Shown: positions 1 through 64,000 of the stretch, piece by piece
Layout: every line of letters begins with the position of its first letter
Position numbering within the stretch: the first letter of the stretch is position 1
Origin: Rhizobium sp. SG_E_25_P2
GTDB lineage: Bacteria; Pseudomonadota; Alphaproteobacteria; Rhizobiales; Rhizobiaceae
Assembly (NCBI RefSeq): GCF_029892285.1
Contig: NZ_JARXVM010000001.1
Location: 620,001 to 684,000 of the forward strand
Length of the DNA: 64,000 nucleotides
Direction: 5' to 3'
The notes under the pieces: model-generated
What the model was told of the DNA's origin: nothing
Seen by the model: the letters and a program-made list of their open reading frames with translations, nothing else
Databases searched by the model: none
Made by a program: the position numbers and the translations under genes

Positions 1-47
1 CTTATCGCGCTTAGCAGGAACGACAGCGCGATGGAAGCCGAAGCGGT

Positions 48-938
48 TCAATCTTCGTCGAAGGCCGCCTCGATCCAGTTGGCAAAGGCGCGTGCGGCGG
101 GCGTCAGGGCGGCGAATGATCGTGCGACGATGAAATAAGCTCCGCAATCACACTCGGCATCGAAAGGCGCGACCAGCGCCCCCCAAGCAAGCTCACCGTC
201 AATCATCCGGGGATCAAACAGCGCTGCGCCATGGCCGCGCAAAGCCGCCTGAAGCGCCATGCCGCCATCGGCGAACACCGTGCCCTTCTCCGCAGGCGGC
301 TCGACGCCGACGCTGCGGAACCAGTCGCTCCAACCGCTGCGGCTTTCTTCGTGCAAGAGCGGATGGATGGCGAGGTCGGCTGGTGAAGCGATGTGATGTT
401 GGTCGATAAAGTCGCTCGTCATGACCGGCCGGCTGCGCGTCTGCATAAGCCTGTTTGTTTCCACCCTCGCCCATCGCGTCTCACCGCGACTATGGCGAAT
501 GGCGAGATCCAAGCCGCCGCCGCGAAATTCTGCGAGACGCGGATCGGCGTCAATCTCGACATCGATGTCGGGGTGAAGACGGCTGAAATCCTGAATATGC
601 GGCGCGAGCCACAACGCCGCAAAGGTCGGCTCGGCGCTGACTTTCACAGAGCCCGACAGCTGCTGGCTAGCGTCAGCGAGCGCCGCGTCGATGCGGTCAA
701 AGCTAAGCGTCGTCTCGGCGAGCAGCGCGCGGCCTGTCTCGGTCAGTTCGACGCCGCGATGCACACGGGTGAAGAGCGGCTGGCCGATCAGGCTTTCCAG
801 TTCGCGGATCTGCCGGCTGATCGCCGCCTGCGACACATAGAGTTCTTCCGCCGCCTTTGAAAAGCCGCCGAGCCGACCGGCGGATTCAAAGGCGCGCAAG
901 GCGGTCAGAGGCAATCGGGCGCGCTTCATGGCTTCCAT
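48..938 (-). CDS. LysR-family transcriptional regulator (GcvA-like)
   Basis: A 296-residue DNA-binding regulator. The N-terminal winged helix-turn-helix lies at about residues 10-65 (ALRAFESAGRLGGFSKAAEE, then SQAAISRQI), followed by the effector-binding domain starting near residue 90. The opening LPLTALRAFE pattern is typical of the GcvA branch. A second in-frame ATG at 929 gives a start closer to the family norm and has a GGA upstream, so the true start may be 929. A short inverted repeat sits over the start region (937-951) and could be an autoregulatory operator. The gene points away from a small open frame at 1024, the usual LysR-target geometry. The effector is not deducible. Confidence 0.9.
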   Translation of the reverse strand: MEAMKRARLPLTALRAFESAGRLGGFSKAAEELYVSQAAISRQIRELESLIGQPLFTRVHRGVELTETGRALLAETTLSFDRIDAALADASQQLSGSVKVSAEPTFAALWLAPHIQDFSRLHPDIDVEIDADPRLAEFRGGGLDLAIRHSRGETRWARVETNRLMQTRSRPVMTSDFIDQHHIASPADLAIHPLLHEESRSGWSDWFRSVGVEPPAEKGTVFADGGMALQAALRGHGAALFDPRMIDGELAWGALVAPFDAECDCGAYFIVARSFAALTPAARAFANWIEAAFDED

Positions 939-951
939 AACTTCAGGTTAT
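937..951. promoter_or_regulatory. Candidate LysR-type operator
   Basis: ATAAC (937-941) and GTTAT (947-951) form a perfect 5-bp inverted repeat around a 5-nt spacer, at the start of the LysR gene and in the divergent gap. The position and T-N11-A-like geometry fit LysR autoregulation, but the motif is short. Confidence 0.35.
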
Positions 952-1116
952 TCGAGAGGCCGACTATAGTCGTTTGAGCGCCGGCGGCAACGGGCGCATG
1001 ACAATGGCGAAAGGAGAAACGCCATGCTGACAGCCATTTACGACGTGCTGATGGAAACGATCCGCCTCTTGACCTTCACCCCCGGCGCGAGCCGAAGCGC
1101 CCCACGCCAACACGTC

Positions 1117-1471
1117 TCAGACGAGAGGCTCCGACCCAAAGCGGTTTTCTCCGACAGTCCCCGGCGTCGCAAGGAGATAGATCAGGATCAACCAGCCGAC
1201 CAGCGGCACGAACCCGATCAACAGCCACCAGCCGGACATGTCGCGGTCATGCAGACGGCGCACGCCAACAGCGATGCCGGGGATCAAGGTCGCGAGGCCG
1301 AATATGCCGCCGAGAAGGCCCATGCCGATAACCGTCTCGTCGATCACGCCCAGAACGAGCGTAGCGATCATGATGAACAGCACATACCACCAATATTCCG
1401 AGCGCCGCGCGCCCGGAGAACGTGGCGTAGTTGGTGGTCAAAACCGATTTGACCGCATCCTGAAATGTCAT
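1117..1471 (-). pseudogene. DUF805 membrane protein gene, frameshifted
   Basis: An intact DUF805 protein of about 118 residues would read from ATG 1471 (preceded by AGGGGG) through MTFQDAVKSVLTTNY and FSGRA, then RRSEYWWYV, then the membrane helices and the RRLHDRDMSGWW motif to a stop at 1117. Here the first 22 codons are in one frame and everything from RRSEYWW on is in another. The break falls in a GCGCGCGG run at about 1405-1412, where restoring one base rejoins the frames exactly. Function of the family is unknown; the proteins are small with several transmembrane helices. This is either a recent pseudogene or a sequencing error in a GC run. Confidence 0.8.
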
Positions 1472-1587
1472 GATGTCCCCCTGTGAGCAGATGGCCTGTC
1501 GCTGGCATAAACGGACAGGCCACTCCTATTATTCATATCTCCGTGACGGAGGCGAGCGGGAATTCCGACACCGTGACGGCGGCGCGC

Positions 1588-3009
1588 TTACTGCGCCGCT
1601 TCGATGATATGTTCGTGCAATTCACCCATGCGGTTCCAGGCGTCGAGGCCAGAAATCTTGTAGGCTTCGGCCAGTGTCGGATAATTGAAGGTATTCTCGA
1701 CGAAGTAATCGACCGTGCCCTTCAGGTTCAGCACCGCCTGGCCGATATGGATGAGTTCGGTCGCGCCCTCGCCGACGATGTGAACGCCGAGCAGACGGCG
1801 CGTTTTCAGCGAGAAGATCATCTTCAGCATGCCGTTGTCGAGACCCATGATATGGCCGCGCGAGGTCTCCCGGAAACGGGCGATGCCGCATTCATAGGGA
1901 ATGTGGCGCGCCTTGACCTCTTCCTCGGTCAGGCCGCAGGTCGAGATCTCCGGGACGGCATAGATGCCATAGGGGAAAAATTGCGGCGGATCGCAGGCTG
2001 GCGCGCCCACGGCGTGACGGGCGGCGATGCGGCCTTGCTCCATCGAGGTGGAGGCGAGGCTCGGAAAGCCGACAATGTCGCCGGCGGCGTAGATGTTGGG
2101 CACGTCGGTCTGGAAGGTTTCGGGGTTGACCTTGATGCGGCCGCGCGAATCCGGCTTGAGGCCCACGGCGTCGAGATTGAGCTGAGCGGTCGCGCCGGAA
2201 CGCCCGGCGGCGTAGAGCACCATGTCGGCATGCAGCGAACGTCCGCTCGCCAGTGTCACCCGGCACTTGCCGTTGGGCTCGCGTTCCACCTTATCCGCCG
2301 TTTCGCCGAACAGGAGCTTCATATTGCGGTCGCGGAGCTGGTAGGAGAAGTCTTCGACGATTTCCTTGTCGATGAAGTCCAGCATGCTGGCGCGCGGCTC
2401 GATCACCGTCACTACCGTATCGAGCGTGCTGTAGATCGTGGCGTATTCGATGCCGATGACCCCGGCGCCGATCACGATCATCGAGCGTGGGATTTCCTGG
2501 ATCTCCAGCAATTCGTCGCTGTCGATGATTTTCTCGCCGTCGAAGGGGATGTTTTCGGGCCTATAGGGCCGCGTGCCGATGGCGAGCAGGATGGACACGC
2601 CGGTCACCCGCAGCACTTCGCCATCATTCTTCTCGATCGCCAACGTGTTACGGTCCACGAATTCGGCCCGGCCACGAATATGATTGACGCGGTTGCGAGC
2701 GAACTGATGTTCGAGCACCTCGACTTCGTGATCCAGCGTGATGAGGAGACGGCGGCGCAGGTCGTCGGCGCTGATTTCCTGCTTGACGCGATAGGAACGG
2801 CCGTAGAAGCCGCGCTCACGCCAGCCGGTGAGATTGAGCGCCGTCTCGCGCAAGGTCTTGGAGGGAATGGTGCCGGTATGGACGGAGACGCCGCCGACGC
2901 GCGTCCCCTTCTCGACGACCAATACCTTCTTGCCGAGTTTCGCCGCCTGGATCGCCGCCCGGCGTCCCGCCGGTCCGCTGCCAATCACGATCAGGTCATA
3001 ATTCATCAT
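1588..3009 (-). CDS. sthA: Soluble (Si-specific) pyridine nucleotide transhydrogenase
   Basis: A flavoprotein of 473 residues (E. coli SthA is 466) that exchanges reducing equivalents between NADPH and NAD+ in the cytosol. The N-terminal FAD-binding motif is GSGPAGRRAA (residues 10-19). The second dinucleotide fold has VIGAGVIGIEYATIY, and the dimerisation domain closes the protein. The active-site disulfide of related dehydrogenases (CxxxxC) is absent: residues 42 and 47 in GGVSVHTGTIPSK are Ser and Thr. This is the feature that separates SthA from lipoamide dehydrogenase. The chosen start is the ATG pair at 3009/3006; the open frame continues upstream but that stretch does not resemble the family. 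Confidence 0.92.
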   Translation of the reverse strand: MMNYDLIVIGSGPAGRRAAIQAAKLGKKVLVVEKGTRVGGVSVHTGTIPSKTLRETALNLTGWRERGFYGRSYRVKQEISADDLRRRLLITLDHEVEVLEHQFARNRVNHIRGRAEFVDRNTLAIEKNDGEVLRVTGVSILLAIGTRPYRPENIPFDGEKIIDSDELLEIQEIPRSMIVIGAGVIGIEYATIYSTLDTVVTVIEPRASMLDFIDKEIVEDFSYQLRDRNMKLLFGETADKVEREPNGKCRVTLASGRSLHADMVLYAAGRSGATAQLNLDAVGLKPDSRGRIKVNPETFQTDVPNIYAAGDIVGFPSLASTSMEQGRIAARHAVGAPACDPPQFFPYGIYAVPEISTCGLTEEEVKARHIPYECGIARFRETSRGHIMGLDNGMLKMIFSLKTRRLLGVHIVGEGATELIHIGQAVLNLKGTVDYFVENTFNYPTLAEAYKISGLDAWNRMGELHEHIIEAAQ

Positions 3010-3221
3010 CTCGCCGCCCCGATTTTCGAATCTTGCTGCGCTGCGAAAGCGCAGACTGTTGTGCAAGCTTAGCAACGCAATGTTACTGAATGATAGACAG
3101 GCGCCGCTGAGCGGGTCCCGTGCAACAGGTGGCCGAAGCGCCTGCATGCGACAGCATAGACGTTTTTCCGCAATGCGGCATCTCGAAATTCGCAAATGCT
3201 AAGAAGTAGCCTGGATGCGCT

Positions 3222-4238
3222 TTATGGCATCAGCTTGAATTCCAGCATCAGATTGCGTTCGAGCAGATTGTGATTGTCGTCGGAAACGACGATCAGCCGC
3301 GTCGAACCATCCTCGGCCCTGTAGGCGTCGATGCCTTCCATATTGTCGATCTGGGCGGGAAAGACGCCTTCCATGACGACATCGCCTTTCACCAGCGCGC
3401 CGGGCTTGATGTCATCCAGCCTGAAGCGGCGGATGCGCATGCCGATGCCGGCTTGCAGCCCGAATTTGCGCTCCAGAAGCAGGAAGCTGCCGTCGTCTAG
3501 CGCGACGCCGTCAGTCACGTCATAGGGGGCGGCGCGTTCGATCGTGAAATTGCCTGCGCGCGGGCCAGATTGGACGCCGGCGATGAAATTACCCTTGTTG
3601 TCATAGCTGCGCTCGGCGACGTAGAACAGCGCGCCCTGAAGGGCGCTGTCATCAGGCGCTTTCAGCAAAGCCTCGATGCCGCCATTATTTCGCAGACGTT
3701 CCCCCGCGAGAACAGGACGCTCGCTCGAAAGGGGCGTCGATGTCTCGAAACCCGCACGGGGATAGGCGTCGATTCTGTGCTCGCCCTCATAGCTGACATA
3801 GACATGCGCATCGTCGATCGCCAGCCCCTCGGCGTCCATCTGCTGCTTGCCGCCGGGATGGCCGTTGCGGTCGAGCATGTCATGGATGCGGTAATCGGAA
3901 ATGCCCGAAAGCGCGCCTTGTGCGTCTCGTTCGATTGCGCCGGTCGCCCAATGGCCAGTGTCCATCACCGAAATGAAACGCTTGCCGCCATCGATCAGCC
4001 GGATGGAGGACACCGCGCCCATTTCACCCTTGGGGGTCGCTAGCGACAATCCACCCATGAATTCCAACCGGCCGAACAGTTTTCCCGCGTCGGGCCGGAA
4101 ATCGGAAATCACCATGGCCTTGACCGGCAGCACCGCGCCGGACTCCGCCGGCCGGCCCCCAAAAGCCATGGGGAAGCCAAGCCCGGCAATGACGAAGGGA
4201 AGGTAAGCCAATAGCGAGAGAAGTTTTTTCGACGCCAA
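3222..4238 (-). CDS. Esterase-like activity of phytase family protein
   Basis: A 338-residue protein with a hydrophobic N-terminus (about residues 5-28, ending in a GG stretch) that looks like a signal peptide or anchor, so a periplasmic or membrane-attached location is expected. The rest matches the phytase-like beta-propeller family: GGLSLATPKGEMGAVSSIRL, DAEGLAID and YVSYEGEHRI near the middle, and NMEGIDAY with LIVVSDDNHN near the end. Substrate is unknown; the family name rests on distant similarity. It lies 34 bp downstream of cobT on the same strand, a neighbourhood seen in other rhizobia, but a role in cobalamin metabolism does not follow from this. Confidence 0.8.
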   Translation of the reverse strand: MASKKLLSLLAYLPFVIAGLGFPMAFGGRPAESGAVLPVKAMVISDFRPDAGKLFGRLEFMGGLSLATPKGEMGAVSSIRLIDGGKRFISVMDTGHWATGAIERDAQGALSGISDYRIHDMLDRNGHPGGKQQMDAEGLAIDDAHVYVSYEGEHRIDAYPRAGFETSTPLSSERPVLAGERLRNNGGIEALLKAPDDSALQGALFYVAERSYDNKGNFIAGVQSGPRAGNFTIERAAPYDVTDGVALDDGSFLLLERKFGLQAGIGMRIRRFRLDDIKPGALVKGDVVMEGVFPAQIDNMEGIDAYRAEDGSTRLIVVSDDNHNLLERNLMLEFKLMP

Positions 4239-4272
4239 GGCGGCTTCCTATCCGTAAGGGTTCAGGGCCGGC

Positions 4273-6171
4273 TCACCGGCCCTTGCGCTTGGCGCCGCGC
4301 GCCTGTTCCGCCTCATCGGCGAACAGCGCCGCCAATTGTTCGGTCATCGCCCCCGCCAGTTCGTCCGCATCGATGATCGTGACCGCCTTGCGATAATAGC
4401 GGGTGACGTCGTGACCAATGCCGATGGCCAGAAGCTCGACCGGCGACTTGGTCTCGATCTCCTCGATCACCGCCCGCAGATGCCGCTCCAGATAATTGCC
4501 CGGATTGACCGACAGGGTGGAATCGTCGACCGGCGCGCCGTCGGAGATCATCATCATGATCTTGCGCTGTTCGGGCCGGCCGAGCAGCCGGTTATGCGCC
4601 CAGATCAGCGCTTCGCCGTCGATATTCTCTTTCAGGAGACCCTCACGCATCATCAGACCAAGATTGCGCTTGGCGCGGCGCCAGGGGGCGTCGGCGGATT
4701 TATAGACGATGTGGCGGAGATCATTGAGACGTCCCGGCTGCGGCGGCTTGCCGCTCGCCAGCCACGCCTCGCGGCTTTGGCCGCCCTTCCAGGCCTTGGT
4801 GGTGAAGCCGAGGATTTCGACCTTCACGCCGCAGCGCTCCAGCGTGCGGGCGAGAATGTCGGCGCAAGTGGCGGCGACCGTGATCGGGCGACCGCGCATC
4901 GAGCCGGAATTGTCGATGACAAGACTGACCACGGTGTCGCGGAACTTGGTGTCGCGCTCCATCTTGAACGACAGCGGCTGCATGGGGTCGATGACCATGC
5001 GCACCAGACGGGCGCTGTCGAGATAGCCTTCCTCGAGATCGAAATCCCAGGAACGGTTCTGCTGCGCCATCAGCCGCCGCTGCAGCTTGTTGGCGAGCCG
5101 GCCCACGGCGCCCTGGAGATGGGCGAGCTGCTTGTCGAGAAACGCCCGGAGACGATCGAGTTCGGCTTCGTCGCACAGCTCGTCGGCGGAGATTTCCTCA
5201 TCGAATTCCTGGGTGAAGACGTGGTAATCGACTTTTTCATTGAGATCGGACAGCGGATTGTTGGGCCGCTTGACCTCGCCGGGGGTCTCGGAGTCCTCGT
5301 CGGACTCCTCCATGAGATCGTCTTCGGATATCTCGGCGCCGTCTGTCTCGCCCTGATCGAGCTGTTCGTCGGCGGCTTCGTTCTCCTCGGCGGGCGCCTC
5401 TTCGGTTCCCGCTTCGTCCTCGTTTTCTTCGTCGTTCTGTTCCTGGCTGCGCGGCTGTTCTTCCTCGGAGGTCGTATCGTCCTCATCCGGTTGGGCCGTT
5501 TCGTTGGAAATATCCTCGGCCAACTGCATTGAGGCCAACATCGAGCGGATAGCCCGGGCGAAACTTTCCTGGTCGTCGATGACGTTCCTCAGCGACCCGA
5601 CTTCGCGCTCGGCCGTCTCCTGGAAGAAATCGCGCCAGAGATCGAGAACAGGACCGGCGCTTTCCGGCGGCTTCTCGCCGGTCAGCGCTTCGCGCACATA
5701 CAGAGACATCGCCTCTTCGATCGGCGCGTCCTGCCGCTGCGAGACGCCGCGGAAATTGGCGCGGGCATATTTGTCCGTCAGCATGGAGGAGAGGTTTGCG
5801 GCCATGCCGGCCATGCGGCTTGCGCCGAGCGCTTCGACGCGCGCTTGCTCGACCGCGTCATAGATGGCGCGCGCGTCCTGCCCCTGTGGGGCGAATTGCG
5901 TGTGCAACCGTTCGTCATGGCAAGCCTTGCGCAACGCCATGGAATCGCCCAGGCCGCGCACGATGGAGAGCTCCATCGCGGTTGGCCGCTTGGAAAGCTC
6001 CGGCAAGCGCATGCGATCGCCGGCAAAGCCCGGACGGTCATTGGCGAAGGCCACCTCGACCTCCGCCGATTCCGCCACCGAGCGAATGCAGCCCGTCAGC
6101 GCCCGGCGGAAGGGTTCGAGATCGACGGCCGCGCCCGGCCTCGCCTTGGAATTGTCGCCCGGTCCAGCCAT
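4273..6171 (-). CDS. cobT: Aerobic cobaltochelatase subunit CobT
   Basis: The 632-residue CobT subunit of the ATP-dependent CobN-CobS-CobT complex, which inserts Co2+ into hydrogenobyrinic acid a,c-diamide in aerobic cobalamin synthesis. Visible are an N-terminal cobalamin-biosynthesis domain, a long glutamate/aspartate-rich linker (about residues 220-310), and a C-terminal von Willebrand A-type domain with the metal-binding DNSGSMRG motif and [13 protein letters not shown]. The protein ends in a basic tail. It starts 10 bp after cobS on the same strand, so the two are surely co-transcribed. CobN, the large chelatase subunit, is not in this window. Confidence 0.97.
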
Positions 6172-6181
6172 CGGTTCGACC

Positions 6182-7174
6182 TCAGGCGCTCAGGACCAGA
6201 TTGGCCGCGCTTTCCTTGAGCTCGACGCCGAAGACGCGCTGATACTGTTCGGCCACCAGCGCACGCTCAAGATCGTCGCATTTGTTGAGGAAGGTCACGC
6301 GGAAGGCGAAGGCGACATCGCCGAAGATGGCGGCGTTTTCCGCCCAGCTGATCACCGTACGCGGGCTCATCACGGTCGAGAGATCGCCGTTGACGAAGGC
6401 GGCGCGGGTGAGTTCGGCCACGCGCACCATCTTGGCGATCGTATCGCGGCCCTTGCCGGCTTCAAGCTGCTTCACCTTGGCGGTGACGATGTTCACTTCA
6501 TGCTCAAACGGCAGATAGTTGAGCGTGGTGACGATCGACCAGCGGTCCATCTGCGCCTGGTTGATCTGCTGCGTGCCGTGATAGAGTCCGGTGGTGTCGC
6601 CGAGGCCGACAGTGTTGGCGGTCGCAAACAGGCGGAAGGCCGGGTGAGGACGGATGACGCGGCTCTGATCGAGCAACGTCAGACGGCCCGAGGATTCCAG
6701 CACGCGCTGGATCACGAACATCACATCAGGGCGGCCGGCGTCATATTCGTCGAAAACGAGCGCGACATTGTGCTGATAGGCCCAGGGCAGGATGCCATCC
6801 TTGAATTCGGTGATCTGCTTGCCATCCTTCAAGACAATCGCATCTTTGCCGACCAGATCGATGCGGCTGACATGGCTGTCGAGGTTGACGCGAATGCAGG
6901 GCCAGTTGAGGCGGGCGGCGACCTGTTCGATATGGGTCGACTTGCCGGTGCCGTGATAGCCCGAGACCATCACGCGGCGGTTATGGGCGAAGCCAGCCAG
7001 AATCGCCAGCGTCGTGTCGCGGTCGAACAGGTAATCCGGATCGAGGTCCGGCACATGGGCGTCGGTTTCGCTATAGGCCGGCACGCGAATATCGGAATCG
7101 ATGCCGAAAACGTCCCGCACGGAAACGGTGGTGTCGGGAAGCTTCACAATATCTACGTCAATCTTGCTCATCAT
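6182..7174 (-). CDS. cobS: Aerobic cobaltochelatase subunit CobS (AAA+ ATPase)
   Basis: A 330-residue AAA+ ATPase that forms ring complexes with CobT and powers cobalt insertion by CobN. The Walker A motif is GYHGTGKST at residues 72-80; the Walker B region is [10 protein letters not shown]. The length matches known CobS proteins. It is first in the cobS-cobT pair, with a 10-bp gap to cobT. A second Met directly after the first ([10 protein letters not shown]) leaves the exact start open by one codon. Confidence 0.97.
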
Positions 7175-7313
7175 CTCTCCAACGCGGCCGTCGGGGAGTT
7201 CGGCCGCAAAATTCCTCGGGCATTGTCCTAGGCCGAGGCGACGAATTAATCAATGCTCGCGAGCGCTTGAAAAAGCGTCGCGATGGCGCGTGGCGGCATC
7301 GTTCGTTTCCTGC

Positions 7314-7928
7314 TCAGGAGCAGAAACCTGCCTGTTTCAGCAATTGATAGGCCTGAATGACCGACCGGAAGCGCTCTTCCGAGCCGCGGTCGCCTCCATT
7401 TGCGTCAGGATGATGTTTCTTCACCAATTCCTTATAGCGCGACTTGATGTCGCTCGACGTGGCGTTGGCCGCCAGCCCGAGGGTTTCGAAAGCCTTGCCT
7501 TCGAGCGGCTTCAGCTTGCGCTCGCGCGGCTCCGGCTTGCTCTGGCGCCAGGCCGAGAACCCGAAGGGATCGCGCATCCGCGTCGCGCCGGCCCGCGCTT
7601 CGTTCATGGCCGGCGCCCATTTGGCGTTCTTGTTGACGCCGATGGTCCAGGTCGGACGATTTCCGGTCACCGCTTCCTTCTGGTAGCGCGCGACCTCGGT
7701 GTCGGACAGGCCCGAGAAATAGTTATAGCCCTTGTTGTATTCCTTGACGTGCTCGAAGCAGAACATGAAATATTTTCCCTCGGCATGCCGACCCACGGGC
7801 GCGCGATGCGCGCCTGGCGCGTCGCAACCATCCCACTGACAGGTCGGTTTGTCGGGATTTTCCTCGACCCGCGCCCCCTTGGTGCGCTTGGACCGGATCG
7901 AGTCGAAATATTTTGAGTCGAGTTTCAT
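7314..7928 (-). CDS. J-domain (DnaJ-like) protein
   Basis: A 204-residue protein with a C-terminal J domain (about the last 65 residues: FETLGLAANATSSDIKSRYK, then the HPD motif in KKHHPDANGGD). This is the signature that stimulates Hsp70 ATPase. Unlike DnaJ, the J domain is at the C-terminus and there is no Gly/Phe region or CxxCxGxG zinc repeat. The N-terminal half has a Cys/His cluster (CQWDGCDAPGAHRA, later FCFEH) that could bind zinc. ATG 7928 gives MKLDSKYFDSIR, a plausible start; a TTG start 12 codons upstream is possible but less likely. It lies between cobS and the divergent bolA, an arrangement I recall from other rhizobial genomes. Confidence 0.88.
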   Translation of the reverse strand: MKLDSKYFDSIRSKRTKGARVEENPDKPTCQWDGCDAPGAHRAPVGRHAEGKYFMFCFEHVKEYNKGYNYFSGLSDTEVARYQKEAVTGNRPTWTIGVNKNAKWAPAMNEARAGATRMRDPFGFSAWRQSKPEPRERKLKPLEGKAFETLGLAANATSSDIKSRYKELVKKHHPDANGGDRGSEERFRSVIQAYQLLKQAGFCS

Positions 7929-8020
7929 CTGCACATTATGGGTCTTCCGGGCGCTTGCTTTCAAGAATTGACAAATCGGAAAGTTCTTGGCTTTGTGGAG
8001 CTATTTTTCGCGAGTTGACC

Positions 8021-8284
8021 ATGACCCTCCACGACAAGATCGAAACGGCCCTGAAAGCCGAGTTTTCTCCCTCGCATCTGGAGGTGGTCAACGAGAGCCG
8101 GATGCATGCCGGCCACAATCAGGAAGCCGCCGCAACCGGCCAGACCCATTTCCGCATCCGCATTACCGCCGATGCGCTCACTGCGATGAGCCGCGTCAAC
8201 CAGCACCGGGCGATTAATACGGCGCTGGCCTTCGGTTTCGACGAGGGCCTGCATGCGCTGGCGATCGAAGTGGGCAAGGGGTAG
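8021..8284 (+). CDS. bolA: BolA family protein
   Basis: An 87-residue BolA-type protein. The family fold and the conserved core are visible: LEVVNESRMHAGH, then HFRIRI, then RVNQHRAINTAL. BolA proteins partner monothiol glutaredoxins in iron-sulfur and iron signalling and also influence cell shape; which branch this is cannot be decided. The ATG at 8021 was chosen because upstream codons in frame lack similarity to the family. The gene is transcribed away from the J-domain gene, with 92 bp between the starts. Confidence 0.9.
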   Translation: MTLHDKIETALKAEFSPSHLEVVNESRMHAGHNQEAAATGQTHFRIRITADALTAMSRVNQHRAINTALAFGFDEGLHALAIEVGKG

Positions 8285-8346
8285 TCGAACCGATTGGATC
8301 ATGTCCATCGCCTGTGCTATTCTCCTGATTGCACCGGAGGCGGATT

Positions 8347-8586
8347 ATGATGCTTGTGCTCGAAGATGAAGACGTCGTTCAACTCGCAACGCGATTGGCG
8401 GAGCGGCGTAATGTCACCCCCACGCAAGTTCTTCGTGACGCACTCACGCGGGAATGGAGCCGGGAGGTCGGAGACGCATCGATGATCGACGCCGTGAGGA
8501 AGATCCAGTCTAAGCTACGCGCGCTATCCGATCCGCGAAAGGCTCAGCCTGTCGACAAGGATTTCATCGACAGCCTTTACGAGTAG
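8347..8586 (+). CDS. VapB-like antitoxin (PSK-type transcription factor)
   Basis: A 79-residue small protein. It starts at a double ATG (8347, 8350) after a clear CCGGAGGCGG ribosome site. The N-terminal part (DVVQLATRLAERRNVTPTQV) resembles the ribbon-helix-helix DNA-binding region of PSK/VapB antitoxins, and the C-terminal VDKDFIDSLYE resembles the toxin-wrapping tail. It ends 3 bp before the PIN-domain gene, the normal antitoxin-first order, so it should both neutralise the toxin and autoregulate the operon. Confidence 0.85.
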   Translation: MMLVLEDEDVVQLATRLAERRNVTPTQVLRDALTREWSREVGDASMIDAVRKIQSKLRALSDPRKAQPVDKDFIDSLYE

Positions 8587-8589
8587 GCC

Positions 8590-8985
8590 ATGTTTATCGA
8601 CGTGTCCGCCATTTGCGCGATCATGATCAAGGAAGATGACGCCGAGATATTGATGGACAAAATCATGGCTGCCGCGACCAAACTCACCTCTCCGATGGCG
8701 GTCTGGGAAGCGACTCTTGCGGTTAGCCGCGCAACAGGGATCGCGACCGACGAGACGGCACATCTGGTCGATGAATTTTTGGCCGCCATCGTCGCTGAAA
8801 TCATCCCGATCACCACCGAGATGACCCCGCTCGCCATCGCCGCGCATCGCGATTACGGCAAGGAGCGGCATCCGGCGGCGCTGAATTTCGGGGATTGCTT
8901 CGCTTATGCCGCCGCGCGTCATCACCGACTGCCGCTCATGTTCAAGGGCGAGGATTTCATCAGGACGGACATCGAGCCCGCCTGA
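8590..8985 (+). CDS. VapC-like PIN-domain ribonuclease toxin
   Basis: A 131-residue PIN-domain protein. The acidic metal-binding residues of the family are present: Asp4 (FIDVSA), Glu40 (VWEATLA), Asp102 (NFGDCFAYA) and Glu121/Asp122 (FKGEDF). VapC toxins cleave tRNA or rRNA, and the target here is unknown. The gene follows its antitoxin by 3 bp. Its stop codon (8983-8985) directly abuts the stop codon of the opposing DUF2442 gene (8986), so the two transcripts collide tail to tail without any spacer. Confidence 0.9.
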   Translation: MFIDVSAICAIMIKEDDAEILMDKIMAAATKLTSPMAVWEATLAVSRATGIATDETAHLVDEFLAAIVAEIIPITTEMTPLAIAAHRDYGKERHPAALNFGDCFAYAAARHHRLPLMFKGEDFIRTDIEPA

Positions 8986-9396
8986 CTAGCTGATCTTGCG
9001 GGGACGGCCGCCCTTGGCGCCATTGGCCCGGCTGGCCTCGACCTTGGCCGCCGATCGCGATTGACCGCCGCGGCGTTGTGCCTCCATGAATTTGGCCGTC
9101 CCGAAGACGCCGTTCATCGGGCCCGCAATCGTGAAATCCGCATCCAGGCTTTCCCAGTGCAGGCCCGTCTCGCCCAAAAGCTCGACCTCAGCCAATTGCG
9201 CGTCCGTTGCCATCTCCAGGCCTTGAAGGGCGCGCGCCGGAGCCATGAAACAGGCGCCATTGGAGAAATCGACGACGATGCGGCCAGACGCCGCATCGAA
9301 CCGCACCGAGGACGGAATGGGGGCGTTGGCGCGCTGCGCCTCGCCCGCGCGCGTCGCCTGATAATAGTGTTGATCATCCAAAACGGCGTCAGCCAT
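8986..9396 (-). CDS. DUF2442 domain protein (copy 1)
   Basis: A 136-residue protein with a DUF2442 core: IPSSVRFDAASGRIVVDF, then a stretch ending in LGETGLHWESLDADFTI. The C-terminal extension is basic (GAKGGRPRKIS) and reminiscent of an AT-hook-like or nucleic-acid-binding tail. Function is unknown. Its start overlaps the end of the DUF4160 gene by 8 bp, so the two are translationally coupled. A second DUF4160-DUF2442 pair lies at 35501-35993. Confidence 0.82.
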   Translation of the reverse strand: MADAVLDDQHYYQATRAGEAQRANAPIPSSVRFDAASGRIVVDFSNGACFMAPARALQGLEMATDAQLAEVELLGETGLHWESLDADFTIAGPMNGVFGTAKFMEAQRRGGQSRSAAKVEASRANGAKGGRPRKIS

Positions 9397-9589
9397 GAAT
9401 GCGTCTCCATTGCGCGATCAGGTCGGCTTGATGATCCGCCACGAGAGCCAGCGCTCGACTTAGATCCCTCTTCGTCATCCCACGGTTCGTCAGGACGCGA
9501 AGGGTCAGAATGTCGATGCGCGCCTCTCCATCTCCATAGACATGCACATGGGCGGGCTCATGGTCATCCGTGTAGATGACAAAGCGCAT
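9389..9589 (-). CDS. DUF4160 domain protein (copy 1), start uncertain
   Basis: A 66-residue product from ATG 9589, with the family core HEPAHVHVYGDGEARI. The frame stays open upstream and encodes nine further codons, ATT-GTC-ACT-GTC-CTC-CGT-GAA and two more. Their translation TVLREAG matches the conserved N-terminus of the paralogue at 35751-35993 (MPTVLRKYGYRF). The paralogue's initiator ATG aligns with the ATT at 9616-9614, so translation may begin at ATT (75 residues), or the start codon may be lost and the protein truncated. No strong ribosome site is seen for either choice. Function is unknown. Confidence 0.78.
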   Translation of the reverse strand: MRFVIYTDDHEPAHVHVYGDGEARIDILTLRVLTNRGMTKRDLSRALALVADHQADLIAQWRRIHG

Positions 9590-9684
9590 GCCAGCTTCAC
9601 GGAGGACAGTGACAATGTCGGAGAATAACCCAACTTGTTAGGTTGTTCAAGGAGGGGGGTTATGGGCGCCTCAAACACCCCTGA

Positions 9685-10725
9685 TCAGGGCGTCACTTCC
9701 CAGAAGATCTCGAACATCGGATCGAACACCGTCACCGGTCCCGCCGCGGTCTCGATCTTGGAGGGGAACTCCACCTTCTCCGCGCGCTTGACCAGCGTGA
9801 TGCGCGTCTCGTTCGGCGCCAATCCGTACCAGGCGGGACCGTTGAGCGAGGCGAAGGCTTCCAGCCTGTCCAGAGCCCCTTCGTCCTCGAACACATGGGC
9901 CAGGCAGCTCATCGTGTTGATCGATGTGAAGCAGCCGGCGCAGCCGCAGGCGCATTCCTTGAGCGGATCGACATGCGGAGCGGAATCGGTGCCGAGGAAG
10001 AATTTGGCGTTGCCTGAGGTCGCCGCCTTGCGCAACGCCTGGCGATGGCTTTCGCGCTTGGCGACCGGCAGGCAGTAGTAATGCGGCCGGATACCGCCGG
10101 CGAGGATGGCGTTGCGGTTGATGATCAGGTGATGGGTGGTGATCGAGCCGGCCAGATTGGCCTTGGAGGCGGCGATATAGTCGACGCCATCCTTGGTGGT
10201 GACATGCTCCATCGTGACCTTCAGCTCCGGCAGTCGAGTGCGCAGCGGATCGAGCACGGTTTCGATGAACACGGCTTCGCGGTCGAAAATATCGACATCA
10301 GAGGAGGTCACCTCGCCATGCACGCAGAGCGGCAGGCCGATCTTGGCCATGCGTTCGAACACCGGCATGGCCTTGTCCATGTCGCGCACGCCGGAATGGG
10401 AATTGGTGGTGGCGCCAGCCGGATAGAGCTTGGCGGCCGTGACGAGGCCGGAGCGATGCGCTTCTTCGAGATCGTCGGGATCAGTTCCCTCGGTGAGATA
10501 GAGCGTCATCAGCGGTTCGAAATGGTGATGTTCGGGCTTGGCCGCCAGGATGCGGTCGCGATAGGCGCGGGCGTCAGCCGTGGTGACCACGGGCGGAACC
10601 AGATTGGGCATGATGATCGCGCGGGCGAAATGCCTCGATGTATAGGGCAGCACGGCGTTGAGCATCTCGCCGTCGCGCAGGTGCAGATGCCAGTCGTCGG
10701 GGCGGCGCAGGGTGATCTCGGTCAT
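9685..10725 (-). CDS. pyrC: Dihydroorotase (class II, PyrC)
   Basis: A 346-residue zinc amidohydrolase that cyclises N-carbamoyl-L-aspartate to dihydroorotate in pyrimidine synthesis. Metal-binding HLHLRDG is near residue 15, and the carboxylated lysine region [13 protein letters not shown] is near residue 100. The histidines MEHVTTKD and ITTHHLI and the catalytic Asp in LGTDSAPH follow. Length and motif order match the E. coli-type enzyme rather than the longer PyrC2 group. The ATG at 10725 was preferred over one 17 codons upstream because it starts at the first family-like residue ([13 protein letters not shown]). Confidence 0.96.
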
Positions 10726-10817
10726 CGATCCAGGTTCCGGAGTAAAGAAGGGACGGACACGGCCATAACGCGACACCGCATGGCGCGCAACGTCTGAGAC
10801 GGAGAGAAGTTCACGCC

Positions 10818-10850
10818 AAAAAGAAACGCCCGCTGTGGAGGCGGGCGTTC
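10818..10850 (-). terminator. Rho-independent terminator of frcBCA
   Basis: On the minus strand the arms AACGCCCGC and GCGGGCGTT (10841-10849 and 10825-10833) form a 9-bp GC-rich stem, followed by the U-rich TTTCTTTTT (10824-10818 read on the minus strand). It lies 21 bp after the frcA stop codon. Confidence 0.85.
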
Positions 10851-10870
10851 AAAAATTCCTTGGAAGGAAA

Positions 10871-11653
10871 TCAGGCGGCCATCGCGGCTTCAGGCGGCGC
10901 TTTCGCGCCGGTCATGAAGGCCACGGCGTCCGACATGGTGTAGTCTTTTGGATTGATCACGCAAAGGCGCTTGCCGAGCCGGTGAACATGGATGCGGTCC
11001 GCCACTTCGAAAACATGCGGCATGTTGTGCGAGATCAGCACGATCGGCATGCCACGCGCCTTCACATCCTGTATCAGTTCGAGCACGCGGCGCGATTCCT
11101 TGACGCCGAGGGCTGCGGTGGGTTCGTCGAGAATGATCACCTTGGAGCCGAAGGCCGCGGCGCGCGCCACCGCCACGCCTTGGCGCTGGCCGCCCGAGAG
11201 CGTTTCGACCGCCTGGTTGATGTTCTGGATGGTCAGCAGGCCAAGCTCGGAGAGCTTGTCGCGGGCCACTTTTTCCATTGCCTTGCGGTCGAGCATACGA
11301 AACACCGAGCCCAGCGGCCCCGGTTTGCGCAACTCTCGACCGAGGAACATATTGTCGGCGATCGACAATGCCGGCGAAAGCGCCAGGTTCTGATAGACCG
11401 TCTCGATGCCGGCCTTGCGAGCCTCGATCGGCGAGCGGAAGCGAACCGGCTGGCCATCAAGGCGGATCTCGCCTTCGTCCGCCGTCACGGCGCCCGAAAG
11501 CGCCTTGATCAGCGACGACTTGCCGGCGCCGTTGTCGCCGATCACGGCGAGGATTTCGCCCGGATAGAGGTCAAAATCGGCGCTATCGAGAGCGGTCACC
11601 TTGCCATAGCGTTTGACGAGGCCGCGTGCGGTGAGAATGGGTTCGCGAGACAT
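10871..11653 (-). CDS. frcA: Fructose ABC importer, ATP-binding protein
   Basis: A 260-residue single-domain ATPase of the sugar importer family. Walker A is GDNGAGKSS, the signature is LSGGQRQG and Walker B is VIILDEPTAAL. Sugar ATPases of the RbsA type usually carry two such domains; the single domain is typical of rhizobial FrcA, whose sequence as I recall it is nearly identical over long stretches (TVYQNLALSPALSIADNMF). The start ATG at 11653 shares one base with the frcC stop codon (TGATG), indicating coupled translation. It energises FrcC for import of fructose, and of ribose or mannose in characterised rhizobial systems. Confidence 0.95.
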   Translation of the reverse strand: MSREPILTARGLVKRYGKVTALDSADFDLYPGEILAVIGDNGAGKSSLIKALSGAVTADEGEIRLDGQPVRFRSPIEARKAGIETVYQNLALSPALSIADNMFLGRELRKPGPLGSVFRMLDRKAMEKVARDKLSELGLLTIQNINQAVETLSGGQRQGVAVARAAAFGSKVIILDEPTAALGVKESRRVLELIQDVKARGMPIVLISHNMPHVFEVADRIHVHRLGKRLCVINPKDYTMSDAVAFMTGAKAPPEAAMAA

Positions 11654-12735
11654 CAGCCGGCCACCTTTCTGATCCACTGGTCGATCGCAACGGCGGTGAT
11701 GATCAACACGCCGATGAGGAGATAGGTCCATTGCGGGTCGGTGCCGATCAGCCGCAGTCCCAGCGAGAAGACGCCGACGATCAGGCCGCCGAACAGCATG
11801 CCCATGATCGAGCCGCGTCCGCCGAACAACGAAATGCCGCCGATCACAACGGCCGTGATGGATTCGATATTGGCGAACTGCCCTGCGGTCGGAGAAACCG
11901 AACCGATGCGGCCGATCAGCGCCCAGCCGGCAAAGGCGCAGATCAGGCCCGACAAGGTATAGACGGTGGTCAGCATGCGCTTGACATTGACGCCGGCGAG
12001 TTCAGCCGCGTCGGGATCGTCGCCCACGGCATAAAGATGGCGTCCCCAGGCGGTGCGGTTCAGCACATACCAGAGCACGGCCGTCAGCAGCACCATGGCG
12101 ATGACGCCATAAGTGAAGACTGCGCCGCCAAGGCGAATGCGTTCGCCGAAGAACTGCAGGATCGGCGCGTTCTGCTCGATATCCTGCCCACGGATGGTTT
12201 CATTGGCGGAGTAGAGAAAGTTCGAGGCGAGCACGATCTGCCACATGCCCAGCGTCACGATGAACGGCGGCAGCTTCATACGCGACACAAGCAGGCCATT
12301 GATGAAGCCGCAAGCCGCGCCGACCGCGAGCCCGCACAGCACGGCGAAGGTCGGCGGCAGGCCATAGCGGAAGGTGAACTGGCCCATGACCACGGAGGAG
12401 AGAACCATGATCGCTCCGACCGATAGGTCGATGCCGGCGGTCAGGATCACCAACGTCTGCGCCGCGCCAACGATGCCGACGATGGCCACCTGCTGAAGAA
12501 TGAGACTAAGCGAGAAGGCCGAGAAGAATTTACCGCCGAGGATCGCGCCGAAAATGGCGAGCGACAGCACCAGCACGATCATCGGCACCGCAGCCGGACT
12601 GGAATGCAGGTAGTGCTGCAATCTCTGCAGCGGCGTCTTGTCATGCGTGTCGAAGCTCGCAAGCTGCGTGGAGCTTTGCGACAGGACTTTCTCGAATTCC
12701 TGAGACGGCTGTGAGGCAGCGCGCGGCTCACTCAT
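11653..12735 (-). CDS. frcC: Fructose ABC importer, permease
   Basis: A 360-residue inner-membrane permease of the ribose/fructose family with about ten hydrophobic segments and the conserved GIDLSVGAIM and GGRGSIMG loops. The N-terminal about 45 residues are hydrophilic. The start at 12735 is set by a strong GGAGGAAGG ribosome site. It is the second gene of frcBCA. The 257-bp gap after frcB contains a strong hairpin that probably lets the binding protein be made in excess over the permease. Confidence 0.95.
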   Translation of the reverse strand: MSEPRAASQPSQEFEKVLSQSSTQLASFDTHDKTPLQRLQHYLHSSPAAVPMIVLVLSLAIFGAILGGKFFSAFSLSLILQQVAIVGIVGAAQTLVILTAGIDLSVGAIMVLSSVVMGQFTFRYGLPPTFAVLCGLAVGAACGFINGLLVSRMKLPPFIVTLGMWQIVLASNFLYSANETIRGQDIEQNAPILQFFGERIRLGGAVFTYGVIAMVLLTAVLWYVLNRTAWGRHLYAVGDDPDAAELAGVNVKRMLTTVYTLSGLICAFAGWALIGRIGSVSPTAGQFANIESITAVVIGGISLFGGRGSIMGMLFGGLIVGVFSLGLRLIGTDPQWTYLLIGVLIITAVAIDQWIRKVAG

Positions 12736-12953
12736 CTTCCTTCCTCCCATTGTTCTGGTTGCGCAACCTTTCCGACAGCGGCCGGAGTTCGTCGCGATTG
12801 ACATGCGCCCGAGGGCATTCCGTCCGGCGTCGCTCGCATCCGGTCCGGGAGAGCGGCGCCGCAAAGCGCTGCTCAGATGATGGTCCGCCTCGCATGCGGG
12901 CGTCAATGCCCGCAAGGTCCGCCTGATCGAGAGCGAAACAGTCTTGTTCGTAC

Positions 12954-12982
12954 GCCGCCCCGGGCAAGGAGCCCGAGGCGGC
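12954..12982 (-). promoter_or_regulatory. Intercistronic hairpin between frcB and frcC
   Basis: GCCGCCCCGGGC (12954-12965) and GCCCGAGGCGGC (12971-12982) pair over 12 bp with one G-U wobble and a 5-nt loop. No U-tract follows. It starts 11 bp beyond the frcB stop codon on the minus strand. Such hairpins protect the upstream message from 3'-to-5' decay, giving more binding protein than permease. Confidence 0.7.
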
Positions 12983-12992
12983 AGAGTTCATA

Positions 12993-14018
12993 TCAGCCCC
13001 AGCACTTTTCCATGCCGGTCTTGACGTCGATCGACTCGACGCCAGCAGCAGGCTTGTCGGTCACCAGAGCCACGCCGGTGTCGAAGAAGTTCTTGCCTTC
13101 GGTCGGCTTCGGCTTTTCACCGGTTTCGGCGAACTTCTTGATGGCCTCGACGCCGAGCGCCGCCATCATCAGCGGGTACTGCTGCGAGGTCGCGCCAATG
13201 ACGCCGTCCTGCACGTTCTTCACGCCCGGGCAACCGCCGTCGACAGAAACGATCAGCACGTCCTTCTCGCGGCCGACAGCCTTCAGCGCTTCATAAGCGC
13301 CGGCGGCAGCCGGTTCGTTGATGGTGTGCACGACGTTGATTTCCGGATCCTTCTGGAGAAGGTTTTCCATGGCGGTGCGACCGCCCTCTTCATTGCCGTT
13401 GGTCACGTCATGGCCGACGATGCGCGCATCGTCTTCGTCGCCGATCTTGTTGGCGTCCTTCGGGTCGATGCCGAAGCCGATCATGAAGCCCTGGTCGCGC
13501 ATGACGTCGACGGAGGGCTGCGACGGCGTAAGATCGAGGAAGGCGACCTTGGCGTCCTTGGCGGCGTCGCCGAGGGTGGCGGCGGCCCACTGGCCGATCA
13601 GCTTACCGGCAAGGAGGTTGTCGGTGGCGAAGGTCGAGTCAGCGGCGTCGATCGGCTCAAGCGGCGTGTCGAGCGCGATGACCAGGAGACCAGCGTCGCG
13701 CGCCTTCTGGACAGCCGGAACGATGCCCTTGGTGTCAGAGGCGGCGATCAGGATACCCTTCGCGCCATCGGCGATGCAGGTTTCAATGGCGGCGACCTGG
13801 CTTTCGGAATCGCCGTCGACCTTGCCGGCGTAAGCCTTGAGCGTCACGCCCAGTTCCTTAGCTTTGGCTTCAGCGCCTTCCTTCATCTTGACGAAGAAAG
13901 GATTTGTGTCAGTCTTGGTGATGAGGCACGCAGACACGTCGGCAGCCTGCGCGGAGCCGGAGAAAGCGACGCCAAGCGCGAGCGCGCCAAATGCTGCGGC
14001 AAGAATGGATGACTTCAT
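12993..14018 (-). CDS. frcB: Fructose ABC importer, periplasmic binding protein
   Basis: A 341-residue type 1 sugar-binding protein. The first 25 residues are a signal peptide ending in AQA before [10 protein letters not shown]. The mature part has the two-lobe ribose-binding fold, with [15 protein letters not shown] at the N-terminus and [16 protein letters not shown] near the hinge. Two cysteine pairs are possible in the mature protein. The start at 14018 has a strong GGGAGGAAATC ribosome site. It is the first and probably most highly expressed gene of frcBCA, and the likely FrcR operator lies about 150 bp upstream. Confidence 0.95.
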
Positions 14019-14165
14019 GATTTCCTCCCAAGGAAATTGACCTCCGGCGCCGGACTATCCGACGCCCGTTTCGAGCGCCGCACTTATCGGGTACGACCCA
14101 AAGCTCCTCCCGCTTCGTGCGACCGCCGATCCTGAGATAATCACCAATCAAAACGCCTGTCAATA

Positions 14166-14186
14166 AATAAATCGAGTTGATTTATT
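14166..14186. promoter_or_regulatory. Candidate FrcR operator
   Basis: AATAAATC (14166-14173) and GATTTATT (14179-14186) are a perfect 8-bp inverted repeat with a 5-nt spacer, in the AT-rich gap between the divergent frcB and frcR genes. ROK-family repressors bind AT-rich palindromes of this kind. Its position would let FrcR control both directions. Confidence 0.7.
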
Positions 14187-14245
14187 AATTAGATGTGGCA
14201 TGGTCCGGGTCACTTGTTATAGTCACGCCCGGGAGGAGAATGGGC

Positions 14246-15478
14246 ATGGCGGAGATGAATCCGACCGAACAACGCACGGCGGAAACCCTCGTTGTCGACC
14301 CGATGGGCGGCGCGAACCAGACGCGCGTGCGCGCTTACAACGAACGCCTCGTATTGTCGCTGGTGCGCCGACACGGCAGCCTGTCGAAAGCTGAAATCGC
14401 CCGACGCACCGGCCTGTCCGCGCAGACCGTGTCGGTGATCATGCGCGCGCTCGAAAAAGACGGCTTGTTGAGCCGGGGCCTGCCGCAACGCGGCCGGGTC
14501 GGCCAGCCGTCGATCCCGATGAGCCTAAATCCGGACGGGGTGTTCTCGCTCGGGCTCAAAGTGGGCCGCCGCAGTTGCGAGTTGATCCTGATGGATTTCG
14601 TCGGCGCCGTGCGCATGCGCCGCACCGAGGCCTATCGTTATCCCACGCCGGAGCTGATTGTCGATTTTGTCGTCATGTCCGTCGCCAGCATGCGCCGCGG
14701 TCTGTCTGACAGTCTTTGGCTCAAGGTCTCCGGTCTGGGTGTGGCGCTTCCGTTCGAGTTGTGGAACTGGGTCGAGGCGCTTGGGGCCCCGAAAACGGAT
14801 ATGGACGCCTGGCGCAACACCGATGTTGCGGATTTGTTATCGGAGGCGCTCGCTCTGCCGGTCGTGGTGCAAAATGACGCGACCGCCGCCTGCGCCGCCG
14901 AACTCGCCTTCGGCCATGGTCCGCGTTACGCCGACTTCGCTTATTTCTTCATCGGCACCTTCATCGGCGGCGGTGTGGCGATCAATCACGCGCTCTATCC
15001 CGGCCGGACCGGCAATGCCGGCGCCTTCGGCTCCATGCCGTTTCGAGCCGACGGGGCACAGGCAGACCAGCTGATCGACCACGCCTCCATCATCCAGCTT
15101 GAACGGAAGCTCGACAAAGCCGGGCGAGATCCGTCCTCCATCTGGCTGGAGCCGGACCGCTGGGAAGATTTCGGCGAGATCGAAAGCGAGTGGATCGAGG
15201 AAACGGCGGAAGCGCTGGCCTTCGCCACGGCCTCGGTCTGCTCCGTCATCGATTTCGAGGCGGTAATCATCGACGGCGGTTTCAGCCCTTCGGTGAAAGG
15301 CAGGATCGTGGCGGCGACCCGCAAGGCGATCGCCCGCGTCAATCTGCAGGGCATCGCCGCCCCGGTGATTGAGGCGGGGCTGGTGGGGGCGTCCGCGCGC
15401 GCCATCGGCGCCGCCAGCCTGCCGCTGTTTTCCCGCTATCACATCGATCAAAGCGTATTGTTCAAGGAGTTGGCCTGA
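14246..15478 (+). CDS. frcR: ROK-family transcriptional regulator of fructose uptake
   Basis: A 410-residue regulator with an N-terminal helix-turn-helix (about residues 35-75: GSLSKAEIARRTGLSAQTVS) and a C-terminal ROK domain (FFIGTFIGGGVAIN). The cysteine-rich zinc motif of ROK sugar kinases is missing, which fits a regulator without kinase activity. The start at 14246 is chosen because GGGAGGAG (14231-14238) lies 7 nt upstream; a GTG at 14195 in the same frame lacks such a site and would overlap the promoter. It is divergent from frcBCA and overlaps the FucU-like gene by one base. It probably represses frcBCA in the absence of sugar. Confidence 0.9.
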   Translation: MAEMNPTEQRTAETLVVDPMGGANQTRVRAYNERLVLSLVRRHGSLSKAEIARRTGLSAQTVSVIMRALEKDGLLSRGLPQRGRVGQPSIPMSLNPDGVFSLGLKVGRRSCELILMDFVGAVRMRRTEAYRYPTPELIVDFVVMSVASMRRGLSDSLWLKVSGLGVALPFELWNWVEALGAPKTDMDAWRNTDVADLLSEALALPVVVQNDATAACAAELAFGHGPRYADFAYFFIGTFIGGGVAINHALYPGRTGNAGAFGSMPFRADGAQADQLIDHASIIQLERKLDKAGRDPSSIWLEPDRWEDFGEIESEWIEETAEALAFATASVCSVIDFEAVIIDGGFSPSVKGRIVAATRKAIARVNLQGIAAPVIEAGLVGASARAIGAASLPLFSRYHIDQSVLFKELA

Positions 15479-15906
15479 TGCTCAAAGGCGTCGATCCCGT
15501 ATTAAGTCCCGATCTTCTCGCGACCCTGCGCGCCATGGGGCATGGCGACGAAATCGCGCTCGTGGACGGCAATTATCCCGGGCTCGAACATGCGCGGCGG
15601 CTGGTCAGGGCCGATGGCCACGGCGTCATCCGCATTCTGGACGCCATTCTTTCGCTGATGCCCGTGGATGATTTCGTCGATTGCGGCATTTTCCGCGCCA
15701 CAGTGCGCGGCGATCTCGACGCCATTGATCCTGTCCATGCCGACATGATCGAGATCTGCGCCCAAAGGGAGCCTGAACGAACGGTTTTACCGCTGGCCCC
15801 GCAGGAGTTTTATGAGCGCGTTCGTCGCGCCCATACGATCGTGCAGACATCCGAACCCCGGCTGTATGGCAATATCATCCTGCGCAAGGGCGTGATCTAC
15901 CCCTGA
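15478..15906 (+). CDS. RbsD/FucU-family sugar mutarotase
   Basis: A 142-residue protein of the RbsD/FucU fold. Conserved elements are LLATLRAMGHGDEIALVDGN at the N-terminus, containing the catalytic His, and RLYGNIILRKGVI at the C-terminus, with the Tyr and Asn of FucU-type enzymes. These enzymes interconvert alpha and beta anomers or pyranose and furanose forms of sugars. It is translationally coupled to frcR (TGATG), suggesting that it prepares fructose or ribose for transport or phosphorylation. The sugar kinase FrcK found in some rhizobial frc loci is not present here. Confidence 0.88.
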   Translation: MLKGVDPVLSPDLLATLRAMGHGDEIALVDGNYPGLEHARRLVRADGHGVIRILDAILSLMPVDDFVDCGIFRATVRGDLDAIDPVHADMIEICAQREPERTVLPLAPQEFYERVRRAHTIVQTSEPRLYGNIILRKGVIYP

Positions 15907-16247
15907 TCGCGCGCGCCGGTGGAACAGCGTTCCTGTCAACGAGGTTACCAATTTGTAATCGTCGTTTTCCTTGAAAAGCCGCATTTCAAACCACAAATCA
16001 GTCTCGTGGCGATCATGAAGAACGCCCGTAACCTGGTCAAATGGCTCGTCCCCCGCCTTGCCAGGTTTGACGGACAAAGGCTCCTTCCCCCCTCTCCGAG
16101 CCTTTGTCCGCCCCCTTTTTCCGTTAGACTGTCTATCCCGCATTTCGGCCCGTCATAGGATTGCTGAGAGCGGAACCGAAAGCAGGCGGCCCGTTTGGAT
16201 CAGGCAATACTTGCGCATGCTCAATGCGCCTGCGCTGCGTGGCTCTC
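15907..16247. other. Intergenic region containing a terminator
   Basis: No convincing protein gene. Short frames exist on both strands but overlap the FucU gene or cross the terminator at 16072-16120. The roughly 165 nt between the FucU stop and the terminator could be a 3' untranslated region or a small RNA. Confidence 0.5.
16072..16120 (+). terminator. Strong rho-independent terminator
   Basis: GGACAAAGGCTC (16072-16083) and GAGCCTTTGTCC (16098-16109) form a perfect 12-bp stem with a 14-nt loop, followed by GCCCCCTTTTT. It ends transcription from frcR and the FucU-like gene or from an unannotated transcript. Confidence 0.9.
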
Positions 16248-16550
16248 ATGCGCAAAGCCGTGTTCGCCACCGCAACTCCCGGTAGGCGCCGTCAATCCCG
16301 CCACCCACTTCGTCTCGATGTTTCAGGCCGCCGCGTTATCCTCCGGTACTTTCCGGCGGATCTTCGATTCTCCTTCTGCAACCGGGAGACGTCGCATATT
16401 AGATATCCATGGCTTTTGGTGGTGGCGGGCGGACCTCTCGTCCTGGCGCTTGTGATCGCCGATGCTCTCATTCGCCAGCGTCGGTTGAACACTTCAGAAG
16501 AGCGCAGCGCACCGAAAGCGTGGACCGACTATATGAACGGCGATGAATGA
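16248..16550 (+). CDS. Hypothetical protein with one membrane segment
   Basis: A possible 100-residue product with a hydrophobic stretch near residues 54-74 (YPWLLVVAGGPLVLALVIAD) followed by a charged tail (RQRRLNTSEERSAPKAW). I do not recognise it. The start is uncertain; ATG 16248 is the last ATG well before the membrane segment, and no good ribosome site is seen. It could be a real single-pass membrane protein or a chance frame. Confidence 0.3.
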   Translation: MRKAVFATATPGRRRQSRHPLRLDVSGRRVILRYFPADLRFSFCNRETSHIRYPWLLVVAGGPLVLALVIADALIRQRRLNTSEERSAPKAWTDYMNGDE

Positions 16551-16608
16551 AGGATACCGAAACAAAACCCCCAATTGTCGGGCGCAAGCTCCAGGCAAGC
16601 CACGAAGG

Positions 16609-16623
16609 TTAATAACGGTTAAC
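16609..16623. promoter_or_regulatory. Paired TTAA motif upstream of small gene
   Basis: GGTTAA is repeated 10 bp apart (TTAA at 16609-16612, TTAAC at 16619-16623), giving TTAA-N6-TTAAC. It resembles a CtrA box, whose canonical spacing is N7, so the match is one base short. It lies about 22 bp before the ATG at 16645. Confidence 0.3.
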
Positions 16624-16644
16624 GATTTATGGTGGGCCGGGACA

Positions 16645-16908
16645 ATGGAAATCAACACGAATGCTGGCGGATATGGCCGAACGCCACGCGCTTACGATTT
16701 GGCTCCGAAACAGGACGCATCGGCAGAGACGCTGACGAAAAAAATCGACCGTCGCGACAACGCCCTGACCGGAAGCAACGCCGTGCTGAGCGCCAGCCTG
16801 GCCAACGCGCTGTGGGCGGCGCAGGAAAACCGTCAATCCGATGACGCCTCGCAGAACGCTGCTTCGCGGAACGCCATCGAAAGCAGCTATTTTGAATTCA
16901 TGAACTAA
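16645..16908 (+). CDS. Hypothetical small protein, 87 residues
   Basis: Hydrophilic, Ala/Asn/Ser-rich 87-residue protein with no signal peptide or membrane segment. It opens MEINTNAGGYGRTPRAYDLA and ends SSYFEFMN. The central part (NAVLSASLANALWAAQENRQ) would be amphipathic helix. I do not recognise a family. The ATG at 16645 follows a GGGCCGGGACA stretch that is at best a weak ribosome site. A paired TTAA motif upstream suggests a dedicated promoter. Confidence 0.5.
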   Translation: MEINTNAGGYGRTPRAYDLAPKQDASAETLTKKIDRRDNALTGSNAVLSASLANALWAAQENRQSDDASQNAASRNAIESSYFEFMN

Positions 16909-17120
16909 AGCGTGTCGCGATCTTTCAGATTCGCACTTTGCGCTTTCTCTCTGTTTTATCGCATTTCGTCGACCCAAAACTGGCCCCAGTTTCGGGCGAC
17001 ATGCTTTGGTGCTTTAGGCCCGACTGCGGCGTTAAACCGCAAAGCGGATCGTCGGTCCCGACCGACGTTTTCCGAGCGCAATACGCCAGCGGCGCGAATG
17101 CTGACTCGTTAGGTTCTAGA
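16909..17120. repeat. Possible degenerate intergenic palindromic element
   Basis: After the small gene comes AAAGCGTGTCGCGATCTTTC, then a hairpin with arms 16973-16983 and 16986-16996 (one mismatch), followed by CGACATGC. A partial second copy of the opening motif (TAGAGCGTGTC) occurs near 17117. The layout recalls short dispersed palindromic elements common between rhizobial genes. Copy number cannot be judged from one window. Confidence 0.35.
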
Positions 17121-17158
17121 GCGTGTCTCAGCAGTACGCCAAACGTCGGGAAAATCCG

Positions 17159-18547
17159 TTACTTTTCATGAAATGCCTGTGAAAAACTCTTGGCGATCGG
17201 CTGTATAAGATACGCCAGCGCGGTTCTCTCGCCATTGACGATGTTCACACTGGCGGTCATGCCGGGGTAGAGGAACAGTTGTGGACGCTTCTTTAACTCC
17301 GAAGCGTCTATACGGGCGCGGAACGTATAGGTCGCTTCGCCGGTGGCTTCATTGACGATCGAATCCGGCGCGACATAGATCACCTTGCCTTCCAGCGGCA
17401 AATCGTCGGCGGCGCTGAAGGCAGCCAGGCGAATTTCCACCTTTTCGCCCACCCGCAGCGTGTCGATGTCGATAGCGCGCGCCTGTCCTTCCAGGATGAG
17501 CGCCTGATTGGCCGGCACGATGTCGAGCAAAGCTTGACCCGCCAAGAGCGCAGAACCCGGGGCGCGCACGCGAATATTGGCAATCACCCCATCCTGGGGC
17601 GACAGAATGGTGGATTGCTTCACCGCGTGTTCCGCCGCGACGAGATCCTGCTCGGCACGGGCCCGCTCGGCCTGCACTGTCTGCAATTGCTCCGAAATCG
17701 CTCGGAAATATTCATTCCGGGTGTTGATGACGGCCAGTTCGGCCTGGACGACCTTCTGTTTGTTGGACACGATACCGGCATCGGATTCGGTGATGCGGGT
17801 CATCATATCGATATATTGCAGCTTGACCTCATTCAGCCGCGCCTTTGTGGTCAAGCCTTTGGTGCGCAATTTCAATTGCGTGTCATAGTCAGACTTCAAC
17901 ACCGCAGCCTGCTCGATCCATGACTGCCTGCGCGCGTCCAGCGCCGTTCTTTCGCTCTTGAGCTGATCGATCATCAACTGGCTGGAGGCGATCGCTGTAG
18001 AAAACTGCCTCTTTCGTTCAGTGAACAGCTTTTGCTCCGTCGCCATCCATTCAGCGGCGACCGTTTCATCGACGCCCGGCGGGGGCTTCAGATCGAACGC
18101 GAAGCTCTGCTTTTCGTCCCGCTCTGCGGTCAGCCGCGCCAAGCGGATCTCGGAAGCGTATAGCTGTTGCTTCAGCTGCAGCATCTCCGAGCGCACTCTC
18201 GTTGCGTCAAGCGTTGCAAGCGTATCGCCGGCGCGGACCGCCTGGCCCTCCTGCACCATCAACGTATTCAACGTGCCGCCTTCGGCATGCGTGACCGTTT
18301 TGGTATTGCTCTCCACGATCACCTTGGCGGCGGCGGTGGACGCCTGCACCAGATTGGTGAACATCGCCCATACAATGAATCCGCCGATGCCAAAAACGAG
18401 CACTGAACAGGCAAGCAGCGTGGGTCGCAGCAGGCTCGCATGGAAGCTCGCCTCTTCCCGCACCACCGCGTTCCAATCACTGAGAAGCGCGCCGCGTTGA
18501 CCGACGACCCGGTAATCAGCCAATTCGATATCAATAGACTTAGCCAT
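17159..18547 (-). CDS. Type I secretion membrane fusion protein (HlyD/PrtE family)
   Basis: A 462-residue periplasmic adaptor. A short cytosolic N-terminus is followed by one membrane helix at about residues 45-65 (LLACSVLVFGIGGFIVW). A barrel-sandwich half (VTHAEGGTLNTLMVQEGQAV) comes next, then long coiled-coil helices and a C-terminal beta-barrel (QLFLYPGMTASVNIVNGERT). It joins the ABC exporter encoded just upstream to an outer-membrane TolC-type channel. Its start overlaps the end of the exporter gene by 8 bp. The channel gene is not in this window. Confidence 0.93.
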   Translation of the reverse strand: MAKSIDIELADYRVVGQRGALLSDWNAVVREEASFHASLLRPTLLACSVLVFGIGGFIVWAMFTNLVQASTAAAKVIVESNTKTVTHAEGGTLNTLMVQEGQAVRAGDTLATLDATRVRSEMLQLKQQLYASEIRLARLTAERDEKQSFAFDLKPPPGVDETVAAEWMATEQKLFTERKRQFSTAIASSQLMIDQLKSERTALDARRQSWIEQAAVLKSDYDTQLKLRTKGLTTKARLNEVKLQYIDMMTRITESDAGIVSNKQKVVQAELAVINTRNEYFRAISEQLQTVQAERARAEQDLVAAEHAVKQSTILSPQDGVIANIRVRAPGSALLAGQALLDIVPANQALILEGQARAIDIDTLRVGEKVEIRLAAFSAADDLPLEGKVIYVAPDSIVNEATGEATYTFRARIDASELKKRPQLFLYPGMTASVNIVNGERTALAYLIQPIAKSFSQAFHEK

Positions 18548-20285
18548 CACTTGCCTTCGCACTGCGCAGTAATTTCACCACGCCATTCTGAGGAATGGGA
18601 ACTGCCTTTATTTCCGGCGGACCGCCGATAACCTCACTGCGCGGGCCGAATTTGGAGACGGACCCATGCTCTATGACCAGAATCTTGTCCGCGATCGCCA
18701 TGACCGATGGACGATGCGCGATCATCACCACGATAGCGCCGCGCTTCTTCGCTGCATCGATAGCCTCGATAAGGGCTTCCTCGCCCAGATTATCGAGGTT
18801 CGAATTTGGTTCATCCAAAATCAGCAATTTGGGATCGTTATACAATGCGCGCGCCAGCGCGACGCGTTGCATCTGCCCTCCGGACAAAAGATGCAAGCCT
18901 TCGCGGACCGGCGTATCATACCCCTGTGGCAGTCTGCCCACCAGATCGTGAATGCCAGCCGCCCGCGCCGCCCGAATGACGTCCCGCGGGTCGCTCTCCT
19001 GCATTCGCGCGATTGTCTGGCGAATAGTGCCGTCGATGAGCGAAAGGCCTTGCGGGAGATATCCCACCGCCTTGCCGAACGATCCCCGTTCCCAAAGATA
19101 GGTCGAGTGGCCATCAAGATAAACGCCGCCCACCGTGGGCTTCAGAATGCCCGTCAGGCAACGCGCCAACGTAGTCTTGCCAGCGCCCGAGGGGCCGATC
19201 ACGCCGAGCACCTCGCCCGGATTGACCGAGAACGTGATATTCCGCAAAACAGGCAGATCCCTGCCCCCGGGCAGATAAGTCAGATTTTCAACGCTCAGAA
19301 ATCCGTCTCCGACCGGCGCAGGCATCGTGTCGCGAAGTGAACCTTCGGTGTTGACCAACTCTATGATGTTCTTCCAAGCCGCCGCCGCATTGATCCATTT
19401 GCGCCAGTTTTCCACCATGCTCGAAAATGGCTGCACGGCCTGGCTGGACATGATCATGGCGGCGAACAAAACGCTGGCGTGGATCGAGCCATCCAAAACC
19501 AGCACGGCGCCTGTCGTCACGACGACCATCTGCAGGCTTTTCGTGAGGGACTTCAGGATCGCGAGCACGGCGCGACTGCGCATCTCGGCGACTTCGGAAT
19601 ATTTCAGCATCTCCTGCTGCGAGCGCCGCCACATCCGCACCAATGCCGGCAACATGCCCATCGCCTCGATCGTTTCCGCATGCCGCATCGAACCGGCGAC
19701 TTCTTCGACATGCCGCTGTTGCGCCTTGTTTGCGTCATCGATCACCGATCGCGTCAGCCGGTCCGTCACAAAATTCAACAAAATCGTAATCGCGATGAAG
19801 CCGAGAGTGACGTAAAGATAGACAGGATGAATGAAATACAGCGCGGCGAGGAACACGACCGACCACACGGCCTCCAACGGCATGGAAATCGCGCTGCCGG
19901 TAATGAACCGCCTGATCTCGACGATATTGCGAATGGCGTGGCCGCCCTCGGCGACACCGCCTTCGATAGACCTGAGAACACTCGCCTGCAGGGCGGGAAG
20001 GTTCAGCCTCTGGGCGATGATCAACGCGGTCGAGCCATATATCCAACTGCGCGCAAATTCGAGCAGGCCATAAATCACCACGGCAAAAGCGGCGATGACA
20101 ATGAGCCCATACAGCGTATCGAAGCTATGGCCGGGCAGGACACGCCCGTAGACCTGGATCATAAAAATCGATCCGGTCAATGTGGCGACGTTCAAGAAAA
20201 AACTCAGCACTCCAGCGATGATAAATCCGCGCACAAAGGCTTGTTGGGCCGGAAGCAGCAAATTTGCCGCAGTCGTGTTTTTCAT
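18540..20285 (-). CDS. Type I secretion ABC exporter (PrtD family)
   Basis: A 581-residue half-transporter with a six-helix membrane domain in the first about 320 residues and a C-terminal ATPase with GPSGAGKTT (Walker A), LSGGQMQRVALARAL (signature) and LLILDEPNSNLD (Walker B). It has no N-terminal C39 peptidase-like domain, which places it with PrtD/AprD exporters of RTX proteases rather than HlyB. The most likely cargo is the serralysin at 21183-22721 and the small RTX protein at 20702-21151, encoded next door. Confidence 0.94.
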   Translation of the reverse strand: MKNTTAANLLLPAQQAFVRGFIIAGVLSFFLNVATLTGSIFMIQVYGRVLPGHSFDTLYGLIVIAAFAVVIYGLLEFARSWIYGSTALIIAQRLNLPALQASVLRSIEGGVAEGGHAIRNIVEIRRFITGSAISMPLEAVWSVVFLAALYFIHPVYLYVTLGFIAITILLNFVTDRLTRSVIDDANKAQQRHVEEVAGSMRHAETIEAMGMLPALVRMWRRSQQEMLKYSEVAEMRSRAVLAILKSLTKSLQMVVVTTGAVLVLDGSIHASVLFAAMIMSSQAVQPFSSMVENWRKWINAAAAWKNIIELVNTEGSLRDTMPAPVGDGFLSVENLTYLPGGRDLPVLRNITFSVNPGEVLGVIGPSGAGKTTLARCLTGILKPTVGGVYLDGHSTYLWERGSFGKAVGYLPQGLSLIDGTIRQTIARMQESDPRDVIRAARAAGIHDLVGRLPQGYDTPVREGLHLLSGGQMQRVALARALYNDPKLLILDEPNSNLDNLGEEALIEAIDAAKKRGAIVVMIAHRPSVMAIADKILVIEHGSVSKFGPRSEVIGGPPEIKAVPIPQNGVVKLLRSAKASDG

Positions 20286-20701
20286 GAAGCACCCGATCGC
20301 AAACGCCGCGTCTAGTTCAATTGCACTGTTTTACATGCGAGGGAATTATATCCGCACAAGTCAGCTTTTCCAAGCGACAAAGCAATAAAGGGTTAAGGCT
20401 GTTAGGGAGCCTTCCAACCGTCAACAATTTTTGAGGGAACGCGAAAAAACCTTGGGAGCTAACCTTGCGTATTTTCTATACAATTTTTTTCAGATCCACG
20501 ATTGACGTCGTCCGACGACCCCATCCATTAAGGTTAAAATCTGGTAAACGTTGATGTTTAGACCTCCCCGGTTTAAACAGATGGCTCATCAATTTCTCAC
20601 AGCCGATGAAGAAATCGGCCCACTGCGAGGAATTTGAATTCAATGACTGCCCGAAGCCGAAAAAGGCTGAAGCAACAGAGTCACACTGAGCGAGTTAATC
20701 C
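20286..20701. promoter_or_regulatory. AT-rich divergent promoter region of secretion locus
   Basis: These 416 bp separate the divergent exporter and small RTX genes. They are clearly richer in A and T than the surrounding genes and contain several TTAA-type motifs, such as the one near 20530. No open frame or hairpin terminator was recognised. Promoters for both directions must lie here, but I cannot place them with confidence. Confidence 0.5.
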
Positions 20702-21151
20702 ATGAAAATATTCGGTGATGAATCCGACGAATTTATTTTTGGAACAAGTAAGGGTGATTTTATTGTTCCAAGAGCGGGCCGCGACGTGGTCTACGGCCGC
20801 AAAGGCAATGATTATATAATGGACACCGCAAACGAAGTTAACGGGTCTCGCCGTTCGCAAGACGATGTTTTCTTTGGCGGCTACGGCAACGATGTGCTGA
20901 TAACGACTGGCGGACATGATGTCCTAGCTGGCGGCCGCGGCAACGACCACATCTATGCGCAAAGCCTCGACTCTTTCGTTGCGCAAGGCGGGGGCGGCTA
21001 TGATGTCCTGCATTTGATTGAATCGTCGAACTACACTCAGAAACGTGTTGACGGAATCCTCGAACTTCATCTTGTCAGCGACGAAGTATCCCAAACGATC
21101 TTCGTTCGCGGAATTGAAGAAATTCGATATGACGCTCCGTTTGCTCTGTGA
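20702..21151 (+). CDS. Small RTX (calcium-binding nonapeptide repeat) protein
   Basis: A 149-residue protein consisting almost only of an RTX-like fold. Glycine-aspartate repeats recur at GRKGNDYI, GGYGNDVL and GGRGNDHI, and the C-terminus (FVRGIEEIRYDAPFAL) looks like the end of an uncleaved type I secretion signal. It has no catalytic domain and no N-terminal signal peptide. Many repeats are degenerate, so calcium binding may be weak. It lies between the exporter genes and the convergent serralysin and is probably secreted by the same machine. Function unknown; an accessory, chaperone or inhibitor role for the protease is only a guess. Confidence 0.75.
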   Translation: MKIFGDESDEFIFGTSKGDFIVPRAGRDVVYGRKGNDYIMDTANEVNGSRRSQDDVFFGGYGNDVLITTGGHDVLAGGRGNDHIYAQSLDSFVAQGGGGYDVLHLIESSNYTQKRVDGILELHLVSDEVSQTIFVRGIEEIRYDAPFAL

Positions 21152-21182
21152 AAGCTGGCAAAACGCGTTCTTCCAGCCGACA

Positions 21183-22721
21183 TCAAACCATGAAATTCGA
21201 CAGATGAAGCTCGTGAATGGAAACATTTTCGAGCGTCACTGTCGATGAATCCGCCAGGGTGATGACCACATCGTCGCCACGGTTCTTGGCGGCTTCGAGA
21301 ACGTCGGCTTTTTGGTCAAAAGACGCGTTTCGGAACAAAAGGATGTCGGCTTCGGGGTCGAAATCCACCACGATGTCTTTGCCATCGCCGCGTTCGAACA
21401 CAAAACGGTCTTCGCCGCGGCCCCCCGTCATGCGGTCGTTTCCACCGCCACCGATCAGAATGTCATTTCCGCGACCGCCTTTGAGTTCGTCATTTCCGGC
21501 TCCACCCACCAAGCGATCATTGTCGCCCAATCCAAACAATACATCATTGTCTGCGCCCCCCACCAGAACATCGCCGCCAGCGCCGCCCTTCATTCGGTCA
21601 TCGCCATTGCCGCCGAACAGCCGATCATCACCCTGGTTTCCAAACAAGAAGTCATCGCCGTTTAAACCGAAAACAACATCATCGCCGTCGCGGCCGCTAA
21701 TCCTGTTTTTTGCGATATTGCCGGAAATGTCATCGTCGCCGGAACCGCCAATCGCGTTTTCGATCAAGGAGCGGGCGTCGTTTTCATAAAGCAACGCATT
21801 GTAGATGCTGCCTTCAGCCATATGCTTGCGGCCGAGTTCCGCCAACTGGGACTTGCTGAATTCGGAGGCTCCGCCTGGAGCCAAAGTCAGCGTCAGATCC
21901 GAGGAGTAGGCGCTCAGATCATAGGTGTCGACGCCGCCTCCGTCCCAGATCGTGGCAAATATCTTGTTGCCGCCCGCGTCAATTCCGATCTTTCCATTCA
22001 CGACTGTGTCGCCGGATTTTGGCGACCATGAATAGGTGGTTTTACCGCTGTTTGTCGTGAAATCGGCCCCATACATGTACTGCAGAGTGGCGATGTCCGC
22101 GATCATAAAGGTTTGTGGGGCGCTCCAATCTGTATAGCTGTAATTGTCGGTCTTGCCCCCCTCATATGTCCTGTAGGTCATCAATGTATATTCGACGGAG
22201 TCATATTTTTTGGGGAGAGCGGCAAAATCGCCATAGGCCGCATGGCCATGCTTCAAACCAAGCGAATGACCGAGTTCATGAAGAATTGTGTGCCAGGCGT
22301 AGTTGCCAGCCTTGGCGTTCTCATAATTCTGATAGCGACCAAGCCAGACGTCGCCCGCTTCAGCGGTGTCGCCGGGCATATATGTGTAGGCAGTGACAGG
22401 CACACCGGACCTCGCAACACGAATGTTTGCGCTGTCCGCCTCTCCAGAGGACAGATCTGCATTCGTAAAGCCCTCGACAGAAAAACCATTGTTTGCTGCG
22501 TTGCCGAAGGACTTTTCCAGGGCGAACAGGCTGGCTGTTTTCTGCGTTTCCGCCAGTTCAGCGAACATATAACCAGCTTCTTCTTGGTAGCTGTAATTGG
22601 ACGCGGATGTGGGGAACGCATATTTTATCTTCCCGCTCCAGCCTATTCCATAGATGAGTCCATCGACTACCTCGGCGTCACTGGCATGTATCTGATTATA
22701 TTCCTTGCATAGACCGCACAT
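21183..22721 (-). CDS. Serralysin-type secreted metalloprotease with RTX repeats
   Basis: A 512-residue zinc endopeptidase (family M10B). The zinc site HELGHSLGLKH lies at residues 148-158, and the Met-turn MTY has Met181 and Tyr183, the usual fifth ligand. The C-terminal part carries about ten GGxGxD-type calcium-binding repeats (about residues 330-440), which fold outside the cell, and ends in HELHLSNFMV, a hydrophobic type I secretion signal. There is no Sec signal peptide. The protein begins MCGLC, unusual for a family of proteins mostly free of cysteine. No protease-inhibitor gene (Inh) lies nearby. Confidence 0.94.
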   Translation of the reverse strand: MCGLCKEYNQIHASDAEVVDGLIYGIGWSGKIKYAFPTSASNYSYQEEAGYMFAELAETQKTASLFALEKSFGNAANNGFSVEGFTNADLSSGEADSANIRVARSGVPVTAYTYMPGDTAEAGDVWLGRYQNYENAKAGNYAWHTILHELGHSLGLKHGHAAYGDFAALPKKYDSVEYTLMTYRTYEGGKTDNYSYTDWSAPQTFMIADIATLQYMYGADFTTNSGKTTYSWSPKSGDTVVNGKIGIDAGGNKIFATIWDGGGVDTYDLSAYSSDLTLTLAPGGASEFSKSQLAELGRKHMAEGSIYNALLYENDARSLIENAIGGSGDDDISGNIAKNRISGRDGDDVVFGLNGDDFLFGNQGDDRLFGGNGDDRMKGGAGGDVLVGGADNDVLFGLGDNDRLVGGAGNDELKGGRGNDILIGGGGNDRMTGGRGEDRFVFERGDGKDIVVDFDPEADILLFRNASFDQKADVLEAAKNRGDDVVITLADSSTVTLENVSIHELHLSNFMV

Positions 22722-23706
22722 TTATTTTGCCCTGTTTTGTATTTTGTATTTTTCTTTGGGGCAATTAGAGCGAACCGGTCTTGAAATCACATTAAGCGGT
22801 AAAGTAAATAAAATTGGATGGTTTTCATTTGATGAATAAATACATCAAATCATATGAGTTTTGTTTAGGATCTATTATACTTACGGAGAGGTAAACTTCA
22901 GCGCCCTGAGGGTGGATAATCCCCCCTCGACGCCCGTCTTTAAATGGTCCGCGACGGCCTGAATGACGCCCGATGCGCCACACACCGCTGGACGCCTCAA
23001 GAGATGTCCGCCTCCGGGCAATTTGCCGGTGCAGGTCGACCTCACCTTGCATGGCTTTCGGGGTTTGAAATCCGATAACGATGAAACGATAGGTCAAGCG
23101 ATGGCTTTGCGGTGGGACGGCGTCTTGAGCGCGCATCGTTGATGGCAGCGGTTCGCGCCCCTACGGCCGGGTGGCAATGCAATTCAGATCGCATGTGGCT
23201 GTGTGGCGGGATCCAGATAAGCGCGGTCATCGCGGTCCAGGTGTAATGCTGAACGGCGGAAACACTGAGAAAGCTGAAAAACCCGAACGGCGATCTGCGG
23301 GACAGATCACCGGGCGAAACGTGTAGTTCGTCTAAATATGATCGAGGAGAAACAATCGCTTTCAGGGCCGGTTATCGACGCGGAGATTGGCGCAGGACGA
23401 CAACACTGCGGCAGAGCCAGCTGCGCGCGCCGTCTGCCTGCCGACCCCCGAATTGTCCGTGTATCCGGTCACGGTGCGACTTACCGGAGTTAATTGGCGA
23501 AACCGAACTGCGACTTCTTTTGCGTGTTGGGATGATGAAAAGCCGGCGTCGAACATGTTCCGGATCAGTCCACCAAAATTCGGTCGCCTGGTTATTCAGC
23601 CGACGAAAGTGGATATCAATGCAGCCGAGCTAGCCATTCGGGGCGACGAAATGCCGACGCCAACCGTGTATTTGATAGAAAAACTCAATCGAAACAACAT
23701 AATTTA
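22722..23706. other. Long region without a recognisable gene
   Basis: The first about 140 bp are AT-rich and must contain the serralysin promoter. The remainder holds only short frames on both strands, none with a family resemblance I trust. One minus-strand frame (23362-23556) includes VTGYTDNSG, faintly like an OmpA-type peptidoglycan-binding domain, and may be a relic. Confidence 0.5.
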
Positions 23707-23782
23707 TGGTGGAGCCAGGGAGGATCGAACTCCCGACCTCTACATTGCGAACGTAGCGCTCTCCCAGCTGAGCTATGACCCC
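23707..23782 (-). tRNA. tRNA-Ala (anticodon CGC)
   Basis: A complete 76-nt cloverleaf on the minus strand. The acceptor stem GGGGTCA pairs with TGGCTCC, the D-arm is AGCTCAGCTGGGAGAGC, the anticodon loop TTCGCAA gives anticodon CGC, and the T-loop is GTTCGATCC. The CCA end is encoded (23707-23709). It decodes GCG alanine codons, useful in a GC-rich genome. No integrase gene or attachment-site duplication was seen beside it. Confidence 0.95.
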
Positions 23783-23958
23783 ACAATGCCAGTTTGCGTT
23801 GGCATGGCTGGTCATAGCAATGCAAGGCGGGAACTTCAATGGGGCCTCTTCGGGATTTTATGCCAAGACGCTCAATTCTCCGCGTCGGCCCGCGGCAAAT
23901 TGACTAGGCGTGGATTTGCGCTAATCAGGATGCAAAGGTTTTGCAAGAGGAGCGCATC

Positions 23959-25359
23959 GTGACGGCGGCATTTGGAACATCGGGGCTGAGAGGCCCGGCG
24001 GTCGATTTTACCCCTGAACTCTGCACCGCCTATATCTCGGCTTTCCTGGAGCGCGTCGCCCCGGAGACGCCGGAGAAGACGGCCTATGTGGCCGCCGATC
24101 TGCGCGAATCGAGCCCGCGGATTGCCGGCCAATGCCTGGCCGCGATCAAGGCCATGGGCTGGACCGCCGTCTGGGCCGGCAATGTGCCGACGCCTGCGGT
24201 CGCGGCCTATGCCATGGCGCGGAAGGCGCCGGCGATCATGATCACCGGCAGCCATATCCCCGAAGCCTATAACGGCATCAAATTCTATCGTCCCGACGGA
24301 GAATTCCTCAAGGAAGACGAGGCGCCGGTGCGCATGCGCGCCGAAGCGATCATGACCGAGGGACGCCCGGTCGAGCCTGTGACGCCTGGCGAGGCGCTCG
24401 CGGCCGTGGCGGAGGATTACATCGCCCGCTATGCAGCATCCTTCGGCGCTGGAGCGCTCACAGGCCTCAAGATCGGCGTGGACTTGCATTCCGCAGTCGG
24501 TCGCGATCTGACTGTGGCGATCTTGGAAAAGTTGGGGGCTGAGGTCCATGCCTTCCGGCGCATGGATCGCTTCGTCGCCGTCGATACCGAGGCGCTCGAT
24601 CCCGAGGATGTGGCGCGGGCGCGAATGGTGATCGCAGAGAACGGTCTTAGCGGCGTGATTTCGACCGACGGCGACGGCGACCGGCCGTTGGTGATCGACG
24701 ACCAGGGACGGCAGATCAATGGCGATGTGCTGGGCGTGCTGACAGCGAAACTCATCAAGGCGAAGACGGTGGTGACGCCGCTCTCCTCGACCAGCGCCGT
24801 CGAGCAGTCGAACTGGTTCGAGACGGTCGACCGCACCCGCATCGGCTCGCCCTTTGTAGTGGCCGGCATGGCCAAGGCGACCAGCCATCCAGTCGTGGGC
24901 TTTGAGGCCAATGGCGGCTTCCTGCTCGGCGATGACGTGACGCTCGCAGGCGGCGTGCTCGGCAAGCTGCCGACGCGCGACGCGATCCTGCCGGCAGTCG
25001 CAGCGCTGGTGCTCGCCAAGAGCGAGGGCCGAAGCCTGTCTGCCTTGGCGGCGACGCTGCCGCCGCGCTTCATGAAGGCGGATCGCGTCAAGGAGGTCGC
25101 GCCCGACAAGGGCAAGGCATTCCTTACGTCGATCGAAACCTCGGCGGACTTCCGCGCCGGCTTCGACGCTCGCATCGCGACCCCGACAGAGATCTCGACG
25201 CTCGACGGCGTGCGCATGGCATTTGCGAATGGCGACACGGTGCATTTCCGCCAGTCGGGCAATGCGCCGGAGATGCGGATTTATGTCGAGACCGGTTCAG
25301 TCGAGGCAACCGACCGGCTTCTCTCCGAACTCCTCGCCAGACTGAAGGAGCAGTTCTGA
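23959..25359 (+). CDS. Phosphohexomutase (phosphomannomutase/phosphoglucomutase family)
   Basis: A 466-residue enzyme that moves a phosphate between C1 and C6 of a hexose. The phosphoserine loop is TGSHIPEAYNGIKFY with Ser98; the usual consensus is TASHNP, so the loop is variant. The magnesium loop DGDGDR is at residues 237-242, the sugar-binding loop GFEANGG follows, and the phosphate-binding loop RQSGNAPEMRIY is near the C-terminus. The start is GTG 23959, decided by AGAGGAG 6-7 nt upstream. Substrate (mannose or glucose phosphate) cannot be told. A GNAT gene begins 1 bp after the stop. Confidence 0.9.
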   Translation: MTAAFGTSGLRGPAVDFTPELCTAYISAFLERVAPETPEKTAYVAADLRESSPRIAGQCLAAIKAMGWTAVWAGNVPTPAVAAYAMARKAPAIMITGSHIPEAYNGIKFYRPDGEFLKEDEAPVRMRAEAIMTEGRPVEPVTPGEALAAVAEDYIARYAASFGAGALTGLKIGVDLHSAVGRDLTVAILEKLGAEVHAFRRMDRFVAVDTEALDPEDVARARMVIAENGLSGVISTDGDGDRPLVIDDQGRQINGDVLGVLTAKLIKAKTVVTPLSSTSAVEQSNWFETVDRTRIGSPFVVAGMAKATSHPVVGFEANGGFLLGDDVTLAGGVLGKLPTRDAILPAVAALVLAKSEGRSLSALAATLPPRFMKADRVKEVAPDKGKAFLTSIETSADFRAGFDARIATPTEISTLDGVRMAFANGDTVHFRQSGNAPEMRIYVETGSVEATDRLLSELLARLKEQF

Positions 25360-25360
25360 C

Positions 25361-25804
25361 ATGACGCTTGAGATCCGCAACGCGACGGCAAGTGACTTTG
25401 AGGCCTGGTCTCCGCTCTGGCAGGGCTATCTGACCTTCTACAAGACCAGCCTGACGGACGAGGTGACCCAGGCGACCTGGGCCCGGATCCTCGATCCGAT
25501 GAACCTGCTGACCGCCCGGCTGGCGGTGAAGGATGGCGTCGTGCTCGGTTTTGCCCATCACCATACGCATCTGACCACCTGGGATGTCAGGCCGACCTGC
25601 TATCTCGAAGACCTGTTCGTGAGCCCGGAGGCGCGGGGCCTGGGCGTCGGCAAGGCGCTGCTCGACGATCTCGTGGCGCTCGGCAAGGAGAAGGACTGGG
25701 TGTCGGTCTACTGGATCACGGCTGAGGACAATGTCACGGCCCAGAAGCTCTATGACAGCTACAACAAGCGCGACGCCTTCTACCGCTATTCCGTCACGTT
25801 GTGA
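25361..25804 (+). CDS. GNAT-family N-acetyltransferase (copy 1)
   Basis: A 147-residue acetyltransferase. The acetyl-CoA loop is [17 protein letters not shown], preceded by the YLEDLFV strand. The C-terminal [16 protein letters not shown] is typical of small-molecule GNATs. It is clearly paralogous to the GNAT at 27940-28392, which shares YLEDL, the order of motifs and a KLYDSY segment. Substrate unknown. It sits 1 bp behind the phosphohexomutase, probably in one operon, and its end overlaps the convergent ung gene by 11 bp. Confidence 0.9.
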
Positions 25805-26498
25805 TCTCGGCTCTCTCCGGCAGTCGCCAGTCGATCGCGCCGAGACCCTTTTCTTCGAGAAAAGCGTTGGCGCGGGAGAAATGCTTGCTGCCGAAAAAGC
25901 CGTTATGGGCCGAGAGCGGCGAGGGATGCGGCGCCTTCAGCACCAGATGCCGGGACTGATCGACAAAGGCCGCCTTGCGCTGGGCGTAGGCGCCCCAGAG
26001 CATAAAGACGACAGGCGTGTCCTGCTCGTTGACCCGGGCGATGACGGCGTCGGTGAATTTTTCCCAGCCCTTGCCCTGATGCGAGGCGGCGAGCGAGCGC
26101 TCTACCGTCAACACTGAATTCAGCAATAGCACCCCTTGACGCGCCCAATGCTCCAGATAGCCGTGGCGGGCGGGCGGAATGCCGAGATCGCTCTGCATCT
26201 CCTTGTAGATGTTCACAAGCGACGGCGGAATGCGGATATCGGGGCGCACGGAAAAGCACAGGCCATGCGCCTGGCCATCGCCGTGATAGGGGTCTTGGCC
26301 CAGGATCACCACCTTCACCCGGCCGAGCGGCGTCAGATCCAGCGCGCGGAAATACTCGGCGCCTTTGGGGAAGATGGTCTTGCCCGCGCTCTTCTCCTCC
26401 TGCAGGAAGGTCTTGAGGCTGGCCATATAGGGGCTGGAAAACTCTCCCGCCAAGGCGGCGCGCCAGCTGTCGTCGAGCTTGATGCCGGTGTCGCTCAT
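25794..26498 (-). CDS. ung: Uracil-DNA glycosylase (family 1)
   Basis: A 234-residue repair enzyme that excises uracil from DNA. The catalytic water-activating loop is [14 protein letters not shown] and the DNA-intercalation loop [17 protein letters not shown]; both are textbook Ung motifs. Three ATG codons stand in tandem (26504, 26501, 26498) after AAAGGGAG; the third gives the best spacing. The length matches the family. It is convergent with the GNAT gene and overlaps its last 11 bp. Confidence 0.96.
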
Positions 26499-26667
26499 CA
26501 TCATCTCCCTTTGCCCGTGATGGAAGCCGCAAGCGGCGCTTCGGTTCAAGCCTCTGACGGTCTTATGCACAGACCGGTTCCATTTCCGCCTCGATCCTGA
26601 CGCGCCTGCGCAGGCCCGTGACGCAAAACTGGTCTACAAAGGCGCAAACCAGTCGTGAGGGAACGCC

Positions 26668-27882
26668 ATGAAAATCACCGACGTCAAGACCTGGGTCGTA
26701 GGCAATCCGCCGCCGGGCGCGGGCGGACGCTATTTCATCTTCGTCAAGCTCGTCACCGACGGCAATGTCGTCGGTTATGGCGAGGCCTATAACGCCAATT
26801 TCGATCCGCATCTGACGGCGAAGCTGATCGAGGACGTCGCCGCGCGCTATCTCGTCGGCCGCGATCCGCACGATATCGAGACCTTCTTCCGCAACGCCTA
26901 TTCCTCCGGCTTTTCGCAACGGCCCGATCTCAGCATGATGGGCTGCGTCTCGGCGCTCGAAATGGCCTGCTGGGACATTATCGGCAAGGAAGCCGGCAAG
27001 CCGGTGCACAAGCTTCTCGGCGGCCGGGTGCATGAACGCATCCGCACCTATACCTATCTCTACCCGAAATCCGGCTCGGTCGTGCCGGCCGAGATCGAGG
27101 GCAAGAATGTCTATAACGATCCGGATATCGCCGCCGCGACCGCGCTGGAATATGTGAAGGAAGGCTTCACGGCGCTGAAATTCGATCCCGCCGGCCCCTA
27201 TACGATCTATGACGGCCACCAGCCTCGGCTTGTCGACATCGACCTCTCCGAACGCATGGTGAAAGCCGTGCGCGAGGCGGTGGGCACGAAGGCCGACATC
27301 CTGTTTGGCACGCATGGCCAGTTCACCGCCTCGGGCGCGCTGCGCATGGCCCGGGCGCTCGAAAAATACGACCCGCTGTGGTTCGAAGAGCCGGTGCCGC
27401 CTGACATGCCCGAAGTCATGGCGCAGGTGGCGCGCGGCACCTCCATTCCGGTGGCGACCGGCGAGCGGCTGACGACCAAATGGGAGTTTGCCCGGGTTAT
27501 CGAGCATCGCGCCGCCTCCATACTGCAGCCGAATCTCGGCCGATCCGGCGGCATTCTCGAAACCAAGAAGATCGCGGCCATGGCCGAGGCCTACCACATT
27601 CAGGTTGCGCCGCATTGCTATTGCGGCCCGATCGTCGCGGCCGCCAATATCCAGCTCGCGCTGACGCTGCCGAATTTCCTGATCCTCGAAGCGATCAAGA
27701 CCTTCGACGGCTTCCACGAGACGCTGCTCAAGAAGAAGATCGTGGTCGAAGAGGGCTATGTCATCCCCTCCAGCGAACCAGGTCTCGGCGTAGAGCTCGA
27801 TGAAGCGGTCTGCGACGCCCATCCCTGGAACGGCGCTCTGCTGCATCTCGGCATGGTCGGAACCTCGATCGATCTTTGCTGA
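26668..27882 (+). CDS. Mandelate racemase/muconate lactonizing enzyme family protein
   Basis: A 404-residue enolase-superfamily enzyme with the capping domain at the N-terminus (about residues 1-125) and a TIM barrel. Lys171 (LKFDPAG), Glu240/241 (WFEEPVPPD), Glu266 (GERLTT) and His316 (APHCYCG) are the expected functional positions. The first metal ligand, normally Asp on the third barrel strand, is replaced: the strand reads ILFGTHGQFT, with Gly214 where Asp is expected. I recall this GTHGQFT variant as a conserved subgroup, perhaps of sugar-acid dehydratases, but the reaction is not known to me. It stands alone, between ung and a GNAT gene. Confidence 0.85.
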   Translation: MKITDVKTWVVGNPPPGAGGRYFIFVKLVTDGNVVGYGEAYNANFDPHLTAKLIEDVAARYLVGRDPHDIETFFRNAYSSGFSQRPDLSMMGCVSALEMACWDIIGKEAGKPVHKLLGGRVHERIRTYTYLYPKSGSVVPAEIEGKNVYNDPDIAAATALEYVKEGFTALKFDPAGPYTIYDGHQPRLVDIDLSERMVKAVREAVGTKADILFGTHGQFTASGALRMARALEKYDPLWFEEPVPPDMPEVMAQVARGTSIPVATGERLTTKWEFARVIEHRAASILQPNLGRSGGILETKKIAAMAEAYHIQVAPHCYCGPIVAAANIQLALTLPNFLILEAIKTFDGFHETLLKKKIVVEEGYVIPSSEPGLGVELDEAVCDAHPWNGALLHLGMVGTSIDLC

Positions 27883-27939
27883 TCGGGCGCTTGCGGATCG
27901 TTTGCGTGGGGATTAGACCGGTCCCAAAAGGGACACGAT

Positions 27940-28392
27940 ATGACCGAGCCGACGATCCGCACCGCCACAGCCACAGACGAAGCCGCCTGGAGACAGCTCT
28001 GGGCGGGCTATCTCGCTTTCTATAACGTCGATCTCGCGCCTGAGGTCACCGACAGCACCTGGCGGCGCATTCTCGATCCGGGCTCGCCTGTGTCGATGCG
28101 TCTGGCCTTTGTCGATGGCGAGGCGGCCGGTTTCGCCATCCACCTGCATCACCCCTCCACCTGGGTGGCGAACGAGGACTGCTATCTCGAAGATCTCTAT
28201 CTCGACGCCCGTTTTCGGGGCCGCGGCGTCGGCCGGGCGCTGATCGACGACCTGATCGGCATCTGCAAGGACAAGGGCTGGGCGCGGCTCTACTGGCATA
28301 CGGATGAAGGCAACGCCACCGCCCGCAAGCTCTATGACTCCTATGTCAAGACCGATGGCCATGTGCGCTACCGCATGCGGATCAGCGCATGA
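27940..28392 (+). CDS. GNAT-family N-acetyltransferase (copy 2)
   Basis: A 150-residue acetyltransferase with the acetyl-CoA loop DARFRGRGVGRALIDDL and the shared YLEDLYL and ARKLYDSYVK segments. It is a close paralogue of the copy at 25361-25804, about 2.1 kb away, which suggests an old duplication with genes since inserted between. Its stop overlaps the start of the exonuclease gene by 4 bp (ATGA), implying co-translation. Substrate unknown. Confidence 0.9.
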   Translation: MTEPTIRTATATDEAAWRQLWAGYLAFYNVDLAPEVTDSTWRRILDPGSPVSMRLAFVDGEAAGFAIHLHHPSTWVANEDCYLEDLYLDARFRGRGVGRALIDDLIGICKDKGWARLYWHTDEGNATARKLYDSYVKTDGHVRYRMRISA

Positions 28393-29009
28393 GCCGGCTG
28401 CTATTCGTCGATACGGAAACCACGGGTCTCACCTATGACGACCGGGTGATCACGCTCGGCATGGTCGCGCTTGACCTGGACGCGCTCAATGACGGGCGCG
28501 ACGCGGTTCAACTCAGCCATCTGATCTTTAACCCCGGCCGGCCCAGCAATCCCTTTGCCGCCGCCGTGCATGGCTATCAGGACTGGGTGCTGACGAGCCA
28601 GCCGCGTTTCGTCGTCCATGCCGAAGAGATTCTTCCCGCCTTCACCGAAGCGGATGCAGTGCTCGCCCACAATGCAGCCTTCGACGAGCGCTTCCTCAGA
28701 ACGGAATTTCGGATGGCAGGGTTTGAGCTGCCGTCGTCACGCTTCGACTGCACGCTCAAGGCCTATAAGCGCAAACATCAGCGGCCGGGCGGGCTCGACA
28801 AGGTTCTGGAGCATATGGGCCTCTCCGCCCGCGGCAAGCAGCACGGCGCGCTCGAGGACGCCTGGTTCTGCATGCTGGCCTGGCTGTGGCTCAACGATCT
28901 CGAAGCCCCAGCCGCGCCAGCAGCACTGGCGCATCCGCCAAGCAATTGGGTGGAGCCGGGCCTGCCGCCGATCCGCGGCGCCCGCAAACCGCTCGTCGCT
29001 CGCTACTGA
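28389..29009 (+). CDS. 3'-5' exonuclease, DnaQ-like (DEDD family)
   Basis: A 206-residue exonuclease-fold protein. Exo I is FVDTETTGLTYDD, Exo II is LAHNAAFDERFL and Exo III is HGALEDAWFCM, with the acidic residues in place. The C-terminal 40 residues are proline/alanine-rich and not conserved. DNA polymerase III epsilon, RNase T and various nucleotide-processing exonucleases share this fold; a repair or RNA-trimming role is open. It is coupled to the preceding GNAT gene by a 4-bp overlap and overlaps the convergent LysR gene by 7 bp. Confidence 0.88.
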   Translation: MSRLLFVDTETTGLTYDDRVITLGMVALDLDALNDGRDAVQLSHLIFNPGRPSNPFAAAVHGYQDWVLTSQPRFVVHAEEILPAFTEADAVLAHNAAFDERFLRTEFRMAGFELPSSRFDCTLKAYKRKHQRPGGLDKVLEHMGLSARGKQHGALEDAWFCMLAWLWLNDLEAPAAPAALAHPPSNWVEPGLPPIRGARKPLVARY

Positions 29010-29890
29010 AACTTGAAAAAATCGACGAAGGCCCGGAGCGCCGGGCGCATCTGCCGGCGGCTGGGATAATAGATGTAGAAGCCATCAAAGGGCGGGCACC
29101 AGTCTTCCAGCACCCGGATGAGGCGGCCATTGGCGACGTAGTCGTCGACGCGGGCGTCGAAAAGCTGGGCGAGGCCCGCGCCGGCAAGGCATGCGACAAG
29201 AATGAGCCGATCCTCGGGCAGGATCAGCGGACCCGATATATCGGCAGCCAGCGTCTTGCCGTCCTTTTCGAACTCCCAGCGATAGATCGAGCCGCTCGAA
29301 AAGCGGCGGCGGATGCAGCGGTGGTCGAGCAAATCGCGGGGATGCCTGGGCAGCGGCCGATCCTGAAAATAAGAGGGCGCAGCGACCACCGAAGCACGCC
29401 AGAGCGGGCTTGCCCTGACAGCAATCATATCGGCTTCGAGATGTTCTCCCAATCTGAGACCCGCGTCGAACCCCTGAGCGACGATGTCTTCGAACTGGTC
29501 GCGCGCGACAATCTCCAGCTCAATCTCGGGGTAAAGCGCGATGAAGTCTCCAAGGCGCGGGGCGACCAGATGCTCGCAGGCCAGTCTAGGCATGGTGATG
29601 CGCAAGGGGCCGGCCGGACGATCGCGGTTTTCGACGAGCGCATCAAGCGCCGCGCCGATCTCGCCCAGCGCCGGCTTGAGCGATTCCAGCAGCCGCCGCC
29701 CCTCTTCAGTGGGCGCGACGCTCCGGGTCGTGCGGGCGAGAAGCCGGATGCCGAGGCTCTCCTCCAGCGCCAATACCGCATGGCTGACGGCAGAGGGGGC
29801 CACACCGAGTTCACGGGCGGCGCGGCGAAAGCCGCCGCCTTCGGCGACGGCGGCTAGAACAGCGAGTTGTGAGAGCTGGATCCGGTTCAT
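29003..29890 (-). CDS. LysR-family transcriptional regulator
   Basis: A 295-residue regulator. The helix-turn-helix covers about residues 5-60 (QLAVLAAVAEGGGFRRAARE, then APSAVSHAVLALEE). The effector domain follows from about residue 90. The sequence resembles the group that regulates oxidoreductases. It is transcribed away from the aldo-keto reductase gene with 104 bp between starts, so the reductase is its probable target. Confidence 0.92.
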   Translation of the reverse strand: MNRIQLSQLAVLAAVAEGGGFRRAARELGVAPSAVSHAVLALEESLGIRLLARTTRSVAPTEEGRRLLESLKPALGEIGAALDALVENRDRPAGPLRITMPRLACEHLVAPRLGDFIALYPEIELEIVARDQFEDIVAQGFDAGLRLGEHLEADMIAVRASPLWRASVVAAPSYFQDRPLPRHPRDLLDHRCIRRRFSSGSIYRWEFEKDGKTLAADISGPLILPEDRLILVACLAGAGLAQLFDARVDDYVANGRLIRVLEDWCPPFDGFYIYYPSRRQMRPALRAFVDFFKFQ

Positions 29891-29898
29891 TGATCTAA

Positions 29899-30993
<1,095 letters not shown>

Positions 30994-31003
30994 GCGCAGC
31001 GCT

Positions 31004-31873
31004 TTACCGAGAGGCCGTGAGCGCCCGGCGCCATGCCATCGGCGTGGCGCCGGTGATGGTCTTGAACATTCGGTTGAGATGGCTCTGGCTGCTGAAGCCG
31101 CAAGCGGGCGCGATCTGGGCGATCGGATCTGAGCCGGCCAACATCCGCTTCGCCCTGGCAATGCGCCGATTGAGGATGAAAACGTGGGGCGAAACTCCGC
31201 ATGTCATCCGAAACATGCGTTGCAGATGGAACTCGCTGAGACCCGCGACGCAGCCGAGATCGCGAAGGGTGATGGAATCGGCGAGCGAAGCTTCGATGTA
31301 GTCGAGCAGCCTCCGCCTGATATTGGGCGACAGGCCGCCCTTCAAGGTGACAGATGATTGGCCGCCATAATGCGGATTGGCGAACAGTTGGCCGACAGCC
31401 TCGGCGATCGCTGCATCTGCTCGCAACAGGTCGCCCGAAATCGTGGCGCGGGCCACCTCGACAAGGGCTTCGGACAGGCAGGGAACGCTGGCGAATGTCG
31501 CCTCCGGCAGCTGCATCAACCGGGCGTCGCGATCGAAGGTCTCGGCAAACAGCCGGCGCAGCTCCACATCCGACACATAGAGATGCACGAATTCGAACTG
31601 ATCCGTGATCTCCCATTCCGACGACGCCCCCTGCGGCATGAGGCATAACGCCCCCGGCCAACCGGCGATAGAGCCAGCGTCGAGCCGGCGGGTGCCGGCG
31701 CCGCCCTGCAGATAGCAACTGAATGTATGACCATCCGGGCGTTCGTAGCGCATCCGGTCATGACTGTTTCGCCAGATCGCGCTTGCCCTGCCCCCGCCAA
31801 GGTCGAGAACCTCAAGGCGCTCGGCGCGCGTCGAGGCGGACAGTGTGTCAAAAACGGATATAGTCTGCAGCAT
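31004..31873 (-). CDS. AraC-family transcriptional regulator
   Basis: A 289-residue regulator with the DNA-binding domain at the C-terminus: two helix-turn-helix units (SITLRDLGCVAGLSEFHLQR and IAQIAPACGFSSQSHLNRMF). The N-terminal about 180 residues form a variable sensing domain. It is convergent with the aldo-keto reductase and divergent from the EamA transporter gene, 168 bp away, which it may control. Confidence 0.92.
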   Translation of the reverse strand: MLQTISVFDTLSASTRAERLEVLDLGGGRASAIWRNSHDRMRYERPDGHTFSCYLQGGAGTRRLDAGSIAGWPGALCLMPQGASSEWEITDQFEFVHLYVSDVELRRLFAETFDRDARLMQLPEATFASVPCLSEALVEVARATISGDLLRADAAIAEAVGQLFANPHYGGQSSVTLKGGLSPNIRRRLLDYIEASLADSITLRDLGCVAGLSEFHLQRMFRMTCGVSPHVFILNRRIARAKRMLAGSDPIAQIAPACGFSSQSHLNRMFKTITGATPMAWRRALTASR

Positions 31874-32041
31874 GGCCCAGCTCTGGAAACAATGCCGCTA
31901 TTCTAGCGCAATGACCGCGAACCGCCATGGACAAACTGGTCCCAAATCAGCGCGCAGCCGATTTCACCGCAAGATCCTGCAAGAAGCGGCAGACCACGGC
32001 CGGCATTGTCTCTCGCATAAACGCAAAGATCCGGAGTGACC

Positions 32042-32944
32042 GTGACCAATTTCCTGCTGTTTTCATCCACCGTGCTGATCTGGGGCACCACCTGGATCGC
32101 CATATCGCTGCAGATCGGACCCGTACCGGTGTTAGTGTCGGTGTTTTATCGGTTTGCGCTCGCGGCGCTGATCCTGGTCGGCTTTCTCCTGATCACCGGG
32201 AAGATGAAAGCGCCGCCTCTGAGGCAGCAACCCTACATCCTGATCCAGGCGCTGTCGCTGTTTTGCTGCAATTTCCTGTGCTTCTATCACGCGGCGGCCT
32301 ATGTGCCGTCAGGACTGATCTCCGTCGTCTTCTCGCTTGCCACGATCTACAATGCGGTCAATGCGAGGATCTTCTTTGGCGACAGCATCCACCCGCGCAC
32401 GCTTCTCGCTGCCGCCCTTGGGGCCGTTGGGCTGTGCCTGCTGTTCGGTCCGGACATCGTCGTCGCGGTGAAACCGGAGAGCTGGAAAGGCATCGGCCTC
32501 TCTGCTCTGGGCACGCTGTTCTTTTCGTTCGGCAACATGGCCTCTCGCCGCAACAGCGCCGCCGGCATCAAACCCGTCATCGCCAATGCCTGGGGCATGA
32601 CCTATGGCTCGATTGCGCTGCTTCTGCTGATCGCCGTCACGGGCGCGCCGATGGTTGCGCCGACCGACATGACCTATCTCGCGGCGCTTTTCTATCTCGC
32701 CGCTATTGGCTCCGTGGTCGCCTTCACCACATATCTGACCCTGGTGTCGCGGATCGGTTCACAGAAAGCCGCCTACGCCACCGTGCTGTTTCCGGTCGTG
32801 GCGCTCAGCCTGTCGAGCATTTACGAAGACTATCACTGGACGCCCATGGGGGTAGCAGGCCTGCTGCTGACGCTTGCCGGAAATGTCGTGATGTTCGCGC
32901 GTCTTCCGGAGCGGTTGAGGCCAACGGCCAAGGCCTTGTCATAA
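32042..32944 (+). CDS. EamA/DMT-family transporter
   Basis: A 300-residue inner-membrane protein with ten predicted hydrophobic segments arranged as two EamA repeats (first WGTTWIAI near the N-terminus, second AWGMTYGSIALLLL in the middle). This is typical of drug/metabolite exporters. There are two GTG codons, at 32036 and 32042; GGAG at 32033-32036 favours 32042. The substrate is unknown. It is divergent from an AraC regulator and convergent with pheT, separated from it by a hairpin. Confidence 0.9.
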   Translation: MTNFLLFSSTVLIWGTTWIAISLQIGPVPVLVSVFYRFALAALILVGFLLITGKMKAPPLRQQPYILIQALSLFCCNFLCFYHAAAYVPSGLISVVFSLATIYNAVNARIFFGDSIHPRTLLAAALGAVGLCLLFGPDIVVAVKPESWKGIGLSALGTLFFSFGNMASRRNSAAGIKPVIANAWGMTYGSIALLLLIAVTGAPMVAPTDMTYLAALFYLAAIGSVVAFTTYLTLVSRIGSQKAAYATVLFPVVALSLSSIYEDYHWTPMGVAGLLLTLAGNVVMFARLPERLRPTAKALS

Positions 32945-32950
32945 ACGAAG

Positions 32951-32974
32951 AAAGGGGCGGAAAACCGCCCCTTT
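32951..32974. terminator. Bidirectional hairpin terminator between EamA gene and pheT
   Basis: AAAGGGGCGG (32951-32960) and CCGCCCCTTT (32965-32974) form a perfect 10-bp stem with an AAAA loop. It lies between two convergent genes. The U-tract is short in both directions, but the stem's own A/T end supplies three U residues either way. Confidence 0.75.
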
Positions 32975-32998
32975 GCCATGTCTGCACTTATGAGCCGC

Positions 32999-35428
32999 TC
33001 AGCCGCGCAGGCTGCCGCCGGTGTTCTTTTCGACATTGGCGACGATGCGCTGCGACAGCGCCTCGAAATCCTCGTCGGTCAGCGTCTTGTCGACCGGCTG
33101 GATCGACACTTCGATGGCGATCGACTTCTTAGCGTCGCCGAGGGACGCGCCTTCGAAGACGTCGAACACCGAGACGCCGGTGATCAACTTGCGATCGGCG
33201 CTCTGGGCGGCCTTCAAAATGGAGGCAGCGTCCACCGTCTTGTCGACGACGAAGGCATAGTCGCGCTTGACCGCCTGGAAGGGCGAGAGGCCGAGCACCG
33301 GCTTGGTGCGGGTGGCCTTTTTCTTGGGGTCCGGCAGCTTGTCGAGCGACAGTTCGAAGCCGCAAAGGGCGCCTGACACATCCATCGCTTCCAGCGTCTT
33401 GGGATGGAATTCGCCGAAATGGCCGATGACCAGTTTCGGACCCATCTTGATCGTGCCGGAGCGACCGGGATGGAACCAGGCGGGACCACCCTGTTCGATC
33501 TGCAGATTGGCGGTCGGGAAGCCACAGGCTTCGAGCACCGCCAGCGCATCGGCCTTGGCGTCGAACACATCGACACCCTTGCCGCCGCCCTTGTCCTTGT
33601 TGGACCACAGGCGACCGGCGCCATTCAGCGTGGCCGTGCCGCGACGAATGCCGGCGGCCATACGGCGCTGGCCCGAGGGCGTATCGTCCTCATAGGCGCC
33701 GGAGACTTCGAACACGGCCACATCGCCATAGCCCTTGTCGGCATTGCGCTGGGCTGCGGTCAGGAGGCCGGGCAGCAGCGACGGACGCATGTCCGACATA
33801 TCCGCCGCGATGGGGTTCTCAAGCTTCAGCGCAGGCGAACCGCCGCCGAACAGGGCAGCCTGCTCAGCCGGGATGAAGGACCAGGTGACGGCTTCCAGCA
33901 TGCCGCGGGTCGCGAGCGCCCGCTTGGCGAGGCGGGTGCGGATCTGCAGCGTGGTGAGGATGCGGGTGTTGACCTCGCTGAGCCGCGGCAATGGCTGCGG
34001 CTTGACCTCGTTGATGCCATGCATGCGCATGACCTCTTCAACGAGATCCGCCTTGCCGTCGACGTCAGGACGCCAGGAAGGCACGGACACGTTCACGGCT
34101 TCGCCCTCGCCTTCGACGCCGAAACCGAGACGGTCGAGAATGGCGAGGCTCTCCGTACGGCTCACCTCGATGCCGGTCAGGCGCTTGACCTCGCTGAGCG
34201 GGAAGGAGACCTGACGCGGCTGATAGCCCTCGTAGCCGACGATGCGGGCTTCCGCGGCTTCGCCGCCGCAAAGCTCCAGCACCAGTTGGGTGGCGCGATC
34301 AAGACCCGGAACCATATATTCAGGATCGACGCCGCGCTCGAAACGGTAGCGCGCATCGGTGATGATGCCGAGCGAGCGGCCGGTGCGGGCGATGTTGAGC
34401 GGGCTCCACAGCGCCGATTCGATCAGCACGTCGGTGGTGTTCTCGTCGCAGCCCGAAAGCTCGCCGCCCATCACGCCGGCGATCGATTCCACGCCGTTGT
34501 CGTCGGAGATGACGACATTGGCCGGCGTGAGCGTATATTCCTTGCCGTCGAGCGCCAGCACCTTTTCACCTTCCACGGCGCGGCGCACGGTCAGGCCGCC
34601 CTTGACCTTGGCGGCGTCGAAGACATGCAGCGGCCGGCCCTGATCGAAGGTCAGATAGTTGGTGACGTCGACCAGCGCATTGATGGGGCGCAGGCCGATG
34701 GCGCGCAGACGCTTCTGCATCCAGGCCGGGCTCGGGCCATTCTTGACGCCGCGCACAAGGCGCAGCGCGAAGCCGGGGCAGAGCGTCTTGTCTTCGCCAT
34801 CGAAAGCCAGCGTGACGTTGACAGGCGTGTCGCCCGAAATCGGCAGCTCAGGCGTCTTCGGAGCCTTGAGCGTTCCGAGACCCGAAGCGGCGAGATCGCG
34901 GGCAATGCCGTAAATGCTCGTGCAATCGGGACGGTTCGGCGTCAGATTGATCTCGATGACCGGATCGTCAATGCCGAAATAACTCGCGAAAGAAGCGCCG
35001 ACAGGGGCATCCTCGGGCAGATCGATGATGCCGTTATGGTCGTCGGAAATCTCCAACTCCTTTTCCGAGCACATCATGCCGTGGCTTTCGACCCCACGGA
35101 TATTGCCGACCGACAGCGTCACGTCGATGCCAGGCACATAGGTCCCCGGGGCGGCGAAAGCCCCGATCAGGCCGGCGCGGGCGTTGGGTGCGCCGCAGAC
35201 CACCTGCACGGGCTTGCCCGCGCCGGTGTCGACGGAGAGAACCTTGAGCTTGTCGGCCTGCGGATGCTTGTCCGCCGTGAGGATTTTGGCGATCACGAAG
35301 GGCTTGAAAGAGGCCTTGTCGTCGACGCTTTCGACTTCGAGGCCGATCAGTGTCAGCCGCTCGCAGATGGCGTCGAGCGAGGCGTCGGTTTCAAGGTGAT
35401 CCTTGAGCCAGGAGAGTGTGAATTTCAT
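32999..35428 (-). CDS. pheT: Phenylalanyl-tRNA synthetase beta subunit
   Basis: An 809-residue subunit of the heterotetrameric enzyme that charges tRNA-Phe. Domains in order are a tRNA-binding OB fold (about residues 40-150, [20 protein letters not shown]), B3/B4 editing, B5, the catalytic-like core, and the C-terminal FDX-ACB anticodon-binding domain (about the last 95 residues: [20 protein letters not shown]). The length matches proteobacterial PheT. In most bacteria it directly follows pheS; here a DUF4160-DUF2442 pair lies between them, with 72 bp after DUF2442. Confidence 0.97.
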
Positions 35429-35500
35429 GGTCTTTTCTCAGTTTCCTATGCCATGCCCCGCAACGAGCCAGCCATTCAAATCTTTTAGTGTTCAGCCCGC

Positions 35501-35776
35501 TCAGGCAGCCTTTTCGGGCGCAGTGGCGCTCGGATATTTCCAGCCCGCCAGCATGCCGCGAACAGATAGATCTTCATCGAGGTCCGGCCAGTGAACGCCG
35601 TCCAACATCAACTCGACATTGTTTCGCTGAGACGGCGTCGCGCCATGAAGACTTGGATACCACCATAAGGGCGTGACGACTTCGCGTCCGTCCGCCAGTC
35701 GCACATGGAGGTTATGCAGATCGCACCAGGCTTCGACGGGGCGTTGATTGTCAGGATACGGATCTGAAGAATTCAT
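35501..35776 (-). CDS. DUF2442 domain protein (copy 2), inside pheS-pheT
   Basis: A 91-residue DUF2442 protein: LHNLHVRLADGREVVTPLWW at the core and LDGVHWPDLDEDLSVRGML towards the end. It lacks the long basic tail of copy 1 at 8986-9396. Its start overlaps the DUF4160 gene by 26 bp. Function is unknown. It lies in the pheS-pheT operon, so it is probably transcribed with the essential synthetase genes. Confidence 0.85.
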   Translation of the reverse strand: MNSSDPYPDNQRPVEAWCDLHNLHVRLADGREVVTPLWWYPSLHGATPSQRNNVELMLDGVHWPDLDEDLSVRGMLAGWKYPSATAPEKAA

Positions 35777-35993
35777 TCCAGGCCTCCATCATCTCTCGCC
35801 TGTGTTCATGGATTGCGTCGAGTATACGACGCTTCTCCGCGTTGTTTAAGCCCGACGCCTCCGCGAACTCGGCCGTAGCGAGCCAGACTTTCGCCTTGCC
35901 GCCATGACCGGTCACATGGATATGCGGCGGCTCATGCATATCCGAGCCGTAGAAGTGAAACCGATATCCATATTTGCGGAGAACGGTCGGCAT
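35751..35993 (-). CDS. DUF4160 domain protein (copy 2), inside pheS-pheT
   Basis: An 80-residue DUF4160 protein with the family pattern MPTVLRKYGYRFHFY, then HEPPHIHVTGHGG. The histidine-rich HEPPHIHV core could bind a metal or be catalytic. It starts 4 bp after the pheS stop codon and overlaps the DUF2442 gene by 26 bp, so pheS, DUF4160 and DUF2442 are translationally close. The pairing with DUF2442 repeats that at 8986-9589. Function unknown; small, tightly paired genes of this kind are candidates for toxin-antitoxin-like modules. Confidence 0.87.
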   Translation of the reverse strand: MPTVLRKYGYRFHFYGSDMHEPPHIHVTGHGGKAKVWLATAEFAEASGLNNAEKRRILDAIHEHRREMMEAWNEFFRSVS

Positions 35994-35997
35994 TTCA

Positions 35998-37080
35998 TCA
36001 CACGCTCAAACCGCCGAAAAGGGTCGGCAGGTCGAGCGGGCGGAAGCCGTAATGGTTCATCCACCTGACATCGGCGTTGAAGAAATCGCGCAGGTCCGGC
36101 ATGCCGTATTTCAGCATGGCGATGCGGTCGAGCCCCATGCCCCAGGCAAAACCCTGATATTCGTCGGGATCGAGGCCGCCGGCGCGCAGCACATTGGGAT
36201 GCACCATGCCGCAGCCGAGGATTTCCATCCAGTCATTGCCTTCGCCGAACTTCACCACGTCGCCCGAGCGATCGCACTGGATATCGACTTCGACCGACGG
36301 TTCGGTGAAGGGGAAGAAGGACGGGCGGAAGCGCATATTGACCGAGGGCACTTCGAAGAAGGCCTTGCAGAACTCTTCCAGCACCCAGCGCATATTGGCG
36401 ACATTGGCCGTCTTGTCGATCACCAGGCCTTCGACCTGATGGAACATCGGCGAATGGGTGGCGTCGGAATCCTGGCGATAGGTCTTGCCGGGAATGATAA
36501 TGCGGATCGGCGGCTTCTGCGTTTCCATCGTCCTGATCTGCACCGGCGACGTGTGGGTGCGCAGCACCTTGCGCTCGCCATTCGCGTCAGGCGGCAGGAA
36601 GAAGGTGTCGTGCATTTCGCGGGCGGGGTGGCCGACGGGGAAATTCAGCGCCGTGAAATTGTAGTGGTCGGTTTCAATATCCGGACCTTCGGCGATCGAG
36701 AAACCCATATCGCCGAAGATCGCGGTGATCTCGTCGATGATCTGGGTGATCGGATGGATGCGGCCGCGTTCGGCCGGAGACGAGCGAACCGGCAGCGTCA
36801 CGTCGACCGTTTCGCGGGCGAGGCGCTCATTGATCGCCTGGTCGCGCAGCAAGGTCTTGCGCTCGGTGATCGCGTTGGTCACCTCGGCCTTGATGACGTT
36901 GATCGCCGCGCCGCGCGTCTGGCGTTCTTCCGGGCTCATGGCGCCCAGCGTCTTCAGGAGTTCCGAGATCGAACCCTTCTTGCCAAGCGCATTGACGCGA
37001 ACGGCCTCGATCGCCGCTTCGTCCGCCGCGCCGGCGATTTCCTCGAGAATGGTGTGCTTCAACTGATCGAGATCGGACAT
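35998..37080 (-). CDS. pheS: Phenylalanyl-tRNA synthetase alpha subunit
   Basis: A 360-residue class II synthetase subunit. An N-terminal coiled-coil tRNA-binding region (about residues 1-90) is followed by the catalytic domain with [20 protein letters not shown] (motif 2 region), [19 protein letters not shown] and the motif 3 stretch [14 protein letters not shown]. The length matches other alphaproteobacterial PheS. It follows rplT after a leader that holds an intrinsic terminator and a short open frame (37109-37168), which suggests attenuation control. Confidence 0.97.
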
Positions 37081-37108
37081 GTGTCGCTCGTAAGATTTGC
37101 GGATGATA

Positions 37109-37168
37109 TCAGGCGGACAAGAAAAAACCCGCGCCAGCCGTGCCAGCGCGGGTTTCCCATAATTCCAT
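37109..37168 (-). CDS. Candidate pheS leader peptide (19 residues)
   Basis: A short frame ATG-GAA-TTA-TGG to TGA between rplT and pheS encodes [19 protein letters not shown]. It runs through the terminator hairpin, and its two Phe codons (TTT TTC) are the U-tract of that terminator. In E. coli the PheM leader peptide occupies the same rplT-pheS position. No strong ribosome site is seen, so translation is unproven and the Phe codons may be a by-product of the U-tract. Confidence 0.35.
37121..37155 (-). terminator. Intrinsic terminator/attenuator upstream of pheS
   Basis: On the minus strand AAACCCGCGC and GCGCGGGTTT (37146-37155 and 37125-37134 on the plus strand) form a 10-bp stem with an 11-nt loop, followed by a U-run. 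It lies after rplT and 41 bp before pheS. It may end the rpmI-rplT transcript, or act as a regulated attenuator for pheS-pheT. Confidence 0.85.
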
Positions 37169-37188
37169 AGTCTTGGGAAGCGCTGACC

Positions 37189-37593
37189 TTAACGGACGAC
37201 GCTTTCAAACTCGTTGGTGGTGCCCTTGTCCTTCAGGTAGCCGAGAGCCTTCTTGGAGGCTTCGACGAGCGCGCCGAAGGCTTCAGCCTGGGTGATCGCC
37301 ATGTTGGACAGGACCTTGCGGTCGACTTCGATGCCAGCCTTGGACAGGCCGTCGATGAAGCGGCCATAGGTCAGGCCGTGCTCGCGGACAGCGGCGTTGA
37401 TGCGCTGGATCCAGAGAGCGCGGAAATTGCGCTTCTTGACCTTACGGTCGCGCGTCGCATACTGCATCGAGCGATCGACGGCAGCCTTGGCGGCGCGGAT
37501 GGTGTTCTTGCGACGGCCGTAAAAGCCCTTGGCGGCCTTCAGAACCTTCTTGTGCTTGGCGTGGGCGGTAACGCCTCTCTTTACACGTGCCAT
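37189..37593 (-). CDS. rplT: 50S ribosomal protein L20
   Basis: A 134-residue basic ribosomal protein. The N-terminus [19 protein letters not shown] and the central [20 protein letters not shown] are diagnostic of L20, which binds 23S rRNA early in assembly and in many bacteria represses its own operon. It follows rpmI by 41 bp. In many bacteria infC heads this operon; here infC is about 8 kb away on the same strand. Confidence 0.98.
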
Positions 37594-37634
37594 GTCATGA
37601 TCTCCTTAGTGTTCTTTTTCGCGGCTTCTTAGTC

Positions 37635-37838
37635 TCAGAGACCATTCGGCAGGTAGTTCTTGATCACCTTGCGGCCATCGGGTTCAGCCAGAACCATGGT
37701 GCCGCGGGCGTCGCGAATGAACTTGTTGGAACGCTTGATCATGCCGTGGCGCTTGCCGGCGGCGGCTGCCTTGACCTTGCCGGTAGCAGTGATCTTGAAC
37801 CGCTTTTTAGCGGCAGACTTCGTCTTCATCTTGGGCAT
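37635..37838 (-). CDS. rpmI: 50S ribosomal protein L35
   Basis: A 67-residue ribosomal protein with the canonical [15 protein letters not shown] start, [13 protein letters not shown] in the middle and an IKNYLPNGL end. It is first in the rpmI-rplT pair. A good promoter is presumably in the 155 bp upstream. Confidence 0.98.
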
Positions 37839-37993
37839 TTTGCTACTCCATTGTTCTGGTTTTTGTGAAACCGGCTGATGAGGCCCATTTCAAGCATAAA
37901 GAACGGCCACGGCATGCCCTGCCGGACCGTTCGGACGGGCGGCTTATACAGTCAGTCCGACAAAAGCGCAACTGGCTGGAAACGGAATCTTTT

Positions 37994-38959
37994 TCAGCGC
38001 TCAGCGGACTTTTTGCGAGAGGAAAGCGGCAAGGCCAAAGCGGTCGCCGCCAGCGCCGAGACCACGATCAGGAGATGGCCGTTGACCGAGGCCTGCAGGA
38101 GCTCCGAAAAACCCGAACCCGATCTGGCGGCGCCGAAAGCCATGGCCCCGGCGGCAATACCAGCCGGATAGGTGCCGACGCCGGCGGGCGCGTGCAGTGG
38201 CAGCACCGAAGAGAGTTCGCCGCCGACCGCGCCGCCGAAGGCAGCCGCGAGCGGCGAAACGCCCATCATCGACAGCGACAGGCCCAGCGCCGCAACCTTG
38301 ATCAGCCAATTGAGCACCGTCAGCGCCCAGGCGAGCAGGAAGGCGGGCAGATGCGGCGGCAGACCATCGGCCATCTGGTCGAGCTTGTCCGCCAATCTCT
38401 TGGGAGCGCGGCACTGCAGCCAGCCGACCAGGCGCCGGCTGACCGGGAAAAACAAAAGCGGCAGAAGCAGAAACACCGTCCAGAAGGCCCAGGCGAGGAG
38501 GGAAAACCCGGCCCTGGCCACCAGAGCCAGCCCTGCGGCCAGCGTCAGCGCATGCAGGTCGAGCAGCCGGAGAACAACGAGCGCCGAAGCGCCGCGCATG
38601 ACCGGCAGGCCGAATTCCGCGCGCATCAACACTGGAAAAGAGACTTCACCGCTGCGGAAAGGCAGCATGATATTGAGGAGATTGTGGATCTGCGTCAGGC
38701 GATAGAGTTGGAGAAAAGAGCCCTGGGGCAAATCGGGAAAATAGCTCGCCATCCGATTCGTGCGGATGAACTGCGTGGCGATCAATGCCAGGATCGAGGC
38801 GAGGATGGTCGGAGCGCCGATCGAGGCCCAGTTGGCGAGCACGACGCTCCAGCCGAAATAGACCTGAATGAAAACTGCATAAGCCAGCACGCAAACGCCA
38901 GCGAGCAGCGCCAATCGGTGCCGGGACCATCCGGCCTCTCGTCTGGGTATGTTGGCCAT
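37994..38959 (-). CDS. Lysylphosphatidylglycerol synthase transmembrane-type protein
   Basis: A 321-residue polytopic membrane protein of the LPG synthase TM-domain/UPF0104 family, with about eight hydrophobic segments. Family-like stretches include QIHNLLNIMLPFRSGEVSFP near residue 95 and HAPAGVGTYPAG near residue 265. It lacks the cytoplasmic aminoacyl-transfer domain of full MprF proteins, so lysine transfer is not expected. Family members such as AglD are linked to lipid-carrier-dependent glycosylation. It is divergent from the GT2-GT39 pair, 92 bp away, suggesting shared regulation. Confidence 0.82.
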   Translation of the reverse strand: MANIPRREAGWSRHRLALLAGVCVLAYAVFIQVYFGWSVVLANWASIGAPTILASILALIATQFIRTNRMASYFPDLPQGSFLQLYRLTQIHNLLNIMLPFRSGEVSFPVLMRAEFGLPVMRGASALVVLRLLDLHALTLAAGLALVARAGFSLLAWAFWTVFLLLPLLFFPVSRRLVGWLQCRAPKRLADKLDQMADGLPPHLPAFLLAWALTVLNWLIKVAALGLSLSMMGVSPLAAAFGGAVGGELSSVLPLHAPAGVGTYPAGIAAGAMAFGAARSGSGFSELLQASVNGHLLIVVSALAATALALPLSSRKKSAER

Positions 38960-39051
38960 GCGCGATCCATCGACTTCGGGCGGTTGCGCCCTCCCGGCCG
39001 CTGATATAACAGAGGCGCCAGCAAAGCCAGACCCAAACGGAGCGTTCCGCC

Positions 39052-40053
39052 GTGCTCAATACCGCAGCCACCCAAACCGCGATCGGGGCCTCGTCCGAGA
39101 TCGAGCTGTCGGTCGTCATTCCCGTTTATAATGAGGAAGACAATATCGCGCCGATGATCGACCGCGTCCTGTTCGGTCTCAAGGACTTCGCCGAAGCCTG
39201 GGAACTGATCCTGGTCGACGACGGCAGCACCGACGGCACGCTCGCCAACGCCCGCAAGGCGCTCAGTCGCGAAGGTCTTACGCTCAGGATTGTCGAATTG
39301 CAGCGCAATTTCGGACAGGCCTCGGCCCTGCAGGCCGGCATCGACGCCTCGCGCGGGCGGCTGATCGCCACGCTGGACGGCGACCTGCAGAACGATCCCG
39401 TCGACATTCCCATGATGATCGACATGCTTGAGGCGCGCGACCTCGACCTGCTGTCCGGCTGGCGCAAGAGCCGCCAGGACGGGTTAGTGCTGCGCAAGAT
39501 CCCATCCTGGTGCGCCAATTATCTGATCGGCAGGATCACCGGGGTGAAGATCCATGATTATGGCTGTTCGCTGAAGATCTATCGCTCCAAAATCCTCAAG
39601 CAGGTGCGCATCATCGGCGGCATGCACCGCTTCATTCCGGCCTGGGTCGCGAGTGTGGCGCCGCATTCGCGCATCGGCGAAGTGGTGGTCAATCATCACG
39701 CCCGCCAGTTCGGCCAGTCCAAATATGGCATTTCCCGCACATTCCGGGTGATCCTCGATCTGCTCGCCGTGCTGTTCTTCATGCGCTTCCGCGCCCGGCC
39801 CGGTCACTTCTTCGGCTCGATCGGGCTCGCCTTCGGCGGATTGAGTTTTCTGATCTTCGCCTATCTCGCCTTCGTGAAATTCGCGCTCGGCGAGGATATC
39901 GGCACGCGGCCGCTTCTGCTGATCGCCGTGATGCTGTTCATGGGCTCGGTTCAGGCGATCACCACCGGCATCCTGGCGGAATTCATGGCGCGCTCCAACA
40001 CCGGGACGCAGCATTACGCCGTCCGCGAGATTTTCGACGCGGACAAAGCCTGA
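39052..40053 (+). CDS. GT2 glycosyltransferase (polyprenyl-phosphate type)
   Basis: A 333-residue protein with the catalytic GT-A domain in the first 230 residues (DDGSTDGT and the metal-binding DGDLQND) and two membrane helices at the C-terminus (about residues 255-315). This architecture is that of ArnC/DPM-type enzymes, which load a sugar onto undecaprenyl or dodecaprenyl phosphate. The start is GTG 39052. It is coupled to the GT39 gene by a one-base overlap (TGATG), so it probably makes the lipid-linked donor for that transferase. Confidence 0.9.
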   Translation: MLNTAATQTAIGASSEIELSVVIPVYNEEDNIAPMIDRVLFGLKDFAEAWELILVDDGSTDGTLANARKALSREGLTLRIVELQRNFGQASALQAGIDASRGRLIATLDGDLQNDPVDIPMMIDMLEARDLDLLSGWRKSRQDGLVLRKIPSWCANYLIGRITGVKIHDYGCSLKIYRSKILKQVRIIGGMHRFIPAWVASVAPHSRIGEVVVNHHARQFGQSKYGISRTFRVILDLLAVLFFMRFRARPGHFFGSIGLAFGGLSFLIFAYLAFVKFALGEDIGTRPLLLIAVMLFMGSVQAITTGILAEFMARSNTGTQHYAVREIFDADKA

Positions 40054-41558
40054 TGCTCGACTGGCTGGAGCGCCGTTTCAGCCATCTTGTCCTGCTGCTT
40101 GCGGGCTATTTTCTCGTCAACGCAACTGTGCGGTTGATGCTTCCAGCTTCGCTGGAACTCGACGAGGCGCAGCAAATGTTCTTCAGCCAATGGCTGGCGG
40201 CGGGCTATGACAGCCAGCCGCCGCTCTATAACTGGCTGCAATATGGCGTCTTCGCTCTGATCGGGCCTTCGGTTCTGGCGCTGACGCTGACCAAGAACAC
40301 GTTGTTGTTCCTCACTTATCTCTTCTACGCCCTGACCGCCCGGCGCTTGCTGGCGAACCCGCTTCTCGTCGTCGTCGCCACGCTTGGTCTCCTGACCATT
40401 CCCCAGATCGGTTTTGAGGCGCAACGCGACCTGACCCATACAGTGGCGGTGCTGTTTTCCTCGAGCTTGTTTATCTATGCGCTCATACGGACGGTCGAGA
40501 AGCCCGACTGGATCGGCTATGCGCTGACCGGCGTCGCAATCGGCTGCGGGGCGCTGTCGAAGTATAATTTCGCCCTGATGCCCGTGGCGGCGCTCCTGGT
40601 CATGCTGATTGACCGGAACATGCGGCGGCGGGTGCTGGATATGAGGCTGATGATCACCATCGCGATCGCTGTGGTGATCGTGACGCCGCATGCGCTCTGG
40701 CTCAAGGACAATCTTGGCCTGGCGACCGAGCGCACCATGGGCAAGATGATGGCCGAGGCCGGAGAACCCTGGCTGGCTCAGGTGGCCGAGGGCCTGGTGT
40801 CGCTGATCGGCGCGGTGATCGGCTTCAGCGCAGTCACGCTACTTCTCTTCGTTGCGGCCTTCAGGAAGACCCTGTGGCGGGCGATGCCCGCGTCATCTGC
40901 TTGGGCGCGGTTCATGGAAAAGCTGTTCGCAGCCTTCCTGCTGCTAATCGCGACGCTGGTTCTGTTTGCCGGCGCGGAGAACATCAAGGATCGCTGGCTG
41001 ACGCCCCTGCTCTTCCTGCTGCCGCTCTATCTTGCGCTCAAGCTGGACAAGAGCGCCCTCCTGGATAGGGCCGGCGCGCGCCGGATGGTGCTGATCGGGC
41101 TCGCCATCATGGCGCTGATACCGACTGCGCTTGGGCTGCGCATCCCGATCCTCGGCGCTCTCGGCGCCTATGAGAAACTCAACGTTCCCTATCAGGCAGC
41201 GAGCGCAGAGATCCTGAGGAATTCGCCGGCGCAACCGGCGCTGATCATCACCAATGACCAGCAACTCGCCGGCAATATGCGCCATGACATCAAGAGCGTT
41301 CCCGTTATCATGCCCGGCTTTTCCGCCTTTGCCGCCCAAGAGGTCGCCGCGCCGAAGGGGCCGGTGTTGATGGTCTGGCGCAACAGAGGCAGGGCCGATC
41401 CGGCCCTCCCGGAGGAATTGGCGACGTGGCGCGCAAGCCAGCCACTGCTGGCGCCCCTGCCCTTCTCGCCCCGGCAGACCGCGACGCCGTTCCTCTACGG
41501 CCGCGCTGAAGACCGCTATCACATCGGCTACGCCTGGTTCATGCCCGCCTCCCGCTGA
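40053..41558 (+). CDS. GT39/ArnT-like glycosyltransferase
   Basis: A 501-residue integral membrane protein with about twelve hydrophobic segments and the acidic motif LELDEAQQMFF in the first periplasmic loop, followed by SQPPLYNWLQ. Both are signatures of polyprenyl-sugar-dependent transferases of the ArnT/PMT type. It should transfer a sugar from the lipid donor made by the preceding GT2 enzyme to a periplasmic acceptor, most plausibly lipid A or lipopolysaccharide core as in rhizobial galacturonosyltransferases. Substrate and acceptor are inference only. Confidence 0.88.
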   Translation: MLDWLERRFSHLVLLLAGYFLVNATVRLMLPASLELDEAQQMFFSQWLAAGYDSQPPLYNWLQYGVFALIGPSVLALTLTKNTLLFLTYLFYALTARRLLANPLLVVVATLGLLTIPQIGFEAQRDLTHTVAVLFSSSLFIYALIRTVEKPDWIGYALTGVAIGCGALSKYNFALMPVAALLVMLIDRNMRRRVLDMRLMITIAIAVVIVTPHALWLKDNLGLATERTMGKMMAEAGEPWLAQVAEGLVSLIGAVIGFSAVTLLLFVAAFRKTLWRAMPASSAWARFMEKLFAAFLLLIATLVLFAGAENIKDRWLTPLLFLLPLYLALKLDKSALLDRAGARRMVLIGLAIMALIPTALGLRIPILGALGAYEKLNVPYQAASAEILRNSPAQPALIITNDQQLAGNMRHDIKSVPVIMPGFSAFAAQEVAAPKGPVLMVWRNRGRADPALPEELATWRASQPLLAPLPFSPRQTATPFLYGRAEDRYHIGYAWFMPASR

Positions 41559-41610
41559 ACGCCGCCAAGACGCAGGACTCTGCCGCAAAAGCGCCTTTTT
41601 CTCGCTTCCT

Positions 41611-41631
41611 TATTGCGAATAAGTTGCAATA
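41611..41631. promoter_or_regulatory. Candidate metal-regulator operator for sitABCD
   Basis: TATTGC (41611-41616) and GCAATA (41626-41631) are a perfect 6-bp inverted repeat with a 9-nt spacer, about 50 bp upstream of the sitA start. TTGC/GCAA-containing palindromes are typical of Fur/Mur sites in rhizobia, where Mur controls sitABCD by manganese. The exact match to a Mur box was not checked. Confidence 0.5.
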
Positions 41632-41681
41632 GCAGAAAACTGTGTCATCCTCTGACGACGGAATAAGGCTGGAGGTTCTTC

Positions 41682-42575
41682 GTGACGATCAAGCGCATGC
41701 TGTTTTCCGCGGCCGTTTTCTCCATGGCGATGTTATTCGCCGCCGCACCCGCGAACGCCAAATTCAAGGCGGTGACCAGTTTCACCGTCATCGCCGACAT
41801 GGCGAGAAACGTGGCCGGCGATGCTGCGGACGTCGAATCCATCACCAAGCCCGGCGCCGAAATCCACAATTACCAGCCGACCCCAGGCGATATCGTCAAG
41901 GCTCAGGGCGCCAATCTGATTTTGTGGAACGGGCTCAATCTCGAACGCTGGTTCGAGAAATTCTTCCAGACGCTGAACGGCGTGCCGAGCGTCGTCGTCT
42001 CCGATGGCGTCGCGCCGATGGGCATCACGGACGGCCCCTATCAGGGCAAACCCAATCCGCACGCCTGGATGTCGCCGGACGCCGCCCTGGTTTATGTCGA
42101 CAATATCCGCGACGCCTTCGTCAAATACGATCCCGCCAATGCCGAGACCTATAAGCGCAACGCGGAGGCCTATAAGGCGCGCATCAAGGCCGAGATCCAG
42201 CCGATCCGCGACGAGATCGCCAAAATCCCGGAGGACAAGCGCTGGCTCGTCACCAGCGAAGGCGCCTTTTCCTATCTCGCCCGAGATTTCGGGCTGAAGA
42301 CGCTTTATCTCTGGCCGATCAACGCCGATCAGCAGGGCACGCCGCGTCAGGTCAGAACCGTGATCGACGCGATGCGCGCCAATAAGATTGGCGTAATCTT
42401 CTCGGAAAGCACCATATCCGACAAACCGGCCAAGCAGGTCGCCCGCGAAACCGACGCGCGCTATGGCGGCGTGCTTTATGTGGATTCGCTCAGCGATCCC
42501 GATGGTCCCGTGCCGACCTATATCGACCTCATCAAGACGACCGCGTCGACCATCGCCAAGGGATTGTCCGAATGA
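41682..42575 (+). CDS. sitA: Manganese/iron ABC importer, periplasmic binding protein
   Basis: A 297-residue cluster A-I metal-binding protein with a signal peptide ending at ANA (about residue 26). Metal ligands of the family are visible as His in [13 protein letters not shown], His in [11 protein letters not shown], Glu in [10 protein letters not shown] and Asp in [11 protein letters not shown], the SitA/MntC-type set. The start is GTG 41682 after CTGGAGG. It opens the four-gene sitABCD operon and delivers Mn2+ (or Fe2+) to SitC/SitD. Confidence 0.93.
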
Positions 42576-43468
42576 ATATGCAGGCGCGACCGGAGATCAA
42601 GGCGTCAGACGCCGCCTCTTCCCTCGGCATCGACGTAACCAATGTCACCGTCGCCTATCGCAATGGCCATACCGCGCTTAGGGATGCGAGCTTCTCGATC
42701 GGAACCGGCACGATCACGGCGCTGGTGGGCGTGAACGGCAGCGGCAAGTCGACGCTGTTCAAGGCGATCATGGGTTTCGTGCGGGCCAGCGCCGGTTCGA
42801 TCCGCATTCTCGGCCTGCCAGTGGCCGACGCGTTGAAACGTAATCTCGTGGCCTATGTGCCTCAGGCCGAAGAGGTTGACTGGAACTTCCCAGTGCTGGT
42901 CGAAGATGTGGTGATGATGGGCCGCTACGGCCATATGAATTTTCTGCGCATGGAGACAAAGCGTGATCGCGAGGCGGTGGATGCGGCGCTGGCCCGGGTC
43001 GGCATGAGCGATTACCGCAAGCGACAGATCGGCGAATTGTCGGGCGGGCAGAAGAAACGCGTCTTCCTGGCCCGTGCGCTTGCCCAGGACGGCCGGGTGA
43101 TCCTGCTCGATGAACCCTTCACAGGGGTCGACGTCACCACCGAGGACGCTATCGTGACGCTCCTCAAGGAATTGCGCGCCGAGGGTCGGGTGATGCTGGT
43201 CTCCACCCACAATCTCGGCTCGGTGCCGGATTTCTGCGACCAGACAGTGCTGCTCAAGCGCACCGTGCTCGCCTATGGGCCGACAGAGACGGTCTTCACC
43301 CGGGAGAATCTGGAGAAAACCTTCGGCGGCGTGCTCCGACACATGGCGCTCGGCCTGGAGACGGCCGAGCAGGGCCATGCGGTCGGCGTTCTGACCGATG
43401 ACGAACGGCCGCTGGTGCTCTACAATCCCCGCAAGCCGGAGGCGCCCCAGGAGGGCGGCGGCATATGA
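42572..43468 (+). CDS. sitB: Manganese/iron ABC importer, ATP-binding protein
   Basis: A 298-residue ABC ATPase with GVNGSGKST (Walker A, about residue 54), [15 protein letters not shown] (signature) and [12 protein letters not shown] (Walker B). The first 4 bp (ATGA) overlap the sitA stop. It powers SitC and SitD. The C-terminal about 40 residues extend beyond the core nucleotide-binding domain. Confidence 0.95.
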
Positions 43469-44328
43469 CTGATCTTCTGCTCGAACCATTCAGCTATCGT
43501 TACATGATCGACGCGATGTGGGTCAGCGCCATGGTTGGAGCCCTGTGCGCCTTTCTCTCCGCCTATCTCATGCTCAAAGGCTGGTCGCTGATCGGCGACG
43601 CGCTGTCCCATTCCATCGTTCCCGGCGTCGCCGGCGCCTATATGCTGGGCCTGCCTTTTTCGATCGGCGCCTTCTTCGCCGGGGGGCTTGCGGCGGGCGC
43701 GATGCTGTTTCTCAACCAGCGCACAAGGCTGAAAGAGGACACGGTGATCGGGCTGATCTTCACCGGCTTCTTTGGGCTGGGCCTGTTCATGGTGTCGCTG
43801 TCGCCGACAGCTGTCGATATCCAGACCATCGTGCTGGGCAACATCCTTGCCATCACACCGGAAGACACGCTGCAGCTCGCCATCATCGGCTTCATTTCGC
43901 TCGCGGTTCTCTTGCTGAAGTGGAAGGACCTGATGGTGGTGTTTTTCGATGAAAATCACGCCCGCTCGATCGGCCTGAACCCCAATCGCCTGAAACTGAT
44001 CTTCTTCACGCTCCTGTCGGCCTCGACGGTGGCGGCGCTGCAGACGGTGGGCGCGTTTCTGGTGATCGCGCTGGTGGTGACGCCTGGTGCCACCGCTTAT
44101 CTGCTTACCGACCGCTTTCCCCGGCTGATCGGCATCAGCGTGGCGATCGGATCAACGACCAGCCTGGTCGGCGCCTATATTTCCTATTTCCTCGATGGCG
44201 CCACCGGCGGGGTGATCGTCGTGCTGCAAACACTGATCTTCCTGATCGCCTTCGTCTTCGCGCCCAAGCATGGATTGCTGGCGGCGCGCATCCGGGCGCG
44301 ATCGGCGCTTGCGGAGGACGCGGCATGA
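43465..44328 (+). CDS. sitC: Manganese/iron ABC importer, permease
   Basis: A 287-residue membrane permease of the metal ABC-3 family with about eight helices. The conserved [20 protein letters not shown] lies in the first third. It overlaps sitB by 4 bp and sitD by 4 bp. Together with SitD it forms the membrane channel; the two permeases are paralogous. Confidence 0.94.
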
Positions 44329-45185
44329 ACGAGGTCCTCGTCTACGCCCTTTGGCCGCTGCAGTTCGAATTTCTGCGTCTCGGGCTAATCATCGGCGTGT
44401 TGGTCGCCATTCCCTGCGCCATGCTCTCCTGCTTTCTGGTGCTGAAGGGCTGGTCGCTGATGGGCGACGCGGTCTCTCATTCCGTGCTGCCGGGCGTGGT
44501 GCTCGCCTATATTCTCAAGATTCCGCTCTCAATCGGCGCATTCGTGGCCGGCATGGGAGCGGCGTTGCTAACCGGCTACCTCAAGGATAACAGCCGCATC
44601 AAGCAGGACACGGTGATGGGCGTGGTCTTTTCCGGCATGTTCGCAAGCGGCATCGTGCTCTACACCAAGATTCAGTCCGACGTGCATCTCGACCATATCC
44701 TGTTCGGCGACATGCTTGGCGTCGGCTGGCCCGACATCTTGGAAACCGGCGTCATCGCGCTGATCGTGACGCTCATTCTCGGACTCAAATGGAAGGATCT
44801 CCTGCTGCACGCCTTTGATCCAGCCCAGGCCAAAGCGAGCGGATTGCCTGTCGGCCTGTTGCATTACGGCCTGCTGGCCATACTTTCGCTGACGATCGTC
44901 GGCGCGCTGAAGGCGGTCGGCATCATTCTCGCCATCGCCATGCTGATCGCTCCGGGCGCGATCGCCTATCTTCTCGCGCGACGTTTCTCGACGATGCTGC
45001 TCGTCTCGGTCGCAACAGCAATCGTCTCCACGATCACCGGCGTCTACCTGTCATTCATGATCGACAGCGCCCCGGCGCCCACCATCGTGCTGATCATGAG
45101 CGGGATTTTCATTTTGGCCTTCGTCAAGACAAGTTTTTCGCAGCGCCACGCCGATCGTCTTGCGCAACAATCAACAGAGATCTGA
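44325..45185 (+). CDS. sitD: Manganese/iron ABC importer, second permease
   Basis: A 286-residue permease paralogous to SitC, with the same conserved loop (GWSLMGDAVSHSVLPGVV) and eight or so helices. It is the last gene of sitABCD. The hairpin at 45200-45224 ends the transcript. Confidence 0.94.
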   Translation: MNEVLVYALWPLQFEFLRLGLIIGVLVAIPCAMLSCFLVLKGWSLMGDAVSHSVLPGVVLAYILKIPLSIGAFVAGMGAALLTGYLKDNSRIKQDTVMGVVFSGMFASGIVLYTKIQSDVHLDHILFGDMLGVGWPDILETGVIALIVTLILGLKWKDLLLHAFDPAQAKASGLPVGLLHYGLLAILSLTIVGALKAVGIILAIAMLIAPGAIAYLLARRFSTMLLVSVATAIVSTITGVYLSFMIDSAPAPTIVLIMSGIFILAFVKTSFSQRHADRLAQQSTEI

Positions 45186-45199
45186 CATCAAAACAAATA

Positions 45200-45224
45200 A
45201 GCCGCCCGACACCATCGAGCGGCT
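45200..45224. terminator. Bidirectional terminator between sitD and infC
   Basis: AGCCGCCCGA (45200-45209) and TCGAGCGGCT (45215-45224) pair over 10 bp with one G-U wobble and a 5-nt loop. On the minus strand it is followed by TATTTGTTTTG, a fair U-tract, so it mainly terminates infC; on the plus strand CTTTAA follows. Confidence 0.75.
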
Positions 45225-45250
45225 CTTTAACGATATCGAGGGCGGCGTCC

Positions 45251-45787
45251 TTACTTTGGCGCCAGCACCATCATCATCTGACGTCCTTCGAGCTTCGGCT
45301 CGGCTTCCACCTTGGCGATGGTCTGGGTGTCGTCGCGGACCTGATGCAGAAGCTTCATGCCGAGCTCCATATGGGCCATTTCGCGGCCACGGAACTTCAG
45401 CGTCACCTTGACCTTATCGCCCTCTTCGAAGAAGCGCTGGATCGCGCGCATCTTCACCTCATAGTCATGGGTGTCGATGTTCGGACGCATCTTGATCTCT
45501 TTGATCTCGATGATCTTCTGCTTCTTGCGCGCTTCGGCGGCCTTTTTCTGGGTCGCGTATTTGAGCTTGCCGAGGTCGAGAATCTTGCAGACCGGCGGCT
45601 CGTTGTTGGGAGAGATCTCAACCAGGTCCAGTCCAGCCTCTTCCGCAAGCGCGAGCGCCTGGTCGGTCGGCACCACGCCGAGGTTCTGCCCTTCGGCGTC
45701 GATCAGCTGCACACGGGGGACCCGGATTTCACGGTTGGCGCGCGGGCCGTCTCTGGTGGGGCCTTCCGCCTTAAAAGGTCTGCGAAT
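45251..45787 (-). CDS. infC: Translation initiation factor IF-3 (ATT start)
   Basis: A 178-residue IF-3. N-terminal domain: [19 protein letters not shown] and [13 protein letters not shown]; a basic linker; C-terminal domain: [15 protein letters not shown]. It controls fidelity of start-codon choice on the 30S subunit. The full family N-terminus begins only at ATT 45787-45785 (IRRPFKAEG), with AGGAGA placed 8 nt upstream. This rare start codon is the known basis of infC autoregulation. The next in-frame conventional start, GTG 45712, would remove conserved residues. Confidence 0.95.
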
Positions 45788-45958
45788 GGTCGTATTCTCC
45801 TGAGTGATTTACAAGTGGGGCACTATCTGCCATCAGCGGTCACCGAAAGCAATCGCCAATTCGGCTGAGGGGTTGCTCCATAGCATGATTTTTCTGAAAA
45901 ATCACCCCCTCCGCCCCTGCTGACGACATGCGATCACGGCATCAGCGGAGGAAGGGCA

Positions 45959-46762
45959 ATGAACGAGCAACGCCAGAGACAGAACCATGAAATCGCGGCG
46001 GGACCAGCGGGAGCGCATCGCCGCCTTGCAGCGATCCTCACCCCTGGGCGTGCTGGCGAAGATCTGACCGTGGTCTGGCTCGGCGGCTATCGCTCGGACA
46101 TGACAGGGACAAAAGCCGTGGCGCTGGAAGGCCATGTCGACACGCTCGGCTTCTCGTTCCTACGCTTCGACTATTCGGGCCATGGCACCTCCAGCGGCCA
46201 TTACAGCGACGGGACCATCTCCATATGGCTCGAAGACTCGCTGGCGGTCATCGATGCTCTGGCGGGCCAAGGTCGCCTGTTGCTGGTCGGCAGCTCCATG
46301 GGCGGCTGGATCGCGTTTCGTCTCGCCGAGACGCTGCGCAAGCGCGGAGATGCGGAGCGACTGGCCGGCATGGTGCTGATTGCGCCAGCGCCCGATTTCA
46401 CCAGCGAACTCATCGAGCCCAACCTCACCGAGGCGGAGCGAACCGCCCTCGCCGAGAACGGGTATTTCGAGGAAGCGTCGGATTATTCCGTCGAGCCCAA
46501 CCGTTTCACGGCGGCGCTGATCGATGATGGCCGCAACAATCGCGTCATGGCCGGACTGATCGAGCCAGGTTGCCCGGTGCATATCCTGCAGGGCATGAAG
46601 GATCCGGATGTGCCCTATACGCATGCGCTCAAGATCATGGAGCGCATCGTCGCCGACGACGCTATCCTGACCCTGATCCGGGACGGCGATCACAGGCTTT
46701 CGCGCGCCGAAGACATCACGCTCATCGTCGACGCTGTGTCACGCATGTCACAAAAGGGTTAA
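45959..46762 (+). CDS. Alpha/beta hydrolase
   Basis: A 267-residue serine hydrolase-fold protein. The nucleophile elbow is VGSSMGGW, preceded by the FLRFDYSGHGTSSG region. The catalytic Asp is probably in LQGMKDPDVPY and the His in IRDGDHRLSR. These match the ABHD10-like group of thioesterases and hydrolases; the natural substrate is unknown. It has no signal peptide and so is cytoplasmic. It is divergent from infC. Confidence 0.9.
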   Translation: MNEQRQRQNHEIAAGPAGAHRRLAAILTPGRAGEDLTVVWLGGYRSDMTGTKAVALEGHVDTLGFSFLRFDYSGHGTSSGHYSDGTISIWLEDSLAVIDALAGQGRLLLVGSSMGGWIAFRLAETLRKRGDAERLAGMVLIAPAPDFTSELIEPNLTEAERTALAENGYFEEASDYSVEPNRFTAALIDDGRNNRVMAGLIEPGCPVHILQGMKDPDVPYTHALKIMERIVADDAILTLIRDGDHRLSRAEDITLIVDAVSRMSQKG

Positions 46763-46775
46763 AATCAGACCAGCG

Positions 46776-46809
46776 CATTAACCATGTTGAACAAACGACA
46801 TGGTTAATG
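46776..46809. promoter_or_regulatory. Paired TTAACCAT sites, candidate CtrA-regulated promoter
   Basis: CATTAACCATG (46776-46786) and CATGGTTAATG (46799-46809) form a perfect 11-bp inverted repeat with a 12-nt spacer, about 65 bp upstream of the BTLCP start. TTAACCAT is the short CtrA recognition motif known from Caulobacter; here it is present in both orientations. It could alternatively form a hairpin at the end of the hydrolase transcript, but no U-run follows. Confidence 0.45.
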
Positions 46810-46875
46810 GTTCCTTAAGAATTGACTTCAGCGACAGAATTCCCGTTTACTCCTTGTTAACGAAGACAGGGGCGC

Positions 46876-47481
46876 ATGATGGCGGGACTTCTGACAAAGC
46901 TGGCGATGGCTGCCTTGGCGATCGCGGTCGCGAGCGGCGCGGCGAATGCGGCCTCGCGGTTCATGCAGGTCGGCGCTGTGACGTCCCAGCCGATCGGTCA
47001 CTACGAATTCTGCCAGTCCCATCGTGGCGAATGCGCCGTCAAGACCTCAAGCACCGTAGCCCCGAAGGTCACCGATTACGGCTGGAAGGTGATCCGCGAA
47101 GTCAACGCGGAGATCAACGCGTCGATCGAACCGGTGACGGATATCGAACTTTATGGCCGTGATGAAGTCTGGGCCTATCCGGACACGGCCGGAGATTGCG
47201 AAGATTTTGCGCTGCTTAAGCGTAAGGTTTTGATGCAAAAAGGATTTTCAGCCGCTGATCTTCTGATGACAGTGGTGCGCAAGCCCGATGGAGAGGGTCA
47301 CGCCGTCCTGACGCTCAGGACATCGAATGGCGACTACGTGCTCGACAATCTGGAGGCGGAGGTCAAGCTCTGGTCCGATACGCATTACCGCTTCCTGAAG
47401 CGGCAGGCTTCCTTTGACACCGGTCGTTGGGTCACGATCGAGAATTCCGACGAAGTGCTGGTTGGCGCCGTCGAACAATAA
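46876..47481 (+). CDS. Bacterial transglutaminase-like cysteine peptidase (BTLCP)
   Basis: A 201-residue periplasmic protein with a signal peptide of about 26 residues ending at ANA. The papain-like triad is visible: Cys108 (TAGDCEDFALLKR), His142 (GEGHAVLTL) and Asp157 (YVLDNLEAE). The family includes LapG, which cleaves surface adhesins under c-di-GMP control, but the adhesin and the LapD sensor are not seen nearby. Two Met codons lie at the start (46876, 46879). A CtrA-like palindrome upstream suggests cell-cycle timing. A strong terminator follows. Confidence 0.9.
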   Translation: MMAGLLTKLAMAALAIAVASGAANAASRFMQVGAVTSQPIGHYEFCQSHRGECAVKTSSTVAPKVTDYGWKVIREVNAEINASIEPVTDIELYGRDEVWAYPDTAGDCEDFALLKRKVLMQKGFSAADLLMTVVRKPDGEGHAVLTLRTSNGDYVLDNLEAEVKLWSDTHYRFLKRQASFDTGRWVTIENSDEVLVGAVEQ

Positions 47482-47506
47482 TCACGAATTCTGCTCGCGC
47501 AGATTT

Positions 47507-47535
47507 GGCGCCGCCTGAAAGGGCGGCGCCTTTTT
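47507..47535 (+). terminator. Rho-independent terminator of the BTLCP gene
   Basis: GGCGCCGCC (47507-47515) and GGCGGCGCC (47522-47530) form a perfect 9-bp stem with a 6-nt loop and a run of five T (47531-47535). It lies 25 bp after the stop codon of the BTLCP gene. Confidence 0.92.
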
Positions 47536-47576
47536 CATGGCCGGCGATCTATCGCCTGCAGTGTTTTGCGATGTGG

Positions 47577-48341
47577 TCAGTCGAGCTTTTCATGCGCATC
47601 GGCCTGGCCGAGCAGCCAATAGCCCGAGGCCTTGATCCAGGCGAGCGGATATCCGGCTTTCTCGACGATATGGGTTCGAATGGCGCGGGCGACGGAGGCT
47701 TCGGCGGCGACCCACACATAGGTTCCCGGCGCCACATTGAGGTCATCAAGCGCCCCGAGCAGTCTTTGGGCGCTGGCCGCGTCTTCGGCCGGGCGATAGA
47801 CCCAATTGAGCGACACATTGGCGGCGCTTGCGAAACTCTGCTGTTCCTCCGGTCCCGTCACCGCGGCATAGACGGTGATGTCAACGCCAGGGCCTGCCTC
47901 CTCGATCCGCCGTCCGATGGCCGGCAGCGCCGTTTCGTCGCCGATCAGCAGGAAGCGCTTGATCTCCTTCGACAGCACCAGCGAACCGCGCGGGCCGCCC
48001 ACGATCAGTGGATCCCCCTGCTTGGCCGCAAGCGCCCAGGCGGTCGCAGGCCCGGCTTCATGGAGCGCGAAATCCAGAACGAGTTCGCAAGATGCGCGAT
48101 CAAAGCGACGCGGCGTGTAATCTCGCATCTGCGCCTGCCCATCCGGGCCTTCGATGAAAACCTTGACGTGATCATCAGGCGATGCGCTCGGAAAATCGGC
48201 GAGATCGGAACCCGTGAGTGTGATGCGGAGCATGTTCGGCGTGATACGTTCGACAGCGGACACGGTGAGCGCGCGGCGCTTCAACTCGTGGCGCACGCGC
48301 TCGGCGGCGGGAGTGTCTGGGAAAATGGGTGAAGATGTCAT
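47577..48341 (-). CDS. Siderophore-interacting protein (ferric-siderophore reductase)
   Basis: A 254-residue flavoprotein of the ViuB/YqjH family, which reduces the iron in ferric siderophores with NAD(P)H so that iron is released in the cytosol. The FAD motif is MRDYTPRRFD (about residues 85-95), and the C-terminal SIP domain contains LIGDETALPAI and VWVAAEASVAR. The start at 48341 follows AAAGGAC. It is convergent with the BTLCP gene. The adjacent MbfA ferritin gene is also iron-linked. Confidence 0.92.
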   Translation of the reverse strand: MTSSPIFPDTPAAERVRHELKRRALTVSAVERITPNMLRITLTGSDLADFPSASPDDHVKVFIEGPDGQAQMRDYTPRRFDRASCELVLDFALHEAGPATAWALAAKQGDPLIVGGPRGSLVLSKEIKRFLLIGDETALPAIGRRIEEAGPGVDITVYAAVTGPEEQQSFASAANVSLNWVYRPAEDAASAQRLLGALDDLNVAPGTYVWVAAEASVARAIRTHIVEKAGYPLAWIKASGYWLLGQADAHEKLD

Positions 48342-48510
48342 GTCTGTCCTTTCGTAATCGCAAGGACCTGGAGCGCGCCATTGCACAAATCCGCCGGGCG
48401 TGTCGCACGGTCCTTTGCGCGTTGCGTGACGTTAACGCTTACGTGGCGGCGACGCCGCCAGATGATAAAGTCGACTTAAAGCATCCACTTTGTATCGGCA
48501 AGATACTTCG

Positions 48511-49494
48511 TCAGGCGTTTCCGATCAAAATACCAGCTGCGAGCACAAGTCCGCCCCCGAGCACCACCTGCAGCACCGCACGGAAGAAAGGCGTTTCCAT
48601 ATAACGGTTCTGGATAAAGGCGATGGCCCAGAGTTCGACGAACACCACGGCGATCGCAATCGCCGTGGCCATGGCGAAATGCGGGATGAGATAGGGGAGC
48701 GCGTGCCCGAGGCCGCCAAGCGCCGTCATGACGCCGGAGGCAAGCCCGCGTTTCCACGGCGCTCCGCGTCCCGAAATCACGCCGTCGTCATGGGCGGCCT
48801 CGGTGAAGCCCATGGAAATGCCGGCGCCGACCGAGGCGGACAGGCCGACAAGAAAGGTCTGCGTGGTGTCGCCGGTGGCGAAAGCGGCGGCGAAGATCGG
48901 GGCGAGCGTCGAGACCGAGCCGTCCATCAGGCCCGCAAGGCCTGGCTGAACCCAGGTGAGCACGAACTGCCGATGCGCGGTCTCGTCCTCCTCCATCTTG
49001 GCGTCCTCAGCAAGATGGGTTTCGCCCAGCCGCCGGGCCAGGCTTTCATGCGCTTTCTCGGCGAGCGCCAGATCACCCAGGAGCTTGCGGGTATCCGCAT
49101 CCGTGGTGCGCGAGGCGGCTTCGAGATAAAAACGGTGGGCGGAGACTTCCATGGCCTCGGCCTGGCTCCGCGCCTGCGAGATCGGCATCTGCGCAATCAG
49201 CCAATCCGGCTTGCGCTCGGGAAATTCGCGCACATGTTCGCGGCGCACCAGCGGAATGCGCGGACCGAACCGCGCCACATGCCGATCGATGAGCAATTGA
49301 CGATGGTGACTTTCTTCTTCCGCCATATCCTCGAACACCTTGGCCGATTGTGGATAGGCCTGACGCAACGCATCGGCGTAAGCGAGATAAATGCGTCCAT
49401 CATCTTCCTCATTGGAGATGGCAAGCGCCAGCACCTCTTGCTCCGAAAGCGAGGCGAGAGGGCGTTTTCTGGACCGGAAGAATGCGTTGAACAT
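48511..49494 (-). CDS. mbfA: Membrane-bound ferritin, rubrerythrin-VIT1 type
   Basis: A 327-residue protein joining a ferritin-like di-iron domain (about residues 20-165; acidic motifs ISNEEDDGR, MAEEESHHR and ALAEKAHES) to a C-terminal VIT1/CCC1-type membrane domain of about five helices (about residues 180-325). In rhizobia MbfA exports iron across the inner membrane and protects against iron and peroxide stress; it is repressed by Irr at low iron. An Irr-type palindrome lies just upstream (49505-49519). It is not an ordinary ferritin, since the storage domain is fused to the transporter. Confidence 0.95.
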   Translation of the reverse strand: MFNAFFRSRKRPLASLSEQEVLALAISNEEDDGRIYLAYADALRQAYPQSAKVFEDMAEEESHHRQLLIDRHVARFGPRIPLVRREHVREFPERKPDWLIAQMPISQARSQAEAMEVSAHRFYLEAASRTTDADTRKLLGDLALAEKAHESLARRLGETHLAEDAKMEEDETAHRQFVLTWVQPGLAGLMDGSVSTLAPIFAAAFATGDTTQTFLVGLSASVGAGISMGFTEAAHDDGVISGRGAPWKRGLASGVMTALGGLGHALPYLIPHFAMATAIAIAVVFVELWAIAFIQNRYMETPFFRAVLQVVLGGGLVLAAGILIGNA

Positions 49495-49504
49495 GGCAAC
49501 CTCT

Positions 49505-49519
49505 TTAGAATTATTCTAA
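49505..49519 (-). promoter_or_regulatory. Irr/ICE-type operator of mbfA
   Basis: TTAGAAT (49505-49511) and ATTCTAA (49513-49519) form a perfect 7-bp inverted repeat about a single base. The iron control element bound by Irr in rhizobia has the TTTAGAA...TTCTAAA form. The site lies 10 bp upstream of the mbfA start codon, overlapping the leader, so binding would block transcription at low iron. Confidence 0.85.
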
Positions 49520-49603
49520 TCTATAACCGCATTAAGGGTTGGTCAATCCTTGGCGCGGGCCATTGAATGCGGCTATAGATCGCGGATGGCGAAGGAGGAC
49601 GAC

Positions 49604-51007
49604 ATGAAGGATGAGGAATTCAGACGCTGGTCGCGCAAGGCCGCCGAATGGGGCGCTGACTACCGGGCCACTTTGCGCGAACGCCCCGTGCGCGCTCAGA
49701 CTGCGCCGGGCGACATCGCGGCTGAGATAGCCTTCTCCCCGCCGGAAACCGGCGAAGCCATGGAGACAATTTTCGCCGATTTCGAGCGGATCATTCCCAA
49801 AGGCATGACGCATTGGCAGCATCCGCGTTTCTTCGCCTATTTCCCGGCCAATGCCGCCCCGGTCTCAGTGGTGGCGGAATATCTCGTGTCGGCGATGGCC
49901 GCGCAATGCATGCTGTGGCAGACATCGCCGGCAGCAACGGAACTCGAGACGCGCGTCATCGATTGGATGCGTCAGGCGTTGGGACTGCCCGAGGGTTTTT
50001 CCGGCGTGATCCAGGATTCGGCGTCGTCCGCCACGCTAGCCGCCGTGCTGACCATGCGCGAGCGCGCGCTCGGCTGGACGGGCAATACCCAGGGCCTCGC
50101 GGGCCAGAAGGCTGTCAGAATCTACGCCTCAAGCCAGGTTCACACCTCCATCGACCGGGCGATCTGGATCTCCGGCGTCGGCGAGGAAAATCTTGTTCGC
50201 ATTCCCGTGACAGGCCCGCTCCATGGTATGGATCCGGCGGCGCTTGAGGCGCGAATCCTCGAAGACAGGGCGGCCGGCCTGCTTCCCGCTGGCGTCATCG
50301 CCTGCACCGGCGGCACCTCGATTGGCGCCTGCGATCCTATCGCGGAGGTGGCGGAGATCTCCCGCAGCCATGGTCTTTATCTGCATGTCGACGCCGCCTG
50401 GGCCGGTTCGGCGATGATCTGCCCGGACTATCGCACACTATGGACCGGGATCGAGGCCGCGGATTCGATCGTCTTCAACCCGCATAAATGGCTCGGCGCG
50501 CAGTTCGACTGCTCGATCCAGTTTCTGCGCCGGCCGGAAGAGCAGGTGCGGACGCTAGCCATCCAGCCGGAATATCTCAAAACCCATGGCGCCGACGGCA
50601 TCGTCAATTATTCCGAATGGACCGTGCCGCTCGGAAGACGGTTCAGGGCGCTGAAACTGTGGTTCCTGCTACGCCATTACGGCCTGTCGGGCCTGCGGGC
50701 GATCATCGTCAATCACGTGACCTGGGCGGAAAAGCTCGCGCGTCGGCTCGCGGCTGAGGAGGATTTCGAACTGGTGACGGAACCGATCCTGTCGCTGTTC
50801 TCCTTCCGGCACACAGGCGGCGCGGACTCTGACGCGCATAATATCGCGCTGGTCAACGCCATCAACGCCGATGGCCGGATCTATCTCACCCAAACGCGGG
50901 TCGCAGGCCGGATCGCCATCCGCTTTCAAGCTGGCAGTTTCGATACGACCGAAGCCGATGTCGATATGGCGTTCGACGTGATCACCGAGATCGCCCGCGC
51001 GCTTTGA
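49604..51007 (+). CDS. PLP-dependent group II amino-acid decarboxylase
   Basis: A 467-residue aromatic-L-amino-acid-decarboxylase-like enzyme. The PLP lysine is in FNPHKWLGAQFDCS; the cofactor Asp is in LHVDAAWAGSA, and SSATLAAVLTMRER and ACTGGTSIG complete the pattern. The HWQHPRFFAYFPAN region near the N-terminus lines the substrate pocket. Members decarboxylate tryptophan, tyrosine, phenylalanine or DOPA; the substrate here cannot be told. ATG 49604 is chosen because GAAGGAGG precedes it by 5 nt; ATG 49586 is an alternative. It ends 3 bp from the convergent GGDEF gene. Confidence 0.93.
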   Translation: MKDEEFRRWSRKAAEWGADYRATLRERPVRAQTAPGDIAAEIAFSPPETGEAMETIFADFERIIPKGMTHWQHPRFFAYFPANAAPVSVVAEYLVSAMAAQCMLWQTSPAATELETRVIDWMRQALGLPEGFSGVIQDSASSATLAAVLTMRERALGWTGNTQGLAGQKAVRIYASSQVHTSIDRAIWISGVGEENLVRIPVTGPLHGMDPAALEARILEDRAAGLLPAGVIACTGGTSIGACDPIAEVAEISRSHGLYLHVDAAWAGSAMICPDYRTLWTGIEAADSIVFNPHKWLGAQFDCSIQFLRRPEEQVRTLAIQPEYLKTHGADGIVNYSEWTVPLGRRFRALKLWFLLRHYGLSGLRAIIVNHVTWAEKLARRLAAEEDFELVTEPILSLFSFRHTGGADSDAHNIALVNAINADGRIYLTQTRVAGRIAIRFQAGSFDTTEADVDMAFDVITEIARAL

Positions 51008-51010
51008 TCC

Positions 51011-52207
51011 TCAGCTCGCCAGTTGCAACTGGTCCGCCCCAGGCGGTTCTGGCGTGCGGAACGCGATCATGTTCCGACCGCCGCGCTTTGCGTCATAGAG
51101 CGCCGCATCCGCAGCGCGGACCAGATCTTCGAGACTGGATGCGCCTCTGGACGCGACCGACACGCCGAGGCTTGCGGTGACGACGCCGCCTTCGGCAAGA
51201 CCGGAATGGGGAATGGCGGAAGCCTCGATCGCCAGCCGGAGCTGCTCGGCCGTCTCTTGCGCGGTAACCGCGTCGCTTCCGGGCAGGAGGACCAGGATTT
51301 CCTCGCCGCCGAAGCGGAAGGCGGCGCCCAATTCGCTCACCTGCTCTGCCACGCAGGCGCAGACCCGGCGAATGCAGGCGTCGCCTTCGACATGGCCATG
51401 AACATCATTGTAGAGCTTGAAATGGTCGATATCGAGCATAATCACTGCGACCGGGGCGCGCGCCGGCCCTGCCCAGACGGATTTCGAGATCCGGTTCAGC
51501 GACCGCCGGTTATAGAGGCCAGTCAATTCATCCCGTTCGGATTGCTGCCGCAGTTCGGCCTGAAGCCACTCGCCGCGCATGCGGTTGAGAAAATTGAGCC
51601 TGTCCTTACGTTCCAAGAAATAGGCGCTCAACGCCAGAAATATCGCCAGCGTCACAAAAAAAGTGACCACGCCGGAAAAGGTCACGGCGTCGAGCGATCC
51701 ATTCATCTGGATCAGGGTGAAATGCACTGCGCAGAGAGCTGCGAGACCGAGGACGATGGCCGGAAACCGCGGCTGCAGCGCGATCACGAAAAACAGCAGC
51801 GTGGCGATATTGCCGTTCTGATAGACGAAGAAATAGGGACTTTGGCTCTCAACGCTGGCCGCCATCGGCAAGAAACCGCCGAGAACACACACCGAAATCG
51901 CGAGAAGGTCGTAGTTGAGCGCGGTTGGCCGTCGCCGCACCAACCAAACGGCGATAAACGCGTAGGGCGTAAAGATACAGAACCTTACAAAGGCCAATTG
52001 CGGAAAGACGTCATGCATCATCGTGACGTCGCCGAAAAAAACGAGATCGTAGATGAAGGTGCCGACGAAGGCCCAGAACAACGACAAACGGATGCGGGCC
52101 CGGGCGAATTCCCGCCCATAGGTTTTTTCCAGCACATCCGCAAAGCGCAACCAGCGAAAGCCGCTGGCCAGTTCATGATCAATCTGATCCAGTGTCGCGA
52201 CGGTCAT
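51011..52207 (-). CDS. Diguanylate cyclase (GGDEF), membrane bound
   Basis: A 398-residue protein with about six N-terminal membrane helices (about residues 45-210), which probably form an uncharacterised sensor, then a GGDEF domain. The active-site motif is RFGGEEILVLLPG (GGEEI), and RDELTGLYNRRSL and MLDIDHFKLYNDVHGH are canonical. The RxxD inhibitory site expected five residues before the motif is not present, so product inhibition is unlikely. It makes cyclic di-GMP. Start 52207 is the ATG that leads into MTVATLDQIDHEL. Confidence 0.92.
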   Translation of the reverse strand: MTVATLDQIDHELASGFRWLRFADVLEKTYGREFARARIRLSLFWAFVGTFIYDLVFFGDVTMMHDVFPQLAFVRFCIFTPYAFIAVWLVRRRPTALNYDLLAISVCVLGGFLPMAASVESQSPYFFVYQNGNIATLLFFVIALQPRFPAIVLGLAALCAVHFTLIQMNGSLDAVTFSGVVTFFVTLAIFLALSAYFLERKDRLNFLNRMRGEWLQAELRQQSERDELTGLYNRRSLNRISKSVWAGPARAPVAVIMLDIDHFKLYNDVHGHVEGDACIRRVCACVAEQVSELGAAFRFGGEEILVLLPGSDAVTAQETAEQLRLAIEASAIPHSGLAEGGVVTASLGVSVASRGASSLEDLVRAADAALYDAKRGGRNMIAFRTPEPPGADQLQLAS

Positions 52208-52312
52208 CGTCGAGTCCCCAAGTTGTGGAGCATATTCGACGCAACGTAATGTCAAAAGTTAAAGAGAACCTAAATTTGTTCGCATTCTCATCATGTTAAA
52301 TCATCAAATTTC

Positions 52313-52352
52313 GCGCCGCTGGAAGCTACCCGGCGGATGCTTTCAGCGGCGC
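52313..52352. terminator. Hairpin after lepA
   Basis: Arms 52313-52326 and 52339-52352 pair over 14 bp with one G-U wobble and a 12-nt loop. It follows the lepA stop codon by 10 bp on the minus strand. No U-tract follows in that direction, so termination by this element is plausible but not certain. Confidence 0.45.
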
Positions 52353-52361
52353 AAAACGTGA

Positions 52362-54182
52362 TTACTCGTCACTCATCCGGAGCGCAGCGATGAAGGCTTC
52401 CTGCGGAATGTCGACCTTGCCGAACTGCCGCATGCGCTTCTTGCCTTCCTTCTGCTTGTCGAGCAGCTTGCGCTTGCGGGTGGCGTCGCCGCCATAGCAC
52501 TTGGCCGTCACGTCCTTGCGCATGGCCGAAATGGTTTCGCGCGCGATGACATTGCCGCCGATCGCGGCCTGGATCGGGATCTTGAACATGTGGCGCGGAA
52601 TCAGGTCCTTGAGCTTTTCGCACATGTCGCGACCGCGCTTCTCGGCGGCGGAGCGGTGCACCAGCATGGACAGCGCGTCAACCGGCTCACCATTGACCAT
52701 GATCGACATCTTGACGAGATTGCCGGGCTGGTAATCGGTCAAGTGATAGTCGAAGGAGGCGTAGCCCTTGGAGATCGACTTCAGACGGTCATAGAAATCG
52801 AACACGACTTCATTGAGCGGCAGGTCATAGGTGACCATGGCGCGGGCGCCGGCATAAGTGAGCTCGACCTGGATGCCGCGGCGATCCTGGCAAAGCTTCA
52901 ACACCGAGCCGAGATAGTCGTCCGGCGTCATGATGGTGGCGCGGATCCACGGCTCGCGGATTTCCTTGATCTTGACGACATCAGGCATATCGGCGGGATT
53001 GTGCAGTTCGATCTCAGCGCCGTCGGTCATCGACATCTGATAGACCACCGACGGCGCGGTGGCGATCAGGTCGAGATTGAATTCACGCTCGAGACGCTCC
53101 TGGATGATTTCAAGATGCAGCAGGCCGAGAAAGCCGCAGCGGAAACCGAAACCAAGCGCGGCCGAGCTTTCCATTTCGAAGGAGAAGGAGGCGTCGTTGA
53201 GACGCAACTTGCCCATGGCGGCGCGCAGATCCTCGAAATCGGCGGCGTCGACCGGAAACAGGCCGCAGAACACCACCGGCTGGGCGGGCTTGAAGCCCGG
53301 CAGAGCGTGCGCGGTCGGCTTCTTGTCGTCGGTGATGGTGTCGCCGACGCGGGTGTCGGCAACTTCCTTGATCGAGGCGGTAATAAAGCCGACTTCGCCG
53401 GGACCAAGCTCCTCGACGCCGAGCATTTTCGGCGTCAGCACGCCGATGCGCTCGATGGCGTATTTGGCGTCGGTGCCCATCATGCGGATCACCTGACCCT
53501 TTTTCATCACGCCGTCGATGACGCGCACGAGAACCATGACGCCGAGATAGGTGTCGTACCAGCTGTCGACCAGCATGGCCTTGAGCGGCGCGTTCTCGTC
53601 GCCCGTCTTGGGCGGCGGCAGCCGGTTGACGATGGCTTCCAGCACGTCAGGAATGCCGAGGCCCGTCTTGGCCGAGATCATCACGGCGTCGGAGGCGTCG
53701 AGACCGATCACGTCTTCGATCTGCTGCTTGATGCGATCGGGTTCGGCCGCGGGCAAATCGACCTTGTTGAGCACAGGCACGATGTCGTGATTGGCGTCGA
53801 GCGCCTGATAGACATTGGCGAGCGTCTGGGCTTCGACGCCCTGAGAGGCGTCGACCACCAGCAGCGAGCCTTCGCAGGCGGCGAGCGACCGGCTGACTTC
53901 ATAGGCGAAGTCGACATGGCCTGGCGTGTCCATGAGGTTCAGCACATAGGTTTCGCCATTGTTGGCCTTGTAGTGCAGGCGCACCGTCTGGGCCTTGATG
54001 GTGATGCCGCGTTCCTTTTCGATGTCCATATTGTCGAGCACCTGCTCGGACATCTCGCGCGCCGCAAGGCCGCCGCAGGTCTGGATCAGGCGGTCGGCCA
54101 GCGTCGATTTGCCGTGGTCGATATGGGCCACGATCGAGAAGTTGCGGATATGGGAAAGGGGCGTGCGATTTTCTGTGCTCAT
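52362..54182 (-). CDS. lepA: Elongation factor 4 (LepA GTPase)
   Basis: A 606-residue translational GTPase. G1 [14 protein letters not shown] is near residue 20, G3 [16 protein letters not shown] near residue 85, and G4 [12 protein letters not shown]. The C-terminal domain unique to LepA ends in [19 protein letters not shown]. It remodels stalled ribosomes. The start could be 54182 (MSTENRTPL) or 54194; neither has a clear ribosome site and 54182 fits the family better. Confidence 0.97.
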
Positions 54183-54321
54183 GGGCGAGCGCATACAATG
54201 GATCGGCTAAAAATGTAAAGGTTCTTGCCGCCAAAAGGCTGCAATTCCGGCGCTTGCGCTTGAGGAAATGACAAAGCCCCCGCTCTTTCGAACGGAGGCT
54301 TCGTCAGAGTCGAACCCTGAC

Positions 54322-56712
54322 TTATTCGCCGTAGGGTATCCAGACATTCTTGATGTCGGTCGCCTTGCGCAGGAAAAGCGGGCCTTCCGCCTGCGCGGGA
54401 TCCATCCAGTCGATCGCCTTGCCATAGTCGGTGAAGACGCGCTTGAGATTGCCGGCCGAGGCCTTCTCAGTCATGGCGGCGAGCGCGGGCGAACCGAAGG
54501 CCCAGAGCGCATCGACATCGTTATGGGTCGCCAGCGCCTTGCCCAACTCCATGGCGGAGCCGGTGACGATATTGACGACGCCGGCGGGCACATCCGAGGT
54601 TTCGAGCACGGAGTAGAAATCCGTCGCGGACAGCGGATGAACTTCGCTGGGGACGGCCACCACGCGGTTGCCGACCGCAATCAGCGGCGCAATGAGCGAG
54701 ATGAAGCCGAGAAGCGGAGCTTCCGGCGGGCAGATGACGCCTGCGACGCCCTGCGGCTCCGGCATGGCCAGCGCCACGCCGCGCAGCGGCGGCGTATGGA
54801 TGAGGCCCTCGTATTTGTCGGCCCAGGCGCCATAGGTGAAGAGACGCGAGATCGACGCCTCGACTTCGGCCTTGGCGGAGGCCGCGCTGCGGCCCGTCTG
54901 GGCGGCGATGCGGGCGGCGAATTCGTCCTCGCGGGCCGAGAGGTTTTCGGCGATGTAGTAGAGGATCTGCGCGCGGTTATGCGCCGTAGCCGAGGCCCAG
55001 CCGGAGGCGGCCTGCGCAGCGGCGACCGCATTGCGGATATCCTTGCGATTGCCCTCGCCGACTTCGCCGACCACCTTGCCCTTGGGCGAGAGGATGGGAC
55101 GATTGTAGTTGCCGTCAGGCCGCGCCTGCTTGCCGCCGATGAACAATTTGGCGGTGCGGTCGATCACGGGTGCTGCGAAATCGCCCTGCGTCGTCTTGAG
55201 CGCCGGCGTCGCGGCGTCGGCGCGAAGCTTGGCGTTGGCCCAGGCCTTGGGCTTCAGATATTCATAGGCGCCTTCGCGACCGCCCTCGCGGCCAAAGCCC
55301 GATTCCTTTTTGCCGCCGAAGCCGGCGGAGGCGTCGAACATATTCGTGGCGTTGACCCAGACCACGCCGGCCGAGAGTTTCGCTGCGACATTGAGCGCGA
55401 GCCCGATCGTTTCGCTCCAGACGCTGGCGGCGAGACCGTAGCGGGAATGGTTGGCGAGCTGCAGGGCCTCATCCGGGGTGCGGAAGGTCATGGACACTGC
55501 GACCGGCCCGAAAATCTCTTCGGTGGCGACGATCGAGGTCGGCTGCACATTGGCGATCAGCGTCGGGCGGAAGAAGCTGCCGCCAACGGGAAGTTCGCAA
55601 TTGGACTGGTAGAGCGTGCCGCCCTCCTCGACGCCCTGCTTGACGAGCTTTTCGATGCGCGCCAACTGAACGGGAGCGACGATGGCGGCCATGTCGATGC
55701 ATTTGTCGAGCGGCTGGCCGACACGCAGCGTCTGCAGGCGGCGATTGAGCTTGGCGTGGAACCGATCCGCTACGCCTTCCTGCACGAGAATACGCGAGCC
55801 GGCGCAGCAGACCTGGCCCTGGTTGAACCAGATGGCGTCGACAACGCCTTCCACCGCGCCGTCGAGATCGGCGTCGTCGAAGACGATGAAGGGCGACTTG
55901 CCGCCGAGTTCCAGTGTCAGCGACTTGCCGGAGCCGGCGGTGCGTTCGCGGATGACGCGGCCCACGTCGGTCGAGCCGGTAAAGGCGATCTTGTCGACGC
56001 CCTGATGTTCGACGATCAGCGCGCCAGTGTCGCCCTCGCCGGTCACCACATTGAGCACGCCAGCGGGAAGGCCCGCGGCAGCGGCGAGTTCGGCAAACAA
56101 CAGCGCGGTCAGCGAGGTGAATTCAGCCGGCTTCAGCACCACGGTGTTGCCGAGCGCCAGCGCCGGCGCCACCTTCCAGGCCAGCATCAGGAAGGGGAAA
56201 TTCCAAGGAATGATCTGGCCGATGACGCCGATGGGCTGCTGATCGGCGAATTCGCTCTCCTGCAGCTGCGCCCAGCCGGCGTGATGATAAAAATGACGGG
56301 CGGCGAGCGGCACATCGATGTCGCGGGTTTCGCGCACCGGCTTGCCATTGTCGATCGCCTCGACCACAGCGATCAGGCGGGCATGACGCTGGATCATCCG
56401 CGCCAGTGCATAGAGATGGCGGGCGCGCTGATGACCCGGCAGTTTGGCCCAGGGGCCTTGCGCCTTCCGGGCGGCGGCGACTGCGGCGTCGACATCGGCA
56501 GCCTCGCCATGGGCGAGCGTCGCGAGCTTGGCGCCGGTGGCGGGCTCGAAGGTGTCGAATGTGCGGCCCGAGCCCGAGGCGCGGAATTCGCCATTGATGA
56601 AATGACCGAACGTTGCGTCATGGCGCTTCAGCCAGGCGCGAGCTTCGGTGTCAGCTTCGGGGGCGGGACCGTAGGACATGTCGTCAAAATAATCTGAAAC
56701 GGATTTGCTCAT
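54322..56712 (-). CDS. Two-domain aldehyde dehydrogenase (ALDH16 type)
   Basis: A 796-residue protein made of two aldehyde-dehydrogenase domains. The N-terminal one (about residues 40-490) is complete: Glu in LELGGKSP, Cys in NQGQVCCAGSR, and GFGREGG near its end. The C-terminal one (about residues 500-796) is degenerate: it has the cofactor-fold segments (VICPPEAPLLGF, NIVTGSAMELG) but no GQxC catalytic cysteine, and its end is shortened. This is the ALDH16 architecture known from bacteria and animals. It lies 17 bp after deoC, so it probably oxidises acetaldehyde from the DeoC reaction to acetate. Confidence 0.9.
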   Translation of the reverse strand: MSKSVSDYFDDMSYGPAPEADTEARAWLKRHDATFGHFINGEFRASGSGRTFDTFEPATGAKLATLAHGEAADVDAAVAAARKAQGPWAKLPGHQRARHLYALARMIQRHARLIAVVEAIDNGKPVRETRDIDVPLAARHFYHHAGWAQLQESEFADQQPIGVIGQIIPWNFPFLMLAWKVAPALALGNTVVLKPAEFTSLTALLFAELAAAAGLPAGVLNVVTGEGDTGALIVEHQGVDKIAFTGSTDVGRVIRERTAGSGKSLTLELGGKSPFIVFDDADLDGAVEGVVDAIWFNQGQVCCAGSRILVQEGVADRFHAKLNRRLQTLRVGQPLDKCIDMAAIVAPVQLARIEKLVKQGVEEGGTLYQSNCELPVGGSFFRPTLIANVQPTSIVATEEIFGPVAVSMTFRTPDEALQLANHSRYGLAASVWSETIGLALNVAAKLSAGVVWVNATNMFDASAGFGGKKESGFGREGGREGAYEYLKPKAWANAKLRADAATPALKTTQGDFAAPVIDRTAKLFIGGKQARPDGNYNRPILSPKGKVVGEVGEGNRKDIRNAVAAAQAASGWASATAHNRAQILYYIAENLSAREDEFAARIAAQTGRSAASAKAEVEASISRLFTYGAWADKYEGLIHTPPLRGVALAMPEPQGVAGVICPPEAPLLGFISLIAPLIAVGNRVVAVPSEVHPLSATDFYSVLETSDVPAGVVNIVTGSAMELGKALATHNDVDALWAFGSPALAAMTEKASAGNLKRVFTDYGKAIDWMDPAQAEGPLFLRKATDIKNVWIPYGE

Positions 56713-56729
56713 GGAAGTCGGCTCCTCGA

Positions 56730-57716
56730 TCAACCGATCGGATGTCTGACGAAGGCGGAATAGGCGCCGGTGACGTGATGTTCGAGCTGGCGCTCGATAT
56801 CGGCGAGCAGGCTGGAGGCGCCGATGCGGAACAGATCCGGCTCCAGCCATTCCCGGCCCAGCTCCTCCTTCATCAGGAACTGGTAGTTCAGCACATCCTT
56901 GGCGGCGGAAATGCCGCCGGCGGGCTTGTAGCCGACCTTGTAGCCGGTGCGCTCATAATAGTCGCGGATGGTGCGGATCATGGTCAGCGTCACCAGAAGC
57001 GTGGCGTTGACGCCTTCCTTGCCGGTGGAGGTCTTGATGAAATCCGCGCCGGCCATCATGCAGACGATCGAGGCGCGGGCGACATTGCGCAACGTCTTGA
57101 GATCGCCGGTGGCCAGGATCGCCTTGACATGGGCGTCGCCGCAAACACGGCGATAATCCTGCATCTCCTCGTAGAGCGCCTGCCAATTGCCGGTCAGCAC
57201 ATGTTCGCGGGTGATGACGATGTCGATTTCCTTGGCGCCATCGGCGACCGAGGCTTCGATTTCGCGCAGCTTGGTGTCATGCGGCGAAAGACCAGCGGGG
57301 AAGCCCGTTGACACAGCCGCGACCGGAATGCCCGTGCCTTCCAGCGCCTCGACGGCGGTCGCCACGAAGCGGTGGTAGACGCAGATGGCGCCGGTGGTGA
57401 TGCGACGATCGCCCATGCCGATGGCATCAAGGAGATCCTGACGCACCGGATTGGCGGCCTTGGCGCAGAGACGGCGCACGCGGCCGGCGGTGTCGTCGCC
57501 GTTCAGCGTCGTCAGGTCGATGCAGGTTAGCGCCTTCAGAAGCCAGGCGGCCTGCGCCTCCTTCTTGACCGTGCGGCGGCCCGGCAGGCTCGCCACCCGC
57601 CGTTCGCCGGCCGACAGATTGACCCGCTGGTCCATGACCCAGCCGAGATCGAGCTCCATGCCCGGATTTCGCGGCCAGCCATGATTGGCGGCATGGGCCT
57701 GAGCGGCCTTGTCCAT
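56730..57716 (-). CDS. deoC: Deoxyribose-phosphate aldolase
   Basis: A 328-residue class I aldolase that cleaves 2-deoxyribose-5-phosphate to glyceraldehyde-3-phosphate and acetaldehyde. The catalytic lysines are in VKAILATGDL and GADFIKTSTGKEG (the Schiff-base Lys), and KPAGGIS lies further on. The N-terminus carries about 60 residues beyond the E. coli enzyme, a common longer form. The ATG at 57716 with GGTGGAG upstream is preferred to an earlier in-frame start. It precedes the ALDH16 gene and follows a DeoR-type regulator on the same strand. Confidence 0.95.
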   Translation of the reverse strand: MDKAAQAHAANHGWPRNPGMELDLGWVMDQRVNLSAGERRVASLPGRRTVKKEAQAAWLLKALTCIDLTTLNGDDTAGRVRRLCAKAANPVRQDLLDAIGMGDRRITTGAICVYHRFVATAVEALEGTGIPVAAVSTGFPAGLSPHDTKLREIEASVADGAKEIDIVITREHVLTGNWQALYEEMQDYRRVCGDAHVKAILATGDLKTLRNVARASIVCMMAGADFIKTSTGKEGVNATLLVTLTMIRTIRDYYERTGYKVGYKPAGGISAAKDVLNYQFLMKEELGREWLEPDLFRIGASSLLADIERQLEHHVTGAYSAFVRHPIG

Positions 57717-57799
57717 TGTTGCAGTCTCCACCAGAGCCTCCCGGCAAGATGTTATCTTTTTTACATTGTGTGTTACTTTCACACCAAAATGCGATTTGG

Positions 57800-58531
57800 T
57801 CAAGCGCCATTCTCTTCCGGCGCGTAGAGACCGCTTTCGGTATAGATGGCGTCGAAAGCGTCGGACGGCGCGAAAAAGGCCGGACGGATGCGGCCGAGTT
57901 TGCTGTCGTCAAGAATGAGGATGCTGCGGGCGGCGACGGCCATCGCCTTCTTCTTGATCTCGGCTTCGTGGAAATGCTCGCAGGTCGCGCCCCGGCCCTC
58001 CTCGAGGCCTGCGGCCGAGAGAAAGGCGACGTTGAGACCAAGCTCATCCAGCGTCTGCAGCGCCGCCGGACCGGAGAAGGACGCGGAGGCGGGATGGTAG
58101 ACGCCGCCCAGCATGATCAGCCTGACATTGGTCTTGCGCGCCAGCCGTTCGGCGATGTTGAGCGCGTAGCAGCAGACGGTTAGCGGCCTATCTTCCGGCA
58201 GGAGATCGGCGAGATGCATCATGGTGCTGCCGCAATCGATGAACAGCGTGTCCTCGGCGCGGATATGCGGCAGCGCCTGGGCGGAAGCGCGCTCCTTGGC
58301 CGAGGCGTGGCGGTCACTGGCGGACGCCAGTTCATAAGGCTGTTCCGGCTCAACCGCCTGGGCCGGCATGATGTGACCGCCGATAAAGGCGAAACGCCCG
58401 GTTTCGGCGGCGATATCGCGGCGGATGGTCATTTCAGACACATCCAGGGCGCGGGCGGCATCCTTGAGATGCACGATCCCCCGCTCCGAAATCATCGCCG
58501 TCAACCGGTCGAGCCTGTCCTGTTTTTTCAT
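57800..58531 (-). CDS. DeoR/GlpR-family transcriptional regulator
   Basis: A 243-residue repressor with the DeoR helix-turn-helix at residues 5-50 (DRLTAMISERGIVHLKDAAR, then SEMTIRRDI) and the sugar-phosphate-binding DeoRC domain behind it (FIDCGSTMMHLADLL, and the C-terminal ILDDSKLGR). It lies 83 bp upstream of deoC on the same strand and probably controls deoC and the ALDH16 gene in response to a deoxyribose or ribose phosphate. Confidence 0.93.
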   Translation of the reverse strand: MKKQDRLDRLTAMISERGIVHLKDAARALDVSEMTIRRDIAAETGRFAFIGGHIMPAQAVEPEQPYELASASDRHASAKERASAQALPHIRAEDTLFIDCGSTMMHLADLLPEDRPLTVCCYALNIAERLARKTNVRLIMLGGVYHPASASFSGPAALQTLDELGLNVAFLSAAGLEEGRGATCEHFHEAEIKKKAMAVAARSILILDDSKLGRIRPAFFAPSDAFDAIYTESGLYAPEENGA

Positions 58532-58613
58532 GCCGCACCTCTTTGAGAGGAAAATGGCGCATGTCTCACAGGATGGTCAATAGAAATGTGAACAATGTCA
58601 CATTTGTTGACGC

Positions 58614-59378
58614 TTATTCGTAGAGCGCCTTGAGATCGCGCAGCGCCTTGATCAGTACGGCGGCGTCGGCGCCGACCGCGATGAAGTTGACGCCCATGTC
58701 GCGATAGCGTTTGGCGTGGACGGGATCGGGCATATAGATGCCCGTGGCCTTGCCATGGCTCTGGATGCGGCGGATGGCGTCCTCGATCGCGGCCTCGACT
58801 TCCGGCGCATGATAATTGCCGGGATGGCCCATATCGGCGGCGAGATCGGACGGGCCGATGAAGACGCAGTCGACGCCATCGGTCGCGGCAATATCATCCA
58901 GCGCCGCAAGCCCGGCCCGGCTTTCGACCTGCAGCATCAGGCAGATCTGGTCCGCTGCCGTCGGCATATAGTTGGGTATGGAATTGAACATCGAGGCGCG
59001 GGCGATGCTGGCTCCGACGCCGCGAATGCCCTCGGGCGCATAGCGCACCGCCTTCACCATCAATTCGGCCTGGGCGCCGCTCTCGATCATCGGCAACAGC
59101 AGCGATTGCACGCCGATATCGAGATATTGCTTGATGAGATGGACATCGGCGCTGGGCGGCCGGGCGACGACCGAGGACGCCGAGCCCTTGAGCGCCTGCA
59201 ACTGCGTCATGATCGAGCGCAGATCGTTGGGCGCATGCTCGCCGTCGATCAGCACCCAGTCGAAACCGATCGTGCCGGCGAGTTCCGACGTGTAGCTGTT
59301 GGCGAGCGCCAGCCAGATGCCGGTGGTCTTGTCGCCGGCGGCAAGCCGTTGCTTGAGGCGGTTTTCAGGCGCGGACAT
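58614..59378 (-). CDS. HpcH/HpaI-family class II aldolase
   Basis: A 254-residue metal-dependent aldolase. The catalytic His is in LIDGEHAPND (near residue 48), Arg in VVARPP, metal ligands in LQVESRAG (Glu) and FIGPSDLAADMG (Asp). Family members cleave 4-hydroxy-2-oxo acids, such as 4-hydroxy-2-oxoheptanedioate or 2-keto-3-deoxy-L-rhamnonate, to pyruvate and an aldehyde. The substrate here is unknown. It follows the FAD-dependent reductase gene by 17 bp on the same strand, so the two are probably one operon. Confidence 0.93.
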   Translation of the reverse strand: MSAPENRLKQRLAAGDKTTGIWLALANSYTSELAGTIGFDWVLIDGEHAPNDLRSIMTQLQALKGSASSVVARPPSADVHLIKQYLDIGVQSLLLPMIESGAQAELMVKAVRYAPEGIRGVGASIARASMFNSIPNYMPTAADQICLMLQVESRAGLAALDDIAATDGVDCVFIGPSDLAADMGHPGNYHAPEVEAAIEDAIRRIQSHGKATGIYMPDPVHAKRYRDMGVNFIAVGADAAVLIKALRDLKALYE

Positions 59379-59395
59379 GAATTTGCTCCGATGCG

Positions 59396-60604
59396 TCAGA
59401 GAAGAGATTTGAGGGCGAAGCCGGCGTCGGCGACCTGTTCGGGCGTCAGCACCTTGCCGCCTTCGAGAATGCGCCGGGCGACCATATAGGTCGCGCCGTC
59501 ATTGAGGCAGTCGGCGGCAAGGAAGCGGCCTTCCCGGAAATAGAAATGCGATTTCGCGCCGTCGCGCGCGCCGGGCCGGGTGACGACCTGATCATAGCCA
59601 GTGTTGAGACCGGCGATCTGCAGCTTGAGTTCAAACTGATCGGACCAGAACCACGGCGTCGGATTGTAGTCGACGCTGTCGCCCAGCATGTTGCGCGCGG
59701 CGATCAGCCCCATGTCATTCGCGTTTTGCACCGATTCGAGCCGGATATGGTGGCCGCCATAAGGGAAACTCGCGCAATCGCCGATCGCGAAGATCTCGGG
59801 GTCGCTGCTGCGCAGCTCCCGGTCCACCACGACGCCATTCGCGATCGTAAGGCCCGCCTGATCGGCGAGCGCCACATCCGGCGTCACGCCGATGCCGGTG
59901 ACGATGAAATCCGCCGCGATCACCGATCCGTCCGAAAGCTCGACGCCTGTCGCGCGGCCGCCGTCCTCGACGATCTGCTTGAGCTCGGCGTTCTCGAAGA
60001 TCCTGACGCCATGGGCATGGTGGAGCGCGCGGACATCATCGGCGGTTTCCGCACAGGCGACGCGCTTGAGGATGCGGTCGGCAGCCTCGATGACGGTGAC
60101 GGTCGCGCCCTTCTTGGAGGCTTCTGAGGCGGCCTCGAGGCCGATATAGCCGCCGCCGATCACCACCAGCCGCGCGCCATCCTTCATCTGGTCCATCAGC
60201 GCATGCGCATCGTCGAGATCGCGCATCACATGCACATTCGGCAGATGGCCGCCAATATCCTCCGGCAGCCGGCGCGGACGCGCGCCGGTGGCGACCAGCA
60301 GCCGGTTATAGGCCAACGCCTCGCCATCGGCGAGATGCACGATCTTCTGGCCGCGATCGATGTGGTCGGCGAAGACGCCGAGCTTCAGGCCAATGCGGTT
60401 CGTTGCGTACCAGTCTTCAGGCCGCAGCAGGATCTGCTCGAACGTCGATTTGCCGGACATATAGGCCTTGGAGAGCGGCGGGCGTTGATAGGGCAATTCC
60501 CGATCGCTGGAGATGATGACGATCTCCGCCTCGGCGGACAGTTTTCGAAGCTCGGCCGCAGCCGAAAGCGCGGCATGGCTGCCGCCGATAATCACCGTCT
60601 TCAT
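59396..60604 (-). CDS. FAD-dependent ferredoxin/rubredoxin reductase-like protein
   Basis: A 402-residue flavoprotein of the two-dinucleotide-fold reductase type. FAD motif VIIGGSHAALSAAAELR at the N-terminus, NAD motif VVIGGGYIGLEAASEASKKG in the middle, and GDCASFPYGGHHIRLESVQN near the end. It resembles ferredoxin reductase components of Rieske or P450 oxygenases, but no such oxygenase or ferredoxin gene is in this window. The ATG at 60604 follows GGAGGACGGG. It is the first gene of a pair with the HpaI-type aldolase. Confidence 0.93.
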   Translation of the reverse strand: MKTVIIGGSHAALSAAAELRKLSAEAEIVIISSDRELPYQRPPLSKAYMSGKSTFEQILLRPEDWYATNRIGLKLGVFADHIDRGQKIVHLADGEALAYNRLLVATGARPRRLPEDIGGHLPNVHVMRDLDDAHALMDQMKDGARLVVIGGGYIGLEAASEASKKGATVTVIEAADRILKRVACAETADDVRALHHAHGVRIFENAELKQIVEDGGRATGVELSDGSVIAADFIVTGIGVTPDVALADQAGLTIANGVVVDRELRSSDPEIFAIGDCASFPYGGHHIRLESVQNANDMGLIAARNMLGDSVDYNPTPWFWSDQFELKLQIAGLNTGYDQVVTRPGARDGAKSHFYFREGRFLAADCLNDGATYMVARRILEGGKVLTPEQVADAGFALKSLL

Positions 60605-60721
60605 TGTCCCGTCCTCCATCACCGATCGCGACGCATTGCGGATGGTTCAACATGATTTCGGGTTCCGGGGCAAGCCGCGCTCCCGCCAGCGACGGCTTGC
60701 CGTCCGTTTTGGCCACGACCC

Positions 60722-62401
60722 TCAGTAATGCGCGTCCTCCAGCCCGCAAAAAGCGTCGACCGGGCTGGTGCGGTTGAAGGCCGCACGCCCCATCATGCAA
60801 TTGACCACGGCGCGCTGCACCGGATCCATGCTGGAATAGGCGTTGATCAGGGCCGGAACGCGCGGCGCGTCATAAAGATAGTAGGGATGACCGAAGGAGA
60901 TGATGGCGGTCGGCAGATGCGTCCAGGTCCGATGCATGGCGCGGTAGAGATTGCCGCCAGCGAGCTTTCTCCAGTCGAGGAAGATATGGCCCCGGATCAA
61001 CAGCGACTCCTCCGCCAGCGCATAGAGCACGAGATCGTAGTCACCGCCGGTGGGTTTGATGTCGGGCCGATCGATCGTCACCTCGAACCCCTCCTGCCGG
61101 AGAAGTTCGGGCAGGATCAAAGGCGGCGTTTCCGGCATCAAGGGATGAACGATGCCGCCATCGACGAGCAGGATGCGCTTGTGCGTCTCCACTGATAGCG
61201 GAAAGAGCGACTGGACGTCCTTCACCAGGGTCGGAGACCGGGCGATGTAGGTCTGTGCGACCTCGACATTGTCCGGCTTGGCGAAGGCGGCCTTCGCCGT
61301 CTCGACCGGCGGGAAGACGTCGGACTTTTCGAACAGGCCGAGCTTGGCCTTGAGCCCCAGCATGCGGCAAACGGCGTCCTGCAATCGCGTTTGGCTGATC
61401 TGTCCCGAGATCACCGCCTCCTTCACCGCCGCCATGTCGCGCTCGGGGTCGTCGGAAAACAGAATCACGTCGCAGCCCGAGGCGATGATCTCCGGCTTGG
61501 TGATGCGATCCTGGCCCCAGGCGCTCAAGCCGCCCATGCTGGTGGCGTCGGACACGATCAGTCCATTGAAGCCGAGTTCGTCGCGCAGCAGGGTCTGATT
61601 GAGAAGCGGCGAAACGGAAGCGGGACGGAAAGCCTCGAGGCCGGCGTCCGGCATTTTCGAGCGAACATAGGCCGGAAAGGCGATATGGGCGCTCATGACC
61701 GACAAGACGCCTTCGTCGAACATGCGGCGATAGAGACGGCCGAAGCTTGCCTGCCATTCATCGAGGCTGAGCGGATTGATGGTGGTGACGAGATGCTGGT
61801 CGCGATCATCGAAACCCTCGCCCGGCCAATGCTTGACCGTGGCGGCGACGCCGTTTGCCTGCAATCCCTGGATATGGGCAAGCGCGTGGCGTTCGATCCG
61901 GTCGACATCCGACCCATAAGATCGCGTGCCGACGATCGCCGAACGGAACGCGGCGTTGATGTCGATCACCGGCGTGAACGACCAGGTTACGCCGAGCGCC
62001 CGCGCCTCCGTCGCCAGGATCTCGGCCGATTTGCGGGTCGCCTCGACATCGTCGACGGCGGCGAGACCCAACTGGCCCAGCACCGGCGTGCCGAAGGAAA
62101 ACGAGTATCGGCTGCCTTCGAGATCGGCGGTGATGATCAGAGGCGCGGCGACCGCCTCGTTCATTTCGGTCAGCACCCTCCGCTCATAGTCGAAATCCGG
62201 CGTGAAGAAGCGCGTGACGCCTCCGGGCTTGAGGGCGCGAATGCGGGCGAACTCCTCCTCGTTGCGCCCCATCATGATCAGCACGAAAATTTGACCCACA
62301 CGCTCTTCCAGCGTCAGGCCGTCATAAGTTTTTCGCACCCAATCGACCGCCCGGTCATCGAGGCTGAACGGCGGCTTTCGCAAATTTTCGTAGATGGACA
62401 T
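60722..62401 (-). CDS. Glycoside hydrolase family 3 (beta-N-acetylhexosaminidase type)
   Basis: A 559-residue GH3 enzyme. The N-terminal barrel has the KHWPGEGFDDRDQH loop and the catalytic Asp in LIVSDATSMGG; the C-terminal about 180 residues form the second GH3 domain. The sequence KH(x)PGxG...H is the signature of NagZ-like N-acetylglucosaminidases, although this protein is longer than NagZ itself. No signal peptide is visible, suggesting a cytoplasmic role such as muropeptide or oligosaccharide recycling. An inverted repeat lies just upstream of its ribosome site. Confidence 0.87.
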   Translation of the reverse strand: MSIYENLRKPPFSLDDRAVDWVRKTYDGLTLEERVGQIFVLIMMGRNEEEFARIRALKPGGVTRFFTPDFDYERRVLTEMNEAVAAPLIITADLEGSRYSFSFGTPVLGQLGLAAVDDVEATRKSAEILATEARALGVTWSFTPVIDINAAFRSAIVGTRSYGSDVDRIERHALAHIQGLQANGVAATVKHWPGEGFDDRDQHLVTTINPLSLDEWQASFGRLYRRMFDEGVLSVMSAHIAFPAYVRSKMPDAGLEAFRPASVSPLLNQTLLRDELGFNGLIVSDATSMGGLSAWGQDRITKPEIIASGCDVILFSDDPERDMAAVKEAVISGQISQTRLQDAVCRMLGLKAKLGLFEKSDVFPPVETAKAAFAKPDNVEVAQTYIARSPTLVKDVQSLFPLSVETHKRILLVDGGIVHPLMPETPPLILPELLRQEGFEVTIDRPDIKPTGGDYDLVLYALAEESLLIRGHIFLDWRKLAGGNLYRAMHRTWTHLPTAIISFGHPYYLYDAPRVPALINAYSSMDPVQRAVVNCMMGRAAFNRTSPVDAFCGLEDAHY

Positions 62402-62415
62402 TGGACCTCCCTAAA

Positions 62416-62431
62416 CCAAGCATCTGCTTGG
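62416..62431. promoter_or_regulatory. Inverted repeat upstream of the GH3 gene
   Basis: CCAAGCA (62416-62422) and TGCTTGG (62425-62431) are a perfect 7-bp inverted repeat with a 2-nt centre. It lies 14 bp upstream of the GH3 start. It could be a repressor operator (LacI or GntR like) or a hairpin ending the DUF1513 transcript; no U-run follows. Confidence 0.4.
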
Positions 62432-62456
62432 CTTAACTTGATCCGATATCGGCCGG

Positions 62457-63536
62457 CTAGGCAAGACGGGTGATGTGATTGTCCCAGGCGAGGTCGGTCT
62501 TTTGCGCCTCGAACCAACCGGTTTCGGTCGAGCGGATGAACGTCGCCTGCTCGGCCGCCAGGCCACAGACGCCGCCGATCTTTTCCTCGCGGACAAGGCC
62601 ATGCGATTTTACGTCGAACGCCGCCCATTGCCCGCCTTTCGGCGAGGAGACGGCCACCAGTCCGGCGTCGCGATTGACCATCACCGAGCCGATGTAATTG
62701 TCGAAGCCACGCAGGACATCCTCCGGCATGTCGAGAAAACGCAGGTCCTCGCCGCGCTTGAAGCTGCCGAGAAGCTGCGGAGTGTCCGTCTTGGGACCCT
62801 CATATTGGCATCCGAACCAGACGCGGCCGGAGGCGTCGATATCCATATGCCGTGTCGACAATTGGCGGATCTCGGCAGGGAGGTCATGTTTCTCCACAAG
62901 TCGGCCGTCGCTGAGGTCGATGATGACCAGAGACGGCTGCATGTGATCGAGATTGAGCTTGGCGCGGCCCATCGACGGATGCTGCTTGATGCCGCCATTG
63001 GCGATAGCGAGATAGCGTCCGCCCTCGAGGATCTGGATATCGTGGGTGTCCATGCCATGGGCGGAAAATTCGCCGATCTTCGTCCAGCCGGCGCTGATGT
63101 CATAAACGCCGATCTTGCCGGCGTAATTGTCGAAGTCGTTTTCGGCGACATAGAGCCTTTTGCCATCCGGCGAGAAGGCGCCATGCCCGAAGAAATGCCT
63201 GTCCTCGGCAGCCTGGATGAGTTTCAGCGGCGCGCCCGTTGCGGTGTCGATCACCAGCGCAAACGTCCCCGGACGCCGGGCGAAGGCCACAGCGCGGCCG
63301 TTGAGCGGATCGAAGCTGACATCATGACCGCGATCGGGCAACGCCACACGGGCGATTTCGCCGCCGTCTTCCGCCAGCAACGCCACGCCATAGGCGCCGC
63401 CCGCATCCATGAAGGCGCTGGCGAAGACCGCCGGGCTGGCGGCGAGAACGTCATGACCGCGCGCCGACAAGCCGCTGACGAACAAAATGCCGGCCGCCTT
63501 GAGAAAGGTCCGCCGCTCGATCAGCAGGCTCCGCAT
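62457..63536 (-). CDS. DUF1513 Tat-exported beta-propeller protein
   Basis: A 359-residue protein with a twin-arginine signal (RRTFLKAAG at residues 8-16, then a hydrophobic stretch), so it is exported folded to the periplasm. The rest is a beta-propeller-like DUF1513 domain: FFGHGAFSPDGKRLYVAEND and SAHGMDTHDIQIL are typical. In other bacteria DUF1513 genes stand next to imelysin and di-haem cytochrome genes in probable iron-uptake operons. Here it starts 3 bp after the imelysin-family gene, which supports the same association. Confidence 0.9.
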   Translation of the reverse strand: MRSLLIERRTFLKAAGILFVSGLSARGHDVLAASPAVFASAFMDAGGAYGVALLAEDGGEIARVALPDRGHDVSFDPLNGRAVAFARRPGTFALVIDTATGAPLKLIQAAEDRHFFGHGAFSPDGKRLYVAENDFDNYAGKIGVYDISAGWTKIGEFSAHGMDTHDIQILEGGRYLAIANGGIKQHPSMGRAKLNLDHMQPSLVIIDLSDGRLVEKHDLPAEIRQLSTRHMDIDASGRVWFGCQYEGPKTDTPQLLGSFKRGEDLRFLDMPEDVLRGFDNYIGSVMVNRDAGLVAVSSPKGGQWAAFDVKSHGLVREEKIGGVCGLAAEQATFIRSTETGWFEAQKTDLAWDNHITRLA

Positions 63537-63539
63537 CGC

Positions 63540-64000
63540 TCAGTCTCCGTCGCCGAAGGAAAAGCCGGCGCTCAAGCCCACGGCGGCGCCGACATCGCGA
63601 TCGATGCGTGTGCTGGCGTCGCGCAGATTGAACAGGATGAAATCGATCTTGCGCTGATATTTGCCATCCGCCAGCTTTTCGGCGGTAGGCTGCTCCATTT
63701 TGCCAACAGCGCCGGCGGCCGCCTTGAAGTCGAACTCCACGGCGTCGGCCAGGGCTTCGGCGTCACCGGTCAATAGACTGCGCATGTCCGAGGTCTTCCA
63801 GAGATCGGCGAGACCAGAGACATTGCCGTGAATGGCGCGCATGGTGTTTTCTGACCGCCACAACAAGGCGAGGCGCGGCGAGGTCTTTTCACCCGCGCCC
63901 TTGTAGAAGGGTTTCACGCGCTGGTCGCGGATGGTTTCGACCCCATGCACGAAGATGCCGATCATAGCCTGCAGCGCTTCGTCGCCGGTGCGGAACACCG
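63540..64000 (-). CDS. Imelysin-family protein, partial (cut by window edge)
   Basis: The C-terminal about 153 residues of an imelysin/M75-type protein (RLALLWRSENTMRAIHGNVS and FDFKAAAGAVGKM); the N-terminal part lies beyond position 64000. The family contains periplasmic iron-regulated proteins related to EfeO/IrpA. It precedes DUF1513 by 3 bp on the same strand, and the operon probably continues to the right with cytochrome or further imelysin genes. Confidence 0.78.
   Translation of the reverse strand, partial: VFRTGDEALQAMIGIFVHGVETIRDQRVKPFYKGAGEKTSPRLALLWRSENTMRAIHGNVSGLADLWKTSDMRSLLTGDAEALADAVEFDFKAAAGAVGKMEQPTAEKLADGKYQRKIDFILFNLRDASTRIDRDVGAAVGLSAGFSFGDGD

What the first reader, a model, noticed from the sequence alone, without database searches (positions are those of the whole stretch)
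35501..35993. DUF4160-DUF2442 module inserted inside the pheS-pheT operon
pheS and pheT are normally adjacent. Here two small uncharacterised genes sit between them in the same direction, 4 bp after pheS and overlapping each other by 26 bp, so they should be expressed with an essential tRNA synthetase. A paired, overlapping, duplicated module lodged in an essential operon is what one would expect of an addiction-like or translation-linked system. The link to phenylalanyl-tRNA synthetase is unexplained.
Basis: partly seen in the sequence, partly recalled or inferred. Interest (0 to 1): 0.7.

Follow-up and report, generated by a model that had tools for sequence, protein, structure and literature searches.

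The report
Toxin-antitoxin pair docked in pheS-pheT
Between the two halves of an essential protein-synthesis enzyme, this bacterium carries what looks like a small poison-and-antidote gene pair, and relatives show that this exact spot is a recurring berth for such pairs, with lineages that were not met elsewhere in the genomes searched.

Summary
In detail: on the minus strand pheS, DUF4160, DUF2442 and pheT follow one another (4-bp gap, 26-bp overlap, 72-bp gap). The pair is of a known kind, dhiTA-type type II toxin-antitoxin (TA). New is the setting. In 140 of 151 genomes of the GTDB family the pheS-pheT gap could be measured: 56 are under 80 bp, 84 are 86-2626 bp. 24 of 86 DUF4160 matches lie in it, all on the pheS strand; none of 66 testable ones lies between glyQ and glyS, and rpmI-rplT stays 35-41 bp in 80 of 80 loci. 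Lodged dhiTA modules form two clades without outside members; joint trees unite them with a lodged module of another family (98/86), toxin-only trees do not. A second TA family, brnTA, also has a pheS-pheT lineage (98/98). Where lodged modules decayed one-sidedly, the toxin is broken and the antitoxin kept in 8 of 8 cases. So 'addiction-like' is well supported by family and decay; a functional link to phenylalanyl-tRNA synthetase is not shown. The window's 'duplicate' is a distant paralogue. No growth test could be run.

The parts
35998..37080 (-). pheS, phenylalanine--tRNA ligase alpha subunit; upstream wall of the dock
   Evidence: Pfam tRNA-synt_2d 2.4e-99; NCBIfam TIGR00468 336 bits over cut-off 237
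35994..35997 (-). 4-bp spacer between pheS stop and dhiT-like start; no room for a promoter of its own
   Evidence: sequence; of 27 first-position dhiT matches listed, 26 begin -1 to 17 bp after the pheS stop (two of these are a truncated and a split toxin, G009 and G053), the exception is L005
35751..35993 (-). DUF4160 protein, dhiT-like putative toxin, 80 aa, clade 1
   Evidence: PF13711 2e-19; NCBIfam DhiT 8e-11 but 42.4 bits, under its cut-off of 100; trees; AlphaFold2 pLDDT 92
35751..35776 (-). 26-bp overlap of the two reading frames
35501..35776 (-). DUF2442 protein, dhiA-like putative antitoxin, 91 aa, ends in APEKAA
   Evidence: PF10387 7e-18; model resembles the solved chains 3k8r and 2x8n
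35429..35500 (-). 72-bp leader between DUF2442 and pheT; its last 54 bp are the same in Rhizobium sp. G21 (L005), which carries a clade-2 module
32999..35428 (-). pheT, phenylalanine--tRNA ligase beta subunit; downstream wall of the dock
   Evidence: NCBIfam TIGR00472 710 bits over cut-off 403
9389..9589 (-). second DUF4160 ORF of the window, distant paralogue outside the dock
   Evidence: PF13711 2.9e-17; 29% identity to the first
8986..9396 (-). partner DUF2442 ORF of the second pair (136 aa, basic tail)
   Evidence: PF10387 1.3e-16; 33% identity to the first over 55 residues

Best explanation
The pair is a dhiTA-type type II toxin-antitoxin module that lives as a promoter-less cassette in a long-standing dock, the junction between pheS and pheT. 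It is read through from pheS, so its dose is set by an essential operon: the DhiT-like DUF4160 protein (toxin, target unknown) is made first, the DhiA-like DUF2442 protein (antitoxin) from an overlapping frame, and the antitoxin neutralises the toxin by binding it. Loss of the antitoxin alone is penalised, so decay normally begins with the toxin; loss of the whole cassette is penalised only as far as toxin outlives antitoxin. The module belongs to lineages bound to this site; they persist by descent with frequent loss, and probably spread between related strains by homologous recombination through the conserved pheS and pheT arms, without an integrase. Shown: position, order, overlap, family, recurrence, clades of lodged modules only, purifying selection, direction of decay. 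Inferred: toxicity and neutralisation of this copy, read-through transcription, spread by homologous arms.
For: Families. Tested relatives: Dickeya dhiTA, toxin first, genes overlapping, toxin inhibits growth in E. coli and Dickeya and the pair does not (passages); Thermus module, plasmid with the second ORF deleted gave no transformants (section 7 read). Plasmids: 34 of 72,556 records match, one 3,484-bp plasmid read. Site: 24 of 86 DUF4160 matches in the pheS-pheT gap, all on its strand; in the 44 genomes with a measured glyQ-glyS span, 0 of 66 matches lie in that span and 19 of 66 in the pheS-pheT gap. Clades. Decay 8 to 0. dN/dS like that of pheT's first 396 bp. Empty and filled sites with similar flanks: window against L004 (94-95%), L024 against L026 (91-92%). 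No direct or inverted repeats of 11 bp or more in window 35400-36030. Clade-2 module distances follow the adjacent pheT end (rho 0.61) better than glyQ (0.16).
Against: No growth, binding or transcript data for this copy. NCBIfam's DhiT model scores 42.4, under its cut-off of 100. In E. coli the Thermus plasmids with either ORF deleted were stable, so not every such toxin acts everywhere. With the toxin alone the two clades and L248 do not form one group (3 changes; one group not rejected, AU p 0.25). Clade-1 module distances follow neither flank well (rho 0.24 and 0.05), so co-transfer with the flanks is not seen there. In the 41 closest module pairs module DNA is less alike than the pheS end in 39 and more alike than the pheT end in only 10, so recent transfer of the module alone is not shown. 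A promoter-like match inside dhiT (35848-35821) exists, 1 found against 0.3 expected. Plain vertical descent of an old tandem with many losses is not excluded.
Confidence: 0.7

Rival explanations
1. The module was recruited: the lodged dhiTA lineage now serves the host by tying growth control to the PheRS operon (for example sensing pheST transcription or translation, or acting on the PheRS-tRNA(Phe) step).
For: Lodged modules in two families of the order that group in the joint tree; purifying selection about as strong as in pheT's first 396 bp; a second TA family with its own lodged lineage and a conserved palindrome right after the pheS stop.
Against: Patchy presence: at least 12 changes on a 40-genome glyQ tree, and 66 of 80 named loci have a 12-37 bp junction; the dock also takes unrelated cargo (GFA, ASCH, exoribonuclease, HEPN protein).
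Confidence: 0.12
2. A tolerant intergenic site: any small gene can settle between pheS and pheT because both neighbours keep their own ribosome sites; TA modules are merely common small genes there.
For: Diverse cargo in the gap; 40 of 84 measured genomes of other families in the order also have gaps of 80 bp or more.
Against: Does not explain why lodged dhiTA and lodged brnTA form clades apart from the outside copies examined, nor the uniform strand and order.
Confidence: 0.13
3. The two genes are not a TA pair but a two-gene function unrelated to toxicity.
For: No experiment on this copy; weak match to the curated DhiT model.
Against: Two tested relatives behave as TA; decay is one-sided, 8 to 0, over two TA families.
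Confidence: 0.05

Closest known systems
dhiTA of Dickeya dadantii 3937 (PMC8198452)
   Same: DUF4160 then DUF2442, toxin first, overlapping genes (passages and table)
   Different: There a 100-bp upstream fragment has promoter activity that the antitoxin and the complex repress; here the module begins 4 bp after pheS and scores below the DhiT equivalog cut-off
Persistence-enhancing module of Thermus plasmids pIOK1/pIOK9 (PMC12724237)
   Same: DUF4160/DUF2442 tandem ORFs of 87 and 92 aa; loss of the second ORF not tolerated in Thermus (section 7 read)
   Different: Plasmid stabiliser downstream of a replication gene; here chromosomal, in an essential operon
BrnT/BrnA type II TA
   Same: Second TA family with a pheS-pheT lineage in relatives
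   Different: Not present in the window's own gap; a palindrome lies between pheS and brnT
Core defence hotspot cDHS1 of Pseudomonas aeruginosa (PMC10250203)
   Same: Variable cargo in a region with translation genes including pheS and pheT (passages)
   Different: Passages name ihfA, a MerR gene, a proline tRNA and a DUF4011 gene as neighbours and a median size of 26 kb; I infer, but did not read, that it is not the junction between pheS and pheT

Membership tests
dhiTA-type type II TA | DUF4160 toxin domain | tested here: met
   PF13711 2e-19, 70 bits over cut-off 23
dhiTA-type type II TA | adjacent DUF2442 antitoxin domain | tested here: met
   PF10387 7e-18, 65.1 bits over cut-off 23.9
dhiTA-type type II TA | toxin gene first, genes overlapping | tested here: met
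   32 of 33 lodged DUF4160 matches (G053's two fragments counted apart) have the partner downstream, the other is the relic L007
DhiT equivalog (NCBIfam NF048015) | score over the curated cut-off of 100 bits | tested here: not met
   42.4 bits: a relative, not an equivalog of Dickeya DhiT
dhiTA-type type II TA | toxin inhibits growth, antitoxin relieves it | not testable with these tools
   known only for relatives
dhiTA-type type II TA | own promoter repressed by antitoxin and complex (reported for Dickeya) | tested here: inconclusive
   4 bp between pheS stop and start; one promoter-like match, inside dhiT
Core defence hotspot (cDHS1) | same genomic place as the P. aeruginosa hotspot | tested here: inconclusive
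   here the cargo is between pheS and pheT; the place of cDHS1 is known to me from passages only
Transposon or integron cassette | terminal or flanking repeats, integrase | tested here: inconclusive
   no direct or inverted repeats of 11 bp or more in window 35400-36030; the gap holds no ORF of integrase size; attC sites were not searched for

The most novel reading that the evidence does not exclude
The pheS-pheT junction is an order-wide, very old berth where unrelated TA families have each founded a lineage that exists only there; the lodged modules have given up their own promoters (dhiTA) or planted an operator at the junction (brnTA) and are kept as a control device of the PheRS operon, so that TA modules here are site-bound residents of an essential operon rather than wandering addiction genes.
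Probability: 0.2. Interest if true: 0.85.

Novelty: new variant of a known kind. Interest (0 to 1): 0.6.

Why it matters
TA modules are usually described as patchy, mobile and self-promoted. A chromosomal site inside an essential operon where two unrelated TA families keep their own lineages, one of them without room for a promoter, gives a natural experiment on why such modules persist: presence, absence, tandem copies and half-decayed copies can be compared at one defined locus with similar flanks. It also gives an in situ genetic test of which partner is the toxin, and a short list of strains for it.

Tried and rejected
Recent duplication within the window: rejected, 29% and 33% identity. 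Recurrent random insertion of whatever dhiTA is at hand: not favoured, the lodged clades contain no outside copy among those examined. Transposon or integron signature: no repeats of 11 bp or more in the window stretch; no Rfam match in 32900-38300. Microhomology between the pheS end and the dhiT start (seen in L026) as the reason for the site: outside dhiT starts are about as similar (10.4 against 10.9 of 15 nt, P 0.10). Defence system: no PADLOC match for the window pair. Known fold for the DUF4160 model: no PDB match with E under 0.001. glyQ-glyS as an invariant control: it is itself 45-6103 bp in 44 linked genomes, so it serves only as a control for DUF4160 content; rpmI-rplT (35-41 bp, 80 of 80) is the invariant one. 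First glyQ tree had rows in the wrong orientation and is discarded. Iterated labels spread to shadow ORFs; cargo names rest on Pfam and the direct seeds. Literature: papers holding DUF4160, pheS/pheT with toxin-antitoxin or BrnT, hotspot wording (no papers). No listed title or start of abstract, and no passage I opened, describes TA modules between pheS and pheT; only open-licence papers are held, one search listed 20 of 97, and most listed papers were not opened.

Full report
What is there. On the minus strand the order is pheS (35998-37080), a DUF4160 ORF (35751-35993), a DUF2442 ORF (35501-35776) and pheT (32999-35428), with 4 bp, a 26-bp overlap and 72 bp between them. All four pass their Pfam cut-offs. 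The one loose word is 'duplicated': the other DUF4160/DUF2442 pair in the window (8986-9589) is a distant paralogue, 29% and 33% identical; a third DUF4160 match lies on another contig.

What kind of thing it is. DUF4160/DUF2442 pairs have been tested in two papers of which I read parts. In Dickeya dadantii the pair was named dhiTA; toxin first, overlapping genes, growth inhibition by the toxin in Dickeya and E. coli, none by the pair, repression of its own promoter (PMC8198452, passages). In Thermus plasmids the pair raises plasmid persistence and the plasmid without the second ORF gave no transformants in Thermus, while both deletion plasmids were stable in E. coli (PMC12724237, section 7). 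A 2025 marine survey lists DUF4160/DUF2442 among TA pairs (PMC12654330, table passage). In PLSDB 34 of 72,556 plasmid records match the window's DUF4160; one, 3,484 bp long, carries the pair, a hypothetical ORF, a relaxase and RepB. In the phage collection 1 of 50,697 records matches. The window's protein scores 42.4 bits against NCBIfam's DhiT model, below its cut-off of 100: a relative of DhiT, not an equivalog.

How common the insertion is. Among 80 named pheS loci, the best 80 of at least 532 relatives, the pheS-pheT gap is 12-37 bp in 66 and 131-1710 bp in 14. Six of the 14 carry dhiTA-like pairs (L005, L012, L017 twice in tandem, L025, L026, L081), and L007 keeps a relic of about 31 codons. 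In 151 genomes of the GTDB family (drawn from a larger group; some overlap with the named set, e.g. L075 and G071), DUF4160 has 86 matches in 57 genomes. PheS is found in 150 and PheT in 150. The gap could be computed in 140; of the other 11, five have the two genes apart and six lack a gene or a listed match to the PheT start. 56 gaps are under 80 bp, 7 are 86-141 bp and 77 are 319-2626 bp; gaps computed from match ends run about 3 bp large where the last PheS residue is unmatched. Of the 86 DUF4160 matches 24, in 23 genomes, lie in the gap, every one on the pheS strand; about 0.02 would be expected for a 1-kb site. Controls: glyQ and glyS were linked and measurable in 44 of the 57 DUF4160-bearing genomes; their spans sum to 98.7 kb and hold 0 of the 66 DUF4160 matches of those genomes, of which 19 are in the pheS-pheT gap. 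rpmI-rplT, next upstream, is 35-41 bp in 80 of 80 loci. BrnT has at least 81 bearing genomes in the same 151; five of the matches listed (the list was cut) lie in the gap (G032, G094, G107, G113, G131).

Other cargo. Pfam names in the gaps: BrnT/BrnA (L058), GFA (L017, L058), ASCH (L054), an Rv2179c-like exoribonuclease (L081, G139), a HEPN protein (G069; relatives with the same unnamed partner in five more genomes), GIY-YIG (G135), a histidine phosphatase (G058), and several proteins without a Pfam match. Where dhi or brn genes are present they come first after pheS, brn before dhi (G032, L081); GFA, where it accompanies them, comes later. Outside the family, in 84 measured genomes of the order, 44 have gaps under 80 bp (27 of them -1 or -4) and 40 have 80 bp or more; their cargo was not examined, except L248.

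Lineages met only at this site. Toxin and antitoxin were aligned and joined for 31 lodged modules and 18 outside modules of the family. Of 62 outside matches 59 were fetched; with my profiles, built from lodged modules, 35 had a DUF2442 partner, 14 had none found and 10 gave no DUF4160 hit; of the 35, 17 with a partner score under 60 were dropped. The lodged 31 are one side of a branch (90/49), in two subclades of 100/99 each. A profile of lodged DUF4160 proteins matches 7 of 385 genomes of the class and 13 of 249 of the order at E 1e-12. Within the roughly 1.5 kb of flank held, the only ones besides the window's own with pheS and pheT beside them are G128, already counted, and G583 (L248), of another family. 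With L248 and 14 further modules added (two partial ones left out), the 32 lodged modules form one clade, 98/86. The toxin alone (96 rows, 78 columns, no row dropped for its partner, G053 and L007 left out) keeps clade 2 at 100/98 and clade 1 at 93/62, each free of outside rows, but does not join them: L240 of the class survey falls between L248 and clade 2; one group of all lodged rows is not rejected, AU p 0.25. The same pattern holds for brnTA: 9 lodged against 15 outside pairs, 98/98 (of 20 outside loci fetched, 19 gave a BrnT and 15 a pair; two lodged BrnT, G113 and G042, are fragments). In a profile search of the 151 genomes four lodged BrnT score 128-155 bits, the lodged fragment of G113 93.6, and the best outside one 89.6.

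Gain, loss and exchange. Related pairs show filled and empty sites: the window against Rhizobium sp. FKL33 (L004; 94-95% identical flanks, 14-bp gap), and R. wenxiniae HU50 against DSM 100734 (L026, L024; 91-92%). The window and Rhizobium sp. G21 (L005) share the pheS end and the last 54 bp before pheT but carry modules of different clades; the same switch is seen between genus mates G024/G125 and G060/G148. On a glyQ tree of 40 genomes (23 carriers chosen on purpose) presence needs at least 12 changes and is no more clustered than shuffled labels. Module distances follow glyQ weakly (Spearman rho 0.22 and 0.16) although pheS ends follow it well (0.69 and 0.62) and pheT ends less (0.48 and 0.29); in clade 2 the module follows the adjacent pheT end (0.61), in clade 1 it does not (0.05). 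In the 41 closest module pairs module DNA is on average 77.7% identical, the pheS end 86.1%, the pheT end 80.0%; the module exceeds the pheS end in 2 and the pheT end in 10, so these pairs do not show recent transfer of the module by itself. Tandem clade-1/clade-2 modules occur in L017 and G009, and G080 keeps a lone clade-2-like antitoxin behind a clade-1 module, so an old tandem with differential loss is a real alternative to exchange.

Direction of decay. In 98 gaps (84 from the genome search, 14 named, at least one record in both) 29 dhi modules have both partners (one, G128, fused in one frame), 6 have a broken, truncated or missing toxin and an intact antitoxin (G061, G069, G087, G053, first of G009, second of G080), none the reverse, and L007 has lost both. 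For brn: 7 intact, 2 with a split toxin (G113, G042), none the reverse. Eight to none is what a toxin needing its antitoxin predicts; some splits may be assembly errors, which would not favour one gene. dN/dS over ten pairs is 0.03-0.38 for dhiT and 0.03-0.13 for dhiA, 0.02-0.16 for pheT's first 396 bp; synonymous sites are near saturation in several pairs.

Expression and structure. Of 27 first-position dhiT matches, 26 begin -1 to 17 bp behind the pheS stop, L005 excepted, so a promoter of its own would have to lie inside pheS; one promoter-like match lies inside dhiT. In 7 of 8 lodged brnTA listed a palindrome around TTGTGGCCACAA (with small changes) follows the pheS stop directly; in the eighth, G113, a similar one lies further on. 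AlphaFold2 gives the DUF4160 protein five strands and a long C-terminal helix (pLDDT 92) without a PDB match at E 0.001; the DUF2442 protein resembles 3k8r and 2x8n. Of the stretch EPPHxH...KxW, E21, P22, H26, K35 and W37 are the same in all eight aligned lodged proteins.

Mechanism and verdict. The best reading is a dhiTA-type TA module kept as a read-through cassette in an essential operon, at a junction that has long housed its own TA lineages. Toxicity, neutralisation and read-through of this copy are inferred. A functional tie to PheRS is open: nothing here supports it beyond site fidelity and selection, and most relatives do without. TA kinases of the Hip kind can act on tRNA ligases, and the Legionella HipT phosphorylates PheS without PheST rescuing growth (PMC10653801, passages), but DUF4160 showed no relation to them here. 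Six searches on the site turned up no description of it in the listings or passages I saw.

Noticed in passing
window 8329-9589: A VapB-like/PIN (VapBC) pair on the plus strand ends one base before a second DUF4160/DUF2442 pair on the minus strand: two TA modules tail to tail.
   Followed up: partly
L058, L064, L081 and G032, G094, G107, G131 gaps, just after the pheS stop: Conserved palindrome (TTTATTTGTGGCCACAAATAAAT-like) before brnT, a candidate BrnA operator inside the pheST operon.
   Followed up: partly
G128 gap (L153, L246): DUF4160 and DUF2442 domains lie in one open frame of 168 aa, a natural toxin-antitoxin fusion or a frameshift.
   Followed up: no
gaps of G069, G087, G088, G122, G020, G053: An unnamed ~105-aa protein and a ~155-aa HEPN-like protein (Pfam-tested in G069 only), a possible third TA-like pair in the dock.
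   Followed up: partly
rplT-pheS spacing in L004-L083: Two size classes, 93-316 bp and 941-1051 bp (16 of 77 listed): something about 0.8 kb long sits between rplT and pheS in a subset.
   Followed up: no
glyQ-glyS spacing in the family: 45-6103 bp in 44 linked genomes: another two-subunit tRNA synthetase pair with variable cargo in between.
   Followed up: no
L026 6051-6065 and 6088-6102: The pheS end and the dhiT start share 14 of 15 bases (LPTLF / MPTLL); outside dhiT starts are about as similar to pheS ends.
   Followed up: yes
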